Assembly (NCBI RefSeq): GCF_002277895.1 | Contig: NZ_CP022998.1 | Location: forward strand, 248,001-312,000 | Length of the DNA stretch: 64,000 bases | Source: Rhizobium sp. 11515TR | GTDB lineage: Bacteria; Pseudomonadota; Alphaproteobacteria; Rhizobiales; Rhizobiaceae | Reading direction: 5' to 3' | The notes under the pieces: generated by a model | What the model was told of the DNA's origin: nothing | Seen by the model: only the letters and a program-made list of their open reading frames with translations | Databases searched by the model: none | Shown here: one piece after another, positions 1 through 64,000 of the stretch | Layout: each line of letters opens with the position of its first letter | How positions within the stretch are numbered: position 1 is the first letter of the stretch | Translations under genes and position numbers: made by a program

Positions 1-492
1 GATGCGGGTACGCGCATAGTTGGAAATATAGAGCTGGTCGTAGCGGTTGTTCGGCGAGAGAAGATGCACGACCATCATCAGATCAGGCGAGCTCTTGACC
101 GTCGTAATGCCGATGCGGCGGACGTCGTCGGGCAGGCGCGGCTCGGCGATGGCGACGCGGTTCTGCACCAGCACCTGCGCCTTGTCGAGATCGGTGCCGA
201 GCTTGAATGTGACCGTCAGCGACATGGAGCCATCGGCACTGGAATAGGAGGACATATAGAGCATGTCCTCGACGCCGTTGACCTCCTGCTCGATCGGCGT
301 CGCCACCGTATCGGCGATGGTCTGTGCGTCGGCGCCGGGATAGGAGGTGCGAATGACGATGGTGGGGGGCGCGACCTCAGGATATTGCGCTACCGGCAAC
401 TGGAAATAGGCGATGCCGCCGACGATCAGCAGCACGATGGATAGGACCGATGCGAAGATCGGCCGATCGACGAAGAAGTGGGAAAACCTCAT
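1..492 (-). CDS. RND (HAE1/AcrB-type) efflux transporter, N-terminal part
   Basis: This is the first 164 codons of an inner-membrane RND drug/proton antiporter; the gene runs off the left edge. The reading starts MRFSHFFVDRPIFASV, the usual cytoplasmic start of AcrB-type pumps, followed by the first membrane helix (SVLSIVLLIVGGIAYF). It then enters the periplasmic porter domain with the family signatures QYPEVAPP and YPGADAQTIADTVATPIE. The ATG at 490-492 overlaps the stop of the membrane fusion protein gene, so the two are translationally coupled. With the upstream adaptor it would form a tripartite pump with an outer-membrane channel that is not in the window. Substrate is not deducible from this part. 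Confidence 0.93.
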   Translation of the reverse strand, partial: MRFSHFFVDRPIFASVLSIVLLIVGGIAYFQLPVAQYPEVAPPTIVIRTSYPGADAQTIADTVATPIEQEVNGVEDMLYMSSYSSADGSMSLTVTFKLGTDLDKAQVLVQNRVAIAEPRLPDDVRRIGITTVKSSPDLMMVVHLLSPNNRYDQLYISNYARTRI

Positions 493-1670
493 TGGCTGGT
501 CCCCTGTGCATCGGCCTGGGCCGGCGGCTCGTCATTCGTCGCCTGCTGCGGCAGCTCGATCAGCTGCGGCGTCACCTTGACGCCAGGCCGGATCCGCATC
601 AGCCCGTTGACGACGATCGTCTCGTCACCGGTCATGCCGTCACGGATGACGCGATAGCCGTAGAGCTTCGGCCCGAGGCGCACCGGCTTCGGCGTGATAT
701 TGCCGGCGGTATCGGCGACATAGACGACACGCTGATTCTGGTCCGAGCCGATAGCTTCATCGGGGATCAGGATCGCCTTGTAGCTGTTCGAGCCTTGCAC
801 CTGAACGCGTCCGAACAGGCCGGGCTGCAGGATGAGATCAGGATTCGGGAAGCGGGCGCGGACGCGGATCGTGCCGGTTTCATTGTCGACGCGGTTTTCG
901 GCGAAATCGAGCTTGCCCTTGAATGGCTTCTGACGGGAATCGGCGATGGTCACGGTCACATCCAGCCCGCCGCCGCCCTGCTGCAGGGCACTGCCGTTCT
1001 TACGAGCCTCATCGGCGTAGGAGAGCAACCGACGCTCGTCGACGTCGAAATAGAAATCGATGGGATCGAGCGACACGATGGTCGTCAGCACGGTCTGATC
1101 GGCCTGCACGAGATTGCCGACGGAAATCAGCCGGCGATCAATGCGGCCGCTGAGCGGTGCGGTGATCTTGGTGAAATCCATGTCGAGATTGGCGCGATCG
1201 ACAGCGGCCTGCGCGCCACGCACATTCGCCTCGGCGGAAACGAGATCGCGGCGGCGGTCGTCGAGGGTCGACGCCGATTGGCTGCCCGTTGTCGATAGCG
1301 ATTGCGCGCGCTTGAATTGCGCATCGGCGAGCGTCAGCGACGACTTCGCGACTTCCAGCGAGGCCGTCGATTCGTTCAGCGCGGTCACGAATGGCCGCTG
1401 GTCGATGACGAAAAGCAGATCGCCCTGCTTGACCATGGCGCCATCTTTGAAATGCACTTCCTGCAGATAGCCGCCGACCCGCGAGCGCACGGAAACTTCA
1501 TCGACCGCCTGGAAGCGTCCGATGAACTCGTCGCTGTCGACAACATCGCGAACGATGGGCTTGGCAACCGTGACGGGCGGAGCCGGCGGCGCACCCTGCG
1601 CCAGCGCCTGGGCGCCCGAGAAAACGGCAAGAACACAGCTGAACAAAACGGCACGCGGCAGCATCGGCAT
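489..1670 (-). CDS. RND efflux membrane fusion (periplasmic adaptor) protein
   Basis: HlyD/AcrA-type periplasmic adaptor that joins the RND pump to an outer-membrane channel. From the chosen start the protein opens MPMLPRAVLFSC with a secretion signal ending near AQALA. A barrel-sandwich half motif (GGYLQEVHFKDGAMVKQGDLL), a coiled-coil hairpin, the second lipoyl half (ITAPLSGRIDRR), beta-barrel and membrane-proximal domains follow, in total about 393 residues, normal for the family. The ATG at 1670 is preferred over the one at 1694 because GAGGGGGG lies 4 nt in front of it. It is followed by the RND gene with an ATGA overlap. Substrate unknown. Confidence 0.93.
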   Translation of the reverse strand: MPMLPRAVLFSCVLAVFSGAQALAQGAPPAPPVTVAKPIVRDVVDSDEFIGRFQAVDEVSVRSRVGGYLQEVHFKDGAMVKQGDLLFVIDQRPFVTALNESTASLEVAKSSLTLADAQFKRAQSLSTTGSQSASTLDDRRRDLVSAEANVRGAQAAVDRANLDMDFTKITAPLSGRIDRRLISVGNLVQADQTVLTTIVSLDPIDFYFDVDERRLLSYADEARKNGSALQQGGGGLDVTVTIADSRQKPFKGKLDFAENRVDNETGTIRVRARFPNPDLILQPGLFGRVQVQGSNSYKAILIPDEAIGSDQNQRVVYVADTAGNITPKPVRLGPKLYGYRVIRDGMTGDETIVVNGLMRIRPGVKVTPQLIELPQQATNDEPPAQADAQGTSQ

Positions 1671-1873
1671 GAAGCCCCCCTCGAAAAACCGCATGCGGCA
1701 TCAGGCGCCGTCATCACGGTAAGCGCTCACGAAATTTGTCTGCAACTTTCTACGAAGAACCTGCCGCCATCAGGCGCAATCCAATCAGGCCGCTTCGGAC
1801 TTCCCCAACATGCGCCACGGGCCACGTCGGCCCGGGGGTATCAACCGGCCCGTCGTCCGGCAGCATGCGTTAA

Positions 1874-1902
1874 TGTATAAACGGTTTATCGGATTCGACA
1901 AC
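1874..1902 (-). promoter_or_regulatory. Putative promoter with embedded palindrome (RND operon)
   Basis: Reading the minus strand, TTGTCG (1901-1896), a 16-nt spacer and TATACA (1879-1874) resemble -35 and -10 elements. Between them sits a perfect 13-bp palindrome ATAAAC-G-GTTTAT (1877-1889). A palindrome between promoter elements is the usual position of a TetR-type repressor operator in RND operons. No regulator gene is next to it. The rest of the gap from 1671 to 1986 shows nothing else recognisable. Confidence 0.4.
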
Positions 1903-1986
1903 AGGGAATGAACCAGCCGCGACCGAGCGCAACCGATTGTTTTTACTGCATAGTAAAGACGCGCATAGGATGAGCGGATATGGGCC

Positions 1987-3816
1987 TTAGCCCTCCAGCT
2001 CCTCGCGCAGCATTTCGAGCTCCAGCCATTCCTCTTCCATCCTGGTCAGGCTTTCGCGCAGCTTTTCCATCTCTGCAGCAAGACGGTTGAACGTTGCGGC
2101 ATCCTTGGAAAAGAGGTTCGGATCGGCCATCTTCTTCTCGCGCGCGGCAATCTCGGCCTCCACCTTCGCCATTTCCTTCGGCAGGTTTTCGAGCGCAAAT
2201 TTCTGCTTGTAGGAAAGCTTGCCTTTGCCCTTCGAAGCCTCGGAAGCCGGCGCCGAAGCTTCGGTCGATTTCGGCTTTTCGGCCGCCTTTTCAGCCCGTT
2301 TCCGTTCTTCGATCGCCCCCTTGCGCTGGGCGAGCATGTCGGAATAGCCGCCGGCATATTCGATCCAGCGGCCGTCCGGATCTTCGGGATCGGCGGGCGC
2401 AATCGTCGAGGTCACGGTACGGTCGAGGAAGTCACGATCGTGGCTGACGAGGATGACCGTGCCGGCAAAGCCGGACACGATTTCCTGGAGCAGGTCGAGC
2501 GTCTCGATATCGAGATCGTTCGTCGGTTCGTCGAGGATCAGAAGATTGGTCGGCCGCGACAGGATGCGCGCCAGCATCAGCCGGGCGCGCTCGCCACCGG
2601 AAAGATTCTTGATCGGCGTGCGCGCCTGTTCGGGCTGGAAGAGGAATTCCTTCATATAGCCGGTCACATGCCGCTGCTCGCCATTGACGAGCAGGTTCTC
2701 GCCGCGGCCATCGGTCAGATAGTTGGCGAGCGTATCTTCCGGATTGAGCTCCTCGCGCTTCTGGTCGAGCGTCGCGATCTCCAGATTGGTGCCCAGCTTC
2801 ACCGTGCCGCTATCGGGCTCGAGCTGTCCGGTCAACATCTTCAGAAGTGTCGTCTTGCCGGCGCCGTTCGGGCCAACGAGACCGATGCAATCGCCGCGAT
2901 GCACACGGATCGAAAAGGGCGCGACGATGACCCGCTCATTATAGGCCTTGGTAATCTTGTCCGCCTCGATCACCAGCTTGCCGCTTTCCTGCGCATCGGA
3001 GGCGGATGCCTGTACCGTGCCCAAAGCGCCCTTATGGCCGCGATAGCGCGAACGCATATCCTGCAGCTCGCCGAGGCGTCGCATATTGCGCTTGCGCCGC
3101 GCCGTCACGCCGTAGCGCAGCCAATGCTCTTCGCGCTCGATCTGCTTGCCGAGCTTGTGCTGCTCCAGCTCCTCGGCCTCGAGCACCTGATCGCGCCAGG
3201 CCTCGAAATGAGCAAAGCCCCTGTCCAGCCGCCGCGAGGTGCCGCGATCCAACCAGACGGTCGCGGTCGAAACCTTCTCGAGGAAACGCCGGTCGTGCGA
3301 GATCAGCACGAGCGCGCTGCGGCTCTTCTGCAATTCGCCTTCCAGCCATTCGATGGTCGGCAGGTCGAGATGGTTCGTCGGCTCGTCGAGCAGCAGGATA
3401 TCCGGTTCCGGCGCCAAAACACGAGCAAGCGCCGCGCGGCGTGCTTCGCCGCCGGAAAGGTTCTTCGGATCCTCTTCGCCGGTCAGGCCGAGATGCGAAA
3501 GGAGATAGGTGACGCGATAGGGATCATCACCAGGCCCGAGACCAGCTTCGGCATAGGCCGCGACCGTCTTGTAACCGGCAAAATCGGGCGCCTGCTCAAG
3601 ATAGCGCACGGTCGAGGACGGATGACGGAAGACTTCGCCTGACTGCGCCTCGACGAGGCCGGCAGCGATCTTCAGGAGCGTCGACTTGCCGGAACCATTG
3701 CGTCCGACAAGGCAGATCTTGTCGCCCGGCTCCACCTGCAGGCCGGCACCGGCGAGCAACGGCGCACCGCCGAAGCTCAGGAAGATGTCGTCGAGTTTCA
3801 GAATGGGAGGGGCCAA
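1987..3816 (-). CDS. ABC-F family ATPase (Uup-like)
   Basis: Soluble protein with two ABC ATPase domains in tandem and no membrane segment, 609 residues. The first domain has Walker A GRNGSGKST (about 38-46), signature LSGGEARR and Walker B with DEPTNHLD. The second has GPNGAGKTT, LSGGERARL and DEPTNDLD. The linker between them is rich in charged residues, as in ribosome-associated ABC-F proteins. The C-terminal 90 residues form a Lys/Glu-rich coiled coil like that of Uup, which acts on ribosomes or branched DNA. The start codon is TTG, preceded by GGAG 8 nt upstream and 2 bp from the stop of the thiamine pyrophosphokinase gene, so the two genes are probably co-transcribed. Confidence 0.9.
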   Translation of the reverse strand: MAPPILKLDDIFLSFGGAPLLAGAGLQVEPGDKICLVGRNGSGKSTLLKIAAGLVEAQSGEVFRHPSSTVRYLEQAPDFAGYKTVAAYAEAGLGPGDDPYRVTYLLSHLGLTGEEDPKNLSGGEARRAALARVLAPEPDILLLDEPTNHLDLPTIEWLEGELQKSRSALVLISHDRRFLEKVSTATVWLDRGTSRRLDRGFAHFEAWRDQVLEAEELEQHKLGKQIEREEHWLRYGVTARRKRNMRRLGELQDMRSRYRGHKGALGTVQASASDAQESGKLVIEADKITKAYNERVIVAPFSIRVHRGDCIGLVGPNGAGKTTLLKMLTGQLEPDSGTVKLGTNLEIATLDQKREELNPEDTLANYLTDGRGENLLVNGEQRHVTGYMKEFLFQPEQARTPIKNLSGGERARLMLARILSRPTNLLILDEPTNDLDIETLDLLQEIVSGFAGTVILVSHDRDFLDRTVTSTIAPADPEDPDGRWIEYAGGYSDMLAQRKGAIEERKRAEKAAEKPKSTEASAPASEASKGKGKLSYKQKFALENLPKEMAKVEAEIAAREKKMADPNLFSKDAATFNRLAAEMEKLRESLTRMEEEWLELEMLREELEG

Positions 3817-3818
3817 GA

Positions 3819-4472
3819 TCAGACTCCGGAAAGGTCATAAGGGCGGGCAAGAACGATCGCCCTGCCGCTGCCGAGCGAAAAGCGCACATCGCCTTCCGCC
3901 ACATTGGAAATGGTGCGCGACGCGCCGAAGGGCAAATAAAAATCGCGCAGGGGGTAACGGGCATTGTCGATGAACAGACCCGTCAGATCGCTGAATCCGA
4001 GGACCGAAAACAGCGAGCCTGATGGTAGCGCCAGCGTGACATCGCCCGGCGGAAGCGGCACCGCCTCCTCGTCACCCGAGGTCAGCAAGATATCGAGGCC
4101 CTTTTCGGCCAGATGCATGCCGTAAAGCAGGTGCTGGATCGCATGGTCAGAGCGCTCTCCACCCATGGCGCCGGCAAGAATCAGTCTCGTGGCGCCGCGA
4201 TCGATCGCTTCCGAGACGGCAATCTCGCCATCAGTCGCAGCCTTCGCCGCCGGATAGGGCTGCTTGGGCACATTGGGAAAGGCAGCCTGCAAGTCGGTGG
4301 GCGTGGAATCGAAATCGCCGACCCACAGCTCAGGCTTCACACCAAGCGCGATCGCATGGCGCATGCCGCCATCGGCCGCGATGAAACGGCTGCCGGAAAC
4401 GGCATCGCGCAGCCGCTCCGTCAAACGAAGCTCGCCGCCAAGCAGAATGGTGAAGGTGGTGGACTGGCTCAT
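3819..4472 (-). CDS. Thiamine pyrophosphokinase
   Basis: Converts thiamine plus ATP to thiamine diphosphate and AMP in the cytoplasm. Length 217 residues is typical. The N-terminal catalytic domain shows AADGG (about 33-37) and GDFDST (about 52-57), the acidic Mg/ATP-binding motifs of the family, and GAMGGERSDH (about 102-111). The C-terminal thiamine-binding beta domain follows. It is just upstream of the ABC-F gene on the same strand. The nearby riboswitch-controlled thiBPQ operon imports the substrate, so salvage import and pyrophosphorylation lie within 3 kb of each other, on opposite strands. Confidence 0.93.
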   Translation of the reverse strand: MSQSTTFTILLGGELRLTERLRDAVSGSRFIAADGGMRHAIALGVKPELWVGDFDSTPTDLQAAFPNVPKQPYPAAKAATDGEIAVSEAIDRGATRLILAGAMGGERSDHAIQHLLYGMHLAEKGLDILLTSGDEEAVPLPPGDVTLALPSGSLFSVLGFSDLTGLFIDNARYPLRDFYLPFGASRTISNVAEGDVRFSLGSGRAIVLARPYDLSGV

Positions 4473-4544
4473 GAGGCAAGCCCATAGCGCAAAGTCGTAT
4501 CTCTAGGGAAGAGCGCCATGCTCAAGAACAACCGCGCCGACCGC

Positions 4545-5072
4545 TCAGTCGTCCGTTTCCTTGATGCGCGCCTGGAAAACCCGCTCGTAGCCGCTGACAT
4601 AGCGGTCGAACAGCAGCGAGAAGCTCTCGATTTCCTTCGGCGTCCAATCGGCGAAGATGCTGCCGATGACGGAATATTTCTGCGCCTGGATCTCCGACAG
4701 CAATCGCTGCCCGAGCGCGGTCAACACAACCACAATACGCCGTGCGTCCGCTTGCGATGCCTTGCGGCGCAGGACACCGCGCGTCACCATGTCGGCAACG
4801 ATGCGGCTCGCCCGCGACGGATCGATGCGCAGCATCTCGGCAATCGTGCCGACGGTGACTTCACCCGTCGCCTCGGCCTGCCGGACGACATCGAGGACGT
4901 CGAGATGCGAAAGCTCGAGACCTGGCGCTACGCTCTGGATGGCAAGCCTGCCGATCATGCGGCGGCCCGTCAGCAGACGCATGCGCGTCATCGCATGACC
5001 GATACGCAGGAGATTCTCGTCGTCGGTCAGAGCCTGGGCTTCAATTTCACGTGTATTCGTCGCAGATGTCAT
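4545..5072 (-). CDS. MarR-family transcriptional regulator
   Basis: A 175-residue winged helix-turn-helix protein. The DNA-binding part shows LSHLDVLDVV, TVGTIAEMLRIDPSRASRIV (recognition helix, about 95-115) and the wing VLRRKASQADARRIVVVLT, which carries the D-R pair seen in the MarR wing. The C-terminal helices are for dimerisation. The gene is divergent from the MFS exporter at 5238. An inverted repeat lies in the shared gap, so the likely role is repression of the exporter and of its own gene, relieved by a small ligand. The ligand is unknown. Confidence 0.88.
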   Translation of the reverse strand: MTSATNTREIEAQALTDDENLLRIGHAMTRMRLLTGRRMIGRLAIQSVAPGLELSHLDVLDVVRQAEATGEVTVGTIAEMLRIDPSRASRIVADMVTRGVLRRKASQADARRIVVVLTALGQRLLSEIQAQKYSVIGSIFADWTPKEIESFSLLFDRYVSGYERVFQARIKETDD

Positions 5073-5131
5073 CTTTCCACCATATCAGAGGCGGCAAAGA
5101 AATAAAACATGCAAACAGCATTCACCTGTCA

Positions 5132-5162
5132 TTGACATTTATATGCTAATGGCACACATATA
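5132..5162 (+). promoter_or_regulatory. Putative MFS promoter and MarR operator
   Basis: TTGACA at 5132-5137 is a good -35 element reading toward the MFS exporter. The inverted repeat TATATG (5140-5145) / CATATA (5157-5162), with 11 bp between the arms, covers the spacer and the expected -10 region. This fits steric repression by the divergent MarR protein. The exact -10 hexamer is not clear. Confidence 0.45.
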
Positions 5163-5237
5163 TCGGCGATGAAAACCGGGCGTCCTGCGCATTCGATCGA
5201 CCGCGCAGCGTTTCGGCCAAGTTCGGATTTTTGCCCC

Positions 5238-6773
5238 ATGGACATGCAGACAACATTCTCGCCGCTCGTGGCGGATCATAAACGGCGGCTTATCCTCTTC
5301 CTGTTTCTGATGACTGCCATGTTCATGGCAACACTCGACAACCAGATCGTCTCGACCGCACTGCCGACGATCGTCGGCGAATTCGGGCATCTGGAGCGCT
5401 TCGGCTGGATCGGATCGGCCTATCTTCTCTCGCTCTCCGCCGTCATGCCCGTCTACGGCAAGCTCGGCGATCTCTTCGGACGCAAATATGTAATGATGAC
5501 GGCGATCGCGATCTTCACGGTCGGCTCCGCCGTCTGTGGCCTGGCCGTCTCGATGGATACGCTGATCGCCGCCCGCGTCCTTCAAGGCTTCGGCGGCGGC
5601 GGCATCATGGTCTCGATCTTTGCTGTCAACGCCGATCTCTTCGAGCCGCGCGAGCGTGCGCGCTACCAGAGCTATTCGAGCCTCGTGCTGATGGCGTCGG
5701 GCGCCATCGGCCCCGTTCTCGGCGGCACGATGAGCGATCTTTTCGGCTGGCGTTCGATCTTCCTCGTCAACGTGCCGATCGGCTTCATCGTGCTTGCCGG
5801 CCTCGCCTTCATGCTGCCCTACCGCAAGCCTGCCCGCCGTCCGAAGATCGATTATGCCGGCGCCATCCTCCTTGCCCTGACGACGACAAGCATTGTACTT
5901 GCCGCCGACGGAAGCGAACTCTTCGGGTCGCTGCTATCGCCGCAATGCCTTGGTATTATTGCCTTCGGGGTAATCTGCGCCATCGCCTGGGTCTTCATCG
6001 AGCGCCGCGCACCCGAGCCCATCGTGCCGATGACGCTGTTCCGCAATCCGACGTTCGGCCTTCTGTTGATCCTCTCGATCACCAGCGGCGCCGTTGCCAT
6101 CGGCATGGTCAATTACTTCGCGCTCTTCCTGCAGACGACGACAGGCCTTTCGCCCTCGATGGCCGGGCTGCTGTTCATTCTGCTGACCGGCGGCATCGTC
6201 TGCGGTTCGCTATCGGCCGGTCGGCTGATCGCCGCGAGAGGGCGCTACAAGCCCTTCGCCGTCGCAAGTGCTGCCTGCAGCGCCATCGCATTCGGCGCGC
6301 TTGCCTTCCTGCCAGCCGGCACACCCATCGTCGTTATCGGCGGCCTGATGCTGCTGCACGGTATCGGCATCGGCCTTGCGCAGCAGGTACCGGTTATCGG
6401 CGTGCAGAACGCAGCAGCTTCCCGTGACGTCGGCGCGGCAACGGGTGCCGTCACACTGTCGCGCATGGGCGGCGCCTCCATCGCCATCTCCATCTACGGC
6501 GCCATCATCGGCGCCAAACTCGGCAATGTCGGCGTCTCCATATCAGGCGTATCCGATATCGAGCAGCTGACACCGAAAATAATGGCGGCTTTGCCGGAAA
6601 CAACCCGCGAGGCAGTCGCCAATGCCTATGCGAGCGCCTTCAGCCCGCTGTTCATGACCGCCGCGGGCATCTGCCTTCTCGGCCTTTTGACCGCGCTGAC
6701 GCTGAAGAACGTGCAGCTTCCGGGGGCGACGAAGAAATTCGAAAGCCCGGCGGTCGCGGAGGCTGCCGAGTAA
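5238..6773 (+). CDS. MFS multidrug exporter, DHA2 (EmrB/QacA) type
   Basis: Inner-membrane proton antiporter with 14 predicted membrane helices, 511 residues. Family signatures are LDNQIVSTALPTIVGEF in helix 1, GKLGDLFGRKYVM in the first cytoplasmic loop, RVLQGFGGGGIMV, and the antiporter motif C around GAIGPVLGG. The ATG at 5238 is chosen because the earlier in-frame ATG at 5169 would lie almost at the expected transcription start and adds 23 residues unlike the family. No strong ribosome-binding site is seen at either. It is divergent from a MarR gene, the usual arrangement for an inducible drug exporter. The substrate cannot be told from sequence. Confidence 0.9.
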   Translation: MDMQTTFSPLVADHKRRLILFLFLMTAMFMATLDNQIVSTALPTIVGEFGHLERFGWIGSAYLLSLSAVMPVYGKLGDLFGRKYVMMTAIAIFTVGSAVCGLAVSMDTLIAARVLQGFGGGGIMVSIFAVNADLFEPRERARYQSYSSLVLMASGAIGPVLGGTMSDLFGWRSIFLVNVPIGFIVLAGLAFMLPYRKPARRPKIDYAGAILLALTTTSIVLAADGSELFGSLLSPQCLGIIAFGVICAIAWVFIERRAPEPIVPMTLFRNPTFGLLLILSITSGAVAIGMVNYFALFLQTTTGLSPSMAGLLFILLTGGIVCGSLSAGRLIAARGRYKPFAVASAACSAIAFGALAFLPAGTPIVVIGGLMLLHGIGIGLAQQVPVIGVQNAAASRDVGAATGAVTLSRMGGASIAISIYGAIIGAKLGNVGVSISGVSDIEQLTPKIMAALPETTREAVANAYASAFSPLFMTAAGICLLGLLTALTLKNVQLPGATKKFESPAVAEAAE

Positions 6774-6850
6774 ATCGTTCATGCTGCAATCGGCAAGGGC
6801 ATCATTTCCCTTGTCATCCCTTCGTCACAAGGCTAAATCTGCCGACGCTC

Positions 6851-6947
6851 TAACGGGGTGCCCTGTGTTCTTTTGAACATTTGGCTGAGAGGCTTTCACC
6901 GGCCAACCCGCGGAACCTGATCCGGCTAACACCGGCGGAGGGATTAG
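6851..6947 (+). promoter_or_regulatory. TPP riboswitch (THI element)
   Basis: The conserved THI-box parts are present in order: GGGGTGCCC (6855-6863), the pyrimidine-sensor arm CTGAGAGG (6885-6892), CCCGCGGAACCTGATCCGG (6907-6925), and the closing GGCGGAGGGA (6934-6943). It ends about 60 nt before the thiB start codon, whose GGAGG ribosome-binding site could be sequestered when TPP is bound. This places the thiBPQ importer under repression by thiamine diphosphate. Confidence 0.96.
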
Positions 6948-7008
6948 ACGCGTGACGAACTCATAGCGCCCTTTCCCCTTCAGACGAAACCAAAGTGGAG
7001 GCGCCACC

Positions 7009-8037
7009 ATGCACAACCGTTTGCTATTGTCATTCTTCGCCGGCTTGGCCCTTGCAGCCGGAACGACCTTTTTTGTCGCGCAGCCTGCCGCTGCAGCCGA
7101 CAAGACCCTGACCATCTACACCTATGAAAGCTTCACGGCCGACTGGGGTCCGGGCGCCAAGGTCAAGGCAGCCTTCGAGAAGACCTGCGGCTGCACGGTC
7201 AATTATGTCGCTGTCACCGATGGCGTCGCACTTCTCTCCCGCCTGAAGCTGGAAGGCACCGGCACCAAGGCCGATGTCGTTCTCGGCCTCGACACCAATC
7301 TCATCGACGAGGCTAAGGATACCGACCTCTTTGATGTAAGCGGCGTCGACACCTCGGCCCTCAAGGTTCCCGGCGGCTTCAAGGACGACGTCTTCGTGCC
7401 CTACGACTACGGCCATTTCGCCGTGATCTATGACAGCCAGACGGTCAAGAACCCGCCGAAGAGCATGAAGGATCTCGTCGAGGGCGATCCCAATCAGAAG
7501 ATCGTCATCGAAGATCCGCGCACATCGACGCCGGGTCTCGGCCTGCTGCTCTGGGTCAAGTCGATCTATGGCGACAAATCCGCCGATGCCTGGGCGAAGC
7601 TCAAAGGCCGTATCCTGACAGTCACCCCCGGCTGGTCGGAAGCCTATGACCTCTTCACCAAGGGCGAAGCGCCGATGGTGCTCTCCTATACGACGTCGCC
7701 TGCCTATCACATGATCGAGGACAAGACCGACCGCTATCAGGCAGCCGCCTTCTCGGAAGGGCATTACATCCAGATCGAGGTCGCCGGCCTTATCAAGTCC
7801 TCGCCGAACAAGGAACTTGCCCGCGACTTCCTCAAATTCATGATCTCACCGGGCTTCCAGGATATCATTCCGACAAGCAACTGGATGATGCCGGTTTCAG
7901 CCACTTCGGAGCCGCTGCCGGACGCCTTCAACAAGCTCGTGGTGCCGTCGAAGACCTTCCTGATGAGCCCCGCCGATGTCGACAAGAACCGCAAGGCCTG
8001 GATCGACGAATGGCTGGCCGCCACCAGCGGCAACTGA
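7009..8037 (+). CDS. thiB: Thiamine ABC transporter, substrate-binding protein
   Basis: Periplasmic binding protein for thiamine and its phosphates, 342 residues. A signal peptide runs to about residue 31 (ending QPAAAADK), followed by [16 protein letters not shown], typical of ThiB in the iron/thiamine binding-protein fold. YTTSPAYHM and SNWMMPV further on are characteristic of the thiamine subgroup. The GTGGAGGCGCCACC sequence just before the ATG is a strong ribosome-binding site. It is the first gene of an operon controlled by the TPP riboswitch immediately upstream. Confidence 0.95.
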
Positions 8038-8041
8038 TGCT

Positions 8042-9685
8042 TTGACGATACTCACGGCACCAGAGCGAAGACGCGCCATTTCCGGCGGGGCAGTCAGCCT
8101 CGCAGGCATCGTGCTCTTCGTCGGGATCGCCATGCTCGTTCTGCTCGCCGCCGGCATTGACTCCGGCGGCATCAATCCCCTGGCAGATCCCTACTTGCTG
8201 CGCGTCCTGCGCTTCACGCTGCTGCAGGCGGTGCTCTCGACGCTGCTTTCCGTTATACTCGCCATTCCGATCGCGCGCGCATTGGCGCGCCAGCCGCGCT
8301 TTCCCGGCCGCCTTTGGCTCATCCGGCTGATGGCCGTACCGATGGGCCTGCCCGTGCTGATCGGCGCGCTTGGCCTCCTCGGCATATGGGGCCGGCAAGG
8401 TCTGCTCAATCAGACCCTCGCAACTCTTGGCCTGTCGCAACCTATCAGCATCTACGGTCTTGCCGGCATTCTGCTTGCGCATGTCTTCTTCAACATGCCG
8501 CTCGCCTGCAGGCTGATGCTTGCCGGACTGGAACGTGTTCCCGCGGAATATTGGCTTGTGGCCGGCGGACTCGGCATGAAGCCCGCCTCGGTCTTCCGCT
8601 TCATCGAATGGCCCGTCCTGCGTGGCCTCATTCCCGGCATCGCCGGCCTGATCTTCATGCTCTGCGCCACCAGCTTCACGCTGGTCCTGATCCTCGGCGG
8701 CGGTCCGGCTGCGACAACACTGGAAGTGGCGATCTATCAGGCGCTCCGCTTCGATTTCGATCCCGGTCGCGCCGTCATGCTGTCGCTGCTGCAAATGGTC
8801 ATCACTCTCGTCATCCTCGGTGCCATGACACTGTTTCTTGCCCCTGACGATCATGGCCTCACCAGCGGCCGCGCCCTGCGGCGCATCGACGGGCAGGCGC
8901 CTGCCCGTCGATGGATCGATGCCGCTCTGTTATCGGCGGCCACGCTCTTTCTCGCCCTGCCGCTCGCTTCGGTCGTCGTCACCGGCCTTGAGGCGAACCT
9001 CTTCAAACTCGCCGGCCAGCCGATCTTTCTGCAGGCGGCCGTCACCAGCTTGGCGATTGCGCTCGCCGCCGGATTCCTGGCCGTCCTGACATCCTTTGCG
9101 ATCATCCGCGCCCGATCGGTGATATCGGCGGATCGCCGCAAGACCTTCAGGCTCCACGGTCTGGCAATCGTGTTGAGCGGAAGCTCATCGCTCATCCTGC
9201 TGGTCCCGCCCATCGTGCTGGCAACGGGCTGGTTCCTGGCACTCCGGCCATTGGGCGACCCGAGCCGCTTTGCGGCCATCCTAATCGTCGTCATCAACGC
9301 GCTGATGGCGCTGCCCTTCGTCATCCGTGTCATCGAGCCAGCCTATGCGGTCCATGTCCGTCGCACCGAACGGCTGGCGGCAAGCCTCGGCCTTCACGGC
9401 ATTTCCCGCCTTCGCCTCATCGATTGGCCCGGCTTGCGCAAGCCGCTCTTTACGGCACTTTCCTTCGCCATGGCGCTGTCGCTGGGCGATCTGGGCGCTG
9501 TGGCCCTCTTCGGTTCGGACAGCTTGATGACCCTGCCGTGGCTGGTCTATAGCAAGCTCGGCAGCTACCGCACCAATGATGCCGATGGATATGCCTTGAT
9601 CCTTGGCCTGGTATGTCTTCTCCTGACCATTGCCGGCACAGCCGGCCAGGGCGCACGGGATGACGAAAGCAAGCGACATGACTGA
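8042..9685 (+). CDS. thiP: Thiamine ABC transporter, permease
   Basis: Inner-membrane permease with two fused transmembrane halves, about 12 helices and two EAA-type loops that contact the ATPase (around [18 protein letters not shown] and [15 protein letters not shown]). Length about 547 residues matches ThiP. An in-frame ATG at 7976 exists but lies inside thiB and would add 22 non-family residues. The TTG at 8042, 4 bp after the thiB stop, gives [12 protein letters not shown] and is the likely start, coupled to thiB. No strong ribosome-binding site is seen there, so the exact start is uncertain. Confidence 0.93.
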
Positions 9686-9716
9686 CGGCCACGACATGAA
9701 GGAACAGGGCATTGCC

Positions 9717-10406
9717 ATGGCCGGTGTCGAACTGCGCCTCGGCACCCATGATTTCCGCTTCGACTGTGATTTGCCACAGGGCAAGATCATCGCCGTCGCC
9801 GGTCCGTCGGGATCAGGAAAATCGACCTTCCTCAATTTGCTAGCCGGCTTCGAACCGCCGGATCGGGGTCGCATTCTGCTTGCCGGACAGGACGTAATCC
9901 GCCTGCACCCCGCCGAACGGCCCGTGTCGCTCGTCTTCCAGGACAACAACCTCTTTGCTCATCTCGACCTCTTCACCAATGTCGGTCTCGGCATCAGCCC
10001 ATCGCTGAGGCTCTCGGCGCGGGACCGGCAAAGGGTCTCGAAAGCCCTGGCGCGCGTCGGACTGCCTGACTTCGAGACGCGCAAACCGGGTACGCTTTCC
10101 GGCGGCGAACGCCAGCGCGCCGCCTTCGCGAGGGCGCTCGTGCGCGACAAGCCGATCCTTTTGCTCGACGAACCCTTCGCCGCCCTCGATCCCGGCCTGC
10201 GCTCCGGCATGGTCGAACTCCTGAAAACTCTACATCGCGAAACCGGCAATACGGTGCTGATCGTCTCGCATGATCCGGCCGAAGTGCGGCGCCTTGCCGA
10301 CCACGCCGTCTTCATCGATGGCGGCACCATCAAGCTCGCCGCTCCCATCGGGGCCTTCCTGGAGACGGACAGCATTCCGGCTCTGACCACATTTCTGCAA
10401 CATTGA
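9717..10406 (+). CDS. thiQ: Thiamine ABC transporter, ATP-binding protein
   Basis: ATPase subunit that powers ThiP. It has Walker [10 protein letters not shown], the Q-loop in [10 protein letters not shown], signature LSGGERQR, Walker [12 protein letters not shown] and the switch His in VSHDP. From the ATG at 9717 (MAGVELRL) the protein is 229 residues, like other ThiQ. In-frame ATGs at 9660, 9678 and 9696 are possible, and the first two overlap the thiP end. AAGGA stands 13 nt before 9717. It closes the thiBPQ operon. Confidence 0.93.
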
Positions 10407-10676
10407 TTGCGTCGCAGCGTCTTGCCGCCGGTTTTGCCTTAATTTCGTCGCGGCAAGCGGCTGAAAGTCCTGGGGAATGCTTGCTAAAATACAACGCCGC
10501 CACATTTAAACGGAGTCTCGCTATGCAACCGGTGCCAAAATCGGCTACAGCAAGGGGTGGAGACCGTCCGGGTAAATGCGGATCGATGGGGGCGGAAGTA
10601 ACCTTTGTCGGCGCACGACGATGATCGGCCCGGTAACGATCAACCGGATTTGGCGCCGAGCCGGCATGACAGCGAA

Positions 10677-12209
10677 ATGAGTAGGATACAGGTCCTGAAG
10701 CAGAGCAAGCGAGCAGAACGAAGGATCAGCGCGACCGTCGCAGCCCGTTTGCGCCGCTTTGTCCCCTTCCTTGCTGCTACATTGATATTGAACAGCTGCC
10801 AGACGGTGCTGGACCAATCCTATCAGCCGAGCGTTTCTCCCTCTGCCAATCCGCAGATCGTCTCCGAAGTCCAGAAGAACGACCCGCGCGCGCAGATGGG
10901 CGCTCGCGAGCACCCGCGCATCCTCGCAAGCTATGGCGGCGAATATAAGGACGCCAAGACCGAGCGGCTCGTCGCCCGCATCGCCGGCGCCTTGACCAGC
11001 GTGTCGGAGAATCCGCAGCAGTCCTATCGCATCACCATTCTCAATTCACCCTCGATCAACGCCTTCGCTCTGCCGGGCGGCTACCTCTATGTCACGCGCG
11101 GCCTGTTGGCGCTCGCCAACGACGCTTCCGAAGTCGCTGCCGTGCTGGCGCATGAAATGGCGCACGTCACCGCCAACCACGGCATCGAAAGGCAGAAACG
11201 CGAGGAGGCCGAAGTCATCGCTAGCCGCGTCGTTTCGGAGGTCCTGTCGAGCGATCTGGCCGGCAAGCAGGCGCTTGCCCGCGGCAAGCTGCGCCTTGCC
11301 GCCTTCTCGCGCCAGCAGGAGCTCCAGGCCGACGAGATTGGCATCCGCACGCTCGGCCAAGCCGGCTACGATCCTTATGCCGCCGCTCGCTTCCTGAACG
11401 CGATGGAAGACTACAGCCGCTTCATGTCGGCCAATTCCGACGTCGACCAGAGCCTGGACTTCCTTTCGAGCCACCCGAGCACGCCGCAGCGCATCGACCT
11501 TGCCAAGGCGCACGCGCGCGAATTCGGCGAGGAAGGCAAGGTCGGCGACATCGGCCGCGATTATTATCTCAACGGCATCGATGGCCTGCTCTATGGCGAC
11601 AGCCCCGAGGAAGGCTATGTGCGCGGCCAGACCTTCCTGCATGGCGGCCTCGGCATCCGCTTCGACGTGCCGCCCGATTTCCGCATCGACAACAAGGTCG
11701 AAGCCGTCATGGCGACTGGCCCCGGCGACATCGCCATCCGTTTCGATGGCGTTGCCGATACCCAGAACCAGAATCTGACGAACTATATTTCCAGCGGCTG
11801 GGTCACGGGGCTCGATCCCAATTCGATTCGGTCGATCACGGTCAATGGCATGCCGGCCGCGACAGCGCGCGCCTCCGCCGATCGCTGGGATTTCGATGTC
11901 ACGGTGATCCGCGATCGCACTCAGATCTTCCGTTTCCTGACGGCAGTGCCGAAAGGAAATATCGCTCAACTCGATCAGACAGCCAATGTCCTGCGCGCGA
12001 GCTTCCGGCATATGACGCCGGAGGAGGCAGCCTCGCTGAAGCCGCTGCGCGTGCGTGTCGTCACCGTCAAACCTGGGGACACCATCACCACGCTCGCTGC
12101 CCGCATGATGGGCACCGACCGCAAGCTCGACCTGTTCAAACTGATCAACGCCCTACCAACCGGAGCGACGATTGCACCGGGCGACAGGGTCAAAATTATC
12201 TCGGAATAG
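10677..12209 (+). CDS. M48-family zinc metalloprotease lipoprotein with LysM-like C-terminus
   Basis: Probable periplasmic, lipid-anchored quality-control protease related to BepA/LoiP. The N-terminus has a basic stretch, a hydrophobic segment and a lipobox LILNSC. The zinc site HEMAH is near residue 159 and the third ligand Glu is in ELQADEIG near residue 219; SSHPSTPQRI follows, as in the family. A middle domain of unknown type precedes a C-terminal LysM-like fold (VKPGDTITTLAARMMG to APGDRVKII). The start at 10677 is chosen because it places the lipobox at a normal distance; an in-frame ATG at 10605 adds 24 residues unlike a signal. It converges with rpoH2. Confidence 0.9.
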   Translation: MSRIQVLKQSKRAERRISATVAARLRRFVPFLAATLILNSCQTVLDQSYQPSVSPSANPQIVSEVQKNDPRAQMGAREHPRILASYGGEYKDAKTERLVARIAGALTSVSENPQQSYRITILNSPSINAFALPGGYLYVTRGLLALANDASEVAAVLAHEMAHVTANHGIERQKREEAEVIASRVVSEVLSSDLAGKQALARGKLRLAAFSRQQELQADEIGIRTLGQAGYDPYAAARFLNAMEDYSRFMSANSDVDQSLDFLSSHPSTPQRIDLAKAHAREFGEEGKVGDIGRDYYLNGIDGLLYGDSPEEGYVRGQTFLHGGLGIRFDVPPDFRIDNKVEAVMATGPGDIAIRFDGVADTQNQNLTNYISSGWVTGLDPNSIRSITVNGMPAATARASADRWDFDVTVIRDRTQIFRFLTAVPKGNIAQLDQTANVLRASFRHMTPEEAASLKPLRVRVVTVKPGDTITTLAARMMGTDRKLDLFKLINALPTGATIAPGDRVKIISE

Positions 12210-12214
12210 ATCGC

Positions 12215-12236
12215 TCTTCTCCCAGCCGGGAGAAGA
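12215..12236. terminator. Hairpin between convergent genes
   Basis: Perfect 9-bp stem TCTTCTCCC-agcc-GGGAGAAGA in the 33-bp gap between the convergent M48 protease and rpoH2 genes. There is no clear T-tract on either strand, so termination would be weak or the hairpin may only protect 3' ends. Confidence 0.4.
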
Positions 12237-12242
12237 TCTGCC

Positions 12243-13106
12243 TCAGGCGTAGCTTGCCATGCGGGGATCTGCATCAACAAGCGCGTTGCGGAGCTTGTCC
12301 ATGGCACGGCTTTCGATCTGCCGCACGCGCTCCTTGGAAATGCCGAGATCGGCGCCGAGCTCTTCCAGCGTTGCGCCATCTTCGACTAGGCGGCGCGCCC
12401 GGATGATCTTCATTTCCCGCTCGTTGAGATGCTTCAGAGCCGAGGCCAGCCAGATGCGACGGCGTTCGCCATCGATCATGTCGGAGACCTGCTCGTCGGG
12501 AAGCGGTTCGTCGCTGATGAGAAAATCGATGCGTTCGGCGCTTTCGGAATCGCCGGCAATCGAAGGCGCCTGCAGCGAGGTGTCGCTGCTGGAAAGGCGC
12601 GCATCCATCGTCTGCACGTCGGCGAGGCTGACGCCAAGGGTGACGGCGATTTCCTCGTGGATGGACTGGACGGTAACGCTGGAATTACTGCGGGCAAGCT
12701 TGGCGCGCAAACGGCGCAGATTGAAGAACAGTGCCTTCTGGGCGGAACTCGTGCCGCCGCGTACGATCGACCAGTTGCGCAGGATATAGTCCTGGATCGA
12801 AGCGCGGATCCACCAGCTTGCATAGGTGGAGAAGCGAACCTCCCGTTCCGGTTCAAAGCGGGCTGCCGCTTCCAGCAGGCCGACATAGCCCTCCTGCACC
12901 AGATCGCTCATCGGCAATCCGAAATTACGAAATTTCCCCGCCATGGAAATGACGAGGCGCATATGGGCGGTTGCGATCTGATTGCGGGCACCACGATCCT
13001 CATGGTCCTTCCAGCGAATGGCGAGATCGTGTTCCTCGTCGCGATCGAGATAGGGAGCAGCCATCGCAACTTTGATCATGCGCCGATCTGCAGACATATT
13101 CGTCAT
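12243..13106 (-). CDS. rpoH2: RNA polymerase sigma-32 factor, RpoH2 type
   Basis: Alternative sigma factor of the sigma-70 family that directs heat, oxidative and envelope stress genes in alphaproteobacteria, 287 residues. Region 2 shows LVQEGYVGLLEAAARFEPER and FSTYASWWIRASIQDYILRN, the -10-binding part. The RpoH box QKALFFNLRRL follows. Region 4.2 ends with LEELGADLGISKERVRQIES, the -35 helix-turn-helix. Rhizobia usually carry two rpoH copies; the N-terminus MSADRRMIKVAMAAPYLDR is of the RpoH2 kind. The second ATG (13106) is chosen because AGGAG sits 6 nt before it, while it directly abuts the first ATG (13112). Confidence 0.92.
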   Translation of the reverse strand: MTNMSADRRMIKVAMAAPYLDRDEEHDLAIRWKDHEDRGARNQIATAHMRLVISMAGKFRNFGLPMSDLVQEGYVGLLEAAARFEPEREVRFSTYASWWIRASIQDYILRNWSIVRGGTSSAQKALFFNLRRLRAKLARSNSSVTVQSIHEEIAVTLGVSLADVQTMDARLSSSDTSLQAPSIAGDSESAERIDFLISDEPLPDEQVSDMIDGERRRIWLASALKHLNEREMKIIRARRLVEDGATLEELGADLGISKERVRQIESRAMDKLRNALVDADPRMASYA

Positions 13107-13460
13107 ATGCATCTCCTGGGTTCGGCCTCAAATCGTCTCTATGCCGCGGTCGACGAAAAGGGCAGCAAGCATCGTTTCCGAACATCGCTGTTCGGATGGA
13201 AATCAATGAATGAAATTGCGAATTGGAAACCGATATCCGGCGGGCCGGATGATCGATGACTAGTCTAGTTCGATCTCATCGAACGGGTCTGGCGATTGAA
13301 GCATCTTCAGATCGCCGGGGAGCTTCGAGTGAAAACGCATAGGCCGGTCCTCATGAATGTCTATAATACGGCCTGTATGGAATCCCTCTCCACAGGAGCG
13401 CACCCACACCGACCGCCAACACGAGGCTTAAACGCGGCAGAACGGAAAAGGTTCCAAAGA
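13107..13460. other. Gene-free stretch upstream of rpoH2
   Basis: This gap should hold the rpoH2 promoter. I see an imperfect hairpin around 13292-13318 (GGCGAT ... GATCGCC) and an isolated TATAAT at 13362-13367 on the plus strand without a matching -35. No convincing coding sequence is present. Confidence 0.4.
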
Positions 13461-13489
13461 AAAAACCCGGCACGAAGGCCGGGTTTTTT
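13461..13489 (-). terminator. Rho-independent terminator of carD
   Basis: Stem CCCGGC (13466-13471) / GCCGGG (13478-13483), flanked by an A-run on the left and six T on the right, so it can work on both strands. It lies 24 bp after the carD stop and terminates that gene on the minus strand. Confidence 0.85.
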
Positions 13490-13512
13490 GAAGTGCTGGT
13501 GGCGTCTTGGCC

Positions 13513-14085
13513 TTATGCGGCTTCGTCCTGCGAGTCGTCTTCGTCGACGACCTTGCCGCGCTTCGGGCCCTTGTTCAGATTGGTCTCGACAAGGCGAACG
13601 GCTTCGGTTTCCGACATCTTGTTGACGGCGGCGATTTCGCGCGCCATGCGATCAAGAGCAGCTTCGTAAAGCTGACGTTCCGAATAGGACTGCTCCGGCT
13701 GGTTTTCGGCGCGATAGAGATCGCGAACGACCTCCGCGATCGAGATCAGATCGCCGGAATTGATCTTGGCATCGTATTCCTGCGCGCGGCGCGACCACAT
13801 GGTGCGCTTTACGCGGGCCTTGCCCTGCACGACCTTCAATGCACGCTCGACGAAATCCGTCTCGGAAAGCTTGCGCATGCCGATGCTCATGGCCTTGGCC
13901 ACCGGCACCTTGAGGCGCATCTTGTCTTTCTCGAAGTCGATTACGAACAGCTCGAGCTTCATGCCTGCGACTTCTTGTTCTTCGATCGCAGTGATCGTAC
14001 CGACGCCATGGGCCGGATAAACGATCGCTTCACCAGTCTTGAAGCCGTGGCGTGCTGCTGAAGGTTTTTTCTGCTGGGTCGTCAT
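13513..14085 (-). CDS. CarD/CdnL-family transcription regulator
   Basis: RNA-polymerase-binding protein of 190 residues. The N-terminal Tudor-like domain that contacts the beta subunit is seen as FKTGEAIVYPAHGVGTITAI, and the C-terminal helical DNA-contact domain contains TMWSRRAQEYDAKINSGD and LYEAALDRMAREIA. Proteins of this family stabilise open complexes, notably at rRNA and housekeeping promoters. An acidic tail (DEDDSQDEAA) ends the protein. The ATG at 14085 has GGAG about 12 nt upstream; a TTG three codons earlier is less likely. The gene is monocistronic with its own terminator. Confidence 0.92.
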   Translation of the reverse strand: MTTQQKKPSAARHGFKTGEAIVYPAHGVGTITAIEEQEVAGMKLELFVIDFEKDKMRLKVPVAKAMSIGMRKLSETDFVERALKVVQGKARVKRTMWSRRAQEYDAKINSGDLISIAEVVRDLYRAENQPEQSYSERQLYEAALDRMAREIAAVNKMSETEAVRLVETNLNKGPKRGKVVDEDDSQDEAA

Positions 14086-14484
14086 TCTTTTCAAAAACTC
14101 CCTGTTACGCGCCCCGTTAGGGCCGGGGTGCCGGGTCAGTCAGGCCCGGATGAGACGGGCGTACCGTCGGGTCACTTCATCCTGGTCCAGCCAGACTTAT
14201 GCAAACAGAAACCCACCCATCGCGATCTAAGACCCGACAACACAAACGGTTGATATGTCAAGGAAACCGCGTACGGATTGGTGATTTGCTTTCGTGATGG
14301 TTTTGGGCATGCGAAATGCCGCAGTGGATCAGTGTGGGTAACTTATCACAAAAATCTGAGGAAATCAATAATTTGCTGCGCGCGCGCCAAAATGGCCACG
14401 TTGGCCGGCCAGCGGCCCAACGGCAATGATTCGCTTTCTGCGATATCGACTACACCTTTATCGGCGGCCTGTCACGACCTTCGA
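14086..14484. other. Gene-free stretch between carD and fdxA
   Basis: Both flanking genes read leftward, so this holds the fdxA 3' region and the carD promoter. CTTGACA on the minus strand near 14256-14262 is a possible -35 element for carD, but no matching -10 is clear. No coding sequence, tRNA or obvious repeat is seen. Confidence 0.4.
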
Positions 14485-14823
14485 TCAGTCGCCCGAACCG
14501 GGGTTGGCCGAGAAATATTTCTCGAATTTACCCTGCTCGCCGTCCATTTCCTTGGCTTCCGGCATCGGGTCGCGCTTGACGGTGATGTTCGGCCAGATGG
14601 CGGCGTATTCCGCGTTGACCTTCAGCCACTTGTCGAGACCCGGCTCCGTATCGGGCTTAATCGCCTCGGCAGGACATTCCGGCTCGCAGACACCGCAATC
14701 GATGCATTCGTCGGGATGGATGACGAGGAAGTTCTCGCCTTCGTAGAAGCAGTCGACGGGGCAGACTTCCACGCAGTCGGTATATTTGCAGCGGATGCAA
14801 TTGTCGGTCACGACATATGTCAT
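14485..14823 (-). CDS. fdxA: 7Fe ferredoxin (3Fe-4S/4Fe-4S)
   Basis: Small electron carrier of 112 residues. The N-terminal cluster region is [17 protein letters not shown] and the second is [15 protein letters not shown], the cysteine pattern of seven-iron FdxA ferredoxins of alphaproteobacteria. The C-terminal extension ([19 protein letters not shown]) is also typical. The start MTYVVTDNC at 14823 has GGAG 6 nt upstream; the open frame extends 33 codons further but without family similarity. It is the last gene before an S4 protein/helicase pair on the same strand, separated from it by about 200 bp. Confidence 0.95.
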
Positions 14824-15030
14824 GAAGCACTCCAGGAATGTCTCTAGTTCCCGCGGAAGCGCAACCTGGAACGTCGCACCTTTCCACGGAGCCGAACGGG
14901 TAAACGAATGCGTCACGCACAAACGCGCCGTCCGGCGGGGTTACCGGCAGGTTGATCGTGAGGTATCGACTTTGTCAGCCAATTTCAAGGACAAACAATC
15001 TTGAAAACCGCCTGCTGCAGGCAGAGTTTT

Positions 15031-15435
15031 CTAATCGTCGTCGGCGATGAGGCGGTCGATTGCACGCCGATCTCGTTTCGTGGGTCTGCCGCTGCCCGGC
15101 GATCGCAACGCCTGCTCGAACGGGGTGAGACGTTTTGTCTCATCCGGCGGCGGGGTCAGATCCTCATAAAGCAGCCTGGCTTCCTCGAATGGCCCCCTGC
15201 GTTCGCCGGCCGACCGCACGATCAACACGATATCGCGGCGCTCCAGCGAGAGTTCGATGCGGTCGCCGGCCTTGACGCCGAAGCTCGATTGGGTGATCCG
15301 CTCGCCATTCACCCTGACGCTGCCGTTTTGCACATAGAGCTGGGCCAGCGAACGGGATTTCACCATGCGGGCAAAGAACAGCCATTTGTCGATGCGCTGG
15401 CGCGAACCGAAAAATGGCTGTTTCTCGTCCGTCAT
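15031..15435 (-). CDS. S4-domain RNA-binding protein (HslR-like)
   Basis: A 134-residue protein with an S4 RNA-binding domain from about residue 13 (QRIDKWLFFARMVKSRSLAQ) to about 60 (VNGERITQSSFGVKAGDRI). A basic tail ends SGRPTKRDRRAIDRLIADDD. Related to the heat-shock protein Hsp15/HslR, which binds 50S subunits carrying stalled nascent chains. Its start is 3 bp after the helicase stop on the same strand, so both RNA-linked proteins are likely made from one transcript. Confidence 0.9.
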   Translation of the reverse strand: MTDEKQPFFGSRQRIDKWLFFARMVKSRSLAQLYVQNGSVRVNGERITQSSFGVKAGDRIELSLERRDIVLIVRSAGERRGPFEEARLLYEDLTPPPDETKRLTPFEQALRSPGSGRPTKRDRRAIDRLIADDD

Positions 15436-15438
15436 GGC

Positions 15439-18400
15439 CTATTTCTTCATCTGCTCCTTGAGGGCAGCGAGCTTGGCGAAAGGAGAATCCGGATCGATCG
15501 GCTTTTCCTTGCGCGGCGGCTTGGCTTCGAAGCGCAACGGCTGCGATGCGCCGCGATTGTTGCGATCATTCCGGTCGCCACGCTCCTGACGATCACCCCG
15601 TTCGCCACGGTTGCCCTGATGCTGCGGACGGCCACCTTCACGATTGCCGCGCGGACCCTTGTCACCGCCACGAGCTTCACGATTGTCACGTCCGTCACGA
15701 CGATCACGACCGCCTTCGCGATTGCCTTCACCGGCGGCTTGCTCACCGCCGCCACGGCGATTGCCCTGGTGACCACGTCCCTCGCCCTGCTGGCCGCGAC
15801 GATCGCCATGGCCACGGCCACCCTGGCGCTGCTGATGGTCGTTGCGACCACCCAGACGCCAGAGCAGAACCGGCTTGGGCTCGGCCGCTTCCGCGGCAAC
15901 AACTCCGGCTTCAGCAGCCTCGGCGGCTTCAGCCGCTACGGCAACCGGTTCAGCCGAGACATCCGCAGCTGGAGCTGCCTCCTGGGTGACAGCTTCCGTT
16001 TCCTTAGCCGGTTCATCACTTGAAGCATCGGCATCATCATGGTCGGCCTTTTCAGCAACGGCGTCCGTCGCCGGCGCCGCTGCTGCTGCAGCAACATCCT
16101 GCTGGGCGAGGAAGGCCGTGGCCTCCTCCGCCTTCACCGCATCGGCGCGGTAGCCGAGGCCCTTAAGGATCTCTTCCATATCCTCGAGCGTTGCGCCGAG
16201 AATGGAGAGCATCGCGGTGGTCGTGGTGAAGCGACGGCCATCATAGGCGCCATCAGGGCGCGAAGCCTGGCCGGGCTTCCACTGCAGCAGCGGACGGATG
16301 AGGTCCGCCAGGCGCTCCAGAATGTCGATTCGCACCGCGCGCTTGCCGAGGAAGCGGAAGCCGGCGAGCTTGTAGAACATGCGCTCATAGCCGGGATCGG
16401 TGACGACCGAAGTGCGGCCGGCGGCGAGAACCGGGATCAGGTCGCCATAGCCCGGCTTGTCGAGACCATCATTCTTCAGCGCCCAGAGCAGCGTGATGAG
16501 CTCGGCCGGAGCCGGCTTCAGCAGGGCGGGCACGAAAATATGGTACGCACCGAAGCGAACGCCGTAGCGGCGCATCGAGGCACGCCCGTCCTGATCCAGC
16601 GACTTCACTTCCTCAGTGACATCACGGCGGAACAGAACGCCGAGATTTTCCACCAGCTGGAAAGCCAGCCCCTTGGCAAGGCCCTGCAGATCCTCAGCAC
16701 GCTGGAGATCGTCCAGCGGCTTCAGAATCGTGCTGATATGGTGGTTCACGAAACGCTCGATACGGGCGGCGACATGATCGCGCGCATTGCCGGTCAGCTG
16801 CTCGTCGGCAAGCAGGATGACGCGCGGGCGCATGACATGATCGCTGCCTGACAGGCGCGCGACAGGATCGCCGAGCCAGCGCACGAGGCCATCGGCGCTG
16901 ATCGCGAGATCGCCATTGCCGGCGGCATGCAGGCGTGCAGCACGTGCCTCGAATTCCAGCGCCAGCGCCTTCTGCGAGGCCGTCTGGACGGCCTTGGCAT
17001 CCGGGCCTTCGGTCCCTGCGATAGGCGTGAACCGGAATCCGGTCAACTGTCCCACATGATGTCCCTCGACGAAGACATCTCCATTCACACTGATTTCAGC
17101 TTCCAGCATCGCATTCTCTCTCAGGCGCTTCATGAGCACAGATGTCCTGCGATCAACAAAGCGTTTCGTCAACCTCTCATGTAACGCATCGGACAATCGA
17201 TCTTCGATTTCCCGCGTCTTTTCTTGCCAGTGTGTCGGATCGGCAAGCCAGCCGGGCCGGTTCGACACATAGGTCCAAGTCCTTATCTGCGCGATTCGCG
17301 CCGAAAGCGTGTCGATCTCGCCATCCGTCCGATCGGCGCGGTGCACCTGTTCGGCCAGGAAATCCTCTTTCACCGTGCCATAGCGCACGAGATCGGAAAA
17401 GAGGGCGGCAATGAGATCGGCGTGCTGGGCAGGCGTGATGCGCCGATAGTCGGGAAGCGCACAGGCCTCCCATAATTTCTCAACCCGAGCCGGGTTGCTG
17501 GCAAGATCGACTATCTCCAGATCGCGTGACAGATATTCCAACGCCTGCTGGTCTACCGCAGGCAGCGCCCGCGTCAAGCCCTGCACGCGAGGCGCGTCTT
17601 CCAAACTTGCACGCAACGCCGCGATCGAAGCGAAATCCAGATCCTTGCTGCGCCATTGCAGCACCTTGACCATGTCGAATTCGTGTCCCTCGATCCGGCG
17701 GACCAGCTCGTCGTCGAAGGGATCGACCTGTCCCGTCACGCCGAAAGTGCCATCCTTGAGATGACGGCCGGCGCGACCGGCGATCTGGCCGAGCTCGCCC
17801 GGATTAAGGTTGCGGAACTGATAGCCGTCGAATTTGCGGTCCTGGGCGAAGGCGACATGATCGACATCGAGGTTAAGACCCATGCCGATCGCATCGGTGG
17901 CAACCAGATATTCGACATCGCCGGCCTGATAGAGCGCCACCTGCGCGTTGCGGGTACGCGGGCTGAGCGCGCCAAGCACGACGGCCGCGCCACCACGCTG
18001 GCGGCGGATAAGCTCCGCGATTGCATAAACCTCGTCGGCGGAAAAGGCGACGATAGCGGTGCGCTGCGGCAGCCGCGTGATCTTCTTTTGCCCGGCGTAG
18101 AAGAGATGCGACAGCCTGGGCCGCTCTAGCACCGTGATCCCAGGCAGAAGTTGCTCGAGAATGGGCCGCATCGTGCCAGCACCGAGCAGCAGGGTTTCGT
18201 CCCGGCCACGCAGATGCAGAATACGATCGGTGAAGATGTGCCCGCGCTCCAGATCGCCGGCAAGCTGCACCTCGTCGATGGCGACGAAGGAGGCTCGCGT
18301 CTCGCGCGGCATGGCCTCGACGGTGCAGACCGAATAGCGCGCATTGGGCGGCGATATCTTTTCCTCGCCGGTCACGAGCGCGACATTGTGTGCCCCGACC

Positions 18401-18591
18401 TTTTCGACGACGCGCGTATAGACCTCGCGGGCAAGCAGCCGCAACGGCAGGCCGATCACGCCGCTGCCGTGTGCCACCATGCGCTCGATGGCATAATGGG
18501 TTTTGCCGGTATTGGTCGGTCCGAGCACCGCGGTTACGCCGCGTCCGCTCAGGATCATGGGCTGCGAAGTCTGAGTCATAGGTCCGTGCAT
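15439..18591 (-). CDS. SUV3-like DExH-box RNA/DNA helicase with Arg/Gly-rich tail
   Basis: Superfamily 2 helicase of 1050 residues. The core has Walker A GPTNTGKTH (about 24-32), the DEVQ box (motif II) and GRAGRH (motif VI), with the SUV3-like order of domains. In rhizobial genomes such proteins are often annotated MgpS. The region after residue about 850 is Ala/Glu-rich, then from about 920 strongly Arg/Gly/Asn/Gln-rich with repeated GNR, GDR and RGG-like units, as in RNA-chaperone tails, ending with a Lys-rich segment. An alternative ATG is four codons in (18579). The S4 gene follows after 3 bp. Confidence 0.88.
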   Translation of the reverse strand: MHGPMTQTSQPMILSGRGVTAVLGPTNTGKTHYAIERMVAHGSGVIGLPLRLLAREVYTRVVEKVGAHNVALVTGEEKISPPNARYSVCTVEAMPRETRASFVAIDEVQLAGDLERGHIFTDRILHLRGRDETLLLGAGTMRPILEQLLPGITVLERPRLSHLFYAGQKKITRLPQRTAIVAFSADEVYAIAELIRRQRGGAAVVLGALSPRTRNAQVALYQAGDVEYLVATDAIGMGLNLDVDHVAFAQDRKFDGYQFRNLNPGELGQIAGRAGRHLKDGTFGVTGQVDPFDDELVRRIEGHEFDMVKVLQWRSKDLDFASIAALRASLEDAPRVQGLTRALPAVDQQALEYLSRDLEIVDLASNPARVEKLWEACALPDYRRITPAQHADLIAALFSDLVRYGTVKEDFLAEQVHRADRTDGEIDTLSARIAQIRTWTYVSNRPGWLADPTHWQEKTREIEDRLSDALHERLTKRFVDRRTSVLMKRLRENAMLEAEISVNGDVFVEGHHVGQLTGFRFTPIAGTEGPDAKAVQTASQKALALEFEARAARLHAAGNGDLAISADGLVRWLGDPVARLSGSDHVMRPRVILLADEQLTGNARDHVAARIERFVNHHISTILKPLDDLQRAEDLQGLAKGLAFQLVENLGVLFRRDVTEEVKSLDQDGRASMRRYGVRFGAYHIFVPALLKPAPAELITLLWALKNDGLDKPGYGDLIPVLAAGRTSVVTDPGYERMFYKLAGFRFLGKRAVRIDILERLADLIRPLLQWKPGQASRPDGAYDGRRFTTTTAMLSILGATLEDMEEILKGLGYRADAVKAEEATAFLAQQDVAAAAAAPATDAVAEKADHDDADASSDEPAKETEAVTQEAAPAADVSAEPVAVAAEAAEAAEAGVVAAEAAEPKPVLLWRLGGRNDHQQRQGGRGHGDRRGQQGEGRGHQGNRRGGGEQAAGEGNREGGRDRRDGRDNREARGGDKGPRGNREGGRPQHQGNRGERGDRQERGDRNDRNNRGASQPLRFEAKPPRKEKPIDPDSPFAKLAALKEQMKK

Positions 18592-18787
18592 GGGCGAGAA
18601 ACTACCGTCTTCCGATCAGCATGTTCCTCCTAGAGGAAACGAACAGATGACGACCATATGTGACAAAGGCAAGACCCGAATGAAAAAACAGATACGACAA
18701 CAACCGATTTCATATTTGATCGCCTCAACCATAAGATACATTTCGACTGCATCCCATGCGAGTCCCGGCGATTCCGGAACAGCTTGA

Positions 18788-18850
18788 GAACGAATCGGAG
18801 ACGAATCGCTGACTCCGCTGCGTTCCTTATTTGTTCACGACTACATATGG
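18788..18850 (+). repeat. Composite repeat, copy 1
   Basis: Box A, 22 bp at 18788-18809 (GAACGAATCGGAGACGAATC then GC), then exactly 45 bp from its first base box B begins (GTTCAC at 18833). It lacks the TTAAC element seen upstream in the other copies, and the ATTGTATTT end is only partly kept. Confidence 0.85.
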
Positions 18851-19010
18851 ATTTCAATGAAAAGATTCACACCAAATGCTGAATCTTGTTTGCACAGCTT
18901 TTCCAAGGCAAAAGGAGTCGAGCGGGGAATGCTCAGCCAGCGAAATTTCGAAACGGATTGTGGTTAATGGTCTGTAAATAATGAAGTTTCGCGTGAATCA
19001 AGGGATGGCG

Positions 19011-19099
19011 TTAACATCCGGACCAAAGCCGGAACGAATCGGAGACGAATCGCAGATTCCAAGCGATTCTGTTTCTGTTCTCCACAATATCTAGCGTTT
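19011..19099 (+). repeat. Composite repeat, copy 2
   Basis: TTAAC (19011), AAAGCCG, box A at 19032-19053 identical to copy 1, and box B GTTCTC at 19077, 45 bp from the start of box A. Confidence 0.85.
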
Positions 19100-19227
19100 C
19101 CCCGGCAGGGGACATACCGGACTCTGAATGGTTGAGACCAAGATTCCGGTCGAATCTGCGATTGTGACTAACCTTTTAACGAGCGCAGCTATAATGAATC
19201 AGCAAATACACGCAAAAGCTGCAGTCA

Positions 19228-19316
19228 TTAACACATCAATCAAAGCCGGAACGAATCGGTGACGAATCGCGGATAGGGGCAGGTATCGCATTTGTTCACG
19301 GCTAGATATTGTATTT
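19228..19316 (+). repeat. Composite repeat, copy 3
   Basis: TTAAC (19228), CAAAGCCG, box A at 19249-19270 (one base different from copies 1 and 2), box B GTTCAC at 19294 (45 bp from the start of box A) and ATTGTATTT at 19308, 14 bp further on. Confidence 0.85.
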
Positions 19317-19480
19317 CGTCGGAATAGCATCGCGAAATAGCACTGCCATGAGTGGACGAGCCTCCCGCAAACCTGCCGCAAATTAACCAATCGGCCGACG
19401 AAAGCACCATCCATGCGGTCCACCTGGATTCCGCTTCGTCTTCCGGCACCGTTGACGGTTCACCTGGAGGAGCCTCGCGG

Positions 19481-19568
19481 TTAACCCAAGTTCAAATAGA
19501 GAACGAATCGCCGACGAATCACGGACATCGGGCCTTTCTCGTTTCGTTCACCACAAGCCATTGTATTT
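19481..19568 (+). repeat. Composite repeat, copy 4
   Basis: TTAAC (19481), box A at 19501-19522 (GAACGAATCGCCGACGAATC then AC), box B GTTCAC at 19546 (again 45 bp) and ATTGTATTT at 19560, 14 bp after box B as in copy 3. Confidence 0.85.
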
Positions 19569-19848
19569 TAAGCATATTTTAACCATACAAACAGATCTCC
19601 CATCCCTCCCGCAATCGCCATAAGACGTTGCCGCACGGACGTTTCCGTAGGAGTTCACGCCACTGCCTACTCGCATTTTTATTTCTTAGCCGGAACAATT
19701 ATCGCGCACGCAAGTTTACATGAGCAGAATTGAGGAACTCAGCCTGTTCCCTGGAAACAGATTTGAGCTGGAGCGCTGGAAGGATAACGCCGGATCGGAA
19801 AGCGATATTGGCGTTATATTCAAGCGATGGACATGGAGGAGACACATC

Positions 19849-20004
19849 ATGCTTGGTACGGTATTGCTTGTGATACTGATTCTGCTGCTGATCGGCGCAC
19901 TACCCAGCTGGGGTTACAGCCGGGCATGGGGGTATGGTCCATCGGGTGGTCTCGGGCTTGTTCTCGTCATTGTCCTCATTCTGTTATTGATGGGACGGAT
20001 CTGA
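19849..20004 (+). CDS. DUF3309 small membrane protein
   Basis: A 51-residue protein made of two hydrophobic helices (LGTVLLVILILLLIGALP and GGLGLVLVIVLILLLMGRI) joined by the short aromatic loop SWGYSRAWGYGPS. This is the full length and pattern of the DUF3309 family, common in alphaproteobacteria and of unknown function. The start at 19849 has GGAGGAG 8 nt upstream; the open frame extends 43 codons further without similarity. It probably sits in the cytoplasmic membrane. Followed after 46 bp by a glycine-zipper lipoprotein gene. Confidence 0.9.
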   Translation: MLGTVLLVILILLLIGALPSWGYSRAWGYGPSGGLGLVLVIVLILLLMGRI

Positions 20005-20050
20005 TCCGCAGGTTATCGTTCAAACCTCGCAACACTAGGGAGCTAACACC

Positions 20051-20305
20051 ATGAAGAAGATCATCGTCGCGATCGCCCTCCTCGGCGCATTGGCGTCGTG
20101 CACGGCAACGGAAAAAGGCACGGCCATTGGCGCCGGTACCGGCGCGCTGATCGGCGGCGTAGCCACGCATAGCTGGGGTGGCGCCGCTGTCGGCGCAGTC
20201 GCTGGCGGCGTGGTCGGCAACCTCATCGGACGCTCGGAAGATCGTCGCGGATATTGCATCTACCGCGACCGGTATGGTCACCGTTACGAAGCTCGCTGCC
20301 GCTAA
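20051..20305 (+). CDS. Glycine-zipper (2TM) lipoprotein
   Basis: An 84-residue exported protein. It has the signal MKKIIVAIALLGALASC with a lipobox ending at Cys17, then a glycine-zipper segment (GTAIGAGTGALIGGVA and GGAAVGAVAGGVVGNLIG) that can form a membrane hairpin. The tail is short and charged/aromatic (RRGYCIYRDRYGHRYEARCR). Such proteins are small outer-membrane or periplasmic lipoproteins induced by stress or in stationary phase in many proteobacteria. Role unknown. GGGAGCTAACACC before the ATG supplies a ribosome-binding site. Confidence 0.85.
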   Translation: MKKIIVAIALLGALASCTATEKGTAIGAGTGALIGGVATHSWGGAAVGAVAGGVVGNLIGRSEDRRGYCIYRDRYGHRYEARCR

Positions 20306-20453
20306 AGCCGGTGTCGCCTGACCGATCGTCCTTGACGGCCGGTCAGGACCCGCTGTGGAACAAACTCACGGAACAACCGTTCCCGCAAGAAAATCGTCTT
20401 CCCGCACCATCAACCGCGGGAAGGTGGCAGTGTTTTGAGAAAGGAACGGCACC

Positions 20454-20627
20454 ATGGCCGCAATCATCGCAAGCATTGCAGCACTCGTGCTCATCGGCAC
20501 GACTTTCTACGCCCTCGCCAGCGCGGCAAGAGCACGCGGCAAGGAAAAGCAGCAGGTAGCCTTTGAAGCCGTCGTCCTGGAATTCAAGCCACGGCAGAGA
20601 CAGCAGGCAAATTCAAGCCGGGGATGA
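20454..20627 (+). CDS. Small single-pass membrane protein, hypothetical
   Basis: A 57-codon frame starting MAAIIASIAALVLIGTTFYA, one membrane helix, followed by a basic/polar tail (RARGKEKQQ ... FKPRQRQQANSS). AAAGGAACGGCACC upstream gives a ribosome-binding site 8-9 nt before the ATG. It follows two other very small envelope-protein genes on the same strand. I do not recognise a family; the start signal and helix make it plausible but not certain. Confidence 0.5.
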   Translation: MAAIIASIAALVLIGTTFYALASAARARGKEKQQVAFEAVVLEFKPRQRQQANSSRG

Positions 20628-20770
20628 TTGCAGGCTCGGCTTGGAACTCCCATCCGCCCCTAAAACGGCCAGAAGCGGCTCAGTCTCCCGCAAAAGCTCT
20701 GAACCGCTCCAATCTCATTGCCTTTACGCAGCTTCGCGCGGGAAACCTGCCCTGCTTCTACTGGAATCGC

Positions 20771-21496
20771 TTATACGAAAAGCTGGCCGCCATTGGCTGT
20801 GATCGTCGATCCCGTGATAAAACCGGCATCGTCGCTGGCCAGGAAGACCGCGATACGGGCGATTTCCTCAGGCTCGCCGAGGCGCCCAACGGGGATTTGC
20901 GGGATGATGCGCTCGTTCAGCACCTTTTCCGGGACCGCCAGCACCATCTCCGTACCGATATAGCCAGGGCAAATCGCGTTCACCGTGATGTTCTTGGCAG
21001 CCCCTTCCTGCGCCAGCGCCTTGGTAAAGCCGAGATCGCCGGCCTTGGCGGCGGAGTAGTTCGCCTGCCCCATCTGCCCCTTCTGGCCGTTGATCGAGGA
21101 GATATTGATGACGCGGCCGAAGCTGCGGTCGCGCATGCCCTGCCAGACCTGATGCGTCATGTTGAACAGGCCGGTAAGATTGGTGTTGATGACCTCGTGC
21201 CACTGCTGCGGCGTCATCTTGTGGAACATGGCGTCGCGGGTGATACCGGCATTGTTGACCAGGATGTCGACATGGCCGAGATCGTGCTCGACCTTGGCGA
21301 TGCCCTTGCCACACGCTTCATAGTCGGTGACATCCCATTTGTGGACCGAGATACCCGTCACATCGTGGAAAGCCCGGGCCTTCTCGTCATTGCCGGCATA
21401 GGTTGCCGCCACCTTGTAACCCGCATTGTGCAGCGCCATCGAAATGGCAGCTCCGATGCCCCGCGTACCGCCGGTTACCAATGCCACTCTACTCAT
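20771..21496 (-). CDS. phbB: Acetoacetyl-CoA reductase (NADPH)
   Basis: Second step of polyhydroxybutyrate synthesis: reduces acetoacetyl-CoA to (R)-3-hydroxybutyryl-CoA. A 241-residue short-chain dehydrogenase with the TGGTRGIGAA nucleotide motif (about 9-18), NNAG (about 86-89), and the catalytic Ser in SSINGQKGQ with YSAAK. The end ITANGGQLFV is the family C-terminus. The start MSRVALVTGG is chosen; the frame is open 23 codons further without family similarity. It is downstream of phbA on the same strand, with a dispersed palindrome in the 160-bp gap. Confidence 0.95.
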   Translation of the reverse strand: MSRVALVTGGTRGIGAAISMALHNAGYKVAATYAGNDEKARAFHDVTGISVHKWDVTDYEACGKGIAKVEHDLGHVDILVNNAGITRDAMFHKMTPQQWHEVINTNLTGLFNMTHQVWQGMRDRSFGRVINISSINGQKGQMGQANYSAAKAGDLGFTKALAQEGAAKNITVNAICPGYIGTEMVLAVPEKVLNERIIPQIPVGRLGEPEEIARIAVFLASDDAGFITGSTITANGGQLFV

Positions 21497-21597
21497 GTGC
21501 CACTCCCCTTTTTGTTGCGGAGGCGGGACGCCCGAAGGTCGGGTCGCCCGCTCCGCTTTCACCACTTCTTCTGGAAATACCTTTCAAGGCGCCTTGG

Positions 21598-21645
21598 AGC
21601 ATGATGCCGAAAAGTGTCATACGGCTTTCGGACGACATCATGCTC
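21598..21645. repeat. Dispersed rhizobial palindrome
   Basis: GAGCATGATGCCGAAAAGTG ... CTTTCGGACGACATCATGCTC forms a long imperfect hairpin between phbA and phbB. From memory, very similar hairpins are scattered between genes in many Rhizobium genomes, often inside operons. It may affect mRNA stability between the two cistrons. Confidence 0.75.
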
Positions 21646-21658
21646 TACGTCTTTGATT

Positions 21659-22840
21659 TTAAAGCGCTTCGAAGCACATGGCGACGCCCATGCCGCCGCC
21701 GATGCACAGCGTGGCAATCCCCTTGCGGGCGCCGCGGCGCTTCATTTCGAACAGCAGCGTATTGAGGACGCGTGCGCCCGAGGCGCCGATCGGGTGGCCG
21801 ATAGCGATCGCGCCGCCATTGACGTTGACAATCGACGTGTCCCAGCCGAGGTCTTTGTTGACGGCGCAGGCCTGGGCGGCAAATGCCTCGTTGGCCTCGA
21901 CGAGATCGAGATCGCTGACCGACCAGCCGGCCTTTTCCAATGCCTTGCGCGAGGCCGGGATCGGTCCGGTCCCCATGATCTGCGGGTCGACGCCGGCCGT
22001 CGCCCAGGAGACGATGCGGGCCAGCGGCTGGATACCGCGGCGCAAGGCTTCCGCCTCGGTCATCAGCACCGCAGCGGCGGCGCCGTCATTGAGGCCGGAA
22101 GCGTTGCCGGCGGTGACGGAGCCCTCCTTGTCAAAGGCCGGGCGCAGCTTCGCCATGGCCTCCATTGTCGCACCATGGCGGATATACTCATCAGCATCGA
22201 CCGTGACGTCGCCCTTGCGCGTCTGGATCGTGAAAGGGACGATCTCGTCCTTGAAGCGGCCGGCCTTCTGGGCGGCCTCCGCCTTATTCTGCGAGGCAAC
22301 GGCGAACTGATCCTGCTCATCGCGCGAAAGCTGCCATTGCCGGGCGATGTTTTCGGCCGTGATACCCATGTGATAGCCGTAGAAGGCGTCCGTTAGGCCA
22401 TCCTTGATCATGGTGTCGATCATTTTCATGTCGCCCATCTTGGTGCCGGAGCGAAGGTTCGCGGCATGCGGCGCCATCGACATGGATTCCTGGCCGCCGG
22501 CAACGATGATCTTCGCGTCGCCCGTTGCGATCTGCTGCAGGCCGAGCGCCACGGCACGCAGGCCGGAACCGCAAAGCTGGTTCACGCCCCACGCGGTCGC
22601 TTCCTGCGGAATGCCGGCTTTCATTGCGGCCTGGCGGGCCGGGTTTTGTCCTTCGCCGGCCTGAAGTACCTGGCCGAGGATCACTTCGTCGACTTCCTTG
22701 GCATCGACGCCGGCGCGCTCCAGCGCACCCTTGATGGCGGCCGCGCCGAGTTCATGCGCCGGAACGGTCGCGAAAGCGCCGTTGAACGAACCGACCGCAG
22801 TGCGGGCAGCGCTGGCGACGACGATGGATGAACTGCTCAT
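21659..22840 (-). CDS. phbA: Acetyl-CoA acetyltransferase (beta-ketothiolase)
   Basis: Condenses two acetyl-CoA to acetoacetyl-CoA, the first step of PHB synthesis. Length 393 residues is typical of biosynthetic thiolases. The nucleophile Cys is in [11 protein letters not shown] (about 89), and the catalytic His and second Cys are in [11 protein letters not shown] (about 349) and [10 protein letters not shown] (about 379). The start [17 protein letters not shown] has a GAGG ribosome-binding site; 22 more upstream codons are open but not family-like. It is divergent from phaR across 241 bp, so the PHB regulator can control this promoter. Confidence 0.96.
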
Positions 22841-23081
22841 GGAAGCCTCCTCACAGAATGGACACGTATATGAGGCGAAACTGTCAAAGCTTTGCTTCTG
22901 AGTCAAACAGCAAGAATTTTCATCGTGCAGATTTCACGAAGCTGTCACCGCCTTCAAAAAATCCAATCAAAGGAAAGGCCTTGCCGCATCGCACAAACCG
23001 ATTGTCACCAAGCTTCTTTTGCGTCTACACTCCGGAGTGGAGGAATATTCCATACAATCAGAAGGGGCCAGGAGACTGATA

Positions 23082-23654
23082 ATGGCAAAAAATGAGGGCC
23101 AGATCGTAATCAAGAAATATGCCAATCGCCGCCTATACAATACCGGCACCAGCACCTATGTGACGCTGGACGATCTGGCGGAGATGGTGAAGAAGGGCGA
23201 GGAATTCATCGTCCAGGACGCCAAGAGCGGTGAAGACATTACGCATTCGGTCCTGACACAGATCATTTTCGAACAGGAATCGAAGACCGGCAACACGCTG
23301 CTGCCGATTTCCTTCCTCCGCCAGCTGATCGGCTATTATGGCGACCAGATGCAGATGGTGGTGCCGAGCTTCCTAGAGCACTCGATGCGTGCCTTTACCG
23401 AGCAGCAGACGCAGATGCGCGAACAGATCAATCGCGCTTTCGGCGAGACGCCTCTCGGCAAGAACCTGCAGCTGCCGATGCAGATGGTCGAGGAGCAGGT
23501 CCGCCGCAACACCGAGATGTTCCAGCAGGCCATGCAGATGTTCTCGCCCTTCATGAAGCCGCCGGCCAAGGAAAGCCGCAAGGCCGAAGCCAAGGACATC
23601 GACGAATTGAAGGAACAGCTCCGCGCCATGCAGAACAAGCTGGATAGTCTGTGA
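23082..23654 (+). CDS. phaR: Polyhydroxyalkanoate synthesis repressor PhaR
   Basis: DNA- and PHB-binding regulator, 190 residues. The N-terminal DNA-binding domain IVIKKYANRRLYNTGTSTYV (about 8-27) with LDDLAEMVKKGEEF is the hallmark of PhaR. The accumulation-regulator part SVLTQIIFEQES and LPISFLRQLIGYYGDQMQ follows, then a Gln/Met-rich coiled coil and a helical tail. It senses PHB granules and represses phasin and synthesis genes. The start at 23082 has GGAG 7 nt upstream. It is divergent from phbA. Confidence 0.95.
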   Translation: MAKNEGQIVIKKYANRRLYNTGTSTYVTLDDLAEMVKKGEEFIVQDAKSGEDITHSVLTQIIFEQESKTGNTLLPISFLRQLIGYYGDQMQMVVPSFLEHSMRAFTEQQTQMREQINRAFGETPLGKNLQLPMQMVEEQVRRNTEMFQQAMQMFSPFMKPPAKESRKAEAKDIDELKEQLRAMQNKLDSL

Positions 23655-23701
23655 GATAAGACAGCACTGGAAAAGGCCTATGCGTTCATGGAGAGTTTTC
23701 A

Positions 23702-23888
23702 CCCCCCTCTGTCATTCCGTGACATCTCCTCCACAAGGGGGGAGATTGGTAATTCGCAGTACCTTCTCGCCACAAATCACAGGCGCATCTGCTGAAGCTG
23801 ACCTATAAAGTTTATTCCAGGAAGAAGCGACATACTCCCAACGATCTCCCCCCTCGTGGGGGAGATGTCCCGAAAGGGACAGAGCGGG
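23702..23888. repeat. RIME-like intergenic element with inverted ends
   Basis: The left arm (about 23702-23749, containing GACATCTCCTCCACAAGGGG) and the right arm (about 23839-23888, containing CCCTCGTGGGGGAGATGTCC) are inverted copies of each other, each itself palindromic, around a roughly 90-bp centre. This architecture and sequence resemble the Rhizobium-specific intergenic mosaic elements. It lies between phaR and rpmF and disrupts no gene. Confidence 0.75.
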
Positions 23889-23947
23889 TATCAGCCGCAC
23901 GGCACGCAAGCAGCCGCCTCCCCCGCACAAACCCCAATCACAAACAG

Positions 23948-23971
23948 AAAAAGGCCGGCGAACCGCCAGCC
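23948..23971 (-). terminator. Rho-independent terminator of rpmF
   Basis: On the minus strand an 8-bp stem GGCTGGCG / CGCCGGCC (one G-U pair) is followed by TTTTT, about 30 bp after the rpmF stop. Confidence 0.8.
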
Positions 23972-24002
23972 CTCTCATTCATGCCATCAAGGCAGCGCTG
24001 GA

Positions 24003-24188
24003 TTATGCGCTTTCCTTCGGCGTCAGAACCTGACGGCCGCGATACATACCGGTCTTCAGGTCGATGTGGTGCGGACGACGCAGTTCGCCGGAGTTCTTGT
24101 CTTCGACGTAGGTCGGAGCCTTCAGGGCGTCAGCAGAGCGGCGCATACCGCGCTTGGACGGGCTCGTTTTTCTCTTCGGTACAGCCAT
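24003..24188 (-). CDS. rpmF: 50S ribosomal protein L32
   Basis: A 61-residue basic protein, [20 protein letters not shown] at the start, the signature of L32, followed by [15 protein letters not shown]. This is the cysteine-free (non-zinc) alphaproteobacterial form. The open frame extends far upstream but the family start is clear. In related genomes rpmF is close to mtgA, as here, with a GST gene in between. It has its own terminator. Confidence 0.97.
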
Positions 24189-24360
24189 TCTCGTTACTCC
24201 ATGTACGGACGAAACATGTCCACGGCCAGCAAGGCGGCCGAAACAGACATGCATCAATTTCGGAAATTGGGCGGGCTTATACATGGCTTGCCGGGCTTTG
24301 ACCAGTCCCAAATAGCATTTTTTGCCCGCCGCACCAGATTCGCGGATAGTCGAGGCCGAA

Positions 24361-25014
24361 TCAGTCCTCATCCTCCGGCACGATCCATGTTTCCTGCAAT
24401 GCCGCTTCCTCCCATTTTTGCCAGGCAGGCAACGCCTTCATGGCCGCCATATAGTCTCGCGTATCCGCCGCAACCGCGATGTCATACCGCTCCAGACGGC
24501 TGACGACGGGAGCAAACATGGCATCCGCGCCGGAAAAGCTCCCGAACAGGAAAGGGCCACCTGAAACGGCTCTCGCCTCGCGCCAGATAGCTTCGATGCG
24601 CGCCACGTCCTCCATCACCCCATCGGGCAGATCGCGGCGGGCGATCGGGCGGCGCATGTTCATCGGGCAGCTGTTGCGCAGGGCACTGAAACCCGAAATC
24701 ATCTCCATGCTATAGGATCGCGCCAATGCACGCGCCTGGCGATCTCTCGGCAGAAGCCCGGCATCCGGGAAAAGCTCGGCCGCATATTCGATAATGGCAA
24801 AGGATTCCCATACCTTGAAATCGCCGTGAACCAGCATCGGCACCTTGCCCGTCGGCGACACCTCACGAATGCGCGGATTTCCGCGGGGAAAATCGAAGGG
24901 TATCAGCACCTCTTCGAAAGGAATGCCGCACCCCTCCAGCGCAATCCACGGCCGAAACGACCAGGACGAATAGTTCTTGTTGCCGATATAGAGAGTGAGC
25001 TTGTCCACGATCAT
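24361..25014 (-). CDS. Glutathione S-transferase family protein
   Basis: A 217-residue protein with the N-terminal thioredoxin-like domain [19 protein letters not shown] (catalytic Ser/Tyr region) and SPTGKVPML with [13 protein letters not shown] for glutathione binding. An all-helical C-terminal domain follows. The GNKNYSSWS type is a common bacterial subgroup whose substrates are mostly unknown. The start MIVDKLTL (25014) has AAGGA 6 nt upstream. Monocistronic on the minus strand between mtgA and rpmF. Confidence 0.9.
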
Positions 25015-25136
25015 GGTTTCCTTTTCAGCGCCGCAACCCGAAGGGAAAGAATTCTTTGACATGATTCAAACCCGCGCCTACGTCATGGCCAAGGATGCCA
25101 GATGACGACAAGACGATCGAACGACAAGTTCTGATA

Positions 25137-25901
25137 TCAGTCATAAAGGCATTTGATATATGCGTCGGCATTGCGTGCGCGGCGCTGAATGAGCGAAGCG
25201 AGCTGGCTGAGGCCTCGTCCCGGCTTGCTTGCCACCCGATCGATCGGATTGGGGAGCGAGACGGCAAGAAGTGCCGCCTGACGTGCCGTGAGCTTGGAGG
25301 CCGGCACCTTGAAATGATAGCGTGCCGCCGCCTCGATGCCGTAAATGCCCGGTCCCCATTCGGCGATGTTGAGATAGATCTCCATCATCCGGCGTTTCGA
25401 CCAGACGGCCGAGGCGGAAACCGCAAGCGGCAATTCCAGCGTCTTGCGCACGAAGGAGCGGCCGTTCCACAAAAACAGGTTCTTCACCGTCTGCATCGGG
25501 ATCGTGCTGCCGCCGCGAGTGGATTTGCCGCTCAGCGTCTCCTCGACAAGAACCCTCATCTCGCCCCAATCGACGCCGCCGTGAAAGCAGAACTGCCCAT
25601 CTTCCGAGACCATGACGGATTTCACCAGCACCGGCGCGATTTTTTCCAGCGGGACCCAGCGGCGGTCATATCCCTGAAAGGTGACGGCATCGCCTATCAT
25701 CAGGGTGGAGACAGGATGGAGGAAAGGCAGCAGGTAGAAGACGATGAAGACATAGGGGAGCAGCAAAAAGCCGATCAGGACGAGGACAATGCGCTGCCAG
25801 AACGGACGGTCCCTGAAGCGCGCCAACAGGGAGGAGCGTCGCGGCACCTCGGCTTCCTCCTCCTCACTGTCCGTCGATATGTCCAAATGCCTGACGTCCA
25901 C
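25137..25901 (-). CDS. mtgA: Monofunctional biosynthetic peptidoglycan transglycosylase
   Basis: Polymerises lipid II glycan chains at the membrane (GT51 family). It has one membrane helix near the N-terminus ([20 protein letters not shown]), then the catalytic domain with the general base Glu in [17 protein letters not shown], the [15 protein letters not shown] motif, and the second Glu region [17 protein letters not shown]. The GTG at 25901 is preferred because GGAG is 6 nt upstream and gives 254 residues with a short acidic cytoplasmic segment. An in-frame ATG at 26000 would overlap the promoter of the divergent polyprenyl synthase gene. Confidence 0.92.
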
Positions 25902-26063
25902 GATCGCTCCATCCCGGCACGCCTTGATGTATCCGGGAAACGCTCTGATGCTGCACTCGTCATACCGTCTACGCAAAGCGATGACCAGAGTGCGACGCAA
26001 TTCCCCACCCGGCTGTTGACAATTCTCGTTGCCAGCAACCGCCTCTCATGCCAAACAGCGGCC

Positions 26064-26978
26064 ATGGACAGCACCGATACCTCATTCGAACAGCGGCTCA
26101 AGGTCAATGCCGGCAAGACCGAGGCACTGCTGACCCGGCTGCTGGCCGACACCAGCCTTAGCGACGAGATCACCCGCCCCGACAGGCTCCTGAGCGCGAT
26201 GCGCCATGGCGTCCTGAACGGCGGCAAGCGGCTGCGTCCCTTCCTGGTCATGGAAGCGGCAGCCCTTCTCGGCGGCAATGCAGAGGCGGCGCTCAGGGTC
26301 GGCGCCGCACTCGAATGCGTGCACTGCTATTCCCTCGTCCATGACGACCTGCCAGCCATGGACGACGACGATCTGCGCCGCGGCCAGCCAACCGTGCATA
26401 TCGCCTTCGATTACGCAACGGCGATTCTTGCGGGTGACAGCCTGCTGACCTACGCCTTCGACATCATCGCCGCGCCCGAGACGGAGCTGCCGGCGGACCG
26501 CAAAATGGCGCTCGTGCTGGCGCTGTCGCGCGCAGCCGGCATCGGCGGCATGGCCGGGGGCCAGGCGCTTGATCTAGCGGCCGAGAAGGAAGCGCCCGAT
26601 GAAAACGGCATAACGACGCTGCAGGCGATGAAGACGGGCGCGCTGATCCGCTTTGCCTGCGAGGCCGGCGCCATCATTTCGGGCGCCTCCGCCGAAGACC
26701 GCAAGCGCCTCCGGACCTTCGGTGAAAAGATTGGCCTTGCCTTCCAGCTTGCCGACGATCTGCTCGACCTCACCGCCGATGCCGCAACCATGGGCAAGGC
26801 AACCGGCAAGGATGCCGCTCGTGGCAAAGGCACGCTGGTGGCTCTCCACGGCCAGGAATGGGCCGAAACGACACTCGCAAGGCTGGTGAAGGAAGCGGCC
26901 GGCCTGCTGTCCGGCTATGGCAGCAAGGCGGATACTCTGATGGAAGCCGCCCGCTTCATCGCAAACCGCAAGAGCTGA
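26064..26978 (+). CDS. ispA: Polyprenyl (farnesyl/geranylgeranyl) diphosphate synthase
   Basis: Chain-elongating prenyltransferase joining IPP units, 304 residues. Family motifs are GGKRLRPFL (IPP binding), the first Asp-rich motif DDLPAMDDDD (about 97-106), and the second FQLADDLLD (about 229-237), with AGGQALDL between. Two residues between the first Asp pair and the next suggest the short-chain (farnesyl) bacterial type. The frame is open about 320 codons further upstream, but that part is antisense to mtgA. It lies near ispG, another isoprenoid gene, but on the opposite strand and separated by lysE. Confidence 0.93.
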   Translation: MDSTDTSFEQRLKVNAGKTEALLTRLLADTSLSDEITRPDRLLSAMRHGVLNGGKRLRPFLVMEAAALLGGNAEAALRVGAALECVHCYSLVHDDLPAMDDDDLRRGQPTVHIAFDYATAILAGDSLLTYAFDIIAAPETELPADRKMALVLALSRAAGIGGMAGGQALDLAAEKEAPDENGITTLQAMKTGALIRFACEAGAIISGASAEDRKRLRTFGEKIGLAFQLADDLLDLTADAATMGKATGKDAARGKGTLVALHGQEWAETTLARLVKEAAGLLSGYGSKADTLMEAARFIANRKS

Positions 26979-27211
26979 TCCCGAAATACGGTCATGGTGC
27001 TGCACGAGGGTGAGCCAGCCACTCGGCAGCGGCTACCGGCCCATGGCCACGTTCAGCCATAGCCATTCATTCGGCCATGAAATGTCACCATCACAAGAAT
27101 CCATAACTAAGCCGGGTGATTTCCGCCGCGATCTATGACACATTCCCGTTCCGTATTGGCCTGTAGACGCAGAATTCTCCGCGCCGGCCGGACACTCCCG
27201 GGAAATCCTCC

Positions 27212-27853
27212 ATGCATGAGACGTTTGCCTACCTGCCGCAGATCCTGCCGGCCTATATTGCCTACATCGTTGCCGTTATCAGCCCTGGCCCCGCCATCAT
27301 GGCCATCATCGGCACCTCGATGATCCATGGCCGCAAAGCCGGCATGACGATCTCGCTCGGGATTTTCGGGGGATCGATGACCTGGGCGATCGCCGCAGCG
27401 GCAGGCCTTGCGACGCTACTGCAGACCTATGCAATGGCGCTGGAAGTTCTGAAGATCTTCGGCGGCATCTATCTGCTCTACCTCGCCTACAAGGCATTCC
27501 GTGCCGTGCGTGCCAATGGCGAGCTGCAGACAGCCGCGATGGAGCAGAAGACGCCTAGCTTCAAATCGCTGATCCTGCGCGGCTACGGCATCCACGTGAC
27601 CAATCCCAAAGCGATCTTTGCCTGGCTCGCCATCATCGCGCTCGGCATGCCGCAGGGCGCGCCCGCTTCCGTAGCGGTGCTGATCATCGTCGTCTGCGGC
27701 ACGACCGGTTTTCTGGCGTTCATGGGCTATGCGATCCTATTTTCGACATCGCATGCGCTGAAAATCTATCGCAATGCGCGCCGCTGGATCGAGGGCGCCA
27801 TGGCCGGCTTCTATTGCTTCGCCGGCATCAAGCTGCTGACGAGCAACATATGA
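27212..27853 (+). CDS. LysE/RhtB-family amino acid exporter
   Basis: A 213-residue inner-membrane protein with about six helices. It has the family signature AVISPGPAIMAIIG near residue 23 and GGIYLLYLAYKAFR in the third helix, and ends with the helical segment AGFYCFAGIKLL. LysE/RhtB proteins export amino acids or derivatives such as homoserine and threonine. The substrate cannot be predicted here. It converges with ispG, with a shared hairpin between them. Confidence 0.9.
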   Translation: MHETFAYLPQILPAYIAYIVAVISPGPAIMAIIGTSMIHGRKAGMTISLGIFGGSMTWAIAAAAGLATLLQTYAMALEVLKIFGGIYLLYLAYKAFRAVRANGELQTAAMEQKTPSFKSLILRGYGIHVTNPKAIFAWLAIIALGMPQGAPASVAVLIIVVCGTTGFLAFMGYAILFSTSHALKIYRNARRWIEGAMAGFYCFAGIKLLTSNI

Positions 27854-27870
27854 TCCAGCCTCGGCTTTAA

Positions 27871-27899
27871 GCGGCGGATTACTCCGCCGCGACGTTTTT
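27871..27899 (+). terminator. Possible terminator of the lysE-type gene
   Basis: An 8-bp stem GCGGCGGA-ttac-TCCGCCGC (27871-27890) is followed by GACG and then TTTTT. It overlaps the end of ispG on the other strand. Confidence 0.5.
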
Positions 27900-29132
27900 C
27901 TGGCCGAATCGCTTTTCGATATAATCGGTCACCAGCGCCTCGAAATCGGAAGCAATGTTCGGACCGCGCAGCGTCATGGCCTTCTGGCCGTCGATGAAGA
28001 CAGGGGCAGCCGGCGTCTCGCCGGTACCGGGCAGCGAAATGCCGATGTCGGCGTGCTTGCTTTCGCCCGGACCATTGACGATGCAGCCCATGACGGCGAC
28101 GTTCAGCGCCTCGACGCCCGGATATTTCTCGCGCCAGACCGGCATGTTCTTGCGGATATCGTTCTGGATGTTCTGCGCCAATTCCTGGAAGACCGTCGAG
28201 GTCGTGCGGCCACAGCCGGGACACGCCGCAACCACGGGAATGAACTGGCGGAAGCCCATGACCTGCAGCAATTCCTGCGCCACCTGCACCTCACGAGTGC
28301 GGTCGCCATTCGGCTCCGGTGTCAGCGAAACGCGGATCGTATCGCCGATACCATGCTGCAGCACATAGCCCATGGCGGCCGACGAAGCGACGATGCCCTT
28401 GGAGCCCATGCCGGCCTCGGTGAGGCCCAAATGCAGCGCATGGTCGGAACGCTCCGCCAGCATGGAATAGACGGCGATCAGATCCTGCACCTGGCTGACC
28501 TTGGCCGAGAGAATGATGCGGTTGCGCGGCAAGCCGATATCTTCTGCGAGATCGGCCGAGATCAGCGCCGACTGCACGATGGTCTCGCGCGTCACCTGCC
28601 TGGCCGAGAGCGGCGATCCCTCAGCAGCATTCTTGTCCATCAGCGCGGTCAAAAGATCCTGATCGAGCGAGCCCCAGTTGACGCCGATGCGCACCGGCTT
28701 GTCGTAGCGGATCGCCATCTCGATGATCTCGGCAAACTGCTTATCCTTCTTGTCCTTGAAGCCGACATTGCCGGGATTGATGCGGTATTTCGCCAGCGCC
28801 TCGGCGCAGGCCGGATGATCGGCCAGCAGCTTGTGGCCGATATAATGGAAATCGCCGATCAGCGGCACGTCCATACCGAGACGCAATAGCCGCTCGCGGA
28901 TCTTCGGCACGGCGGCAGCACTTTCATCGCGATCGACGGTGATGCGCACCAGTTCCGAGCCGGCTTTGTAGAGGGCGGCGACCTGAGCGACGGTCGAATC
29001 GACATCGGCCGTGTCGGTATTGGTCATGGACTGCACGACGACGGGCGCGCCGCCGCCGACGATCACGCCGCCGACATCGACGGCAACGGAGGAACGGCGC
29101 GGTTTCGGATCGAAATCGGTGGCGGACGACAT
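27879..29132 (-). CDS. ispG: 4-hydroxy-3-methylbut-2-en-1-yl diphosphate synthase
   Basis: Iron-sulfur enzyme of the MEP pathway converting MEcPP to HMBPP, 417 residues. The N-terminal TIM barrel begins [20 protein letters not shown] and contains RITVDRDE and IGVNWGSLD. The C-terminal [4Fe-4S] domain has CPGCGR and CIVNGPGE, giving the three cluster Cys and the catalytic Glu. Rhizobia depend on the MEP pathway for isoprenoids. It is monocistronic and converges with the LysE-type exporter. Confidence 0.96.
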
Positions 29133-29260
29133 GGAAAGCTCTCGCAGGCCTCGAAAATGGGGTGTCTTTCAGGTGGATCACGGAGCGGTCGTTGTCAACC
29201 GCTGCGACAATCTCTTTTGATCTGGCTGAGTTCAGCCGTTACCGCGCAAAAGCGACGAAA

Positions 29261-30460
29261 TTAATGCTTGGCATCCCCGATACCGTCGGCATAGCGTGCC
29301 AGCGACGACAATGCCAGCACGACGAGCAGCAGCACCGGTAGCGCCATCAGAACCGGCGAGAAGCCAACATGCTCGGCGGCAAAGCCGATCGCCGACGGCG
29401 CAACCAGCATACCGGAATAGCCGAGCGTCGTGACGACCGAAATGGCGATGCCCGGCTGCAGGCCTGGAATATTGCCGGCAGCGGAAAAGGCGATCGGCAC
29501 CATATTGGAAATGCCGATGCCGCAGAGCGCAAAGCCGAGAATGGCGATTTCCGCGTTCGGCGCGAGCGCCGCCGTCAGCATGCCGACGATGGCGAAGACC
29601 GTGCAGACCCGCAATGTTTTGATCGCGCCCAGCCAATCGCGGACGAAATCGCCGGCAAAACGCATAGTCGCCATGGTGGCGGAGAAAGCGGCGTAGCCGA
29701 AGCCGGAGAGCGCCACCGAGGCGCCCTTTTCCTGGCTGAGATAGAGTGCGCTCCAATCCAGAACCGCGCCTTCCGGCACCATGCAGAAGAGCGCGACGAT
29801 GCCGAGCAGCCAGGGCAGCGGGATCATCGGCAGCTTTGCCTTCGGCTTGGCCTCATCATGATGCGGCTGATCGCCGAGCACCATCGGCCAGGCAATGGCG
29901 AGGAGAAGCGCGGCAATTGCGGTCGAGGCTTCGGCATGGCCGAGAATGCCCCAGCGAGAAATCAGCAGTCCGCCGATCGCCGCGCCCAAAAGGCCGCCCA
30001 GGCTCCAGAAGGCATGGCAGGAGGACATGATCGCCCGGCGCATGGATTTTTCAACCGAGACGGCATTGGCATTCATGGCCACATCCATGGCGCCGATGAA
30101 ACCGCCGAAGAGAAAGAGCGCGATCGCCGCCGTCCAGACATTCGGCGCCAGCGTCAGCGCCAGGATCATCGGCAGCAGCAGCACCGCAAAGGCCTGCACG
30201 ACAACGCGTGAGCCGCGCACGGCGATCTGGGCGCCGGCGAGCGGCATCATGACGAGGGAGCCGACGCCGAAGATGAGGATCATCAGGCCGAGTTCGAATT
30301 TCGTCAGTTGCAGCCGCTCAGCGAATTCGGGAATTTTCGGTGCCCAGCAGCCGACCATGAAGCCGTTCATGAGAAACATCAGCGACACCGCAGCACGCGA
30401 TTTGGTGAAAAACGGGCTCCTGCGCTCCTTCAAGCCCTCCATTCTCGTCCCGTTGTCCAT
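29261..30460 (-). CDS. MFS transporter (YbjJ-like)
   Basis: Inner-membrane carrier with 12 predicted helices, 399 residues. The opening AAVSLMFLMNGFMVGCWAPKIP, GGFIGAMDVAMNANAV in helix 4 and SSCHAFWSLGGLLGAAIGG in helix 5 match the YbjJ-like subgroup. That subgroup is related to sugar-type MFS proteins and has few known substrates. The ATG at 30460 has GGAGGAATTTTC upstream, a strong ribosome-binding site, and is preferred over an earlier ATG 26 codons out. It is divergent from the EamA gene across about 140 bp. Confidence 0.87.
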   Translation of the reverse strand: MDNGTRMEGLKERRSPFFTKSRAAVSLMFLMNGFMVGCWAPKIPEFAERLQLTKFELGLMILIFGVGSLVMMPLAGAQIAVRGSRVVVQAFAVLLLPMILALTLAPNVWTAAIALFLFGGFIGAMDVAMNANAVSVEKSMRRAIMSSCHAFWSLGGLLGAAIGGLLISRWGILGHAEASTAIAALLLAIAWPMVLGDQPHHDEAKPKAKLPMIPLPWLLGIVALFCMVPEGAVLDWSALYLSQEKGASVALSGFGYAAFSATMATMRFAGDFVRDWLGAIKTLRVCTVFAIVGMLTAALAPNAEIAILGFALCGIGISNMVPIAFSAAGNIPGLQPGIAISVVTTLGYSGMLVAPSAIGFAAEHVGFSPVLMALPVLLLVVLALSSLARYADGIGDAKH

Positions 30461-30599
30461 GAAAATTCCTCCAAATTTGCGCCGCAGTCTATTTAAATCG
30501 ATTGAAATCTCAACGATCGAAAAAGCCGAAACGGTCACATTTCATCTCCGTCTGTTAAAGCGGAGGCAAAGACACCACAACCCCGAATAAATCATTCAT

Positions 30600-31586
30600 A
30601 TGTGCACGCCATCGGCAAAATGTCCTATTGACGCGGAAAAAGTAGGCTCCTATCGGTTGAGGCCTGAAAGATTCTTCGGTCGGCCCAACCGGGTCATCCT
30701 CTGGTGCACCCTCGTGAAAAACTCCATCGGCTATGGCATCCTGCTTACGGTGTTTGCCTACATGCTGTTCACTGCACATGATTCGGCGGTGAAGCTGCTC
30801 GTCGCCTCCATCCCCGTCTGGCAGGTCCTGTTCATCCGAAGCTGCACCATCCTTGCCGGCTGCTTCGTCTTCGAAGGCCCGGCGCTCGTCCACAAGGTGG
30901 CGCGCTCGCCGATCATCAAGCCGATGATCGTGCGCAGCGTCATCATCCTGATCGCCTGGATTTCCTATTATTCGGCGGCGTCCTATCTGCAGCTCGCCGA
31001 GGTGACGACGCTATACTACGCCGCTCCGATCGTCGGCACGATTCTCGCAACTATCGTGCTGCGCGAAAAAGTCACCGTCGCCCGCTGGATGGCGGTCGGC
31101 GTCGGCTTTTGCGGCGTGGTGATCGCCTCCAATCCTGTGGGGCTGTCGATCTCCTGGCCGGTCTATCTGGCGCTGCAGGCCGCCGTTCTCTGGGCATGCG
31201 GCATGGTGCTCCTGCGCAAGACGGCGCTGCACGAGAAGAGCCATATCCAGATGGCCGTCTCCAACATCCTGTTCATCATCCTGACCGCGGGCATGGCGAT
31301 CATCCACTGGCATACACCGACGCCGCTGCAGATCGTCCTGCTCGCCTTGACCGGCATCATCGCCGGCGCCGGTCAGCTCGCCCTCTTCGAAGGCATGCGC
31401 CAGGCTCCCGTCTCGGTATTGGCTCCGTTCGAATATACGTCTCTGGTCTGGGCCTTCCTGCTCGGCTACCTGATCTGGGGCGATATCCCCGGCGCCAATA
31501 CATTTATCGGCGCCATCCTGATCCTGAGCGCCGGCTTCATCATCATTATCAGCGAGAGGATGAAGCGGCGGACGGCGGCGGCTTGA
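30600..31586 (+). CDS. EamA/DMT-family transporter
   Basis: Drug/metabolite transporter superfamily protein with ten predicted membrane helices in two EamA repeats (helices from about residue 42 to the end). Typical elements are YYAAPIVGTILATIVLREKV at the end of repeat 1 and PFEYTSLVWAFLLGYLIWGD in repeat 2. The substrate is unknown. The start is uncertain: the first 40 residues are hydrophilic and unlike the family, and GTG at 30714 (VKNSIGYGILL) is an equally good start. No clear ribosome-binding site decides between them. Confidence 0.85.
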   Translation: MCTPSAKCPIDAEKVGSYRLRPERFFGRPNRVILWCTLVKNSIGYGILLTVFAYMLFTAHDSAVKLLVASIPVWQVLFIRSCTILAGCFVFEGPALVHKVARSPIIKPMIVRSVIILIAWISYYSAASYLQLAEVTTLYYAAPIVGTILATIVLREKVTVARWMAVGVGFCGVVIASNPVGLSISWPVYLALQAAVLWACGMVLLRKTALHEKSHIQMAVSNILFIILTAGMAIIHWHTPTPLQIVLLALTGIIAGAGQLALFEGMRQAPVSVLAPFEYTSLVWAFLLGYLIWGDIPGANTFIGAILILSAGFIIIISERMKRRTAAA

Positions 31587-31720
31587 TGGCAGCCGACACT
31601 ATTGCAATCATAAAAGCCTATATTCTATACAAACACATATATAGGTTGAGACTCGATCTCTTTTGCCAGGACATCGGAAAAGGCATCAGCATGGTGAACA
31701 TTGCAGCCTTCGAAGAGTGA

Positions 31721-32257
31721 TTGGAATTGGAATACCGCATAATCCCTGGCTGCATTATCTTCCTGAATGGCACATCCAGCGCAGGCAAATCGACCTTGGC
31801 AAAAGCACTGAGGGAAGTGCTGCCGGAGTTTTGCTATTATGCCTCGGATCAATTGGCCGATGCAGGTTTTCGGGCGTTGAAACATAACGCCGCCGCGGGG
31901 TCACCGGATGAGCGCAGCAGATTCTTCGATGGATTTCATCGCTCCATCGCTGCCTTCGCCAATGCCGGTAACGATCTGATTGTGGAGCATATCGTCGAGG
32001 AACAGAGCTGGGCCGACCACCTCGAAAGTTTGCTGGCGAATCTCGACGTGTTCTGGGTCGGTGTGCATGCACCGATCGAAGAGGTTGAACGTCGCGAGAG
32101 AGAACGTGGCAACCGCTATATCGGCGAAGCCCGTTACCATCTGAAGACGCACAATTACTGCCGGTACGACCTGGAAATCGACACCACCCGGCCGCTCGAC
32201 ACATTGGTGGCACTCATAGTCGAAGAATGGGAAAAGCGGCGCACGGCGGCGACTTGA
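31721..32257 (+). CDS. Chloramphenicol phosphotransferase-like P-loop kinase
   Basis: A 178-residue P-loop protein. Walker A is FLNGTSSAGKST (about 15-26), followed by YYASDQLADAGF, a candidate substrate pocket, and DLIVEHIVEE. The lid region is ERRERERGNRYIGEARYHL. This is the layout of chloramphenicol 3-O-phosphotransferase and its uncharacterised relatives, so the target could be an antibiotic or a metabolite. The start is TTG. Directly upstream, in the same frame, is ATGGTGAACATT ... ending in TGA (31691-31720), a nine-residue frame that stops just before the TTG. Confidence 0.75.
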   Translation: MELEYRIIPGCIIFLNGTSSAGKSTLAKALREVLPEFCYYASDQLADAGFRALKHNAAAGSPDERSRFFDGFHRSIAAFANAGNDLIVEHIVEEQSWADHLESLLANLDVFWVGVHAPIEEVERRERERGNRYIGEARYHLKTHNYCRYDLEIDTTRPLDTLVALIVEEWEKRRTAAT

Positions 32258-32339
32258 ACCGGATCAACGCGTTTTCCGCAGGCACAAGCGCAAACCGCCA
32301 GTCGAGCGAAGCTTCCAACCCGCAACGAGAAGTCGCATT

Positions 32340-33413
32340 TCACTCCGCCACGGCGGCAGTTCCCTCGACGAGTTTCGGCCGCCGCATCAAAAGAGCCTGC
32401 ATCGGCCGCTCGAAGAACTTGAGAAGCGCCACCGAGATCCCGATCGTGCAAAGCGTGACCAGCGCCAATATCCCGGTCACAACGGGCAGGGAGAAGTGCT
32501 TGCCCAACAATTTGACCGGAAGCTGAAACGTGTAGGGGTGAATGAGATAGAGCGAGTAGGACGCATCTCCCAGCAGAACCAGAACGGCCCAAAGTTTCCC
32601 GGACGGCAGCCGCATGAGCAGGAAGCCAGCGACGAAGAGGACCGCAAACAGGCTTGAGGCAAAGAGACTGGGACCGGCAAGTGTCACGATGAAGAAGTAA
32701 GCCCCGCATGCCAGGAGAACGAGCACGAAGGCGGCAGCATTCGATCCGCTCCTGATGGCGCTGTAAGCCGAATATGCCTTGTGAAGCATCATGCCGAGAA
32801 CGAATTCGATCAATATCGGATTTGTATAGAAACGCCATTCGACAGATCCCGTGGGCCAAATCTCATGTAGCGCGATCAGGAAGAGGATGGCTGCGGAGGC
32901 GAACCAGGTTGCCCTGGCGCCAAAGATCAGGCAGGCGCCGTAGATCAGGTAGAAAAACACCTCGTAACAAAGCGTCCAGCCCAGGAAAAGGATCGGTTGT
33001 ACGGCGCCTCCGCTTTTCTGATAAGGGATGAAAAGCAGGGATTTGACGACTGTGTCCACCGTCACCACAGTCGAATTGAGCAGGTTGGGCTTCACGAGCG
33101 CAATCAAGACGATCACCAGCGTCAGCAACCAATAGAGCGGAACTATTCTCGCAACGCGCTTGCGTGCGAAATAGACAAGCCCGCGTCCCGGATCGGAGGA
33201 ATAGCTGATGATGAAGCCGCTCAGGACGAAGAAAATGTCGACGCCGGCAGCACCCATGTCGAAATAATTGCGATCGACATGGTACTCGAGCACAAGCGTG
33301 CGTCCGAAATGAAAGAGAACGACGGAGAAGGCGGCCACAAACCGGAGAAACTGGAGAGAGTCCAATTGTTTCGAGTTTGACCGCCGCATGGAAAGCACCT
33401 GTTCGTTAACCAT
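32340..33413 (-). CDS. Acyltransferase 3 family membrane O-acyltransferase
   Basis: Integral-membrane acyltransferase of about 357 residues with about ten helices. It has the family signature LQFLRFVAAFSVVLFHFG near the start (catalytic His in helix 1), FDMGAAGVDIFFVLSGFIIS and the conserved RIVPLYW. LGDASYSLYLIHPYTF near the end is also typical. Such proteins acetylate exopolysaccharide, LPS or Nod-factor-like glycans. The ATG at 33413 overlaps the end of the SGNH esterase gene by 8 bp, which argues for translational coupling with it. Confidence 0.9.
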   Translation of the reverse strand: MVNEQVLSMRRSNSKQLDSLQFLRFVAAFSVVLFHFGRTLVLEYHVDRNYFDMGAAGVDIFFVLSGFIISYSSDPGRGLVYFARKRVARIVPLYWLLTLVIVLIALVKPNLLNSTVVTVDTVVKSLLFIPYQKSGGAVQPILFLGWTLCYEVFFYLIYGACLIFGARATWFASAAILFLIALHEIWPTGSVEWRFYTNPILIEFVLGMMLHKAYSAYSAIRSGSNAAAFVLVLLACGAYFFIVTLAGPSLFASSLFAVLFVAGFLLMRLPSGKLWAVLVLLGDASYSLYLIHPYTFQLPVKLLGKHFSLPVVTGILALVTLCTIGISVALLKFFERPMQALLMRRPKLVEGTAAVAE

Positions 33414-34473
33414 GACGGCCCCGATCCGCTTTGATTGCTTGTTCCAACACATCCGCCATTGCCGCCTGCGTGCTGCGGCTTGGATGCCAGTTGCATCCAA
33501 AATCCTTCGGTTTGACACGTAAATTCAGATATCGCAGGCGACTTTCGCCTTTCGCGGCGCTCGTCTGGACGACGGCCTTGATTGCTTTCTCCGCCGTATC
33601 GAAATCCTTCTGAGGCATCATCGGCCCGAGCGCGGCGTAGAGATACGCTTTTGGAAACTGATATCTGAGCCTGGAGAGAAGCTTGGCGTATTCCCCGCCG
33701 AAATCGTCGGGATTCTTGCCGTCCGAAAAATCGTTCGTCCCTAGATTGATGACGACCGTGGAAACGTGCTCGTCAGGAAGACCAGGTGCGCCGCTTCTCA
33801 ACAGCGTCCCATTGTCGATGACGTCAAGCATGGTTTTCGTGCCCTTGCGAGCACGCGAAAGGCCGATTCCCGAAACCGCGAGCGTCGTAAGCTCCATCCC
33901 GAGGCTACGCGCTGCGACGGCGGCATATGTCAGATATTGATTTTCAGTTCCGGGGGTAAATTTGCATCCGGGACCGGCACCCTCGACGCCATAGCCTGCA
34001 GTGATGGAGTCTCCTATTGCCACCATCTCGTCGCTCGACGCTTCCGCTGGGCGGAACGACCCGTCGGTTTCGGCGGAAACGAATATGGTATCGCCAACCC
34101 ATCCTTCGGTGCGGCGCGTCGCGCGAACGCTATGGACGCCTCGCTGCAAACCATCGGCAAGCTGGTATCGGTGCTGCCCCGCCTGCAGATCAAGGCGCTG
34201 AGGAACGCCGTCCAATTCGATCTCCAGGCTGTTTTGCCCGGTATCAACGAGGGTAACCGAGAGCGAGGCACCTTCGAAACGCAGCGCAAAACCGCTACCG
34301 GGCCAGCCAAAAGCCGCATCGCTGGCCGCAACGCGGCCGATCCATTTCGACGGCCGCTCGATCGTTTCCGCCGCAAAGGTCGGCATGAATGCCAACACGC
34401 TCAGAAGAAGTGACGCAGCCACGACGTGAAGCTCACGAACCAGCCAAGGCCGCCAGCGCGCAATGATGGGCAA
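33406..34473 (-). CDS. Exported SGNH/GDSL esterase, CE2-like
   Basis: A 355-residue secreted hydrolase. A signal peptide (VVAASLLLSVLAFMPTFAAE) is followed by a beta-sandwich domain (about 40-135), then the SGNH domain with block I GDSITAGYG (Ser nucleophile near 155), block III NLGTNDFSDG and the catalytic D-x-x-H region CNWHPSRS. This two-domain order is that of carbohydrate esterase family 2, acetyl-xylan-type deacetylases. It is the first gene of a two-gene unit with an acyltransferase, suggesting addition and removal of O-acyl groups on a surface glycan. Confidence 0.88.
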   Translation of the reverse strand: MPIIARWRPWLVRELHVVAASLLLSVLAFMPTFAAETIERPSKWIGRVAASDAAFGWPGSGFALRFEGASLSVTLVDTGQNSLEIELDGVPQRLDLQAGQHRYQLADGLQRGVHSVRATRRTEGWVGDTIFVSAETDGSFRPAEASSDEMVAIGDSITAGYGVEGAGPGCKFTPGTENQYLTYAAVAARSLGMELTTLAVSGIGLSRARKGTKTMLDVIDNGTLLRSGAPGLPDEHVSTVVINLGTNDFSDGKNPDDFGGEYAKLLSRLRYQFPKAYLYAALGPMMPQKDFDTAEKAIKAVVQTSAAKGESRLRYLNLRVKPKDFGCNWHPSRSTQAAMADVLEQAIKADRGRHG

Positions 34474-34900
34474 CTCGTCACCTCTTCGGGCTGTGTTAGA
34501 TCAATTCCCGCACCGCAATTCCTAATAGAAACGCATTTTGATTGCCGCCGGGCCCTCCGGCGGACCGACAGGAGACGTTGATAGCGCGCATGCCCTGCAT
34601 GAATAGTGCCGCACCAAATACACAACCAAATGTTGTAGAGAGACAACATTGAGAGAAATGGAGCAACATTTGGAGAAGTAGGGCAATATCGAGAATTGTC
34701 ACTATGCTGCGCTGCCACATTGGTCGGCAATTATCGACGGAGATGGAAGCCTCGCTTCTCCTGACGGCTCGCTCCGCTGTTCTTTGAGAAAAATATTCGC
34801 AATTGCCCATTTATCTCGCAGTTTTCTACGCTTTCGCGATGCAATTTTTCTGCGATGTATGCGACATTGAATGAAACCGCTCCAGAAACGGAAGAGAACG
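34474..34900. other. Gene-free stretch between the esterase and the amino acid importer
   Basis: This 427-bp gap separates divergent units and is A+T-richer than its flanks. It contains three half-sites of a repeated motif at 34626-34673 (separate entry). An in-frame ATG at 34871 could extend the downstream binding protein by 10 residues. Confidence 0.5.
34626..34673. promoter_or_regulatory. Candidate operator: three AATGTTG half-sites
   Basis: CCAAATGTTGT (34626-34636), ACAACATT (34643-34650) and CAACATTTGG (34664-34673). Half-sites 1 and 2 form a perfect 8-bp inverted repeat with 6 bp between; half-sites 1 and 3 form a perfect 10-bp inverted repeat (CCAAATGTTG / CAACATTTGG). Half-sites 2 and 3 are in the same orientation, two turns apart. 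It lies between divergent units. Confidence 0.5.
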
Positions 34901-35674
34901 ATGAACTGGTTGAAGACTGTTGCCGCCGCCGCCCTCGTGCAGGCTGCGTTCCTGCTCCCCGCCCATGCCGGCGAAAACCTCAAGGCGATCCAGTCGGCCG
35001 GCGTATTCAAGGTCGGCACGGAGGGCACCTATGCGCCCTTCACCTTTCATGACGAGAGCGGCAAGCTGACCGGCTTCGATGTCGAGATCGCGGAAGCCAT
35101 CGCGGGCAAGCTCGGCGTCAAGGTGCAGTTCCTGGAAGGCAAGTGGGATGGCCTGATCGCCGGCCTCGATGCCAACCGCTACGATGCCGTCATCAACGAA
35201 GTCGGCGTCACAGAGGCCCGCAAGAAGAAGTATGACTTCTCCGAGCCCTATATAGCCTCCAAGGCGGTGCTGATCGTCAAGGACAGCAACACCGGCATCA
35301 AGGATTTCGCCGATCTCAAGGGCAAGAAGGCGGCACAGTCGCTGACCAGCAACTTCGGCAAGCTCGCAACCGAATCGGGCGCCGAACTCGTCGGCACTGA
35401 CGGTTTCGACCAGTCGATCCAGCTCGTGCTGACCGGCCGCGCCGATGCGACCATCAACGACAGCCTCTCCTTCCTCGATTTCAAGAAGCACAAGCCCGAC
35501 GCGCCGGTGAAGATCGTCGCCCAGCAGGCCAATGCCGATTTCTCTGCCGTCATCATCCGCAAGGGCGAGCCGGAACTGCTTGATGCGATCAACAAGGCGC
35601 TGGCCGACATCAAGGCCGACGGCACCTATGACAAGATCTCCAAGAAATACTTCGGCCAGGACGTTTCGAAGTAA
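34901..35674 (+). CDS. Polar amino acid ABC transporter, substrate-binding protein (cystine-like)
   Basis: Periplasmic binding protein of family 3, about 257 residues. A signal peptide ends LLPAHAGE, followed by GVFKVGTEGTYAPFTFHDES, GFDVEIAEAIAGKLG and the ligand-region WDGLIAGLDANRYDAVIN. The pattern is closest to cystine-binding TcyA/TcyJ proteins, which is an inference. The ATG at 34901 has GGAAGAG just upstream; ATG 34871 is possible. A stable hairpin follows before the permease gene. Confidence 0.88.
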   Translation: MNWLKTVAAAALVQAAFLLPAHAGENLKAIQSAGVFKVGTEGTYAPFTFHDESGKLTGFDVEIAEAIAGKLGVKVQFLEGKWDGLIAGLDANRYDAVINEVGVTEARKKKYDFSEPYIASKAVLIVKDSNTGIKDFADLKGKKAAQSLTSNFGKLATESGAELVGTDGFDQSIQLVLTGRADATINDSLSFLDFKKHKPDAPVKIVAQQANADFSAVIIRKGEPELLDAINKALADIKADGTYDKISKKYFGQDVSK

Positions 35675-35709
35675 GAAGGCATAGGCAGAGACATAAAACT
35701 GTGAAAAAG

Positions 35710-35737
35710 ATGCGTCCGGGGTCACCTCCGGACGCAT
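35710..35737 (+). terminator. Intercistronic hairpin after the binding-protein gene
   Basis: Perfect 10-bp stem ATGCGTCCGG (35710-35719) / CCGGACGCAT (35728-35737) without a strong T-tract. This position is typical for partial termination or 3'-end protection that keeps binding protein in excess over the membrane parts. Confidence 0.65.
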
Positions 35738-35759
35738 TCTCTTATCGAAAGGCTTCTCC

Positions 35760-36440
35760 TTGGAGCATTGGCTGCAACTGATGTGGGAGTCACTGGGCAC
35801 GCTGCTTTGGGCAGGGCTCGTCTTCACCATCCCGCTCACCTTGATCACCTTCGTGCTTGGCCTTCTGCTCGGCCTGCTCACCGCCGTCGTCAGGCTGTTC
35901 GCGCCAGCGCCGTTCGTGGCCATCGCCCGCTTCTATGTCTGGGTGATCCGCGGCACGCCGCTTCTGGTGCAGCTCTTCGTCATTTTCTACGGCCTGCCGA
36001 GCCTGGGCATCCTGCTCGACGCCTTTCCCGCCGCCATCATCGGCTTTACGCTGAGCGTCGGCGCCTATACGTCCGAGATCATCCGCGCCGTCATTTCCTC
36101 CGTGCCGAAAGGTCAGTGGGAAGCCGCCTATTCGATCGGCATGAACTGGCGCCAGGCCATGAGCCGCACCATCCTCCCGCAGGCAGCCCGCGTCGCGGTG
36201 CCGCCCCTGTCGAACACCTTCATTTCGCTGGTCAAGGATACGTCGCTCGCCGCCGCCATCACCGTGCCCGAGCTGTTCCAGGCCGCGCAGCGCATCGTGG
36301 CGACGACCTATGAGCCGCTGATCCTCTATATCGAGGCCGCCATCATCTATCTCGTGCTCAGCACCTTTCTTTCGACGCTGCAGGGCTACCTCGAACGCCG
36401 CTTCGCCCGCTCGGGCGGCACGCTGGAGGCACAGGCATGA
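35760..36440 (+). CDS. Polar amino acid ABC transporter, permease
   Basis: A 226-residue inner-membrane protein of the HisM/TcyB type with about five helices. It has RGTPLLVQLFVIFYGLPSLG in the second half and the EAA loop EAAYSIGMNWRQAMSRTILPQA that docks to the ATPase. It starts with TTG (MEHWLQLMW), with AAGG about 8 nt upstream; ATG 21 bp later is the alternative. It overlaps the ATPase gene by 4 bp. The substrate is inferred from the binding protein. Confidence 0.9.
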   Translation: MEHWLQLMWESLGTLLWAGLVFTIPLTLITFVLGLLLGLLTAVVRLFAPAPFVAIARFYVWVIRGTPLLVQLFVIFYGLPSLGILLDAFPAAIIGFTLSVGAYTSEIIRAVISSVPKGQWEAAYSIGMNWRQAMSRTILPQAARVAVPPLSNTFISLVKDTSLAAAITVPELFQAAQRIVATTYEPLILYIEAAIIYLVLSTFLSTLQGYLERRFARSGGTLEAQA

Positions 36441-37198
36441 TCGAGCTTTCGCATATCGAAAAACGCTTCGGCGACATTGTCATCCTCAAGGATATTAGCC
36501 TGATGATCCCCGAGGGAACGGTGACGGCACTTGTAGGCCCCTCGGGCGGTGGCAAGAGCACGCTGCTTCGCTGCATCAACCTTTTGGAAATCCCGACCGC
36601 CGGAACGATCCGCATCGGAGGGGAGACGGCCACCTTCCAGCCGGGCAAGAAGCCGTCCTGGCAGGACATCCAGAAGATCCGCCGCCAGACGGGCATGGTC
36701 TTCCAGAATTTCCAGCTCTTTCCGCATCAGACCGCAATCCAGAACGTCATGGAGGGCCTGACGACCGTGCTGCGCTGGCCTCAGGATAAGGCCCGCGCCC
36801 GCGCCGTCGAGCTTCTGACCAAGGTCGGCATGGCACACAAGATCGATGCCTGGCCCTCGACGCTCTCGGGCGGCCAGCAGCAGCGCGTCGCCATCGCCCG
36901 GGCGCTCGCCCCCTCACCGCGCGTGCTGCTCTGTGACGAACCCACATCGGCGCTCGATCCGGAACTGGCGGCCGAAGTAGTCGACGTGCTGGGCAAGCTC
37001 GCCAACGAAGGCACGACCATGGTCATGGCAACGCATGACCTGCGGCTTGCCTCGAAGATCGCCAACAACGTCGTGTTCCTGGAGGCGGGCAACATCGTCG
37101 AGACCGGCTCCTCGCGCAATATCTTCTCCAATCCGGCACAGGAGCGGACGAAGCAATTCATTTCGACGCTGAATTCCGGGCTCAGCTACGATATTTGA
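36437..37198 (+). CDS. Polar amino acid ABC transporter, ATP-binding protein
   Basis: A 253-residue ATPase with Walker A GPSGGGKST (about 35-43), the Q-loop in VFQNFQLFPH, signature LSGGQQQRV, Walker [14 protein letters not shown] and switch ATHD. It starts ATGA over the stop of the permease gene, so the two are coupled. It completes the three-gene importer. No terminator is seen before the leader-peptide region of the next gene. Confidence 0.92.
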   Translation: MIELSHIEKRFGDIVILKDISLMIPEGTVTALVGPSGGGKSTLLRCINLLEIPTAGTIRIGGETATFQPGKKPSWQDIQKIRRQTGMVFQNFQLFPHQTAIQNVMEGLTTVLRWPQDKARARAVELLTKVGMAHKIDAWPSTLSGGQQQRVAIARALAPSPRVLLCDEPTSALDPELAAEVVDVLGKLANEGTTMVMATHDLRLASKIANNVVFLEAGNIVETGSSRNIFSNPAQERTKQFISTLNSGLSYDI

Positions 37199-37284
37199 GC
37201 CGCCGGCCCCGCATCGAAAAGCGATCCTGCCTTGGAGCAGGTCGCGCATTGACGCTGGGCCGCTTTGCGGTTAGCTCTAATGCC

Positions 37285-37341
37285 ATGAACACGGCACTCG
37301 TTCTCGTAGTGGTAGGAAGGCGCATGGGCAGGATGGTGTAA
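37285..37341 (+). CDS. Putative leader peptide of an attenuator
   Basis: An 18-codon frame, MNTALVLVVVGRRMGRMV, ending in TAA inside the loop of a hairpin. Six of the seven residues at positions 4-10 are Ala, Leu or Val, then Gly-Arg-Arg. It lies 123 bp before the MFS exporter gene and 33 bp before a terminator-like hairpin. No strong ribosome-binding site is obvious. The combination of short frame, nested hairpin and terminator is that of a ribosome-stalling attenuator. Confidence 0.5.
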   Translation: MNTALVLVVVGRRMGRMV

Positions 37342-37396
37342 CCATCCGGCGAAAGCACCCATGCGCGGTAAGCAGGCTCCTGACGGGGCCTTTTTT
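37320..37396 (+). promoter_or_regulatory. Nested hairpin plus intrinsic terminator (attenuator)
   Basis: Outer stem GCGCATGGG (37320-37328) / CCCATGCGC (37358-37366), perfect 9 bp. Inner stem GGATGG (37331-37336) / CCATCC (37342-37347) with loop TGTAA holding the leader stop codon. Then stem AGGCTCC / GGGGCCT (37374-37391, one G-T pair) followed directly by a run of six T. The terminator stands before the MFS coding start at 37464. Confidence 0.7.
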
Positions 37397-37463
37397 ATTG
37401 CCTGAAATCCGGGCTGCACCCGTCAGATCTTCCTCGACTTCCCACTCAACGACGGACAAGGCC

Positions 37464-38708
37464 ATGACGCGCAACGAAAGCCGCATCGACCATCCAGCCC
37501 CGCAATCGATCGAAGACAGGACCACAGAAAGAGCCGCTGCACAGCCGCGGCTGATAACCCTCATCCTGCTCTCGGCGCTCGCCGTGCTGCCAGTCAACAT
37601 GATCCTGCCGTCCCTGCCGAAGATCGCGGCGGCATTCCACGCCGATTTCGCCCTCGTCAACCTATCGGTTGCCGGCTTCTCCATTGTCACCGCGTCCCTT
37701 GAGGCTATCGGTGGCGCGATATCGGACCGGTTCGGCCGCCGGCCAGTCGTCCTGACGGCGCTCTCGATCTTCATCGTCGCTTCGATTGGCTGCGTTCTCG
37801 CGCCGAATATCGGCATCTTCCTGCTGTGCCGCATGATGCAGGCCTGCATCGGACCGTGTTATTCCGTCGCCCTCGTCATCATCAAGGAAACATCCGACGA
37901 GCGCCAGGCTGCCAGCAAGTTCGGCTATCTTGCCATGGGATGGGCATTGGCGCCCATGGTCGGTCCTCTGTTCGGCGGTTCGCTGGACGAGCTTTTCGGC
38001 TGGCGGGCAAGCTTCATCGTCCTTGCGATCTTCGGCATTGCCGCCTTTCTTCTGTCCTTGCGCGAACTGAAAGGATCGAAAGCGCCGGCGTCAGCCGCGC
38101 GCGGAAACTATCTTGCCTCCTATGCCCTGCTTTTGCATTCCGCGCGCTTCTGGGCCTATACGCTCTGCATGGCGTGCTCGATGGGCGTGCTCTACATCTT
38201 TCTCGGCGGAGCGCCGCTGACGATAGGCGATGCGCTCGGCGGTTCGAGCGCCAAGCTTGGCTTCTACATGGGCCTCGTTCCCGCCGGCTTCATTCTCGGC
38301 AGCTATCTGGCTGGCCGCCATGGCGCAAGAATCCCGCTCGGCACAATCCTCGTCATTGCGCGGCTGCTGACCTGCGTTGGTCTGTCAATTGGGCTCGCCT
38401 TGTCGCTATCGGGCATGGTTGAGGTTCTGGCGCTCTTCGGCCCCTGCATCTTCATCGGCATCGGCAACGGCCTCACGATGCCGGCCGCCAATAGCGGTGC
38501 CATGTCGGTCAGATCGGATATTGTGGGAACGGCAGCAGGCCTCGCCGCTGCCATGCGAATTGCTGGCGGCGCGCTGATCGGCTCGATCGGCGGGCTGTTC
38601 ATTGCACGATTGCCAACGATACATGTGCTCTTCGCCTTGATGCTGGCATCCGCTGTACTCGCGCTAGTGGCGGCAGTCTGGGCTGCGTTGATCGAAAAAC
38701 GGAGGTAG
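37464..38708 (+). CDS. Bcr/CflA-family MFS drug exporter
   Basis: Inner-membrane drug:proton antiporter with 12 predicted helices, 414 residues. It has NMILPSLPKIAAAFHAD in helix 1, the MFS motif GGAISDRFGRRPVVL, RMMQACIGPCYSVALVIIKE in helix 4 and LFGWRASFIVL. This is the layout of Bcr/CflA (bicyclomycin/chloramphenicol) and related exporters. The ATG at 37464 is chosen because the earlier ATG at 37398 lies within the terminator tail. Expression probably depends on read-through of the upstream terminator. Confidence 0.88.
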   Translation: MTRNESRIDHPAPQSIEDRTTERAAAQPRLITLILLSALAVLPVNMILPSLPKIAAAFHADFALVNLSVAGFSIVTASLEAIGGAISDRFGRRPVVLTALSIFIVASIGCVLAPNIGIFLLCRMMQACIGPCYSVALVIIKETSDERQAASKFGYLAMGWALAPMVGPLFGGSLDELFGWRASFIVLAIFGIAAFLLSLRELKGSKAPASAARGNYLASYALLLHSARFWAYTLCMACSMGVLYIFLGGAPLTIGDALGGSSAKLGFYMGLVPAGFILGSYLAGRHGARIPLGTILVIARLLTCVGLSIGLALSLSGMVEVLALFGPCIFIGIGNGLTMPAANSGAMSVRSDIVGTAAGLAAAMRIAGGALIGSIGGLFIARLPTIHVLFALMLASAVLALVAAVWAALIEKRR

Positions 38709-38718
38709 CTGGCGCCTA

Positions 38719-39174
38719 TCAGATGCGCTTGCTCATATGGACAAGGAAACCATCTTTCAGTGGCTCCTCGCGGTCGATCGCATAACCATATCTGAGGTAG
38801 AGCTGCACGTTCTCGACAAAACGCTTGTTGGTGTAAAGCCGCATGTCACTCACGCCGAGCTCGGCCGCAACCTGCTCGGCATGAACTAGCAGTTTCCGGC
38901 CGATGCCCTTTCCCTGATGTCGCGGAGAGACGGCGACGTTCTCGATCAACAGGTGATCCTCTCTCGGCACCATCTCGATCAACGCCAAAAGCTCACCATT
39001 GGCCTCCAAGAGATCGATACGATGCTTGCGTACGGCCTCTGCATAATCAGCCGTCATCGGCAGGGGCTCACGGCCGATAAGCGGCACCCATTTGCCATAG
39101 GCCTCGCGCGTGAGCGCCCGGATGCCGTCGACATCGGCAACGGTGGCCGCCCGCAAGGAAAACGCTCTCGTCAT
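38719..39174 (-). CDS. GNAT-family N-acetyltransferase
   Basis: A 151-residue acetyl-CoA-dependent acyltransferase. Motif A is VAVSPRHQGKGIGRKLLVHA (acetyl-CoA pyrophosphate loop QGKGIG, near residue 88). The C-terminal part MRLYTNKRFVENVQLYLRYGY is typical of the fold. The substrate is unknown. It converges with the MFS exporter (10 bp apart), so each may limit the other's transcript. Confidence 0.88.
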   Translation of the reverse strand: MTRAFSLRAATVADVDGIRALTREAYGKWVPLIGREPLPMTADYAEAVRKHRIDLLEANGELLALIEMVPREDHLLIENVAVSPRHQGKGIGRKLLVHAEQVAAELGVSDMRLYTNKRFVENVQLYLRYGYAIDREEPLKDGFLVHMSKRI

Positions 39175-39273
39175 GCCTCTGCCTCCTCGGCCTGGCTACC
39201 ATGATCCGACATGAAAGCTATGGAATTCCTTCGTCGCGTTCGCACATGGAGAGCCGATCTCGGATACCCGCGA

Positions 39274-39301
39274 CGAAAAGGCGGCCAGATTGGGCCGCCT
39301 T
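39274..39301 (-). terminator. Rho-independent terminator of pyc
   Basis: Stem AAGGCGGCC (39278-39286) / GGCCGCCTT (39293-39301), followed on the minus strand by TTTTCG, 22 bp after the pyc stop. Confidence 0.8.
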
Positions 39302-39322
39302 CGTATCTCAGCGAAGCTTGGA

Positions 39323-42300
39323 TTATGCGCCGTAGACGACGAGCAGATCCTTGGCGTCGATCTGGTCGCCGGCGCGCACCAGCACCTCGGAGATCGTGCC
39401 ATCCTTTTCGGCGTGCAGCGCCGTCTCCATCTTCATGGCCTCGATGGAAACAAGCACGTCGCCGGCCTTGATCGCCTGGCCGGGCGAGACGAAGACCGTG
39501 GAGATGACGCCCGGCATCGGCGCGCCGACATGGGCGGCATTGCCGGTCTCGGCCTTGCGGCGCACGGCACTGCCGGAAGCCCCATGGGCGCGATCCGGCA
39601 CCTTGATACGGCGCGGCTGGCCATTGAGCTCGAAGAATACCGTCACCATGCCCTTCTCGTCGGTCGCTGTCATCGCCTGGTTGACGATGACGAGCGTCTT
39701 GCCTTTCTCGATCTCGGCAAAGAGCTCATCACCTTCCTTGAGACCATAGAAGTATGCCGGCGTCGGCAGCACCGAGACCGGGCCGTAGGTGTCGGCGGCC
39801 AGCGCGTAATCGGTGAAGACCTTCGGATACATCAGGTAGGAGGCGAATTCGAAATCGTCGACCTTGCGCTCCAGCTTGGTCTCGATGACCTTACGCTCCG
39901 CATCGAGATCGGCCTCGGCAAGCAGCGAACCGGGACGCACCGTATAGGGTTTGTCGCCCTTCAGCGCCTTCTTCTGCAGTGCTTGCGGCCACCCGGACGG
40001 CGGTTGGCCGAGATCGCCCTTCAGCATCGAGACGACCGAATCCGGGAAGGCGATATCCTTGGCCGGGTTTTCGACATCGGCGACCGTCAGGTCCTGGCTG
40101 ACCATCATCAGCGCCATGTCGCCGACAACCTTGGACGACGGCGTTACCTTGACAATATCGCCGAACATCTGGTTCGCATCGGCATAAGCCTGCGCCACCT
40201 GGTGCCAGCGGGTCTCAAGCCCGAGCGAGCGCGCCTGTTCCTTGAGGTTGGTGAACTGGCCGCCGGGCATTTCGTGCAGATAGACTTCCGAGGCCGGTCC
40301 CTTGAGATCACTTTCGAAGGCGGCGTACTGATGGCGCACGGCTTCCCAGTAGAAGGAGATGCGGCGGATCCATTCGGGGTCGAGACCCGGATCACGCTCG
40401 GAGCCCTTGAGGGCTTCGACGATCGAGCCGAGGCAGGGCTGCGAGGTATTGCCCGACAGCGCATCCATTGCCGCATCCACGGCATCGACGCCGGCGTCGA
40501 CCGCAGCCAACACGGTCGCGGCGGCAATGCCCGAGGTATCGTGCGTATGGAAGTGGATCGGCAGACCGGTCGCCTCGCGCAGCGCCTTGAACAGCACCTT
40601 GGCCGCGGCCGGCTTCAGCAAGCCCGCCATATCCTTCAGCGCGATGATATGGGCACCGGCCTTTTCCAGCTCGACAGCGAGATCGGTATAATATTTCAGG
40701 TCGTACTTCGGCCGCGCCGAATTGAGAATGTCGCCCGTGTAGCAGATCGCCGCTTCGCAGAGCTTGTTCTCCTCTGCAACCGCATCCATCGACACGCGCA
40801 TGTTCTCGACCCAGTTCAAGCAGTCGAAGACGCGGAAGAGATCGACGCCGCCCTTGGCCGCCTGGCGGACGAAATATTTCACGACATTGTCTGGATAATT
40901 GGTATAGCCGACGCCGTTGGCGCCGCGCAGCAGCATTTGCAGCAGCAGGTTCGGCGCGCCCTCGCGGATCAGCGCCAGACGTTCCCATGGATCTTCCGTC
41001 AGGAAACGCATGGAGACGTCGAAGGTGGCGCCGCCCCAGCATTCCAATGACAGAAGCTGCGGCAGGGCGCGCGCATAGGTGCCGGCGATGCTGGCGATGT
41101 CATAGGTGCGCATGCGGGTCGCAAGCAGCGATTGATGGCCGTCGCGCATCGTCGTGTCTGTCATCAGCACGCGCTTCTCGTTGCGCATCCACTCGGCGAA
41201 TTTCTGCGGGCCGAGCTTGTCGAGGAGCTGCTTGGTGCCGTCCGGAACAGCGCTGTCGATATAGGGTAGTACCGGTTCGGCAACCTTCGGCGAAGGCGCA
41301 GGACGGCCGCGCGTCTCGGGATGGCCGTTGACCGTAACGTCGGCGAGATAGGTCAGAAGCTTCGTGGCGCGGTCCTGGCGCTTGACCTGCTGGAACAGTT
41401 CCGGCGTCGAATCGATGAAGCGCGTCGTGTAGCTATTGTCACGGAATTTCTCGTGCGTGATGATCGCTTCGAGGAATGTCAGGTTCGTCGCGACACCGCG
41501 GATGCGGAATTCGCGCAGCGCACGGTACATGCGGGCGATCGCCTCTTGCGGGTTCGGCGCCCAGGCCGTCACCTTCACTAGCAGCGGGTCATAATAACGG
41601 GTGATGATCGCGCCGGTATAGGAGGTGCCGCCGTCGAGACGGATGCCGAAGCCGGACGCAGAACGATAGGCGGTGATGCGGCCATAATCCGGAATGAAAT
41701 TGTGCTCCGGATCTTCCGTCGTCACGCGGCACTGCAGCGCATGGCCGTTGAGTCGAATGTCTTCCTGCTTCGGAACGCCCGATTCCGGGGTGCCGATGGC
41801 AAAGCCGTCGAGAATATGAATCTGCGCCTTGACGATATCGATGCCGGTGACGACTTCGGTCACCGTATGCTCGACCTGAATGCGCGGATTGACTTCGATG
41901 AAGTAGAATTTGCCGGTATCGGCATCCATTAGATATTCGACGGTGCCGGCGCCGACATAATTCGTCGCCTTGGCGATCTTCAGCGAATAGGCAGCCAGTT
42001 CCTGACGCTGCGCATCGGTAAGATAGGGGGCCGGTGCACGCTCGACGACCTTCTGGTTGCGGCGCTGAACCGAACAGTCACGTTCAAACAGATGCACGAC
42101 ATTGCCATGCGTGTCACCGAGAATCTGGCTTTCGACATGGCGGGCACGCTCGACGAGCTTTTCGAGATAGACCTCGTCCTTGCCGAAGGCGGCCTTCGCC
42201 TCGCGCTTGGCTTCCGTCACTTCCTTGGCAAGATCAGCCTCGGAGCGGATGACGCGCATGCCGCGGCCGCCGCCGCCCCAAGAGGCCTTGAGCATGACCG

Positions 42301-42784
42301 GATAGCCGATCTCGGCCGCCATCTTGGCGACTTCCTTCATATCGTCAGGCAAGGGATCGGTTGCCGGCACGACAGGCACGCCGACCGAGATCGCAAGATT
42401 GCGGGCGGCCACCTTGTTGCCGAGCTGGCGCATCGTATCGGCGCGCGGGCCGATGAAGATGATGCCGGCGGCATCACAGGCATCGACGAATTCCGGGCTT
42501 TCCGACAGCAGGCCGTAACCTGGATGGATGGCATCGGCGCCGGAAAGCTTGGCGACGCGGATGATCTCGTCGATCGACAGATAGCTCTCGATCGGCCCGA
42601 GATCGCGGGCAAGATGCGGACCGCGGCCGACCTGATAGCTCTCGTCGGCCTTGAAGCGATGCAGCGCGAGTTTGTCTTCCTCGGCCCAGATGGCCACCGT
42701 TTTTATGCCAAGCTCGTTGGCGGCGCGGAATACGCGGATGGCGATTTCGGAACGGTTGGCAACCAGGATCTTGGATATGGGCAA
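39323..42784 (-). CDS. pyc: Pyruvate carboxylase
   Basis: Biotin enzyme making oxaloacetate from pyruvate, bicarbonate and ATP (anaplerosis), 1153 residues in one chain. The biotin carboxylase domain starts ISKILVANRSEIAIRVFRA and has the ATP-grasp motif SWGGGGRGMR and FIEVNPRIQVEHT. The carboxyltransferase domain (about 530-830) shows TTMRDGHQSLLATRMRT. The C-terminal biotinyl domain has EAMKMET with the biotin Lys near 1118. The TTG at 42784 is chosen, with AGGAG 6-7 nt upstream. Linkage to a LuxR solo and ndvA is as in Sinorhizobium meliloti, from memory. Confidence 0.96.
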   Translation of the reverse strand: MPISKILVANRSEIAIRVFRAANELGIKTVAIWAEEDKLALHRFKADESYQVGRGPHLARDLGPIESYLSIDEIIRVAKLSGADAIHPGYGLLSESPEFVDACDAAGIIFIGPRADTMRQLGNKVAARNLAISVGVPVVPATDPLPDDMKEVAKMAAEIGYPVMLKASWGGGGRGMRVIRSEADLAKEVTEAKREAKAAFGKDEVYLEKLVERARHVESQILGDTHGNVVHLFERDCSVQRRNQKVVERAPAPYLTDAQRQELAAYSLKIAKATNYVGAGTVEYLMDADTGKFYFIEVNPRIQVEHTVTEVVTGIDIVKAQIHILDGFAIGTPESGVPKQEDIRLNGHALQCRVTTEDPEHNFIPDYGRITAYRSASGFGIRLDGGTSYTGAIITRYYDPLLVKVTAWAPNPQEAIARMYRALREFRIRGVATNLTFLEAIITHEKFRDNSYTTRFIDSTPELFQQVKRQDRATKLLTYLADVTVNGHPETRGRPAPSPKVAEPVLPYIDSAVPDGTKQLLDKLGPQKFAEWMRNEKRVLMTDTTMRDGHQSLLATRMRTYDIASIAGTYARALPQLLSLECWGGATFDVSMRFLTEDPWERLALIREGAPNLLLQMLLRGANGVGYTNYPDNVVKYFVRQAAKGGVDLFRVFDCLNWVENMRVSMDAVAEENKLCEAAICYTGDILNSARPKYDLKYYTDLAVELEKAGAHIIALKDMAGLLKPAAAKVLFKALREATGLPIHFHTHDTSGIAAATVLAAVDAGVDAVDAAMDALSGNTSQPCLGSIVEALKGSERDPGLDPEWIRRISFYWEAVRHQYAAFESDLKGPASEVYLHEMPGGQFTNLKEQARSLGLETRWHQVAQAYADANQMFGDIVKVTPSSKVVGDMALMMVSQDLTVADVENPAKDIAFPDSVVSMLKGDLGQPPSGWPQALQKKALKGDKPYTVRPGSLLAEADLDAERKVIETKLERKVDDFEFASYLMYPKVFTDYALAADTYGPVSVLPTPAYFYGLKEGDELFAEIEKGKTLVIVNQAMTATDEKGMVTVFFELNGQPRRIKVPDRAHGASGSAVRRKAETGNAAHVGAPMPGVISTVFVSPGQAIKAGDVLVSIEAMKMETALHAEKDGTISEVLVRAGDQIDAKDLLVVYGA

Positions 42785-42900
42785 TGCTGTCTCCTCACGG
42801 CATCGAAACGGGCAATGCTGCACCCGCGAAGAGAATTCTTAACTTCTTGTCACAGGAAGTTCAATTTCTCCTGCGACATCCGACATCAAAATAGTTGCCG

Positions 42901-43641
42901 TTACGGAATAAGTCCGTTTCTGAAAGCGATGGCAACGATGTGCTGCCGATTTCTGGCCTTCAGCTTGTCCTGGATGCTGTTCATGTACCAGTCGACGGTA
43001 TGATTGGAGATCGTCAGCAGCCGGCTGATCTCGATCGACGTCATGCCGTCGGCCAGATGGTTGAGCACCTCCATCTCGCGTTTGGTCAGTTTGAGATCGG
43101 CGTTCCCCTGCTCCTCGAGCAATTGCGCTTCGTCACGCAGCTCCAGCAGCCGCCAGAAGGCCTTTCTGGCCACGGCATCGAAAAGCGAAAGCTCCGTCGG
43201 CGAAAGGTCGACCGCCTCACCGCCGATCGTCATGCTGCCGAGCAGACCGCTTCGTCCGTGAATCGGAAAAATATAGCCGTCGATGAGCCCGTTGGCACGG
43301 GCATCAGCCATCATCTGTTCCATCCGGCGTCGGAGCGGATCCGATTTGTGCGCAGCCACGGCATCGCTCCAGCGGAAGGGGCGTTGCGCCCGGGTGGCAT
43401 AGCGCGCCACCGGATCGACGAGCATGTATCTCTTGCGGACATAGGTCAGCGGCCATTGATCGGGCCAGCGGCCTGCCAGCATGAAGTTGGCGATATCGAC
43501 ATTCGGCCTCGTCTGCCGCAGCAGACCGTAGAAATCGAATTTGTAGGAACGGAGCACAAGCTCAAGCTCGGCCACGACATCCTTTGTACGCTCGCATTCT
43601 TCGATAACCACAAGCAATTGTATTAGCGAATGGATATTCAC
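42901..43641 (-). CDS. LuxR-type AHL-responsive regulator (ExpR-like solo)
   Basis: A 246-residue two-domain regulator. The N-terminal autoinducer-binding domain keeps the AHL-contacting residues of the TraR family: W63, Y67, D76, P77 and W91, with G118. The C-terminal LuxR helix-turn-helix shows LTKREMEVLNHLADGMTSIEISRLL and HTVDWYMNSIQDKL. No luxI-type synthase is in the window. Its position between pyc and ndvA is that of expR in S. meliloti, where ExpR controls exopolysaccharide and motility. The identity as ExpR is inferred from synteny and length. Confidence 0.88.
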   Translation of the reverse strand: MNIHSLIQLLVVIEECERTKDVVAELELVLRSYKFDFYGLLRQTRPNVDIANFMLAGRWPDQWPLTYVRKRYMLVDPVARYATRAQRPFRWSDAVAAHKSDPLRRRMEQMMADARANGLIDGYIFPIHGRSGLLGSMTIGGEAVDLSPTELSLFDAVARKAFWRLLELRDEAQLLEEQGNADLKLTKREMEVLNHLADGMTSIEISRLLTISNHTVDWYMNSIQDKLKARNRQHIVAIAFRNGLIP

Positions 43642-44018
43642 ATTTACCCCTCGGCCTCGCAGCCTGAATTATTGGCGGACGAGCATTGCCACCCTGCTCG
43701 CCTGGCCCCATAGCGCGCTTAATCGCCGGCAACATACTCAGGCCGGCGCGAAATTGAACGCCTTTGGCGATTTTTTTACCATTCAACCCTGAATGGCCGC
43801 CTTCGGCGTGACTTAATAGTAACGGATGATGTCGCGGCGGGGTCGTCCCCAAATTGTCACATTTCTGCGGCGGCCGATAGCACCTCGCTGCGGCAGCACG
43901 CGCCGCGCGGGAAATTCCCTTGAAAAAACAGCTTCAGATTCCGTTAATCGCCGGTTCAGGTACCGATCTGTAGTGTCGCAGCATTCCGAGTTTTGCTGAT
44001 GCAAAGAGGGTGCCTGAC
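43642..44018. other. Gene-free stretch between the LuxR solo and ndvA
   Basis: This 377-bp divergent promoter region contains a 7-bp inverted repeat CCATTCA-accc-TGAATGG (43779-43796) preceded by a T7 run. That could be an operator or a hairpin. No open frame of note. Confidence 0.45.
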
Positions 44019-45788
44019 GTGTCACTGTTCAAAGTCTATGCAAGAGCCCTGAAGTATCTTGGCGCGTATCGCTACCGCGTTTGGATGGTTGTGATCGCAA
44101 ACATTGCGCTTGCGATGACCACCATCTATGAACCGGTTCTGTTCGGCCGCATCTTCGACGCCATTGCCAAGAAAGAAGCCGTCACGCCGACTATGATGCT
44201 GTGGGCGGGCTTCGCCGTCTTCAGTGCTGTCGCCTTCATCGTGGTGTCCCGCGAGGCCGACCGCCTTGCGCATGGCCGCCGCGCCTCGCTCCTGACAGAA
44301 GCATTCGGCCGCATCATCTCGATGCCGCTCTCCTGGCATAGCCAGCGCGGCACGGCGAGCGCGCTGAACACGCTCCTTCGCGCCTGCGAAGCACTGTTCG
44401 GCCTGTGGCTGGAATTCATGCGCAACCATCTGTCGACCGCTGTCGCGCTCGTCATCATGATCCCGACCGCGATTTCGATGGACCTGCGCCTGTCCGCGGT
44501 TCTCATCCTGCTGGGCGTCTTCTACTGGTTCATCGGCCGTCTGGTCATGAGCCGCACGAAGGATGGCCAGACCTCGGTCGAGAGCCACTACAACACCGTC
44601 TTCTCTCATGTGAGCGACTCGATCAGCAACGTTTCGGTGCTGCACAGCTACAACCGCATCGAAGCTGAAACCAAGGCGCTGAAGTCGTTCACCGAACGCC
44701 TGCTGGAGGCCCAGTATCCGGTCCTCGACTGGTGGGCGCTTGCCGGCGCACTGAACCGCACGGCTTCGACCGTTGCTATGATGGCAATCCTGATGATCGG
44801 CACCGTTCTCGTTCAGGACGGCAGCCTGAGCCTCGGCGCTCTCATCACATTCATTGCCTTCGCCAACGTGCTGATCGGCCGCCTGGAGCAGCTGCGCAAC
44901 TTCGCAAACCAGATTTTCGAAGCGCGCGCCAAGCTCGAAGACTTCTACACGCTGGAAGATTCGGTTCGTGACCGTGAAGAGCCGGCCGGCCTTGCTGAAA
45001 TCAAGGACGTCAAGGGTGAAGTGGAGTTCCGCGATGTATCCTTCGGCTTCGCCAACTCGTCGCAGGGCCTGCACGACATCTCCTTCAAGGTGAAGGCTGG
45101 CCAGACTGTCGCTATCGTCGGCCCGACCGGCGCCGGCAAGACGACGCTCGTCAACCTGCTGCAGCGCGTCTTCGATCCACAGAAGGGCCAGATCCTCGTC
45201 GACGGTCACGACATCACCAAGGTGACCCGCAAGTCGCTGCGTCGCTTCATCGCCACCGTCTTCCAGGATGCCGGCTTGCTGAACCGTTCGATCAGCGACA
45301 ACATCCGCCTCGGCCGTGAAGGTGCGACCCAGGAGGAAATGATCCGCGCAGCTCAAGCCGCCGCCGCCAACGACTTCATCGAAACCCGCGAAGGCGGCTA
45401 CGATACCCGCGTCGGCGAGCGTGGCAACAAGCTCTCGGGTGGTGAACGCCAGCGTATCGCAATCGCCCGCGCCATCCTGAAGGACGCTCCGATCCTCGTA
45501 CTCGACGAAGCCACCAGTGCACTCGACGTCGAAACTGAAAACCGGGTCAAGACGGCGATCGACAACCTGCGCCAGAACCGCACGACCTTCATCATTGCGC
45601 ACCGTCTGTCGACGGTTCGCGAGGCTGACATGGTCCTCTTCCTGGACAACGGCCGCATCATTGAGAATGGCAGCTTCAACGAGCTCAGCCAGAGCAATGG
45701 CCGCTTCGCCGCCCTGCTGCGCGCCAGCGGTATCCTGACGGACGAGGAAGTCCGCAAGGCACACACGACGGAAAACGAAGCTGCCTGA
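44019..45788 (+). CDS. ndvA: Cyclic beta-1,2-glucan ABC exporter
   Basis: Half-size ABC exporter (membrane plus ATPase domains in one chain, 589 residues) that moves cyclic beta-1,2-glucan to the periplasm; needed for nodule invasion (ndvA) and virulence (chvA). The membrane domain has six helices (about 20-300), starting MSLFKVYARALKYLGAYR. The ATPase domain has Walker [18 protein letters not shown] and LVLDEATSALD. The GTG at 44019 is preferred to the GTG at 44010, with GAGGG about 9 nt upstream. It is followed by a strong terminator. The partner synthase gene is not intact nearby; see the ndvB-like remnant. Confidence 0.96.
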   Translation: MSLFKVYARALKYLGAYRYRVWMVVIANIALAMTTIYEPVLFGRIFDAIAKKEAVTPTMMLWAGFAVFSAVAFIVVSREADRLAHGRRASLLTEAFGRIISMPLSWHSQRGTASALNTLLRACEALFGLWLEFMRNHLSTAVALVIMIPTAISMDLRLSAVLILLGVFYWFIGRLVMSRTKDGQTSVESHYNTVFSHVSDSISNVSVLHSYNRIEAETKALKSFTERLLEAQYPVLDWWALAGALNRTASTVAMMAILMIGTVLVQDGSLSLGALITFIAFANVLIGRLEQLRNFANQIFEARAKLEDFYTLEDSVRDREEPAGLAEIKDVKGEVEFRDVSFGFANSSQGLHDISFKVKAGQTVAIVGPTGAGKTTLVNLLQRVFDPQKGQILVDGHDITKVTRKSLRRFIATVFQDAGLLNRSISDNIRLGREGATQEEMIRAAQAAAANDFIETREGGYDTRVGERGNKLSGGERQRIAIARAILKDAPILVLDEATSALDVETENRVKTAIDNLRQNRTTFIIAHRLSTVREADMVLFLDNGRIIENGSFNELSQSNGRFAALLRASGILTDEEVRKAHTTENEAA

Positions 45789-45810
45789 TCTTCGCAAGGG
45801 GCCCAAGATT

Positions 45811-45843
45811 AAAGCCGGGAGAGCGACGCTCTCCCGGCTTTTT
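45811..45843 (+). terminator. Rho-independent terminator of ndvA
   Basis: A 13-bp stem AAGCCGGGAGAGC / GCTCTCCCGGCTT with loop GAC, followed by TTT, 23 bp after the ndvA stop. Confidence 0.9.
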
Positions 45844-45899
45844 GCTGCTGTGAGCGGACGACATTTGGGAAACAAGCGCCAACCGGAATTCTGCCCTGG

Positions 45900-46270
45900 T
45901 TATAGTGTTTTCGCGAGCCCACAAGCGGATCAAGGATAACATCAAGGAGCGCCGGCGCATGGTCAGTTCCTTGCGTGGTGCTGGTCTCCCCGGCCAGACC
46001 CATTCGCTGGAGACATCACCAAGGCCCTTGCGGAAGCCGGGTTGTTTTGACTGCGGGCCGTCCCAATCGGATCTATTGCATTTTCACATCCAGCGTTGCG
46101 GGGGCCCCGATCTCGATACCCTTCGGCATCGGACCACGAGGAACCCAGTCATCAAACGTTCTTGCTGAAACGCAAGCTGGCCGCAGCTTCCGCCCGGCCC
46201 ACAGATGTTGTCTATAGGAACACTGGTGCGCGATGAACGTTGGCCGCGTTTTGATAGTTGGCAATTTTGA
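45900..46270. pseudogene. Possible gene fragments with a frameshift
   Basis: On the plus strand, HKRIKDNIKERRRMVSSL and GAGLPGQTHSLE (about 45916-46013) are followed, after a one-base shift, by DITKALAEAGLF and a TGA near 46050. This reads like a protein C-terminus broken by a frameshift. On the minus strand, the frame containing ARTFDDWVPRGPMPKG (about 46100-46180) looks like a piece of another protein. I do not recognise either family. Together with hipA-hipB they suggest an inserted and decaying segment. The rest of the gap up to 46348 holds palindromes listed separately. Confidence 0.35.
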
Positions 46271-46276
46271 CAAAAA

Positions 46277-46306
46277 TTATTCAACCCACTTTGATGGGTT
46301 GAATAA
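46277..46306. promoter_or_regulatory. 12-bp inverted repeat upstream of hipA
   Basis: TTATTCAACCCA (46277-46288) and TGGGTTGAATAA (46295-46306) are perfect arms with loop CTTTGA, 42 bp before the hipA ATG. HipB-type antitoxins bind such palindromes near the operon start. It could also act as a terminator hairpin for transcripts from the left. Confidence 0.6.
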
Positions 46307-46317
46307 ATAAAAAAGAT

Positions 46318-46352
46318 GCATTAATTGATCCACTGAAAGGGTCATTAAATGC
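46318..46352. promoter_or_regulatory. Second imperfect palindrome over the hipA start codon
   Basis: GCATTAATTGATCC (46318-46331) pairs with GGGTCATTAAATGC (46339-46352) at 11 of 14 positions. The ATG of hipA (46349) lies in the right arm, so as DNA it could be an operator and as RNA it could hide the start codon. Confidence 0.5.
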
Positions 46353-47671
46353 GCCTAACGCTCCAAACCCATTTAAATCATGAGTGGCATTACGCTGCGG
46401 CCCTAGAGCTAAAGGACGACGACGCCGGCTTTCAGGGCGCGTCCATCGTCGATTACGATCTGGACTACTTCGTTACAATGGCATCGGCAGAATTTGCGGC
46501 CGGAAAGACAGTTCATGACCATCGCGCCTTGTCGGTCCGTTATCCCGTAGATCTCGAAAATCGATATAGCCGTAGCTGGCCGCCCTTCCTCTTGGACCTC
46601 ATGCCGCAGGGCCATGCAAGGCGAAAGCTTGCCGAACACCTCGGGCTCGCGGAAGGCTCACGCGCCTCCGATCTCCCGCTGCTTCTGCGATCAGCTACTG
46701 GTGGCATTGGCAACATCCGCATCAAGGAAGCAGCTGAAGCCGAAACGGAAAGATTGCGACGTGTTGAGCGTCAAGGCGTTACAGAAGCGGAGATTCTTGA
46801 GCGCTCAGATCGTTTCATGGAAATCGCTGATCGCTTTGGAATGCTCGCCTCTGGCTCAAGCGGCCTGCAAGGCGAATGGCCGAAGGTCTCAATGACCAAG
46901 GCGAAAGACGGGCTCTACTATCCTGACAGTTTCGTCACCGATGACGAGGCCGTGCGCCATGTCATCGTCAAGCTGGTACGCAGCAACGAGCCCGTAGACC
47001 GCCTAATTCTTGAAGGCGAAGCCCTCTATTCGCGGATCGCCCAAAAGATCGGTCTGAACGTCAGCGAACCCTCGACTTACGCCGAAGGCATCTTGATCAT
47101 TCCCCGTTTCGATCGGAGGAAGATGGCACGCGGGGGAACAGTCCGACTGGGCCAGGAAAGCCTAGTGTCAGCGGTTGGAGTGGCCGACTTCGGCCATGTC
47201 GGCACGCATGAGGCCTATATCGAAGTTCTGCGTCAATTTTCAGCCGATCCCTTCGCGGACATAGTCGAATACCTAAAGCGCGACATCGCTAACCTGGCGC
47301 TCGGCAATCCTGACAATCACGGCCGGAATTCAGCACTCAGCAAGCATCAGGACGGCACGATCCGCCTATCTCCGCTCTTTGACTTCGCTCCCATGCGGCT
47401 CGCCAAGGAGGGAATTGTCCGCTCCACCCGATGGGCCGTGATGCGCGATGGTGGTCGCGACCATCTTCCGGATTGGAAACGCATTTGTACTGAACTGATG
47501 CCCGTTCCTGCCGAGCAGGAACTCCTAATGGCTTCTATCTGTGCATTTGCACAACATCTGCAGCACGCGCCAGAGCTGGCGAAGCGCATGGGGGCATCTC
47601 CAGAGGTGTTAGAGCGTGCCATGGGGCGCTGTAAGGAAATCGCGGATAACGTTGTGGCGGCATGCCGGTGA
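46349..47671 (+). CDS. hipA: HipA-family serine/threonine kinase toxin
   Basis: A 440-residue protein kinase of the HipA family; such toxins phosphorylate translation factors such as aminoacyl-tRNA synthetases. Visible kinase parts are the Lys of HVIVKLVRSNE (ATP binding), ILIIPRFDRR, the catalytic loop LALGNPDNHGRNSAL (about 316-330, Asp and Asn) and the metal-binding SPLFDFAPM (about 341). The N-terminal 140 residues include YSRSWPPFLLDLMPQGHARR, typical of the family. The gene precedes its probable antitoxin hipB, the reverse of the classical hipB-hipA order. Codon use looks less biased than in flanking core genes, suggesting acquisition. Confidence 0.85.
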   Translation: MRLTLQTHLNHEWHYAAALELKDDDAGFQGASIVDYDLDYFVTMASAEFAAGKTVHDHRALSVRYPVDLENRYSRSWPPFLLDLMPQGHARRKLAEHLGLAEGSRASDLPLLLRSATGGIGNIRIKEAAEAETERLRRVERQGVTEAEILERSDRFMEIADRFGMLASGSSGLQGEWPKVSMTKAKDGLYYPDSFVTDDEAVRHVIVKLVRSNEPVDRLILEGEALYSRIAQKIGLNVSEPSTYAEGILIIPRFDRRKMARGGTVRLGQESLVSAVGVADFGHVGTHEAYIEVLRQFSADPFADIVEYLKRDIANLALGNPDNHGRNSALSKHQDGTIRLSPLFDFAPMRLAKEGIVRSTRWAVMRDGGRDHLPDWKRICTELMPVPAEQELLMASICAFAQHLQHAPELAKRMGASPEVLERAMGRCKEIADNVVAACR

Positions 47672-47687
47672 TGCCTGAGGAATGTTA

Positions 47688-47966
47688 ATGGCCCGATGGA
47701 AGAAGCCCACGAAGGAAGAAATTCTTGAAAACAGACGAAGGCTGGCGGAGCGTGCTCGACAAGGGGACCTTAGGCTGCCGGATGCTGTGATGGAGATACG
47801 AAAAGGGTTCGGAATGACCCAAGAGGAATTCGCCAAGACCCTGTCACTTACAAGGCGCCAAGTTGCTGAGATTGAATCAGGTATGGCAAACCCCACACTT
47901 GAAACCTTAGAAAAGATTGGTCGATTGTTTGGGTTCGGAATTGGCTTTGTTCCTAAAAGCAGTTGA
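47688..47966 (+). CDS. hipB: XRE-family HTH antitoxin (HipB-like)
   Basis: A 92-residue DNA-binding protein. A basic N-terminal arm (MARWKKPTKEEILENRRR) is followed by an XRE helix-turn-helix (about 37-80): IRKGFGMTQEEFAKTLSLTR with VAEIESGMANPTLETLEKIG. It ends with FGFGIGFVPKSS, like HipB tails. GAGG lies 8 nt before the ATG at 47688; ATG 47682 is closer to it. It starts 16 bp after the hipA stop, so both are one operon. Its likely jobs are binding the palindromes in front of hipA and neutralising HipA. Confidence 0.82.
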   Translation: MARWKKPTKEEILENRRRLAERARQGDLRLPDAVMEIRKGFGMTQEEFAKTLSLTRRQVAEIESGMANPTLETLEKIGRLFGFGIGFVPKSS

Positions 47967-48060
47967 ACCGCTGCCTATTCCAGGAGTTTTCGGTCCTCGT
48001 CCCACATATGCGATAGCTCTGCCGCAGACGGGGTGAGCGTGAAGGCCCTCGCAGAAGCCT

Positions 48061-49275
48061 TCAGTGACGCTTTCCGAAATGCGCAGGCATTGCAGTTGGT
48101 GCGGCAGGCTTCTTCGCCGCGCGCTGGCCGGCAAGCTCAAGCCGCTTCTGCTCGAGATGATAGGCATAGAGGAACTGCGCGGCGATGCCGAAGACGACAT
48201 AGATGGCGCCGACGACGGGGCTCTTGTTGGTCACATAGAGAAGGACCTGGCCGGCCATGGCGAGGATGGTGCCCGCAACGAAGATGTTCAGCGAATGCCG
48301 CCCGAGGATCGTCAGCGGGTGATTGGCCGAGCGGCGCAGAAACGCCGAAATGGCGGGGATGCTGATGATCAGATAGGCGAGCGCCAGAACATGCAGCAGC
48401 CGCGGCAGCGACAGGAAAGTCTTGTCGAAGCCGGTGACAACGGTCGGCAGGCCGAGCATGGCAAGGTAGTCGCCGAGTATCCACAGCTTGTCGGTCACCC
48501 AGATAAAGGAGACGAGCACATAGGTGCAGGCCAACGCGATTAGAACCGGATGAGCAGGGATGTGCCCGCCGCGCTTGACATGCATGCTGGCGACGAAGCC
48601 GATGACGAAAAGCAGCTGCCAGGATAGCGGATTGAGGAACCAGAACCCCTCAAGCAGCGTCGTATGCGGAGCGATGTAATAGATGCCGGACACCAGCCAG
48701 ACGCCCACCGAAATTGTGAGCAGAAGCAGGGGGCTTCTTGCTTCCAGCAGCATGATCAGCGGCAACATCAGGAACAGGGCACCGTACATGGGCAGAATGT
48801 TGTTGTAGCCGATCTGGTGCCCAAGCGTCAGTAGCGCGGGAATGCCGCGCGCCGGGTCCATCAGCAGGGCAAGGATATTCACTTCGCAGAGCAGGCCCTT
48901 CTGGTGGAAAATCCACGCGCCGGAAATGAAGAGCACCAGCGTCACGAAGGTCGTGATCATGTGCGCCGTATAGAGCGTGAAGGCGCGCCTGATCGCCTTC
49001 CATGCCATGTTCAACCGATTGCCCGGAAGAAACCTGGTTCCATAGGCAAGACCGACGGAGATGCCGGAGATCAGCACGAAAGCCTCGGCACCGTCGGAGA
49101 ATCCGAAATTCTTGGAGGTCAAATCCTCGAAGATCTGCCCCGGCACATGGTTGATGAAGATCATGATCAGAGCCAGGGCCCTGAGAACATCCAGTCGGGT
49201 ATCCCTCTGGGAGACCGGCTTCGGCAAACTCACTCGTTGTGCCGGCACCGAGCTCATATCCGCCCTCGAATTCAT
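48061..49275 (-). CDS. opgC: OpgC-type periplasmic glucan modification protein
   Basis: Integral-membrane protein of 404 residues with about ten helices. It belongs to the OpgC family, which adds succinyl (or related) groups to osmoregulated periplasmic glucans. Signatures are RDTRLDVLRALALIMIFINH at the start and GFSDGAEAFVLISGISVGLAYG in the first loop, plus LGRHSLNIFVAG near the end. The ATG at 49275 is preferred (AGGAG 7 nt upstream) over one at 49296. It lies about 90 bp downstream of the ndvB-like remnant on the same strand, consistent with a former glucan operon. Confidence 0.9.
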   Translation of the reverse strand: MNSRADMSSVPAQRVSLPKPVSQRDTRLDVLRALALIMIFINHVPGQIFEDLTSKNFGFSDGAEAFVLISGISVGLAYGTRFLPGNRLNMAWKAIRRAFTLYTAHMITTFVTLVLFISGAWIFHQKGLLCEVNILALLMDPARGIPALLTLGHQIGYNNILPMYGALFLMLPLIMLLEARSPLLLLTISVGVWLVSGIYYIAPHTTLLEGFWFLNPLSWQLLFVIGFVASMHVKRGGHIPAHPVLIALACTYVLVSFIWVTDKLWILGDYLAMLGLPTVVTGFDKTFLSLPRLLHVLALAYLIISIPAISAFLRRSANHPLTILGRHSLNIFVAGTILAMAGQVLLYVTNKSPVVGAIYVVFGIAAQFLYAYHLEQKRLELAGQRAAKKPAAPTAMPAHFGKRH

Positions 49276-49365
49276 AAAACTCTCCTGTTCCGACACTCAA
49301 ATGCAATCGGGGCCAAAGAGTTCCCCCTTGGCCCCCGATCATCGAAGTGAAACAGTGCAGAAACG

Positions 49366-49968
49366 CTACTGTCCGACCGGATAGCCCTCTTCGGGATGGG
49401 CGACCGCCCTGTCATTGATCGTGACCGAGTATGTCGCTGCATCGGGCGCTTTTGAGACGGAAATACGGTAATTTCCGCTCAGCAGTTCGATGTCCGCCGC
49501 AAAGCCGTCCCAGTTCGAAGGCAGGGCCGGTTTGACGAAGAGCCGTCCGTTTTTCACGCGACTACCGAGAATGCCTTCGACAGCGACGCGATACAGCCAG
49601 CCGGCAGAGCCCGTATACCAGGTCCAGCCGCCACGGCACGTTAATTGTCCTTCGCCGTAGATATCAGCAGCAACCACATAGGGCTCTACACGATAGGTAT
49701 CGGCCTGATCACGATCGCGTGCGTGGTTGATCGGGTTCAGCATATCGAAGCAATTGCCGCACACGAGGCGGTTAGGACTTCATGTAGCGCGGATCGCGCG
49801 CCAACTTCGCGAGAGGTGGCGTGAACAGCCGGATGATCCGGTTTCATCATCGACGAGCTTGTCGAGCACGGCATTCATACCTTCGCCGGAGAGAATGTTT
49901 GCCAATGAAACAAGATCGGACGCTGCGCGAGGAGAAAAACGACCAGTCCTGATCGACCGGACCCGCAA
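49366..49968 (-). pseudogene. Remnant of a cyclic beta-1,2-glucan synthase (ndvB/chvB-like)
   Basis: The 3' part reads LNPINHARDRDQ, YRVEPYVVAADIY and CRGGWTWYTGSAGWLYRVAV, then VEGILG: the C-terminal GH94-like domain of NdvB. Just upstream, in a different frame, RIIRLFTPPLAKL is followed by RDPRYMKS and TAA (stop at 49772-49774), matching the family segment that normally continues PGYIKGYPPGVRENGG. A third frame upstream (to 49968) has RAASDLVSLANILSGEGMNA. So the remnant has at least two frame changes, an in-frame stop and a large internal deletion. NdvB is normally about 2,800 residues; about 200 remain here. Not functional as read. Confidence 0.75.
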
Positions 49969-50048
49969 ACTTCCCGATTTTCAAGAAATGGGCCGCATCG
50001 GCCCCACATCAGCGGGGGAACAAAACCGCCACCCGGCCAAACATCGCC

Positions 50049-50207
50049 TTAGACGACGATGCCGCAAACGATAGCCGCAACGAACAGGAATGCAGCCGAA
50101 AACAGGACGACGTGAATCGCTGTTTGAATCTTCTGCCGCGTCTTGGCGGCGCGCTTGGAACCATCGAACTGATTCACATGCGTATTCGAAATACCCAAAT
50201 TCGCCAT
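50049..50207 (-). CDS. Small single-pass membrane protein, hypothetical
   Basis: A 52-residue protein, MANLGISNTHVNQFDGSKRA, followed by one membrane helix (IHVVLFSAAFLFVAAIVCGIVV). GGAGGCAACAC before the ATG is a strong ribosome-binding site. The frame extends upstream but without such a signal. Family not recognised; similar short proteins occur next to stress genes in rhizobia, but no function is known to me. Confidence 0.72.
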   Translation of the reverse strand: MANLGISNTHVNQFDGSKRAAKTRQKIQTAIHVVLFSAAFLFVAAIVCGIVV

Positions 50208-50718
50208 GTGTTGCCTCCGTTCGTTTCTTATATGTCTCTCAGGCCAAGCCCAGGAAGGATAATCATACATTTCCTATCAATTAGGTAGAGATGAATTTCC
50301 GTCCAGAATGCGAGCCGAGAAAAATTAAACCATCTGAAGTCGAGGACCCGAAAGATCGGCAGCGCCTAATCAGCAGAGAATGCGGCGGGCCCAAATCAAA
50401 CTGCGCTCGATGGCGCTGGTATCGGCCACCTGCTCTTCGGCAGGTCCGGCCTGGCGGCGGCAGTTTTCGTCAGAAAGAGTAGCGGACCGTGCACCTTCCC
50501 GTTTCGCCGGAACTGGCGGATGAAGATAGCCCATGGTCATGCCACCCATGAAAAACATGCCTGCCTCCACTTAACGTCTGACCCGTTGTCGGGATCACGA
50601 AAGTTAACTGCCATTAACGAGATCATGACAGAATTGCGGCAGGTGTCAATAGTCTATACGATTGGTCGTGTTTAAGCGGCTCATTCGTTAACGCGCCGCT
50701 GAGGCAAAAGCCGCCCGC
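50208..50718. other. Mostly gene-free stretch
   Basis: Contains one possible small minus-strand gene (50370-50558, listed). The right part (about 50560-50700) is A+T-rich and lies behind the dipeptide importer, whose last gene ends at 50719. No terminator hairpin or repeat is evident to me. Confidence 0.4.
50370..50558 (-). CDS. Small hypothetical protein
   Basis: A 62-residue frame starting MFFMGGMTMGYLHPP, with GGAGGCAGGC directly before the ATG, a strong ribosome-binding site. The rest is polar, with Cys near the end (NCRRQAGPAEEQ ... RRILC). No family recognised and composition is not decisive, so it may be spurious. Confidence 0.35.
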   Translation of the reverse strand: MFFMGGMTMGYLHPPVPAKREGARSATLSDENCRRQAGPAEEQVADTSAIERSLIWARRILC

Positions 50719-51468
50719 TCAGGCGCGGACGAACCCCTTGCTGGCGATCATCAGATTGCGCGTGTAATCTTCCTTCACGTCGCCGGCTGCCAGTTCCTTC
50801 GCGGTCAGCCTCTCGACGACCGCGCCGTTGCGCATGACGGCCAGACGCTCGCACATATGGGTGATGACGCCGAGATCGTGGCTCACCATCACGAAGGTCA
50901 GATGGCGGTCCCTGCGCACCTGCTCGAGCAGGTTCAGCACCTCGGCCTGCACCGAGGCATCAAGCGCCGAAGTCGGCTCGTCGAGCAGCAGGATCGACGG
51001 TTCGACGATCAGCGCGCGCGCAATCGCAACGCGCTGGCGCTGGCCACCGGAGAGCTGGTGCGGGTAGCGGAAGCGGAAGCCCTTTCCGAGACCGACTTCA
51101 TCTAGCGCCTTGGCGATCCGGGTCTCCGTGTCGCCGATCCCATGAATCGACAAAGGCTCCAGCAGCAGCCGGTCGATCGTCTGGCGCGGATGCAGGGAAC
51201 CGTAGGGGTCCTGAAACACCATCTGCACCTGGCGATAGAAGGTCTTGCTGCGCCTGGCGCCCTTCAGCTGTTCGCCGCCGACCTGGATCTTGCCGTCGGT
51301 GATGGGAGCAAGGCCGGCAACGGCGCGCAGCAGCGTCGATTTGCCGGAGCCGGACTCGCCGACCAGACCGAAGGATTCGCCCTCTTTCACTTTGATGCCG
51401 ACGGCATCGAGCGCATAATAGCCATCATAGACGACGCTGAGGCCATCAACTGCGAGTGCTGTCGTCAT
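50719..51468 (-). CDS. Dipeptide-type ABC transporter, ATP-binding protein (second)
   Basis: A 249-residue ATPase of the DppF/OppF type: Walker [24 protein letters not shown], signature LSGGQRQRV, Walker [14 protein letters not shown] and switch VSHD. Its ATG overlaps the end of the first ATPase gene. It is the last gene of the dipeptidase/importer group. The two ATPases would form a heterodimer on the two permeases. Confidence 0.92.
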   Translation of the reverse strand: MTTALAVDGLSVVYDGYYALDAVGIKVKEGESFGLVGESGSGKSTLLRAVAGLAPITDGKIQVGGEQLKGARRSKTFYRQVQMVFQDPYGSLHPRQTIDRLLLEPLSIHGIGDTETRIAKALDEVGLGKGFRFRYPHQLSGGQRQRVAIARALIVEPSILLLDEPTSALDASVQAEVLNLLEQVRRDRHLTFVMVSHDLGVITHMCERLAVMRNGAVVERLTAKELAAGDVKEDYTRNLMIASKGFVRA

Positions 51469-52298
51469 GCCGCCCACTCCGGCTTGCGGTCGAGCACGGG
51501 CAACGGATGCCTGTTTTCGCCGATAACAGGCATGCAGTTCAGCAGGCCGCGCGTATAGGGATGCTGGGCATTGTTCAATTCGGAAGCTTTGAGTTCTTCC
51601 ACCACCTTACCTGCATACATGACGATCACGCGGTCGCAGAAGGACGAGACCAGCCGCAGGTCGTGCGAGACGAAAATCAGCCCCATGCCGCGCTCCGACA
51701 CGAGCTTGTCCATAATCTTGAGCACATCGAGCTGAACGGTAACGTCGAGCGCCGAGGTCGGCTCATCGGCAATCAGCAACTCCGGCCCGGCGATCAGCAT
51801 CATGGCGATCATGACGCGCTGGCCCATGCCGCCCGAGACTTCATGCGGATGCAGGTCATAGACACGGCCTGGATCGCGGATCTGCACGGCTTCCAGCATG
51901 GCCATGGCACGGTCCCGCGCCTCGGCCTTGCTGATCTTCTCGTGTGTGCGCAGCGTCTCGGTGATCTGCTTCCCGATGGTCATGACCGGGTCGAGCGAAT
52001 ATTTCGGATCCTGCAGCACCATGGCGATGCGCTTGCCGCGCAGCGACCGGCGTTCCCTAGCCGAAATCGACAGGAGGTCGATGCCGCTGAAGTCAAGCTT
52101 GTCGGCGGTAACGATGCCATGCGGCGGCGTCAGCCCCATGATGGCGCGGCCGGTCTGTGATTTACCGGAACCGCTCTCGCCGACAATGCCGAGCCGCTCG
52201 CGGCCGAGCGTGAACGATACGCCGCGCACGGCATCGATGACGCCGGTACGGGTCGGATAGCGAACCCTCAGGTTCTCCACGGTCAAAAGTGTCGTCAT
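51465..52298 (-). CDS. Dipeptide-type ABC transporter, ATP-binding protein (first)
   Basis: A 277-residue ATPase of the DppD/OppD type: Walker [10 protein letters not shown] (Gln replaces the usual Thr), [15 protein letters not shown], signature VSGGMGQRV (Met instead of the usual Gln), Walker [14 protein letters not shown], and the C-terminal OppD-like tail [20 protein letters not shown] overlap with the permease stop marks the start. The upstream frame is open but antisense or offset to the permease. Confidence 0.92.
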
Positions 52299-53221
52299 TG
52301 CCCGCTCTCCTTCGGATCGAGCGCATCGCGCAGGCCATCGCCGAGCAGGTTGAAGCCGAGGCTGACGATGAGGATCGCGATGCCGGGCATGGCCGCCACC
52401 CACCATTGATCGAGATAGTATTTGAAGCCGCTTGCGATCATGACGCCCCATTCCGGCAGCGGCGGCTGCGCGCCGAGCCCCAGGAAACCAAGACCAGCCG
52501 CCGTCAGGATCACGCCGGCCATGTCGAGCGTAACGCGGACGATCACCGAGGAGATGCAGAGCGGCATGACATGACGAAAGATGATACGCAGCGGCGAAGC
52601 GCCCATGAGCTGCACGGCGGCGATATAGTCCGAACGCCGCACTGTCATCGTTTCGGCGCGCGCCAAGCGCGCATAGGGCGGCCACGAGGTGATGGCGATA
52701 GCGATGACGGCGTTCTCGATGCCGGCGCCGAGCGCGCCGGCGAAGGCAAGCGCCAGCACCAGTTTCGGGAAGGCGAGGAAGATATCGGTGATGCGCATCA
52801 GAATCACATCGACCCAGCCGCCAAGATAGCCCGACACCATGCCGATGATCAGCCCGATCGGCGCCGAGATGATCGCGACCAGAACGACGATATAGAGCGT
52901 CCAGCGCGACCCGTAGATGAGGCGCGAAAGGATATCGCGCCCGAGATCGTCGGTACCGAGAAGATAGCCCGGCGTACCGGGGGGCTTCAGATAGGCATTG
53001 GTCAGGTCGCCGATCACAGGGGAATGCGGGGCGATGACATCGGCAAGTGCTGCCACCAGCACGAGCGCGATAATGATCAGCAGTCCGATGACGGCCAGGC
53101 GATTGGCGGAGAACTGCCGCCAGGTGACATAGGCGCGCCCTAGCCTCGCCTGCCGGCGCGACTGCGGCCGGTCGGAGAGCAGCCAGTCCCTCAAGCTGGG
53201 TTGGGTGGTCTCGACAGTCAT
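52295..53221 (-). CDS. Dipeptide-type ABC transporter, permease (DppC-like)
   Basis: A 308-residue inner-membrane protein with about six helices. After a cytoplasmic N-terminus (LRDWLLSDRPQSRRQ), the first helix and a large periplasmic loop with the DppC mark YLLGTDDLGRDILSRLIYG follow. The EAA loop region is SDYIAAVQLMGASPLRIIFRH. It overlaps both neighbours by 4 bp, so the group is tightly coupled. Confidence 0.93.
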   Translation of the reverse strand: MTVETTQPSLRDWLLSDRPQSRRQARLGRAYVTWRQFSANRLAVIGLLIIIALVLVAALADVIAPHSPVIGDLTNAYLKPPGTPGYLLGTDDLGRDILSRLIYGSRWTLYIVVLVAIISAPIGLIIGMVSGYLGGWVDVILMRITDIFLAFPKLVLALAFAGALGAGIENAVIAIAITSWPPYARLARAETMTVRRSDYIAAVQLMGASPLRIIFRHVMPLCISSVIVRVTLDMAGVILTAAGLGFLGLGAQPPLPEWGVMIASGFKYYLDQWWVAAMPGIAILIVSLGFNLLGDGLRDALDPKESGQ

Positions 53222-54285
53222 TTACGTCGGGTCCTTGGGTCGAGCGTCCGATACAGAAGATCGGAAATCAGATTGATGCCGATGAACACCGTGCCGACGA
53301 CGATCGTGCCGCCGAGAACGGCATTCATGTCGGCATTGCGCAGCGAGCTGGTGATATAGAAACCGATGCCCGGCCAGGAGAAGACGATCTCCGTCAGCAC
53401 GGATCCTTCGAGCAGCCCGGCATAAGAAAGCGCGATCACCGTGATCAAGGGCACGGCGGCGCTGCGCAGCGCATGGCCCCATATTACCCGCGTCTCGGAC
53501 AGGCCCTTGGCGCGGGCCGCGACGATATATTCCTGGCCCAGTTCGTTCAGCATGAAGCTACGGGTCATGCGGCTGATATAGGCAAGCGAGAAATAGCCGA
53601 GCAGCGACGCCGGTAGGATGATGTGGCGGAACACGTCCCAGAAGACGTCCCATTGCCCCTGCAGCGCGCTATCAAGCAGGAAAAAGCCCGTGATTGGCGT
53701 GAAGGTATATTCATAGGCGATGTCGATGCGACCAGGATAGGCGACCCAGTTCAGCTTCGCATAGAAGATGACGAGCGAGACCATGGCCAGCCAGAAGACT
53801 GGCACGGAATAGCCGACGAGGCCGATGACGCGGACGATCTGGTCGATGAAGCTGTTACGGCGCACCGCGGCAAGCACGCCGAAGGGAACCCCGAAGATGG
53901 CGCCAATGATCGTGCCGACCGTCGCGAGCTCCATCGTCGCGGGGAAAACGCGCCTGATGTCATCCATGACCGGATTGGTCGTCAGAACCGACGTCCCAAA
54001 ATCACCGCTCAGAGCGCTCACGAGATAATAATAGAACTGCAGATAAAGCGGCTCATCGAGATGCATCTCGCGCCGCAGGCGCTCCAGTATCTGCTGTGGC
54101 GCGTGATCGCCGGCGATCGCCAGCGCCGGATCGATCGGTATGACGCGCCCGATGAAAAAGGTGACGGCCAGAAGGCCGAGATAGGTGGTGACGGCCACGA
54201 CGAGGAATCGCAGCAGCCCCATGAAAAAGGGAGCGGCACGGCCCTTTTTGGGCCGCACCTGCATTTTCCGTTCGACGATGCTCAA
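53218..54285 (-). CDS. Dipeptide-type ABC transporter, permease (DppB-like)
   Basis: A 355-residue inner-membrane protein with six predicted helices. Marks of the DppB side are LRREMHLDEPLYLQFYYYL in the periplasmic loop and the EAA loop QEYIVAARAKGLSETRVIWGH. The TTG at 54285 (MSIVERK) has AGGA about 8-9 nt upstream and follows the binding-protein stop by 21 bp; ATG 54264 is the alternative. Confidence 0.92.
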   Translation of the reverse strand: MSIVERKMQVRPKKGRAAPFFMGLLRFLVVAVTTYLGLLAVTFFIGRVIPIDPALAIAGDHAPQQILERLRREMHLDEPLYLQFYYYLVSALSGDFGTSVLTTNPVMDDIRRVFPATMELATVGTIIGAIFGVPFGVLAAVRRNSFIDQIVRVIGLVGYSVPVFWLAMVSLVIFYAKLNWVAYPGRIDIAYEYTFTPITGFFLLDSALQGQWDVFWDVFRHIILPASLLGYFSLAYISRMTRSFMLNELGQEYIVAARAKGLSETRVIWGHALRSAAVPLITVIALSYAGLLEGSVLTEIVFSWPGIGFYITSSLRNADMNAVLGGTIVVGTVFIGINLISDLLYRTLDPRTRRK

Positions 54286-54306
54286 AGACCTAGTCCTGCC
54301 GGATCA

Positions 54307-55956
54307 TCACTTGGAGATCGGCCAGACGAAGTTGTTGTCAAAGCTCGGACCAAGCTTAAAGTCCTTTACGTCCTTGCGATAGCCGGCGACTTCCGTCTGC
54401 TGATAGAGGATGATGAAGGGGCTTGCTTCCAGGAATTTCTTCTGGATGTCCTGATACATGGCGCCACGCTTGGCCGCATCGCCTTCAAAGAGTGCAGCCT
54501 TGGCGAGCTTCTCCAGTTCGGGAGTGGTCCACGTGTTGCGCCAGACCAGCGTTTTGTTGCTGCTGGTATCGGAATTGTCGTCGTTGGTGGTGAAGGTATC
54601 GGCGTTGGAATGGGGGTCCCAATAATCCGGGCCCCAGTTGCCGAAGTAGATATCGTGGTTGCGGGCACGATACTTCGTCAGCTTCTGCTTTCCGTCACCG
54701 GGGATGATCTCCACCTTGATGCCGGCCTGGCCGAGCGTCTGCTGGATCGCAGTCGCGATGCCCGTATCCGGCTCGATGCTGCGCACGTCCATGGTGATCG
54801 AGAAACCATTGGGCAGGCCTGCCTTGGCCAGCAACTCCTTAGCCTTGGCGACATCGAGCTTGAACGGGTTTTCATCCAGCGAGCCGAGCATGCCCTTCGG
54901 TTCGAAGGTCTGGTGGATTTCGCCGATGCCCTTGATCAGCGTCTTGCCGATGGCATCGTAGTCGACCAGATACTTGAACGCCTGCTGCACTTCCGGCTTG
55001 GCGAGATTGGCGTTCTTCTGGTTGAGGCTCATATAGTAGATGGTGCCCTTCGGCGCGCTGGTCGAAGCAAGCTGCGCGTTCTTCTCGACAGCCTGAAGGT
55101 CAGTCGGAGACAGGTTACGGGCGATATCGATATCGCCGTTTTCAAGCGCCAGACGCTGTGCCGAGCTTTCCTTCATGAAGCGATAGATGACGCGGTTCAG
55201 CTTCGCCTTTTCGCCGTAGTAATTGTCGTTGCGCTCCAGCACAACGGCCTCGTTGGCGCGCCATTCACGCAGCTTGAACGGACCGGAACCGGCAAAGCCG
55301 GTCTTCAGCCAGCTGTTGCCGAAATCGTTGTCGTATTTGTAGTCGGCGGTCGGTGTTGCAGGCTTTACATGCTGCAGAACCAGCTTCTTGTCGACCACTT
55401 CGGCAACGGTCGCCGTCAGGCAGTTCAGCACGAAGCTCGGCGCATAGGGCTTGTCGACAGTGAAGGTGAAGGTGTTCGCATCGGTCGCCTTGGCCTTCTC
55501 CGTCACATTGTCGCCGGTCAGACCGAACTGGGTGAGAATGAAGGCGGGGCTCTTGTTGAGCTTGACGACGCGCTCGAAGGACCATGCAACGTCTTCGGCC
55601 GTGATCGGGTTGCCGGACGCGAACTTCAGGCCGGGCTTCAGCTTGAACGTATAGGTCAGGTGATCGTCGGAAACCGACCAGCTCTCGGCAAGGTCACCCT
55701 TGATCTTGGACGTATCGTCGATGTCGAGGCGGACGAGCAGGCTATAAGTGTTGCCGGTGATTTCGGCAGCCGACAGCTCATAGGCTTCGGCCGGATCCAT
55801 GCTGAGAATATCGTCGAAGGCAAAGCCCTCGACCAGCGTGTCCTTGGGCGTCGCGGCATATGCGTTCGGCGCCGCCATCAGCAGAAGCGAGAGAGCCACG
55901 CCGGCAGACAGTGCGCGGAAACCGCGGTTCATCTTGGTCATCATCATTGTTTTCAT
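54307..55956 (-). CDS. Dipeptide-type ABC transporter, substrate-binding protein
   Basis: A 549-residue periplasmic protein of family 5 (DppA/OppA/DdpA-like). A signal peptide (FRALSAGVALSLLLMAAPNAYA) is followed by LVEGFAFDDILSMDPAEAYE, then VAWSFERVVKLNKSPAF, and ends KDFKLGPSFDNNFVWPISK. The dipeptidase gene lies just upstream (39 bp) on the same strand. Peptide or D-amino-acid peptide import is the likely role, inferred from the neighbour. Confidence 0.9.
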   Translation of the reverse strand: MKTMMMTKMNRGFRALSAGVALSLLLMAAPNAYAATPKDTLVEGFAFDDILSMDPAEAYELSAAEITGNTYSLLVRLDIDDTSKIKGDLAESWSVSDDHLTYTFKLKPGLKFASGNPITAEDVAWSFERVVKLNKSPAFILTQFGLTGDNVTEKAKATDANTFTFTVDKPYAPSFVLNCLTATVAEVVDKKLVLQHVKPATPTADYKYDNDFGNSWLKTGFAGSGPFKLREWRANEAVVLERNDNYYGEKAKLNRVIYRFMKESSAQRLALENGDIDIARNLSPTDLQAVEKNAQLASTSAPKGTIYYMSLNQKNANLAKPEVQQAFKYLVDYDAIGKTLIKGIGEIHQTFEPKGMLGSLDENPFKLDVAKAKELLAKAGLPNGFSITMDVRSIEPDTGIATAIQQTLGQAGIKVEIIPGDGKQKLTKYRARNHDIYFGNWGPDYWDPHSNADTFTTNDDNSDTSSNKTLVWRNTWTTPELEKLAKAALFEGDAAKRGAMYQDIQKKFLEASPFIILYQQTEVAGYRKDVKDFKLGPSFDNNFVWPISK

Positions 55957-55995
55957 TCCCCTCTTAACAAACTTTACGCAATATCGGCACGCACT

Positions 55996-57054
55996 TTACC
56001 GGCTGCCTTCCTTCCAGGCGGACGCCAGGACCCGAAGCCAGTTCTCCCTGCACAGCTTTACAAGATCGGCCTCACCATAACCAGCGTTGCGAAGGGCTTC
56101 AATCAGCTTCTGGTTGCCTGCGGCATCGCCGATCTCGGCCGGAATCGTCGCACCGTCGAAATCCGATCCGAGGCCGACGCAATCGATGCCGAGACGCCCG
56201 ACGAGATGATCGACATGCCGAACCATCGCCTCGATCGGCGTGTCGGCATCCGAGCGCGCATCGTCGCGCAGCATCGCCGTCGCATAGTTGAGGCCGACGA
56301 TGCCGTGGCTCTCCTTGATGGCGTCGAGCTGCTTGTCGGTGAGATTGCGTGCGACAGGCGTCAGGGCATGGGCATTGGAATGGCTCGCGACGAGCGGCTG
56401 GTCCGAAGTCTTCGCCACATCCCAGAAGCCTTTTTCGGTGATGTGGGCGAGATCGACGAGGATGCCGAGCTGGTTGCAGGCGCGCACCAGCGCGAAGCCG
56501 GCCTCGGTGAGGCCAGGTCCGGTATCCGGCGAACTCGGATAGGCGAAGGGCACGCCATGGGCAAAGACATTGTTACGGCTCCAGACCGGGCCGAGCGAGC
56601 GCAAGCCGGCGGCATAGAAAGTTTCGAGTGCGACGAGATCGGCATCGATCGCTTCGCAGCCTTCCATGTGCATGACGGCAGCGAAAATGCTTTTCTCCAT
56701 GCAGTCGCGAATCTCGGCCGTGGACCGGCAGAGCTTCCAGGCGCCGGCGCGGTCGAGCCGCAGCGCGATCGCAGCCATGTCCAGCGCGATGTCGAGAGAA
56801 GGCGCCCGCTCCAGCGGGGCCGCTAAAGGCGTAGCATAATGGCCGTTGCTATCGGGATCGGCGAAAACGAGATCGCCCGACGGAATATAGATGGCGCAGA
56901 GCCCGCCGGCCAAACCGCCAGCCTTGGCCCGCGGCGCATCGATGTGACCGCTCGACGTTCCGTCCCGGAATTCAGCGATCGGGTCGGCGCCGTCGCGCGC
57001 GTGATGCCAGAGCCTCAGGAGAACGTCGTTGTGACCATCGAATACGGCTTGCAT
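55996..57054 (-). CDS. M19-family membrane-type dipeptidase
   Basis: A 352-residue zinc dipeptidase (renal dipeptidase fold). Metal ligands are seen in DGHNDVLL (His/Asp near 7-10), HMEGCEA (Glu near 130) and ASHSNAHAL (His near 223); VGLGSDFDGA near 290 is also conserved. It has no signal peptide, so it acts in the cytoplasm. Family members cleave L-D or D,D dipeptides. As first gene ahead of a peptide importer, it likely processes the imported dipeptide, in the manner of the ddp operon although with a different peptidase family. Confidence 0.93.
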   Translation of the reverse strand: MQAVFDGHNDVLLRLWHHARDGADPIAEFRDGTSSGHIDAPRAKAGGLAGGLCAIYIPSGDLVFADPDSNGHYATPLAAPLERAPSLDIALDMAAIALRLDRAGAWKLCRSTAEIRDCMEKSIFAAVMHMEGCEAIDADLVALETFYAAGLRSLGPVWSRNNVFAHGVPFAYPSSPDTGPGLTEAGFALVRACNQLGILVDLAHITEKGFWDVAKTSDQPLVASHSNAHALTPVARNLTDKQLDAIKESHGIVGLNYATAMLRDDARSDADTPIEAMVRHVDHLVGRLGIDCVGLGSDFDGATIPAEIGDAAGNQKLIEALRNAGYGEADLVKLCRENWLRVLASAWKEGSR

Positions 57055-57176
57055 TGTCTATCCCGGATGAAGCGCTCGGGTGAGCGAATGGAAAGCGGCC
57101 AGAATAGAAAAGCTGACAGGATTCGCCATACCCAAATGAAAAAAATTTGCATTTGCATGGAATGGCATCGTCAAAT

Positions 57177-57204
57177 GGAAAAGGCGGAGTAAAAACTCCG
57201 CCTT
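57177..57204 (-). terminator. Rho-independent terminator of the inositol-type importer
   Basis: Perfect 10-bp stem AAGGCGGAGT (57181-57190) / ACTCCGCCTT (57195-57204), followed on the minus strand by TTTTCC, 37 bp after the permease stop. Confidence 0.85.
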
Positions 57205-57241
57205 GAAAGCATGTTAGAACGCTGACGATGTATCGGGCATT

Positions 57242-58267
57242 TCAGCGCTTGGCCCGCTTCTTCTGGCGGTAGACGTCGATGGCAACAGCCGCGACGATGA
57301 TGAAGCCTTTGGCGATTTCCTGGTAATAGGCATCGACATTGAGGAAGGTGAAGCCGGAGATCATGACACCGAGAATGACGGTGCCGATCACTGTGCCGGC
57401 GATGCGACCGACGCCGCCGGTCAGCGACGTGCCGCCGATGACCGCAGCCGCGATCGCATCCAGCTCGTAGTTCACACCCATGCCGGCCTGCGCCGTCTGC
57501 ACGCGGGCAGCCGTGATGATGCCGGCGAGCCCCGCCAGAAGCCCGGCAATCGCATAGACCTTGACCAGATGCGCCTCGACATTGATGCCCGATACGCGCG
57601 CCGCCTGCACATTGGCGCCGATCGCATAGGTGAACTTGCCGTAGCGCGTGTAGCGCAGCACGACATGGAAGAGGACCGCGATGATGAGGAAGACGACGAC
57701 GGGCCAGATTCCCGACCCGATGAAATTGAACTGGTCGGTCAGGCCCGAGATCGGCTGGCCTTTGGTGTAGAGCTTCGACAGGCCACGGGCCGAGACCATC
57801 ATGCCGAGCGTCGCGATGAAGGGCGGGATCTTCGTTTTCGTGATCAGCTGCCCGTTGATATAGCCGGCAAGCAGGCCGATCAGCAGGCCGATGCCGATCG
57901 GCACGAAGAAGGGCATGTCGGTCAGCGCGGGATAGACGGCCCTTGCCCATGTCGACGACTGGGCAAAGCTCGCGGCGACCATGGCCGTCAGGCCGACGAC
58001 GGAGCCGGACGAGAGGTCGATACCGCCGGTGATGATGACCTGCGTCACGCCGACCGAGATGATGCCGATGACCGAGACTTGCAGGATCATGATCTTCAGG
58101 CGCTGCAGGTTCATCAGGAAACTCTGGCCGACGAAGATCCAGCCGAGGATCTCGCAGAGGAGCGCGATGCCGATCAGCACCAGGAAGATGCCGAGTTCGG
58201 GCGGCACACGGCGACGTCTTGGCCGTGTGACCGCCGGGGCGGTCGCCTCTGCAACTTTGCTAACCAT
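57242..58267 (-). CDS. iatP: Ribose/inositol-type ABC transporter, permease
   Basis: A 341-residue inner-membrane protein of the RbsC/FrcC group with about ten helices. Typical marks are VTQVIITGGIDLSSGSVVGL, FIATLGMMVSARGL and AIGANVQAARVSGI, and the EAA-like region VGRIAGTVIGTVILGVM. It is last in the order binding protein, ATPase, permease. The inositol assignment rests on the binding protein and the two GGAA-N6-TTCC operators upstream of the operon. Confidence 0.85.
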   Translation of the reverse strand: MVSKVAEATAPAVTRPRRRRVPPELGIFLVLIGIALLCEILGWIFVGQSFLMNLQRLKIMILQVSVIGIISVGVTQVIITGGIDLSSGSVVGLTAMVAASFAQSSTWARAVYPALTDMPFFVPIGIGLLIGLLAGYINGQLITKTKIPPFIATLGMMVSARGLSKLYTKGQPISGLTDQFNFIGSGIWPVVVFLIIAVLFHVVLRYTRYGKFTYAIGANVQAARVSGINVEAHLVKVYAIAGLLAGLAGIITAARVQTAQAGMGVNYELDAIAAAVIGGTSLTGGVGRIAGTVIGTVILGVMISGFTFLNVDAYYQEIAKGFIIVAAVAIDVYRQKKRAKR

Positions 58268-58299
58268 GGTTCAATCCTCCCTTGCGATGATTGGCGGCG

Positions 58300-59841
58300 T
58301 CACTGCGCGGCCAGCTCCATCACCTTCACTTGAGTTGCGTCCGCGCGATCCAGGAATCCGGTGACCCGTCCTTCATGCATGACCATGATGCGGTCGCTCA
58401 TGCCGAGCACCTCGGGCATTTCCGACGAGATCATGATGACGGCGACACCGTTGCGCGCCATCTCGGTAACGAGACGATGGATCTCGGCCTTAGCGCCGAC
58501 ATCGATGCCGCGCGTCGGCTCGTCCAGGATCAGAATGCGGGGATTGGTGAGCATCCACCGGCCGATCAGCGCCTTCTGCTGATTGCCGCCGGACAGATTT
58601 TCGATGCGCTCGTCGAGGTTCGGTGTCTTGACGCGCAGCTTGCGTGCCATCTCCTCGCAGGCCTCTTCGATCGCGCCTTCCTGCACGAAGCCGCCGCGTA
58701 CGAACTTGTCGTGCAAGACCGCGACCTGCATGTTCTCCAGCACGCTGAGGATCAGAAGACAGCCCGTATCCTTGCGATCCTCTGTCAGGAAGGCCATGCC
58801 GTGGCGGATCGCGGCTGCCGGCGAGGAAATCTCGGCCTTCTTGCCGAAAAGCTCGATCGTGCCGGACGAGGCCGGCGTCACGCCGAAGATGGTTTCGGCA
58901 ACATTCGACCGGCCTGATCCTACAAGCCCGGCCACGCCGAGAATCTCGCCGGCCCTGACGTCGAAGGACACATTGGAGAAGACGCCGTTGAGGCTCAAAT
59001 CCTTAACCGAAAGGACGGTCTCGCCGATCGGCACCTCCTCCTTCGGGAACATCTGCGTGATCTCGCGGCCGACCATCATGCGGATGATGTCGTCGCGGGT
59101 CACATCGGTCGAAGCGTGCGTGCCGATATATTTGCCGTCGCGGAACACTGAAAACTCGTCGGCGATCTCGAACAGCTCATTCATCTTGTGAGTGATATAG
59201 ACGATGCCGATGCCCTGGGCGCGCAGGTCGCGGATGATTTGGAAGAGATGCGCAACCTCGCGCTCGGTGAGCGCCGAGGTCGGCTCATCCATGATCAGCA
59301 CGTCGGAATTATAAGAAACCGCCTTGGCGATTTCGACCATCTGCCGGCTCGCGACCGAAAGCTCACGCACCTGAATTTCAGGATCGATGGAAATGTTGAG
59401 GCGCTGGAAGAGCTCCTCGGTCTTGCGGCTCATCTCCGCATGGTCGACGAGGCCAAAACGGTTCTTGGGCTCGCGGCGGATCCATATATTCTCCGAAACC
59501 GTCATGAAGGGCATCAGGTTCAATTCCTGATGAATCATGGCGATGCCGTTTTCCAGTGCGTCGAGCGGTGACTTTAGCCGGATTTCGACGCCCTTGAGGC
59601 GTACCTCGCCCTGATCGGGAATATAGATGCCGGCAAGGATCTTCATCAGCGTCGATTTGCCCGCACCGTTTTCGCCCATCAGCGCATGCACCGTTCCACG
59701 CTTCAGGCGGAAGGAAACGTCATCGAGGGCGAGCACGCCGGGAAATTCCTTGCGGATGCCTTCGGCGCTCAGCAGATAGGCGGCATTGGGGACAACGCCG
59801 CTGGCGCGCACCGCCGCCATGGTGGATGGGCTCACAACCAT
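58300..59841 (-). CDS. iatA: Ribose/inositol-type ABC transporter, ATP-binding protein
   Basis: A 513-residue duplicated ATPase of the RbsA group. Domain 1 has Walker [10 protein letters not shown] (about 53-61) and [14 protein letters not shown]. Domain 2 has GLVGSGRSN in place of a full Walker A, signature SGGNQQK and [15 protein letters not shown]. The ATG at 59841 has GGGAGGG upstream. A strong hairpin lies between it and the binding-protein gene. Confidence 0.9.
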
Positions 59842-59871
59842 TTTTCCCTCCCGGGCAGATCGGATTTCAAA

Positions 59872-59897
59872 GGATGCGGGCTTTTGAGCCCGCATCC
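59872..59897 (-). terminator. Intercistronic hairpin after the binding-protein gene
   Basis: Perfect 11-bp stem GGATGCGGGCT / AGCCCGCATCC with loop of four, between the binding-protein stop (59915) and the ATPase start (59841). Likely partial terminator or RNase barrier giving more binding protein. Confidence 0.7.
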
Positions 59898-59914
59898 GTC
59901 GATCGTTTTCGTCC

Positions 59915-60841
59915 TCAGTTCTTCTTGACGAAGTCCTTGACGTTGGCCGGCGTGACGAGCTGGAAGGGGATGTAGACCTTCTTCTCGATCTTATCGCCCT
60001 TGGCAAGCTTGAGTGCGGCGTCCACCGCACCCTTGCCCTGGCCTGCAGCATCCTGGAACACGGTGACCTTCAGGTCGCCGGCCTGCATGGCGGCAAGCGC
60101 ATCCTGCGTGGCATCGACGCCGGCGACGATGATCTTGTCCAGCGGCTTGCCGGCGGCCTTCAGCGCCTGGATGGCGCCGATCGCCATTTCGTCGTTGTTG
60201 GAGATGACGGCATCGAATTCGATGCCGCTGGAGAGCCAGTTGGTCATCAGGTCGGCGCCCTGGGTGCGCTGCCAGTTGGCGGTCTGCTCCTGAACGATCT
60301 GGATGCCCTTGCACTCGTCGGTCGCCACGACATCATGGACGTCCTTGGTACGCATGCGGGCAGCTTGGTTCGAAAGCTCGCCCATCATGATGACGGCCTT
60401 GCCCTTGCCACCCAGCAAGCGGCAGACTTCCTTGGCTTCCAGCGTACCGGATTCCTGCTCGTTGGAAGCAACGAAGGCCTGCTGATCCGGAAGGCTGTCG
60501 ACGTTTGCCGGCTCGCGGTTGACGTAGACGAGCGGGATCTTGGCATCGGCGGCAAGCTTGGAAATCGCAGCCGTCGCGTCGGTATCGACCGGGTTCACGA
60601 TGATGGCATCAACCTTACTGGCGATGAAGTTCTGGATCTGGCTCTGCTGCTTGGCGATGTCATTCTGGGCGTCTTCGACCTGCAGCGTCACGCCCTTGTC
60701 CTTGGCGTAGTCCTGCATGCCATTGCGCAGAACGGTCAGAAAATTGTCGTCGAACAGAGCCATCGAAACGCCGATGGTTTGTGCGTGGGCAGCGGTCGAC
60801 AGCAGAAGAGCCATCGCGGAGCCAAGGATAAATTTCTTCAT
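59915..60841 (-). CDS. ibpA: Inositol/rhizopine-type ABC transporter, substrate-binding protein
   Basis: A 308-residue periplasmic binding protein of family 1 (ribose type). The signal peptide ends STAAHAQ, followed by [36 protein letters not shown] and VYVNREPAN, then [19 protein letters not shown]. The [12 protein letters not shown] pattern is like the rhizopine- and inositol-binding proteins MocB/IbpA of S. meliloti, as I recall. The ATG has GGGAGGAAAAC before it. Two IolR-type sites lie upstream, which supports myo-inositol as substrate. Confidence 0.85.
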
Positions 60842-60990
60842 GTTTTCCTCCCAGATAAGGTGCCCGGCCACACCCCTCCTAAATGCCGGAGCCCCCAGTC
60901 TCGCCTGCGGGGCCTCTATTCAATTCAGCCGCCACTCCCATGGCGACCACATCGAAAAACGGAACAAACAAACCGTAAAATTCATTATGC

Positions 60991-61004
60991 GGAATATTCA
61001 TTCC
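60991..61004. promoter_or_regulatory. IolR-type operator, site 1
   Basis: GGAATATTCATTCC fits the palindrome GGAA-N6-TTCC, which as I recall is the recognition sequence of the inositol repressor IolR in S. meliloti. It is about 150 bp upstream of the binding-protein start. Confidence 0.65.
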
Positions 61005-61128
61005 ATTTTTCAGGACAAAGGTCAACAGCAAAATCTGGGCGCATCGCCGGACAGGCGAGGCCGAGTTTTCTCGTCGCTGCCGCTGTAAGATCGGATCATC
61101 AAACCTACATACTGGCACCCGGCACCAT

Positions 61129-61142
61129 GGAACGGTTATTCC
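61129..61142. promoter_or_regulatory. IolR-type operator, site 2
   Basis: GGAACGGTTATTCC, a second exact GGAA-N6-TTCC, 138 bp from the first. Closer to the DUF1993 gene (about 70 bp upstream of its start). Confidence 0.55.
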
Positions 61143-61213
61143 ATCGAGATGGGAACGGAATAGAATGTCGGCCAACCAGCCGGCCGCGCCGCGGCCCGCC
61201 ATGGAGAATACGC

Positions 61214-61720
61214 ATGCCCTCGATGTACAGTTTCTCGGTTCCGATCTTTCAACGCGGCCTGCAAAACCTTTCGGCCTATCTCGACAAGATCGAAGCCTAT
61301 GCGGCGGAAAAAGGTATCGCGGCGGAGGAACTCGTTTCCGCGCGCCTGATCGACGACATGCTGCCGCTCTCTGGCCAGTACCAGCGCGCCTCCGATACAG
61401 CGAAGCTCACCATTTCCCGCCTTGCCGGCATCGATGCGCCGCGCTTCGAGGATAATGAAGTAACCGTCGCAGACCTGCGGGAACGTCTGAAGAAGACGCA
61501 GGATTTCCTGGCGACGATCACGCCGGCAACGATGGAAGGCAGCGAGACGCGGGAAGTGACGATCGCGCCGGGAGGCAACAAGATCACCTTCAAAGGTGAA
61601 GATTACCTGGCGAAATTCGCGCTGCCGAATTTCTTCTTCCACGTCACGACGGCGCACGACATCCTGCGCAGCCGCGGGCTGTCCGTCGGCAAGATGAACT
61701 ATCTCGGCGCACTCAGCTAA
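61214..61720 (+). CDS. DUF1993 family protein
   Basis: A 168-residue cytoplasmic protein, MPSMYSFSVPIFQRGLQN at the start, with LPLSGQYQRASDTAKLTISR and a C-terminal FFFHVTTAHDILRSRG. This is the complete DUF1993 pattern, a four-helix fold related to DinB-like proteins, of unknown function. GGAG is 6-7 nt before the ATG at 61214. It is divergent from the inositol-type importer and converges with the sulfatase gene. It shares the IolR-type sites, so a co-regulated role is possible. Confidence 0.88.
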   Translation: MPSMYSFSVPIFQRGLQNLSAYLDKIEAYAAEKGIAAEELVSARLIDDMLPLSGQYQRASDTAKLTISRLAGIDAPRFEDNEVTVADLRERLKKTQDFLATITPATMEGSETREVTIAPGGNKITFKGEDYLAKFALPNFFFHVTTAHDILRSRGLSVGKMNYLGALS

Positions 61721-61726
61721 GATGAT

Positions 61727-63295
61727 TCAGGGCCGGAGCGAAACCGGCCCTTTTTCCGTCAGTTCCGTATAGGCGAGCGTCTGGTCCAAATGCTCCGCGC
61801 GAAGGGAAAGCAGCTTTTCAGCATAGGCAAGCCTGATCGCCATATAGGCGCCGTCTTCGGCAACATTGGACAGCTCGGCCGGATCCTTCGTCAGATCGAA
61901 GAGCAGCGGCGGCAACCCGGCGCAATGAACATATTTGAAGCGCTTGTCGCGGATGACGGCGAGATTGCAGGCATTGGACCGCAAGCCGAAATGCTGCTCC
62001 GGGACACCCTCGGCGATATCGCGGAAGTCGAACTCCCAGAAGGCCGCATCGCGCCAGTTTTCCGGTTCGGACCCTGCGAGGAACGGCAACAGGCTTTCGC
62101 CGTCGACATGATTTTCCGGGGCGATGCCAAGCCGGTCGCACAGGCTCGGGAAAATATCCGCGGCACTGGTGAAATGCTCCACCTGCCGGCCGTGCGTGGC
62201 AAGCTGGCCGGGATCGCGAACGACGAGCGGCACATGATAGCTGCCGTCGAAGAAACCGCCCTTGCCGAGCATCCAGTGGTCGCCCATCATCTCGGCATGG
62301 TCCGAGGTGAAGACGATGACGGTATCGTCCCAGACGCCTGCATCCTTCAATGCTTGCCAGATCCGGCCAAGCTGCGCGTCGACCTCGGCAATCATGCCGT
62401 AATAGATCGCGCGGATTGTCGCAAAGTCGTGTGACGTCCAGTCGCTGATGGAGCCTTTGCCGCCATACATGAAGCCGCCCTTGCCGATCAGCGGCAGGCC
62501 GAAGGCGAGCAGCGGATGCGCTGCCATTTCCGTCTCGCGATCAGCGGCACGCGCAAAAGCCGGGCCGTCGGCGGCCGAAAACATGCGGTTATAAGGCTCT
62601 GGCACTGAGAAAGGCGGGTGCGGCCTCAAAAAGGAAACATGCGCGAACCAGGGCTGATCCTGCTCTCCGAGCCAGCGGATGAACTCGCCCGCCAGAAAGG
62701 CTGTCTGCGTCTCCTCCTTGGAATAGGCGGGTGCGTTGCTGGAAATCTCGCCCGGCTCGGCGCCGACGGGAATATGGATATCCCGGCTGACGGCATCAGC
62801 ATGGCCGCGCGACCGCAGCCAGGAAAGCCATTGTTTCTCGTGCTCGGGCAAAAGCTGCCGCAGCGTGAAGCCGGGCAGCACGCCCTCATAGGTCGTCAGA
62901 TGCGGATCATGGGGATCGCGGCCGCGCGGATCGGGCGCCGTGTCGGTATAGCCGAACAGCGCCGGGTCATAGCCGGCCCGGCGTGCGGCAAGCGCGACAT
63001 TGTCGAAACGGGCATCCAGCGGCGAACCATTGCGGCAAACGCGATGGTTCATCTGATAGAGGCCGGTATAGAGCGTCGCGCGCGCCGGCGAACAGGGGGC
63101 CGTTCCGGCATAGTGCCGCCGGAAGAGCACGCCTTCCCGCGCGAGCGCATCGACATTCGGCGTCTTCACGCATTGATTCCCGACGGCGGAAAGGCAATCC
63201 CCCCGCCATTGATCGGCCGAAATCAGAAGAACGTTTGGACGCTTGCCCGCCGCACCAGCTGAAGGGTAAGGCTCAGTGCTGGTTGGATTTGGCAT
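61727..63295 (-). CDS. Sulfatase-family hydrolase (arylsulfatase/phosphonate monoester hydrolase-like)
   Basis: A 522-residue hydrolase of the alkaline phosphatase superfamily. The metal ligands start in SADQWRGD (near 27-33), and the formylglycine motif CSPAR is at 68-72 in GTAPCSPARATLYTGL. FTSDHAEMMGDHWMLGKGGF near 326 supplies further metal ligands. YNRMFS, HPPFS and the C-terminal DKRFKYVHCAGLPPLLFDL resemble the phosphonate monoester hydrolase of R. leguminosarum more than classic arylsulfatases. It needs a formylglycine-generating enzyme. Its start overlaps the galE end by 23 bp, so it is read after galE. No signal peptide is seen. Confidence 0.85.
   Translation of the reverse strand: MPNPTSTEPYPSAGAAGKRPNVLLISADQWRGDCLSAVGNQCVKTPNVDALAREGVLFRRHYAGTAPCSPARATLYTGLYQMNHRVCRNGSPLDARFDNVALAARRAGYDPALFGYTDTAPDPRGRDPHDPHLTTYEGVLPGFTLRQLLPEHEKQWLSWLRSRGHADAVSRDIHIPVGAEPGEISSNAPAYSKEETQTAFLAGEFIRWLGEQDQPWFAHVSFLRPHPPFSVPEPYNRMFSAADGPAFARAADRETEMAAHPLLAFGLPLIGKGGFMYGGKGSISDWTSHDFATIRAIYYGMIAEVDAQLGRIWQALKDAGVWDDTVIVFTSDHAEMMGDHWMLGKGGFFDGSYHVPLVVRDPGQLATHGRQVEHFTSAADIFPSLCDRLGIAPENHVDGESLLPFLAGSEPENWRDAAFWEFDFRDIAEGVPEQHFGLRSNACNLAVIRDKRFKYVHCAGLPPLLFDLTKDPAELSNVAEDGAYMAIRLAYAEKLLSLRAEHLDQTLAYTELTEKGPVSLRP
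61730..61756 (+). terminator. Rho-independent terminator of the DUF1993 gene
   Basis: An 8-bp stem AGGGCCGG (61730-61737) / CCGGCCCT (61745-61752) followed by TTTTT, 9 bp after the stop. The hairpin lies inside the last codons of the convergent sulfatase gene. Confidence 0.85.
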
Positions 63296-64000
63296 GCCAA
63301 TTCCATGCGGATTGGATGATCTCCGTCAGGTCATATTGCGGCGACCAGCCAAGGATATCGCGAGCCTTGTCGTTGTTGGCGACCAGCGTCGTCGAATCGC
63401 CCTCACGGCGGCCGACATATTCGACCGGGAACGGCCGGTTCGACACGGTCTCGATGGTCCCGAGCAATTCCTTCACCGTCGTTCCCGTGCCCGTGCCTAG
63501 ATTGAGCGCGACGGAATCGCCACCACGCAGCAGATATTCCACGGCGCGAACATGGGCATCGGCGAGATCGAGCACATGGATGTAATCGCGCACGCAGGTG
63601 CCGTCGCGCGTATCATAATCGCTGCCGAACACCTTGAAGCCCTGGCGCCTTCCGAGCGCCGCATCAATGGCGAGCGGGATCGCATGGGTTTCCGGCGTAT
63701 GCCACTCGCCGATGCGCCCCTCGAAATCGGCGCCGGCGGCGTTGAAATAGCGCAGCACCACGGAGCGCAGCCCCTTATACTGGCCGTAATCGGCCAGCGC
63801 CTGCTCGACGATATATTTCGTTCGGCCATAGGGGTTGATCGGCACCTGCTGGTGGCTCTCGTCCAGCGGCACGCTCTGCGGCAGGCCATAGGTGGCGCAA
63901 GTCGAGGAGAAGACGAAAGCCTTCACACCGGCAGCCTGAGCTGCGGACAGCAGGGTCAGCGTGCCGATGACGTTGTTTTCGTAGAAGGCGACGGGATCCT
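63273..64000 (-). CDS. galE: UDP-glucose 4-epimerase, C-terminal part
   Basis: Extended short-chain dehydrogenase interconverting UDP-glucose and UDP-galactose, a precursor of exopolysaccharide and LPS; the 5' end lies beyond the window. About 242 residues are visible, from DPVAFYENNVIGTLTLLSAA. The catalytic Ser/Thr region is FVFSSTCATYG and the Tyr-x3-Lys pair is NPYGRTKYIVEQ. RYFNAAGADFEGRIGE and GTCVRDYIHVLDLADAH are typical of GalE/ExoB. It overlaps the start of the sulfatase gene by 23 bp, indicating co-transcription. Confidence 0.95.
   Translation of the reverse strand, partial: DPVAFYENNVIGTLTLLSAAQAAGVKAFVFSSTCATYGLPQSVPLDESHQQVPINPYGRTKYIVEQALADYGQYKGLRSVVLRYFNAAGADFEGRIGEWHTPETHAIPLAIDAALGRRQGFKVFGSDYDTRDGTCVRDYIHVLDLADAHVRAVEYLLRGGDSVALNLGTGTGTTVKELLGTIETVSNRPFPVEYVGRREGDSTTLVANNDKARDILGWSPQYDLTEIIQSAWNWHAKSNQH

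Follow-up and report, generated by a model that had tools for sequence, protein, structure and literature searches.

Which signal could control the MFS transporter gene of Rhizobium sp. 11515TR that follows a short open reading frame (ORF), a nested hairpin and a terminator, and how might this control be exerted? The element was analyzed within a stretch of 64 kb (the window; NZ_CP022998.1, 248,001–312,000, forward strand), and all coordinates given here are window positions. A first-pass annotation of this DNA had described an 18-codon frame, nested stems of 9 bp and 6 bp, a terminator with a six-T run and the MFS gene, and had read the layout as transcription attenuation that senses either branched-chain aminoacyl-tRNA or a ribosome-targeting drug. 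The layout was confirmed, with ATG and 18-codon ORF, nested hairpin and intrinsic terminator in this order at 37285–37396. The interpretation was borne out in part: attenuation by branched-chain aminoacyl-tRNA gained support, while stalling by a drug and a pause near codons 11–13 did not. The features of the locus are the following:

37249–37254, + strand: −35 box TTGACG, with its first T 36 nt before the ATG
37271–37277, + strand: −10-like box TTAGCTC, as indicated by the base composition of 181 leaders in columns −14 to −8
37285–37341, + strand: leader peptide ORF, reading MNTALVLVVVGRRMGRMV and ending with a stop codon in the inner-hairpin loop (frame and codon-position evidence)
37287–37406, + strand: whole leader RNA, RF02502 (Atu_C8), 117.3 bits, model positions 1–122 of 122
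37297–37314, + strand: proposed control codons Leu-Val-Leu-Val-Val-Val (codons 5–10); VVV (codons 8–10) is the core most often kept in transporter leaders
37320–37328, + strand: 5′ arm of the outer stem, GCGCATGGG, pairing perfectly over 9 bp with 37358–37366
37331–37336, + strand: 5′ arm of the inner stem, GGATGG, 6 bp with 37342–37347
37342–37347, + strand: 3′ arm of the inner stem, CCATCC, with covariation in a 45-sequence alignment
37358–37366, + strand: 3′ arm of the outer stem, CCCATGCGC, with covariation in the same alignment
37374–37396, + strand: intrinsic terminator from a terminator scan, with AGGCTCC (37374–37380), GGGGCCT (37385–37391) and six T (37391–37396)
37419–37426, + strand: CCCGTCAG, complementary to CTGACGGG at 37380–37387 (terminator loop and 3′ arm) according to the fold; in read-through RNA only
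37464–38708, + strand: putative regulated gene, DHA1/Bcr-CflA-like MFS transporter of 414 aa (PF07690, E 2.9e-40; TIGR00710, 177.3 bits; motif GPLFGG)

Homology to the Rhizobial ilv Leader

The match to RF02502 covers the full length of the model (E 2.9e-25; gathering cut-off of 50 bits exceeded). In Rfam, this family is filed as 'Gene; sRNA' and as 'Rhizobiales sRNA'. The genome of the window harbors two copies, the second of which (L001) immediately precedes ilvB, the gene of the acetolactate synthase large subunit. A pattern scan of named genomes yielded at least 120 exact-core loci, to which genome searches added five. Among the at least 125 loci listed, 114 precede ilvB or a paralogue and 10, including the window, precede the MFS transporter gene or an orthologue; at the remaining one (L062), the 181 bases downstream are too short for a judgment. 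The copy before ilvB in the same genome and these 114 loci identify the element as a homologue of the rhizobial ilv leader. Since 124 of the listed exact-core loci precede ilvB, its paralogue or the MFS gene, Atu_C8 is, as judged by sequence comparison, an ilv-type attenuator leader rather than a free-standing sRNA.

A second collection was obtained with an automatic finder, which replaced an earlier, stricter version with only 2 matches. It comprised 195 leaders, and ilvB or a paralogue or the MFS gene was the downstream gene in 191 of them. The finder had no match at 19 loci, and 15 wide regions (L195–L209) were left out. After removal of L215 (a false positive with a leader of the diverged kind) and of three duplicates, 191 leaders were used for comparison. 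In an order-wide search of 297 genomes, RF02502 matched in 161 at E up to 0.001 and scored over the cut-off in 49, and the many weaker matches suggest that the leader family extends beyond what the curated cut-off admits. An ilv leader of typical rhizobial kind was also present, with ilvB, on a MAG contig labelled Arenimonas (L053; JAIBEK010000037.1). Arenimonas is a gammaproteobacterium, and the contig is possibly misbinned.

Linkage of Leader and Transporter Gene

All 90 genomes of the genus sample contained RF02502, and 46 of them also contained the MFS gene (match threshold E up to 1e-60). In 44 of these 46 genomes, the leader immediately precedes the MFS gene in the same orientation, as read from coordinates in 32, from loci L181–L191 in 11 and at a contig end in one. 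There are two exceptions: in G354, the gene is broken and has no leader, and in G368, a TPP riboswitch is located about 1.1 kb upstream of a homologue. The alignment in related genomes that the first-pass annotation had called for thus shows the leader conserved upstream of orthologous transporters, with stems that covary in 45 relatives. According to shared flanking genes, nine wide MFS regions and the window represent seven gene contexts, in which leader and MFS gene are kept together. Two Mesorhizobium loci carry leader and MFS gene without the ABC transporter that lies upstream in the window.

In two genomes of another family of the order (G127 and G259), the MFS leaders scored 85.0 and 83.4 bits as compared to 47.1 and 57.6 bits for the ilvB leaders of the same genomes. 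Since the MFS leaders outscore the genomes' own ilvB leaders, horizontal transfer of the leader–MFS pair is suggested by these sequences. In the MFS tree, RF02502-type leaders occurred in two parts (three changes), with two gains and a gain plus a loss being indistinguishable; its labels denote RF02502 only, since the label 'none' was given to 15 rows, several of which later proved to have diverged leaders.

The leader was also found before a second, diverged acetolactate synthase gene (product about 67–77% identical to IlvB1) in at least 27 of the 90 genus genomes (L152, L154, L156–L179, L223). In some lineages, the second IlvB looks degenerate, with loss of the NNQYMG/RQW loop and an altered FDDR motif. 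At least 26 genomes with a second leader–ilvB unit lack the MFS gene, which prompted the idea that exporter and spare target (the second ilvB) are alternatives. This idea was rejected because G339 has ilvB1, ilvB2 and the MFS gene, each behind a leader, and because of the degenerate second IlvB. G260 (L220/L227) and G223 (L221/L228) each have two leader–ilvB units, which share a strand and are separated by about 2.7 kb.

Leader Peptide and Promoter

The distance from the ATG to the outer stem varies in length, yet it keeps one reading frame in 181 of the 191 leaders. For the two Val codons next to the stem, codon positions 1 and 2 were more conserved than position 3 in the 191-leader comparison, with entropies of 0.58 and 0.25 vs. 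0.72 bits for one codon and 0.48 and 0.34 vs. 1.06 bits for the other. From the kept frame and the variable third positions, the leader ORF looks translated. Kept frame, codon pattern and the LVLVVV segment together present, at the level of sequence, a short ORF with tandem codons of the amino acid to be sensed. In the main text of an S. meliloti ribosome-profiling paper, 'ilv' does not occur.

Upstream of the ATG, TTGAC or TTGAT was found within 45 nt in 175 of 181 distinct leaders, with the first T at 36–38 nt in 167 of them. Shine-Dalgarno-like letters were present in only 14 of the 181. Since the spacing of the −35 box is nearly constant and Shine-Dalgarno-like letters are rare, the leader RNA is probably leaderless, with transcription starting at about the ATG. 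The Rfam model starts at the G of the leader ATG, which fits such a start; we take the ends of this model to reflect a mapped Agrobacterium transcript. A simple sigma-70 scan of 36500–38500 returned no promoter.

RNA Structure and the Search for a Switch

The hairpin alone is unremarkable: the window has 49 start positions of perfect 9-bp inverted repeats within 60 nt. Of 200 dinucleotide shuffles, however, 199 folded less well than the stretch 37287–37400 (z −3.04). In a structure alignment of 45 diverse relatives, chosen to be less than 90% identical, standard pairs were found in 94.1% of the cells and 11 of 22 pairs had changed on both sides; none of 500 shuffles reached the observed values. 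The two nested stems account for ten of these 11 pairs and the terminator for the remaining one. The outer stem was paired in 98.5% of the cells, with both-side changes in five of nine pairs, and the inner stem in 87.4%, with five of six pairs changed in this way. The terminator was paired in 94.3%, but a both-side change was seen in only one of seven pairs. In a blind helix scan of 173 distinct sequences, the inner stem ranked first and the outer stem second by covariation. The intrinsic terminator lies between leader ORF and gene, as is characteristic of an attenuator.

Folding of 37270–37470 with and without a ribosome footprint had been proposed in the first-pass annotation as a check. The lowest-energy fold of this segment kept the nested hairpin, but the terminator was replaced by pairing with 37419–37426. 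Ribosome dependence was assessed by partition-function folding with a footprint at each codon. With the footprint at every codon, the probability of the terminator was still 0.97–0.99 in the window leader and 0.95–0.96 in the ilvB1 leader, and no mutually exclusive structure was found; the proposed check thus revealed no ribosome-dependent alternative structure in the window leader. Among 16 other transporter leaders, the terminator depended on ribosome position strongly in one (L245) and mildly in three (L246, L256 and L235). In a proxy that models the moment before the 3′ arm of the terminator exists, the 5′ arm was more occupied with the ribosome stalled than at the stop codon in only 9 of 138 ilvB and 8 of 24 MFS leaders. 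Kinetics may decide the switch.

Two candidate antiterminator pairings, GGGA/TAGGA (before the outer stem) with the 5′ arm of the terminator and AGCC with GGCT, are not claimed because covariation does not support them. The pairing of 37380–37387 with 37419–37426 was rejected as an antiterminator; it cannot precede passage of the polymerase through the terminator because 37419–37426 lies behind the T run. Helices of at least 8 bp between the terminator and the next 60 nt were found in 20 of 24 MFS, 25 of 26 second-ilvB and 25 of 119 ilvB leaders. In single loci, such a helix was often reached by shuffles; it was reached by none of 30 shuffles in 7 of 24 MFS, 8 of 26 second-ilvB and 4 of 119 ilvB leaders.

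Codon Content of the Transporter Leaders

VVV was present in 26 of 36 MFS leader peptides as compared to 5 of 96 ilvB leaders (Fisher p 1e-14, relatedness ignored). One of the 36 (MPMNTALVLVVV...) is another of these peptides read from an in-frame ATG further upstream, and 25 of 35 would be an equally fair count. Leaders of the wide regions, three further peptides of which two have VVV, were left out of this count; 11 leader peptides from 19 further ilvB loci were added to the 96, and eight of these loci gave none. VVV is not unique to the transporter, since it also occurs before the second ilvB in 4 of 10 distinct peptides. Ile was found in 94 of 96 ilvB vs. 20 of 36 MFS leaders, and Leu in 95 of 96 vs. 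17 of 36. In three genomes with both genes (G024, G071 and G231), the ilvB leaders read ILVV or LIV. The window leader reads L-V-L-V-V-V, without an Ile codon.

Since VVV is enriched and Ile and Leu are rarer than in ilvB leaders, the transporter leaders point to valyl-tRNA, without exclusivity over Ile and Leu: among the RF02502-type transporter peptides, Ile is still present in 13 of 20 and Leu in 10 of 20, so that sensing may not be confined to valine. The pause had previously been placed near codons 11–13, but the conserved codons are codons 8–10 (Val-Val-Val).

Leaders beyond the Rfam Family

Searches for the MFS gene covered the family (247 genomes), the order (297) and the class (337). 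When loci with a previously identified RF02502 leader or TPP riboswitch were set aside, 32 more distant MFS loci remained and were inspected. Just upstream of 17 of them, a short ORF with Val codons is followed by a terminator (e.g., MISPVVVRRKRRRAR and MNPKSVVVVVSRRCMVR), and at the other 15 no leader was seen. The 17 comprise one RF02502 leader (L247), 12 leaders that pass an automatic criterion (12–24 codons, VV, terminator 10–60 nt after the stop codon) and four that fail it and were read by eye (L211, L235, L252 and L253), with a single Val in the core of L253. The automatic criterion selected 24 of 49 MFS ORFs and 78 of 91 ilvB ORFs, as compared to 12 of 1944 other ORFs. Seven of these 12 are the same leaders, hit through overlapping ORFs, one belongs to another MFS gene of G373, and four look unrelated.

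In G373, a third ilv-type leader (L195:4902–5020; MEIRSVILVVVGMRMGRVA) was observed before this different MFS protein, for which the best NCBIfam model is TIGR00900 (70.8 bits, below the cut-off of 319.6). The leader has therefore been recruited to transporters more than once.

The idea of attenuation by branched-chain aminoacyl-tRNA, as put forward in the first-pass annotation, is strongly supported at the level of sequence by paralogy to the ilvB leader, by linkage in 44 of 46 genus genomes and by diverged, often VVV-type counterparts in other orders.

The Transporter Protein

The gene product had been called a Bcr/CflA drug exporter. It is an MFS protein related to Bcr/CflA, but its 177.3 bits fall below the curated TIGR00710 (Bcr/CflA efflux subfamily) cut-off of 200.9, so that membership in the subfamily does not hold, and 'drug exporter' is annotation only. 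The nearest solved structure is multidrug resistance protein D (2gfp; E 4.1e-23). The motif GPxxGG, which is typical of antiporters, was present in 45 of 47 leader-linked proteins (29 of 31 RF02502-type and 16 of 16 variant-leader proteins), in neither of two TPP-linked proteins and in 12 of 15 proteins with neither leader nor riboswitch. A scan of 10 flanking proteins of seven loci for substrate clues revealed nothing shared.

In G517, a transporter homologue (L212:1541–2773) was observed directly behind a TPP riboswitch (L212:1284–1399), without leader and without GPxxGG; it is possibly thiamine-related. This locus prompted the reading that the transporters are importers, which was rejected: leader-linked proteins keep GPxxGG and the TPP-linked ones lack it, but 12 of 15 leaderless proteins have it as well. 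L193 is a weak case for import because its TPP riboswitch is about 1.1 kb away. The window itself contains a TPP riboswitch (6844–6960; 60.6 bits) upstream of two ORFs (7009–8037 and 7976–9685) that resemble a thiamine-type ABC transporter.

Valine shortage would be the inducer of the gene, and a valine exporter is therefore unlikely. Most likely, the transporter exports a compound that either brings about valine shortage or occurs together with it; alternatively, it would take up a precursor.

Discussion

Taken together, the element, which is paralogous to the ilv leader of rhizobia, is likely an attenuator of transcription that depends on the ribosome and acts on one MFS gene only. Comparison of sequences supports the homology to the ilv leader, the conserved coding, the stems and the terminator, the linkage to the transporter and the shift to valine codons. 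Translation itself, stalling of the ribosome, a structural switch, the sense in which the gene is regulated and the export of a compound linked to valine shortage are inferred, and the course of events would be as follows. Transcription would start at or next to the ATG, and the ribosome would translate the 18-codon peptide. When charged tRNA-Val, and perhaps also tRNA-Leu, is scarce, the ribosome would pause at Leu-Val-Leu-Val-Val-Val and keep RNA polymerase from stopping at the terminator, so that the transporter is made. When charged tRNA is plentiful, the ribosome would reach the stop codon within the nested hairpin and the terminator would act, leaving only a short RNA, which would be the 'Atu_C8 sRNA'. 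By analogy with ilv and trp attenuators, pausing probably prevents termination and free translation probably allows it.

Attenuation of ilv genes and leader-controlled genes are already known. A rhizobial 'ilvIH cis regulatory' element is listed in Table 3 of PMC2573895 and an 'ilvB leader peptide' is mentioned in PMC1273637; both cite Vitreschak et al. 2004. This predicted attenuator of ilvIH/ilvB shares with the element studied here the RF02502 family, a similar promoter spacing, the leader ORF, the nested stems and the terminator, but here an MFS transporter replaces acetolactate synthase, the window leader is without Ile and VVV is favored in transporter leaders. In Caulobacter crescentus, the ilvBN/ilvIH attenuator is similar by its description in PMC4117421, which gives a leader with tandem Ile and Val codons, a terminator and control by tRNA charging; it precedes a biosynthetic operon, unlike the transporter gene here. 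Searches of the open-licence literature turned up no report of the ilv leader being reused on an MFS transporter, of its shift to VVV or of how widely it has spread. For 'Atu_C8', the only paper found concerns rice proteins; 'RF02502' appeared only in a benchmark list; and two sections of a rhizobial sRNA-family study (PMC3927594) name other Agrobacterium sRNAs, not C8.

The RNA might instead act mainly in trans, as an sRNA or through its peptide, with a secondary link to the MFS gene. The model for this is trpL of Sinorhizobium meliloti (rnTrpL/peTrpL). According to PMC10117765, rnTrpL is leaderless, its ORF starting at the ATG, and as described there and in PMC7298713 its terminated RNA is seen as an sRNA with a link to efflux. 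Its codons are Trp codons, and peptide and attenuator RNA act in trans on efflux genes (PMC7298713), whereas here the transporter gene lies directly downstream. A stable terminated RNA would be expected here too, and RF02502, which is matched over its full length, is typed as an sRNA gene. The loci collected here place RF02502 as an mRNA leader: a free RNA would need no ilvB, paralogue or MFS neighbor, and one of these follows in 124 of the at least 125 listed loci and in 191 of 195 leaders. Moreover, the placement of the stop codon and the Val codons fit attenuation in cis. Action mainly in trans is thus improbable as the principal role, but the two readings do not exclude each other.

We consider it still less probable, and indeed very doubtful, that the leader is a drug sensor, with ribosomes arrested on the nascent peptide by an antibiotic that targets them and with the exporter clearing this antibiotic from the cell. 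The resemblance of the protein to multidrug exporters (2gfp) and its GPxxGG motif would suit this. In this alternative, the paralogy to the ilvB leader would be unexpected, and what is conserved is the run of Val codons, while the residues preceding it vary among leaders. The leaders of the distant transporters have valine codons in common and share little other peptide sequence, and beyond the Val run no peptide motif common to all transporter leaders was seen. Since the conserved Val run also occurs in an amino-acid biosynthesis leader, the stalling by a ribosome-targeting drug that had been proposed found no positive support. Least credible of all is an inert copy of the ilv leader, left by duplication beside an unrelated gene: the genus has seen repeated duplication of the leader, including copies before a second, partly degenerate ilvB, but 44 of 46 genomes keep it linked to the MFS gene across several gene contexts, its promoter, frame, stems and terminator are conserved, and diverged leaders precede orthologues elsewhere.

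As a tentative extension, a family of MFS exporters in several alphaproteobacterial orders might be controlled by attenuators that read valyl-tRNA and reside on more than one kind of leader RNA. The exporter would then act as a valve through which the cell disposes of a compound that deprives it of valine. Candidates would be an inhibitor of acetolactate synthase or of valyl-tRNA synthetase, or a metabolite that builds up under limiting acetolactate synthase. If this is true, the cell would detect an antimetabolite through the lack of a charged tRNA, without any regulator ever binding the antimetabolite itself. An 'orphan' sRNA of Rfam is explained here as an ilv-type attenuator leader, which has moved onto a transporter family with changed codon content and has been kept with that family across genera. 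That valine codons go with one transporter family provides a strong hint at the function of this transporter, a hint that the annotation as a drug exporter had hidden.
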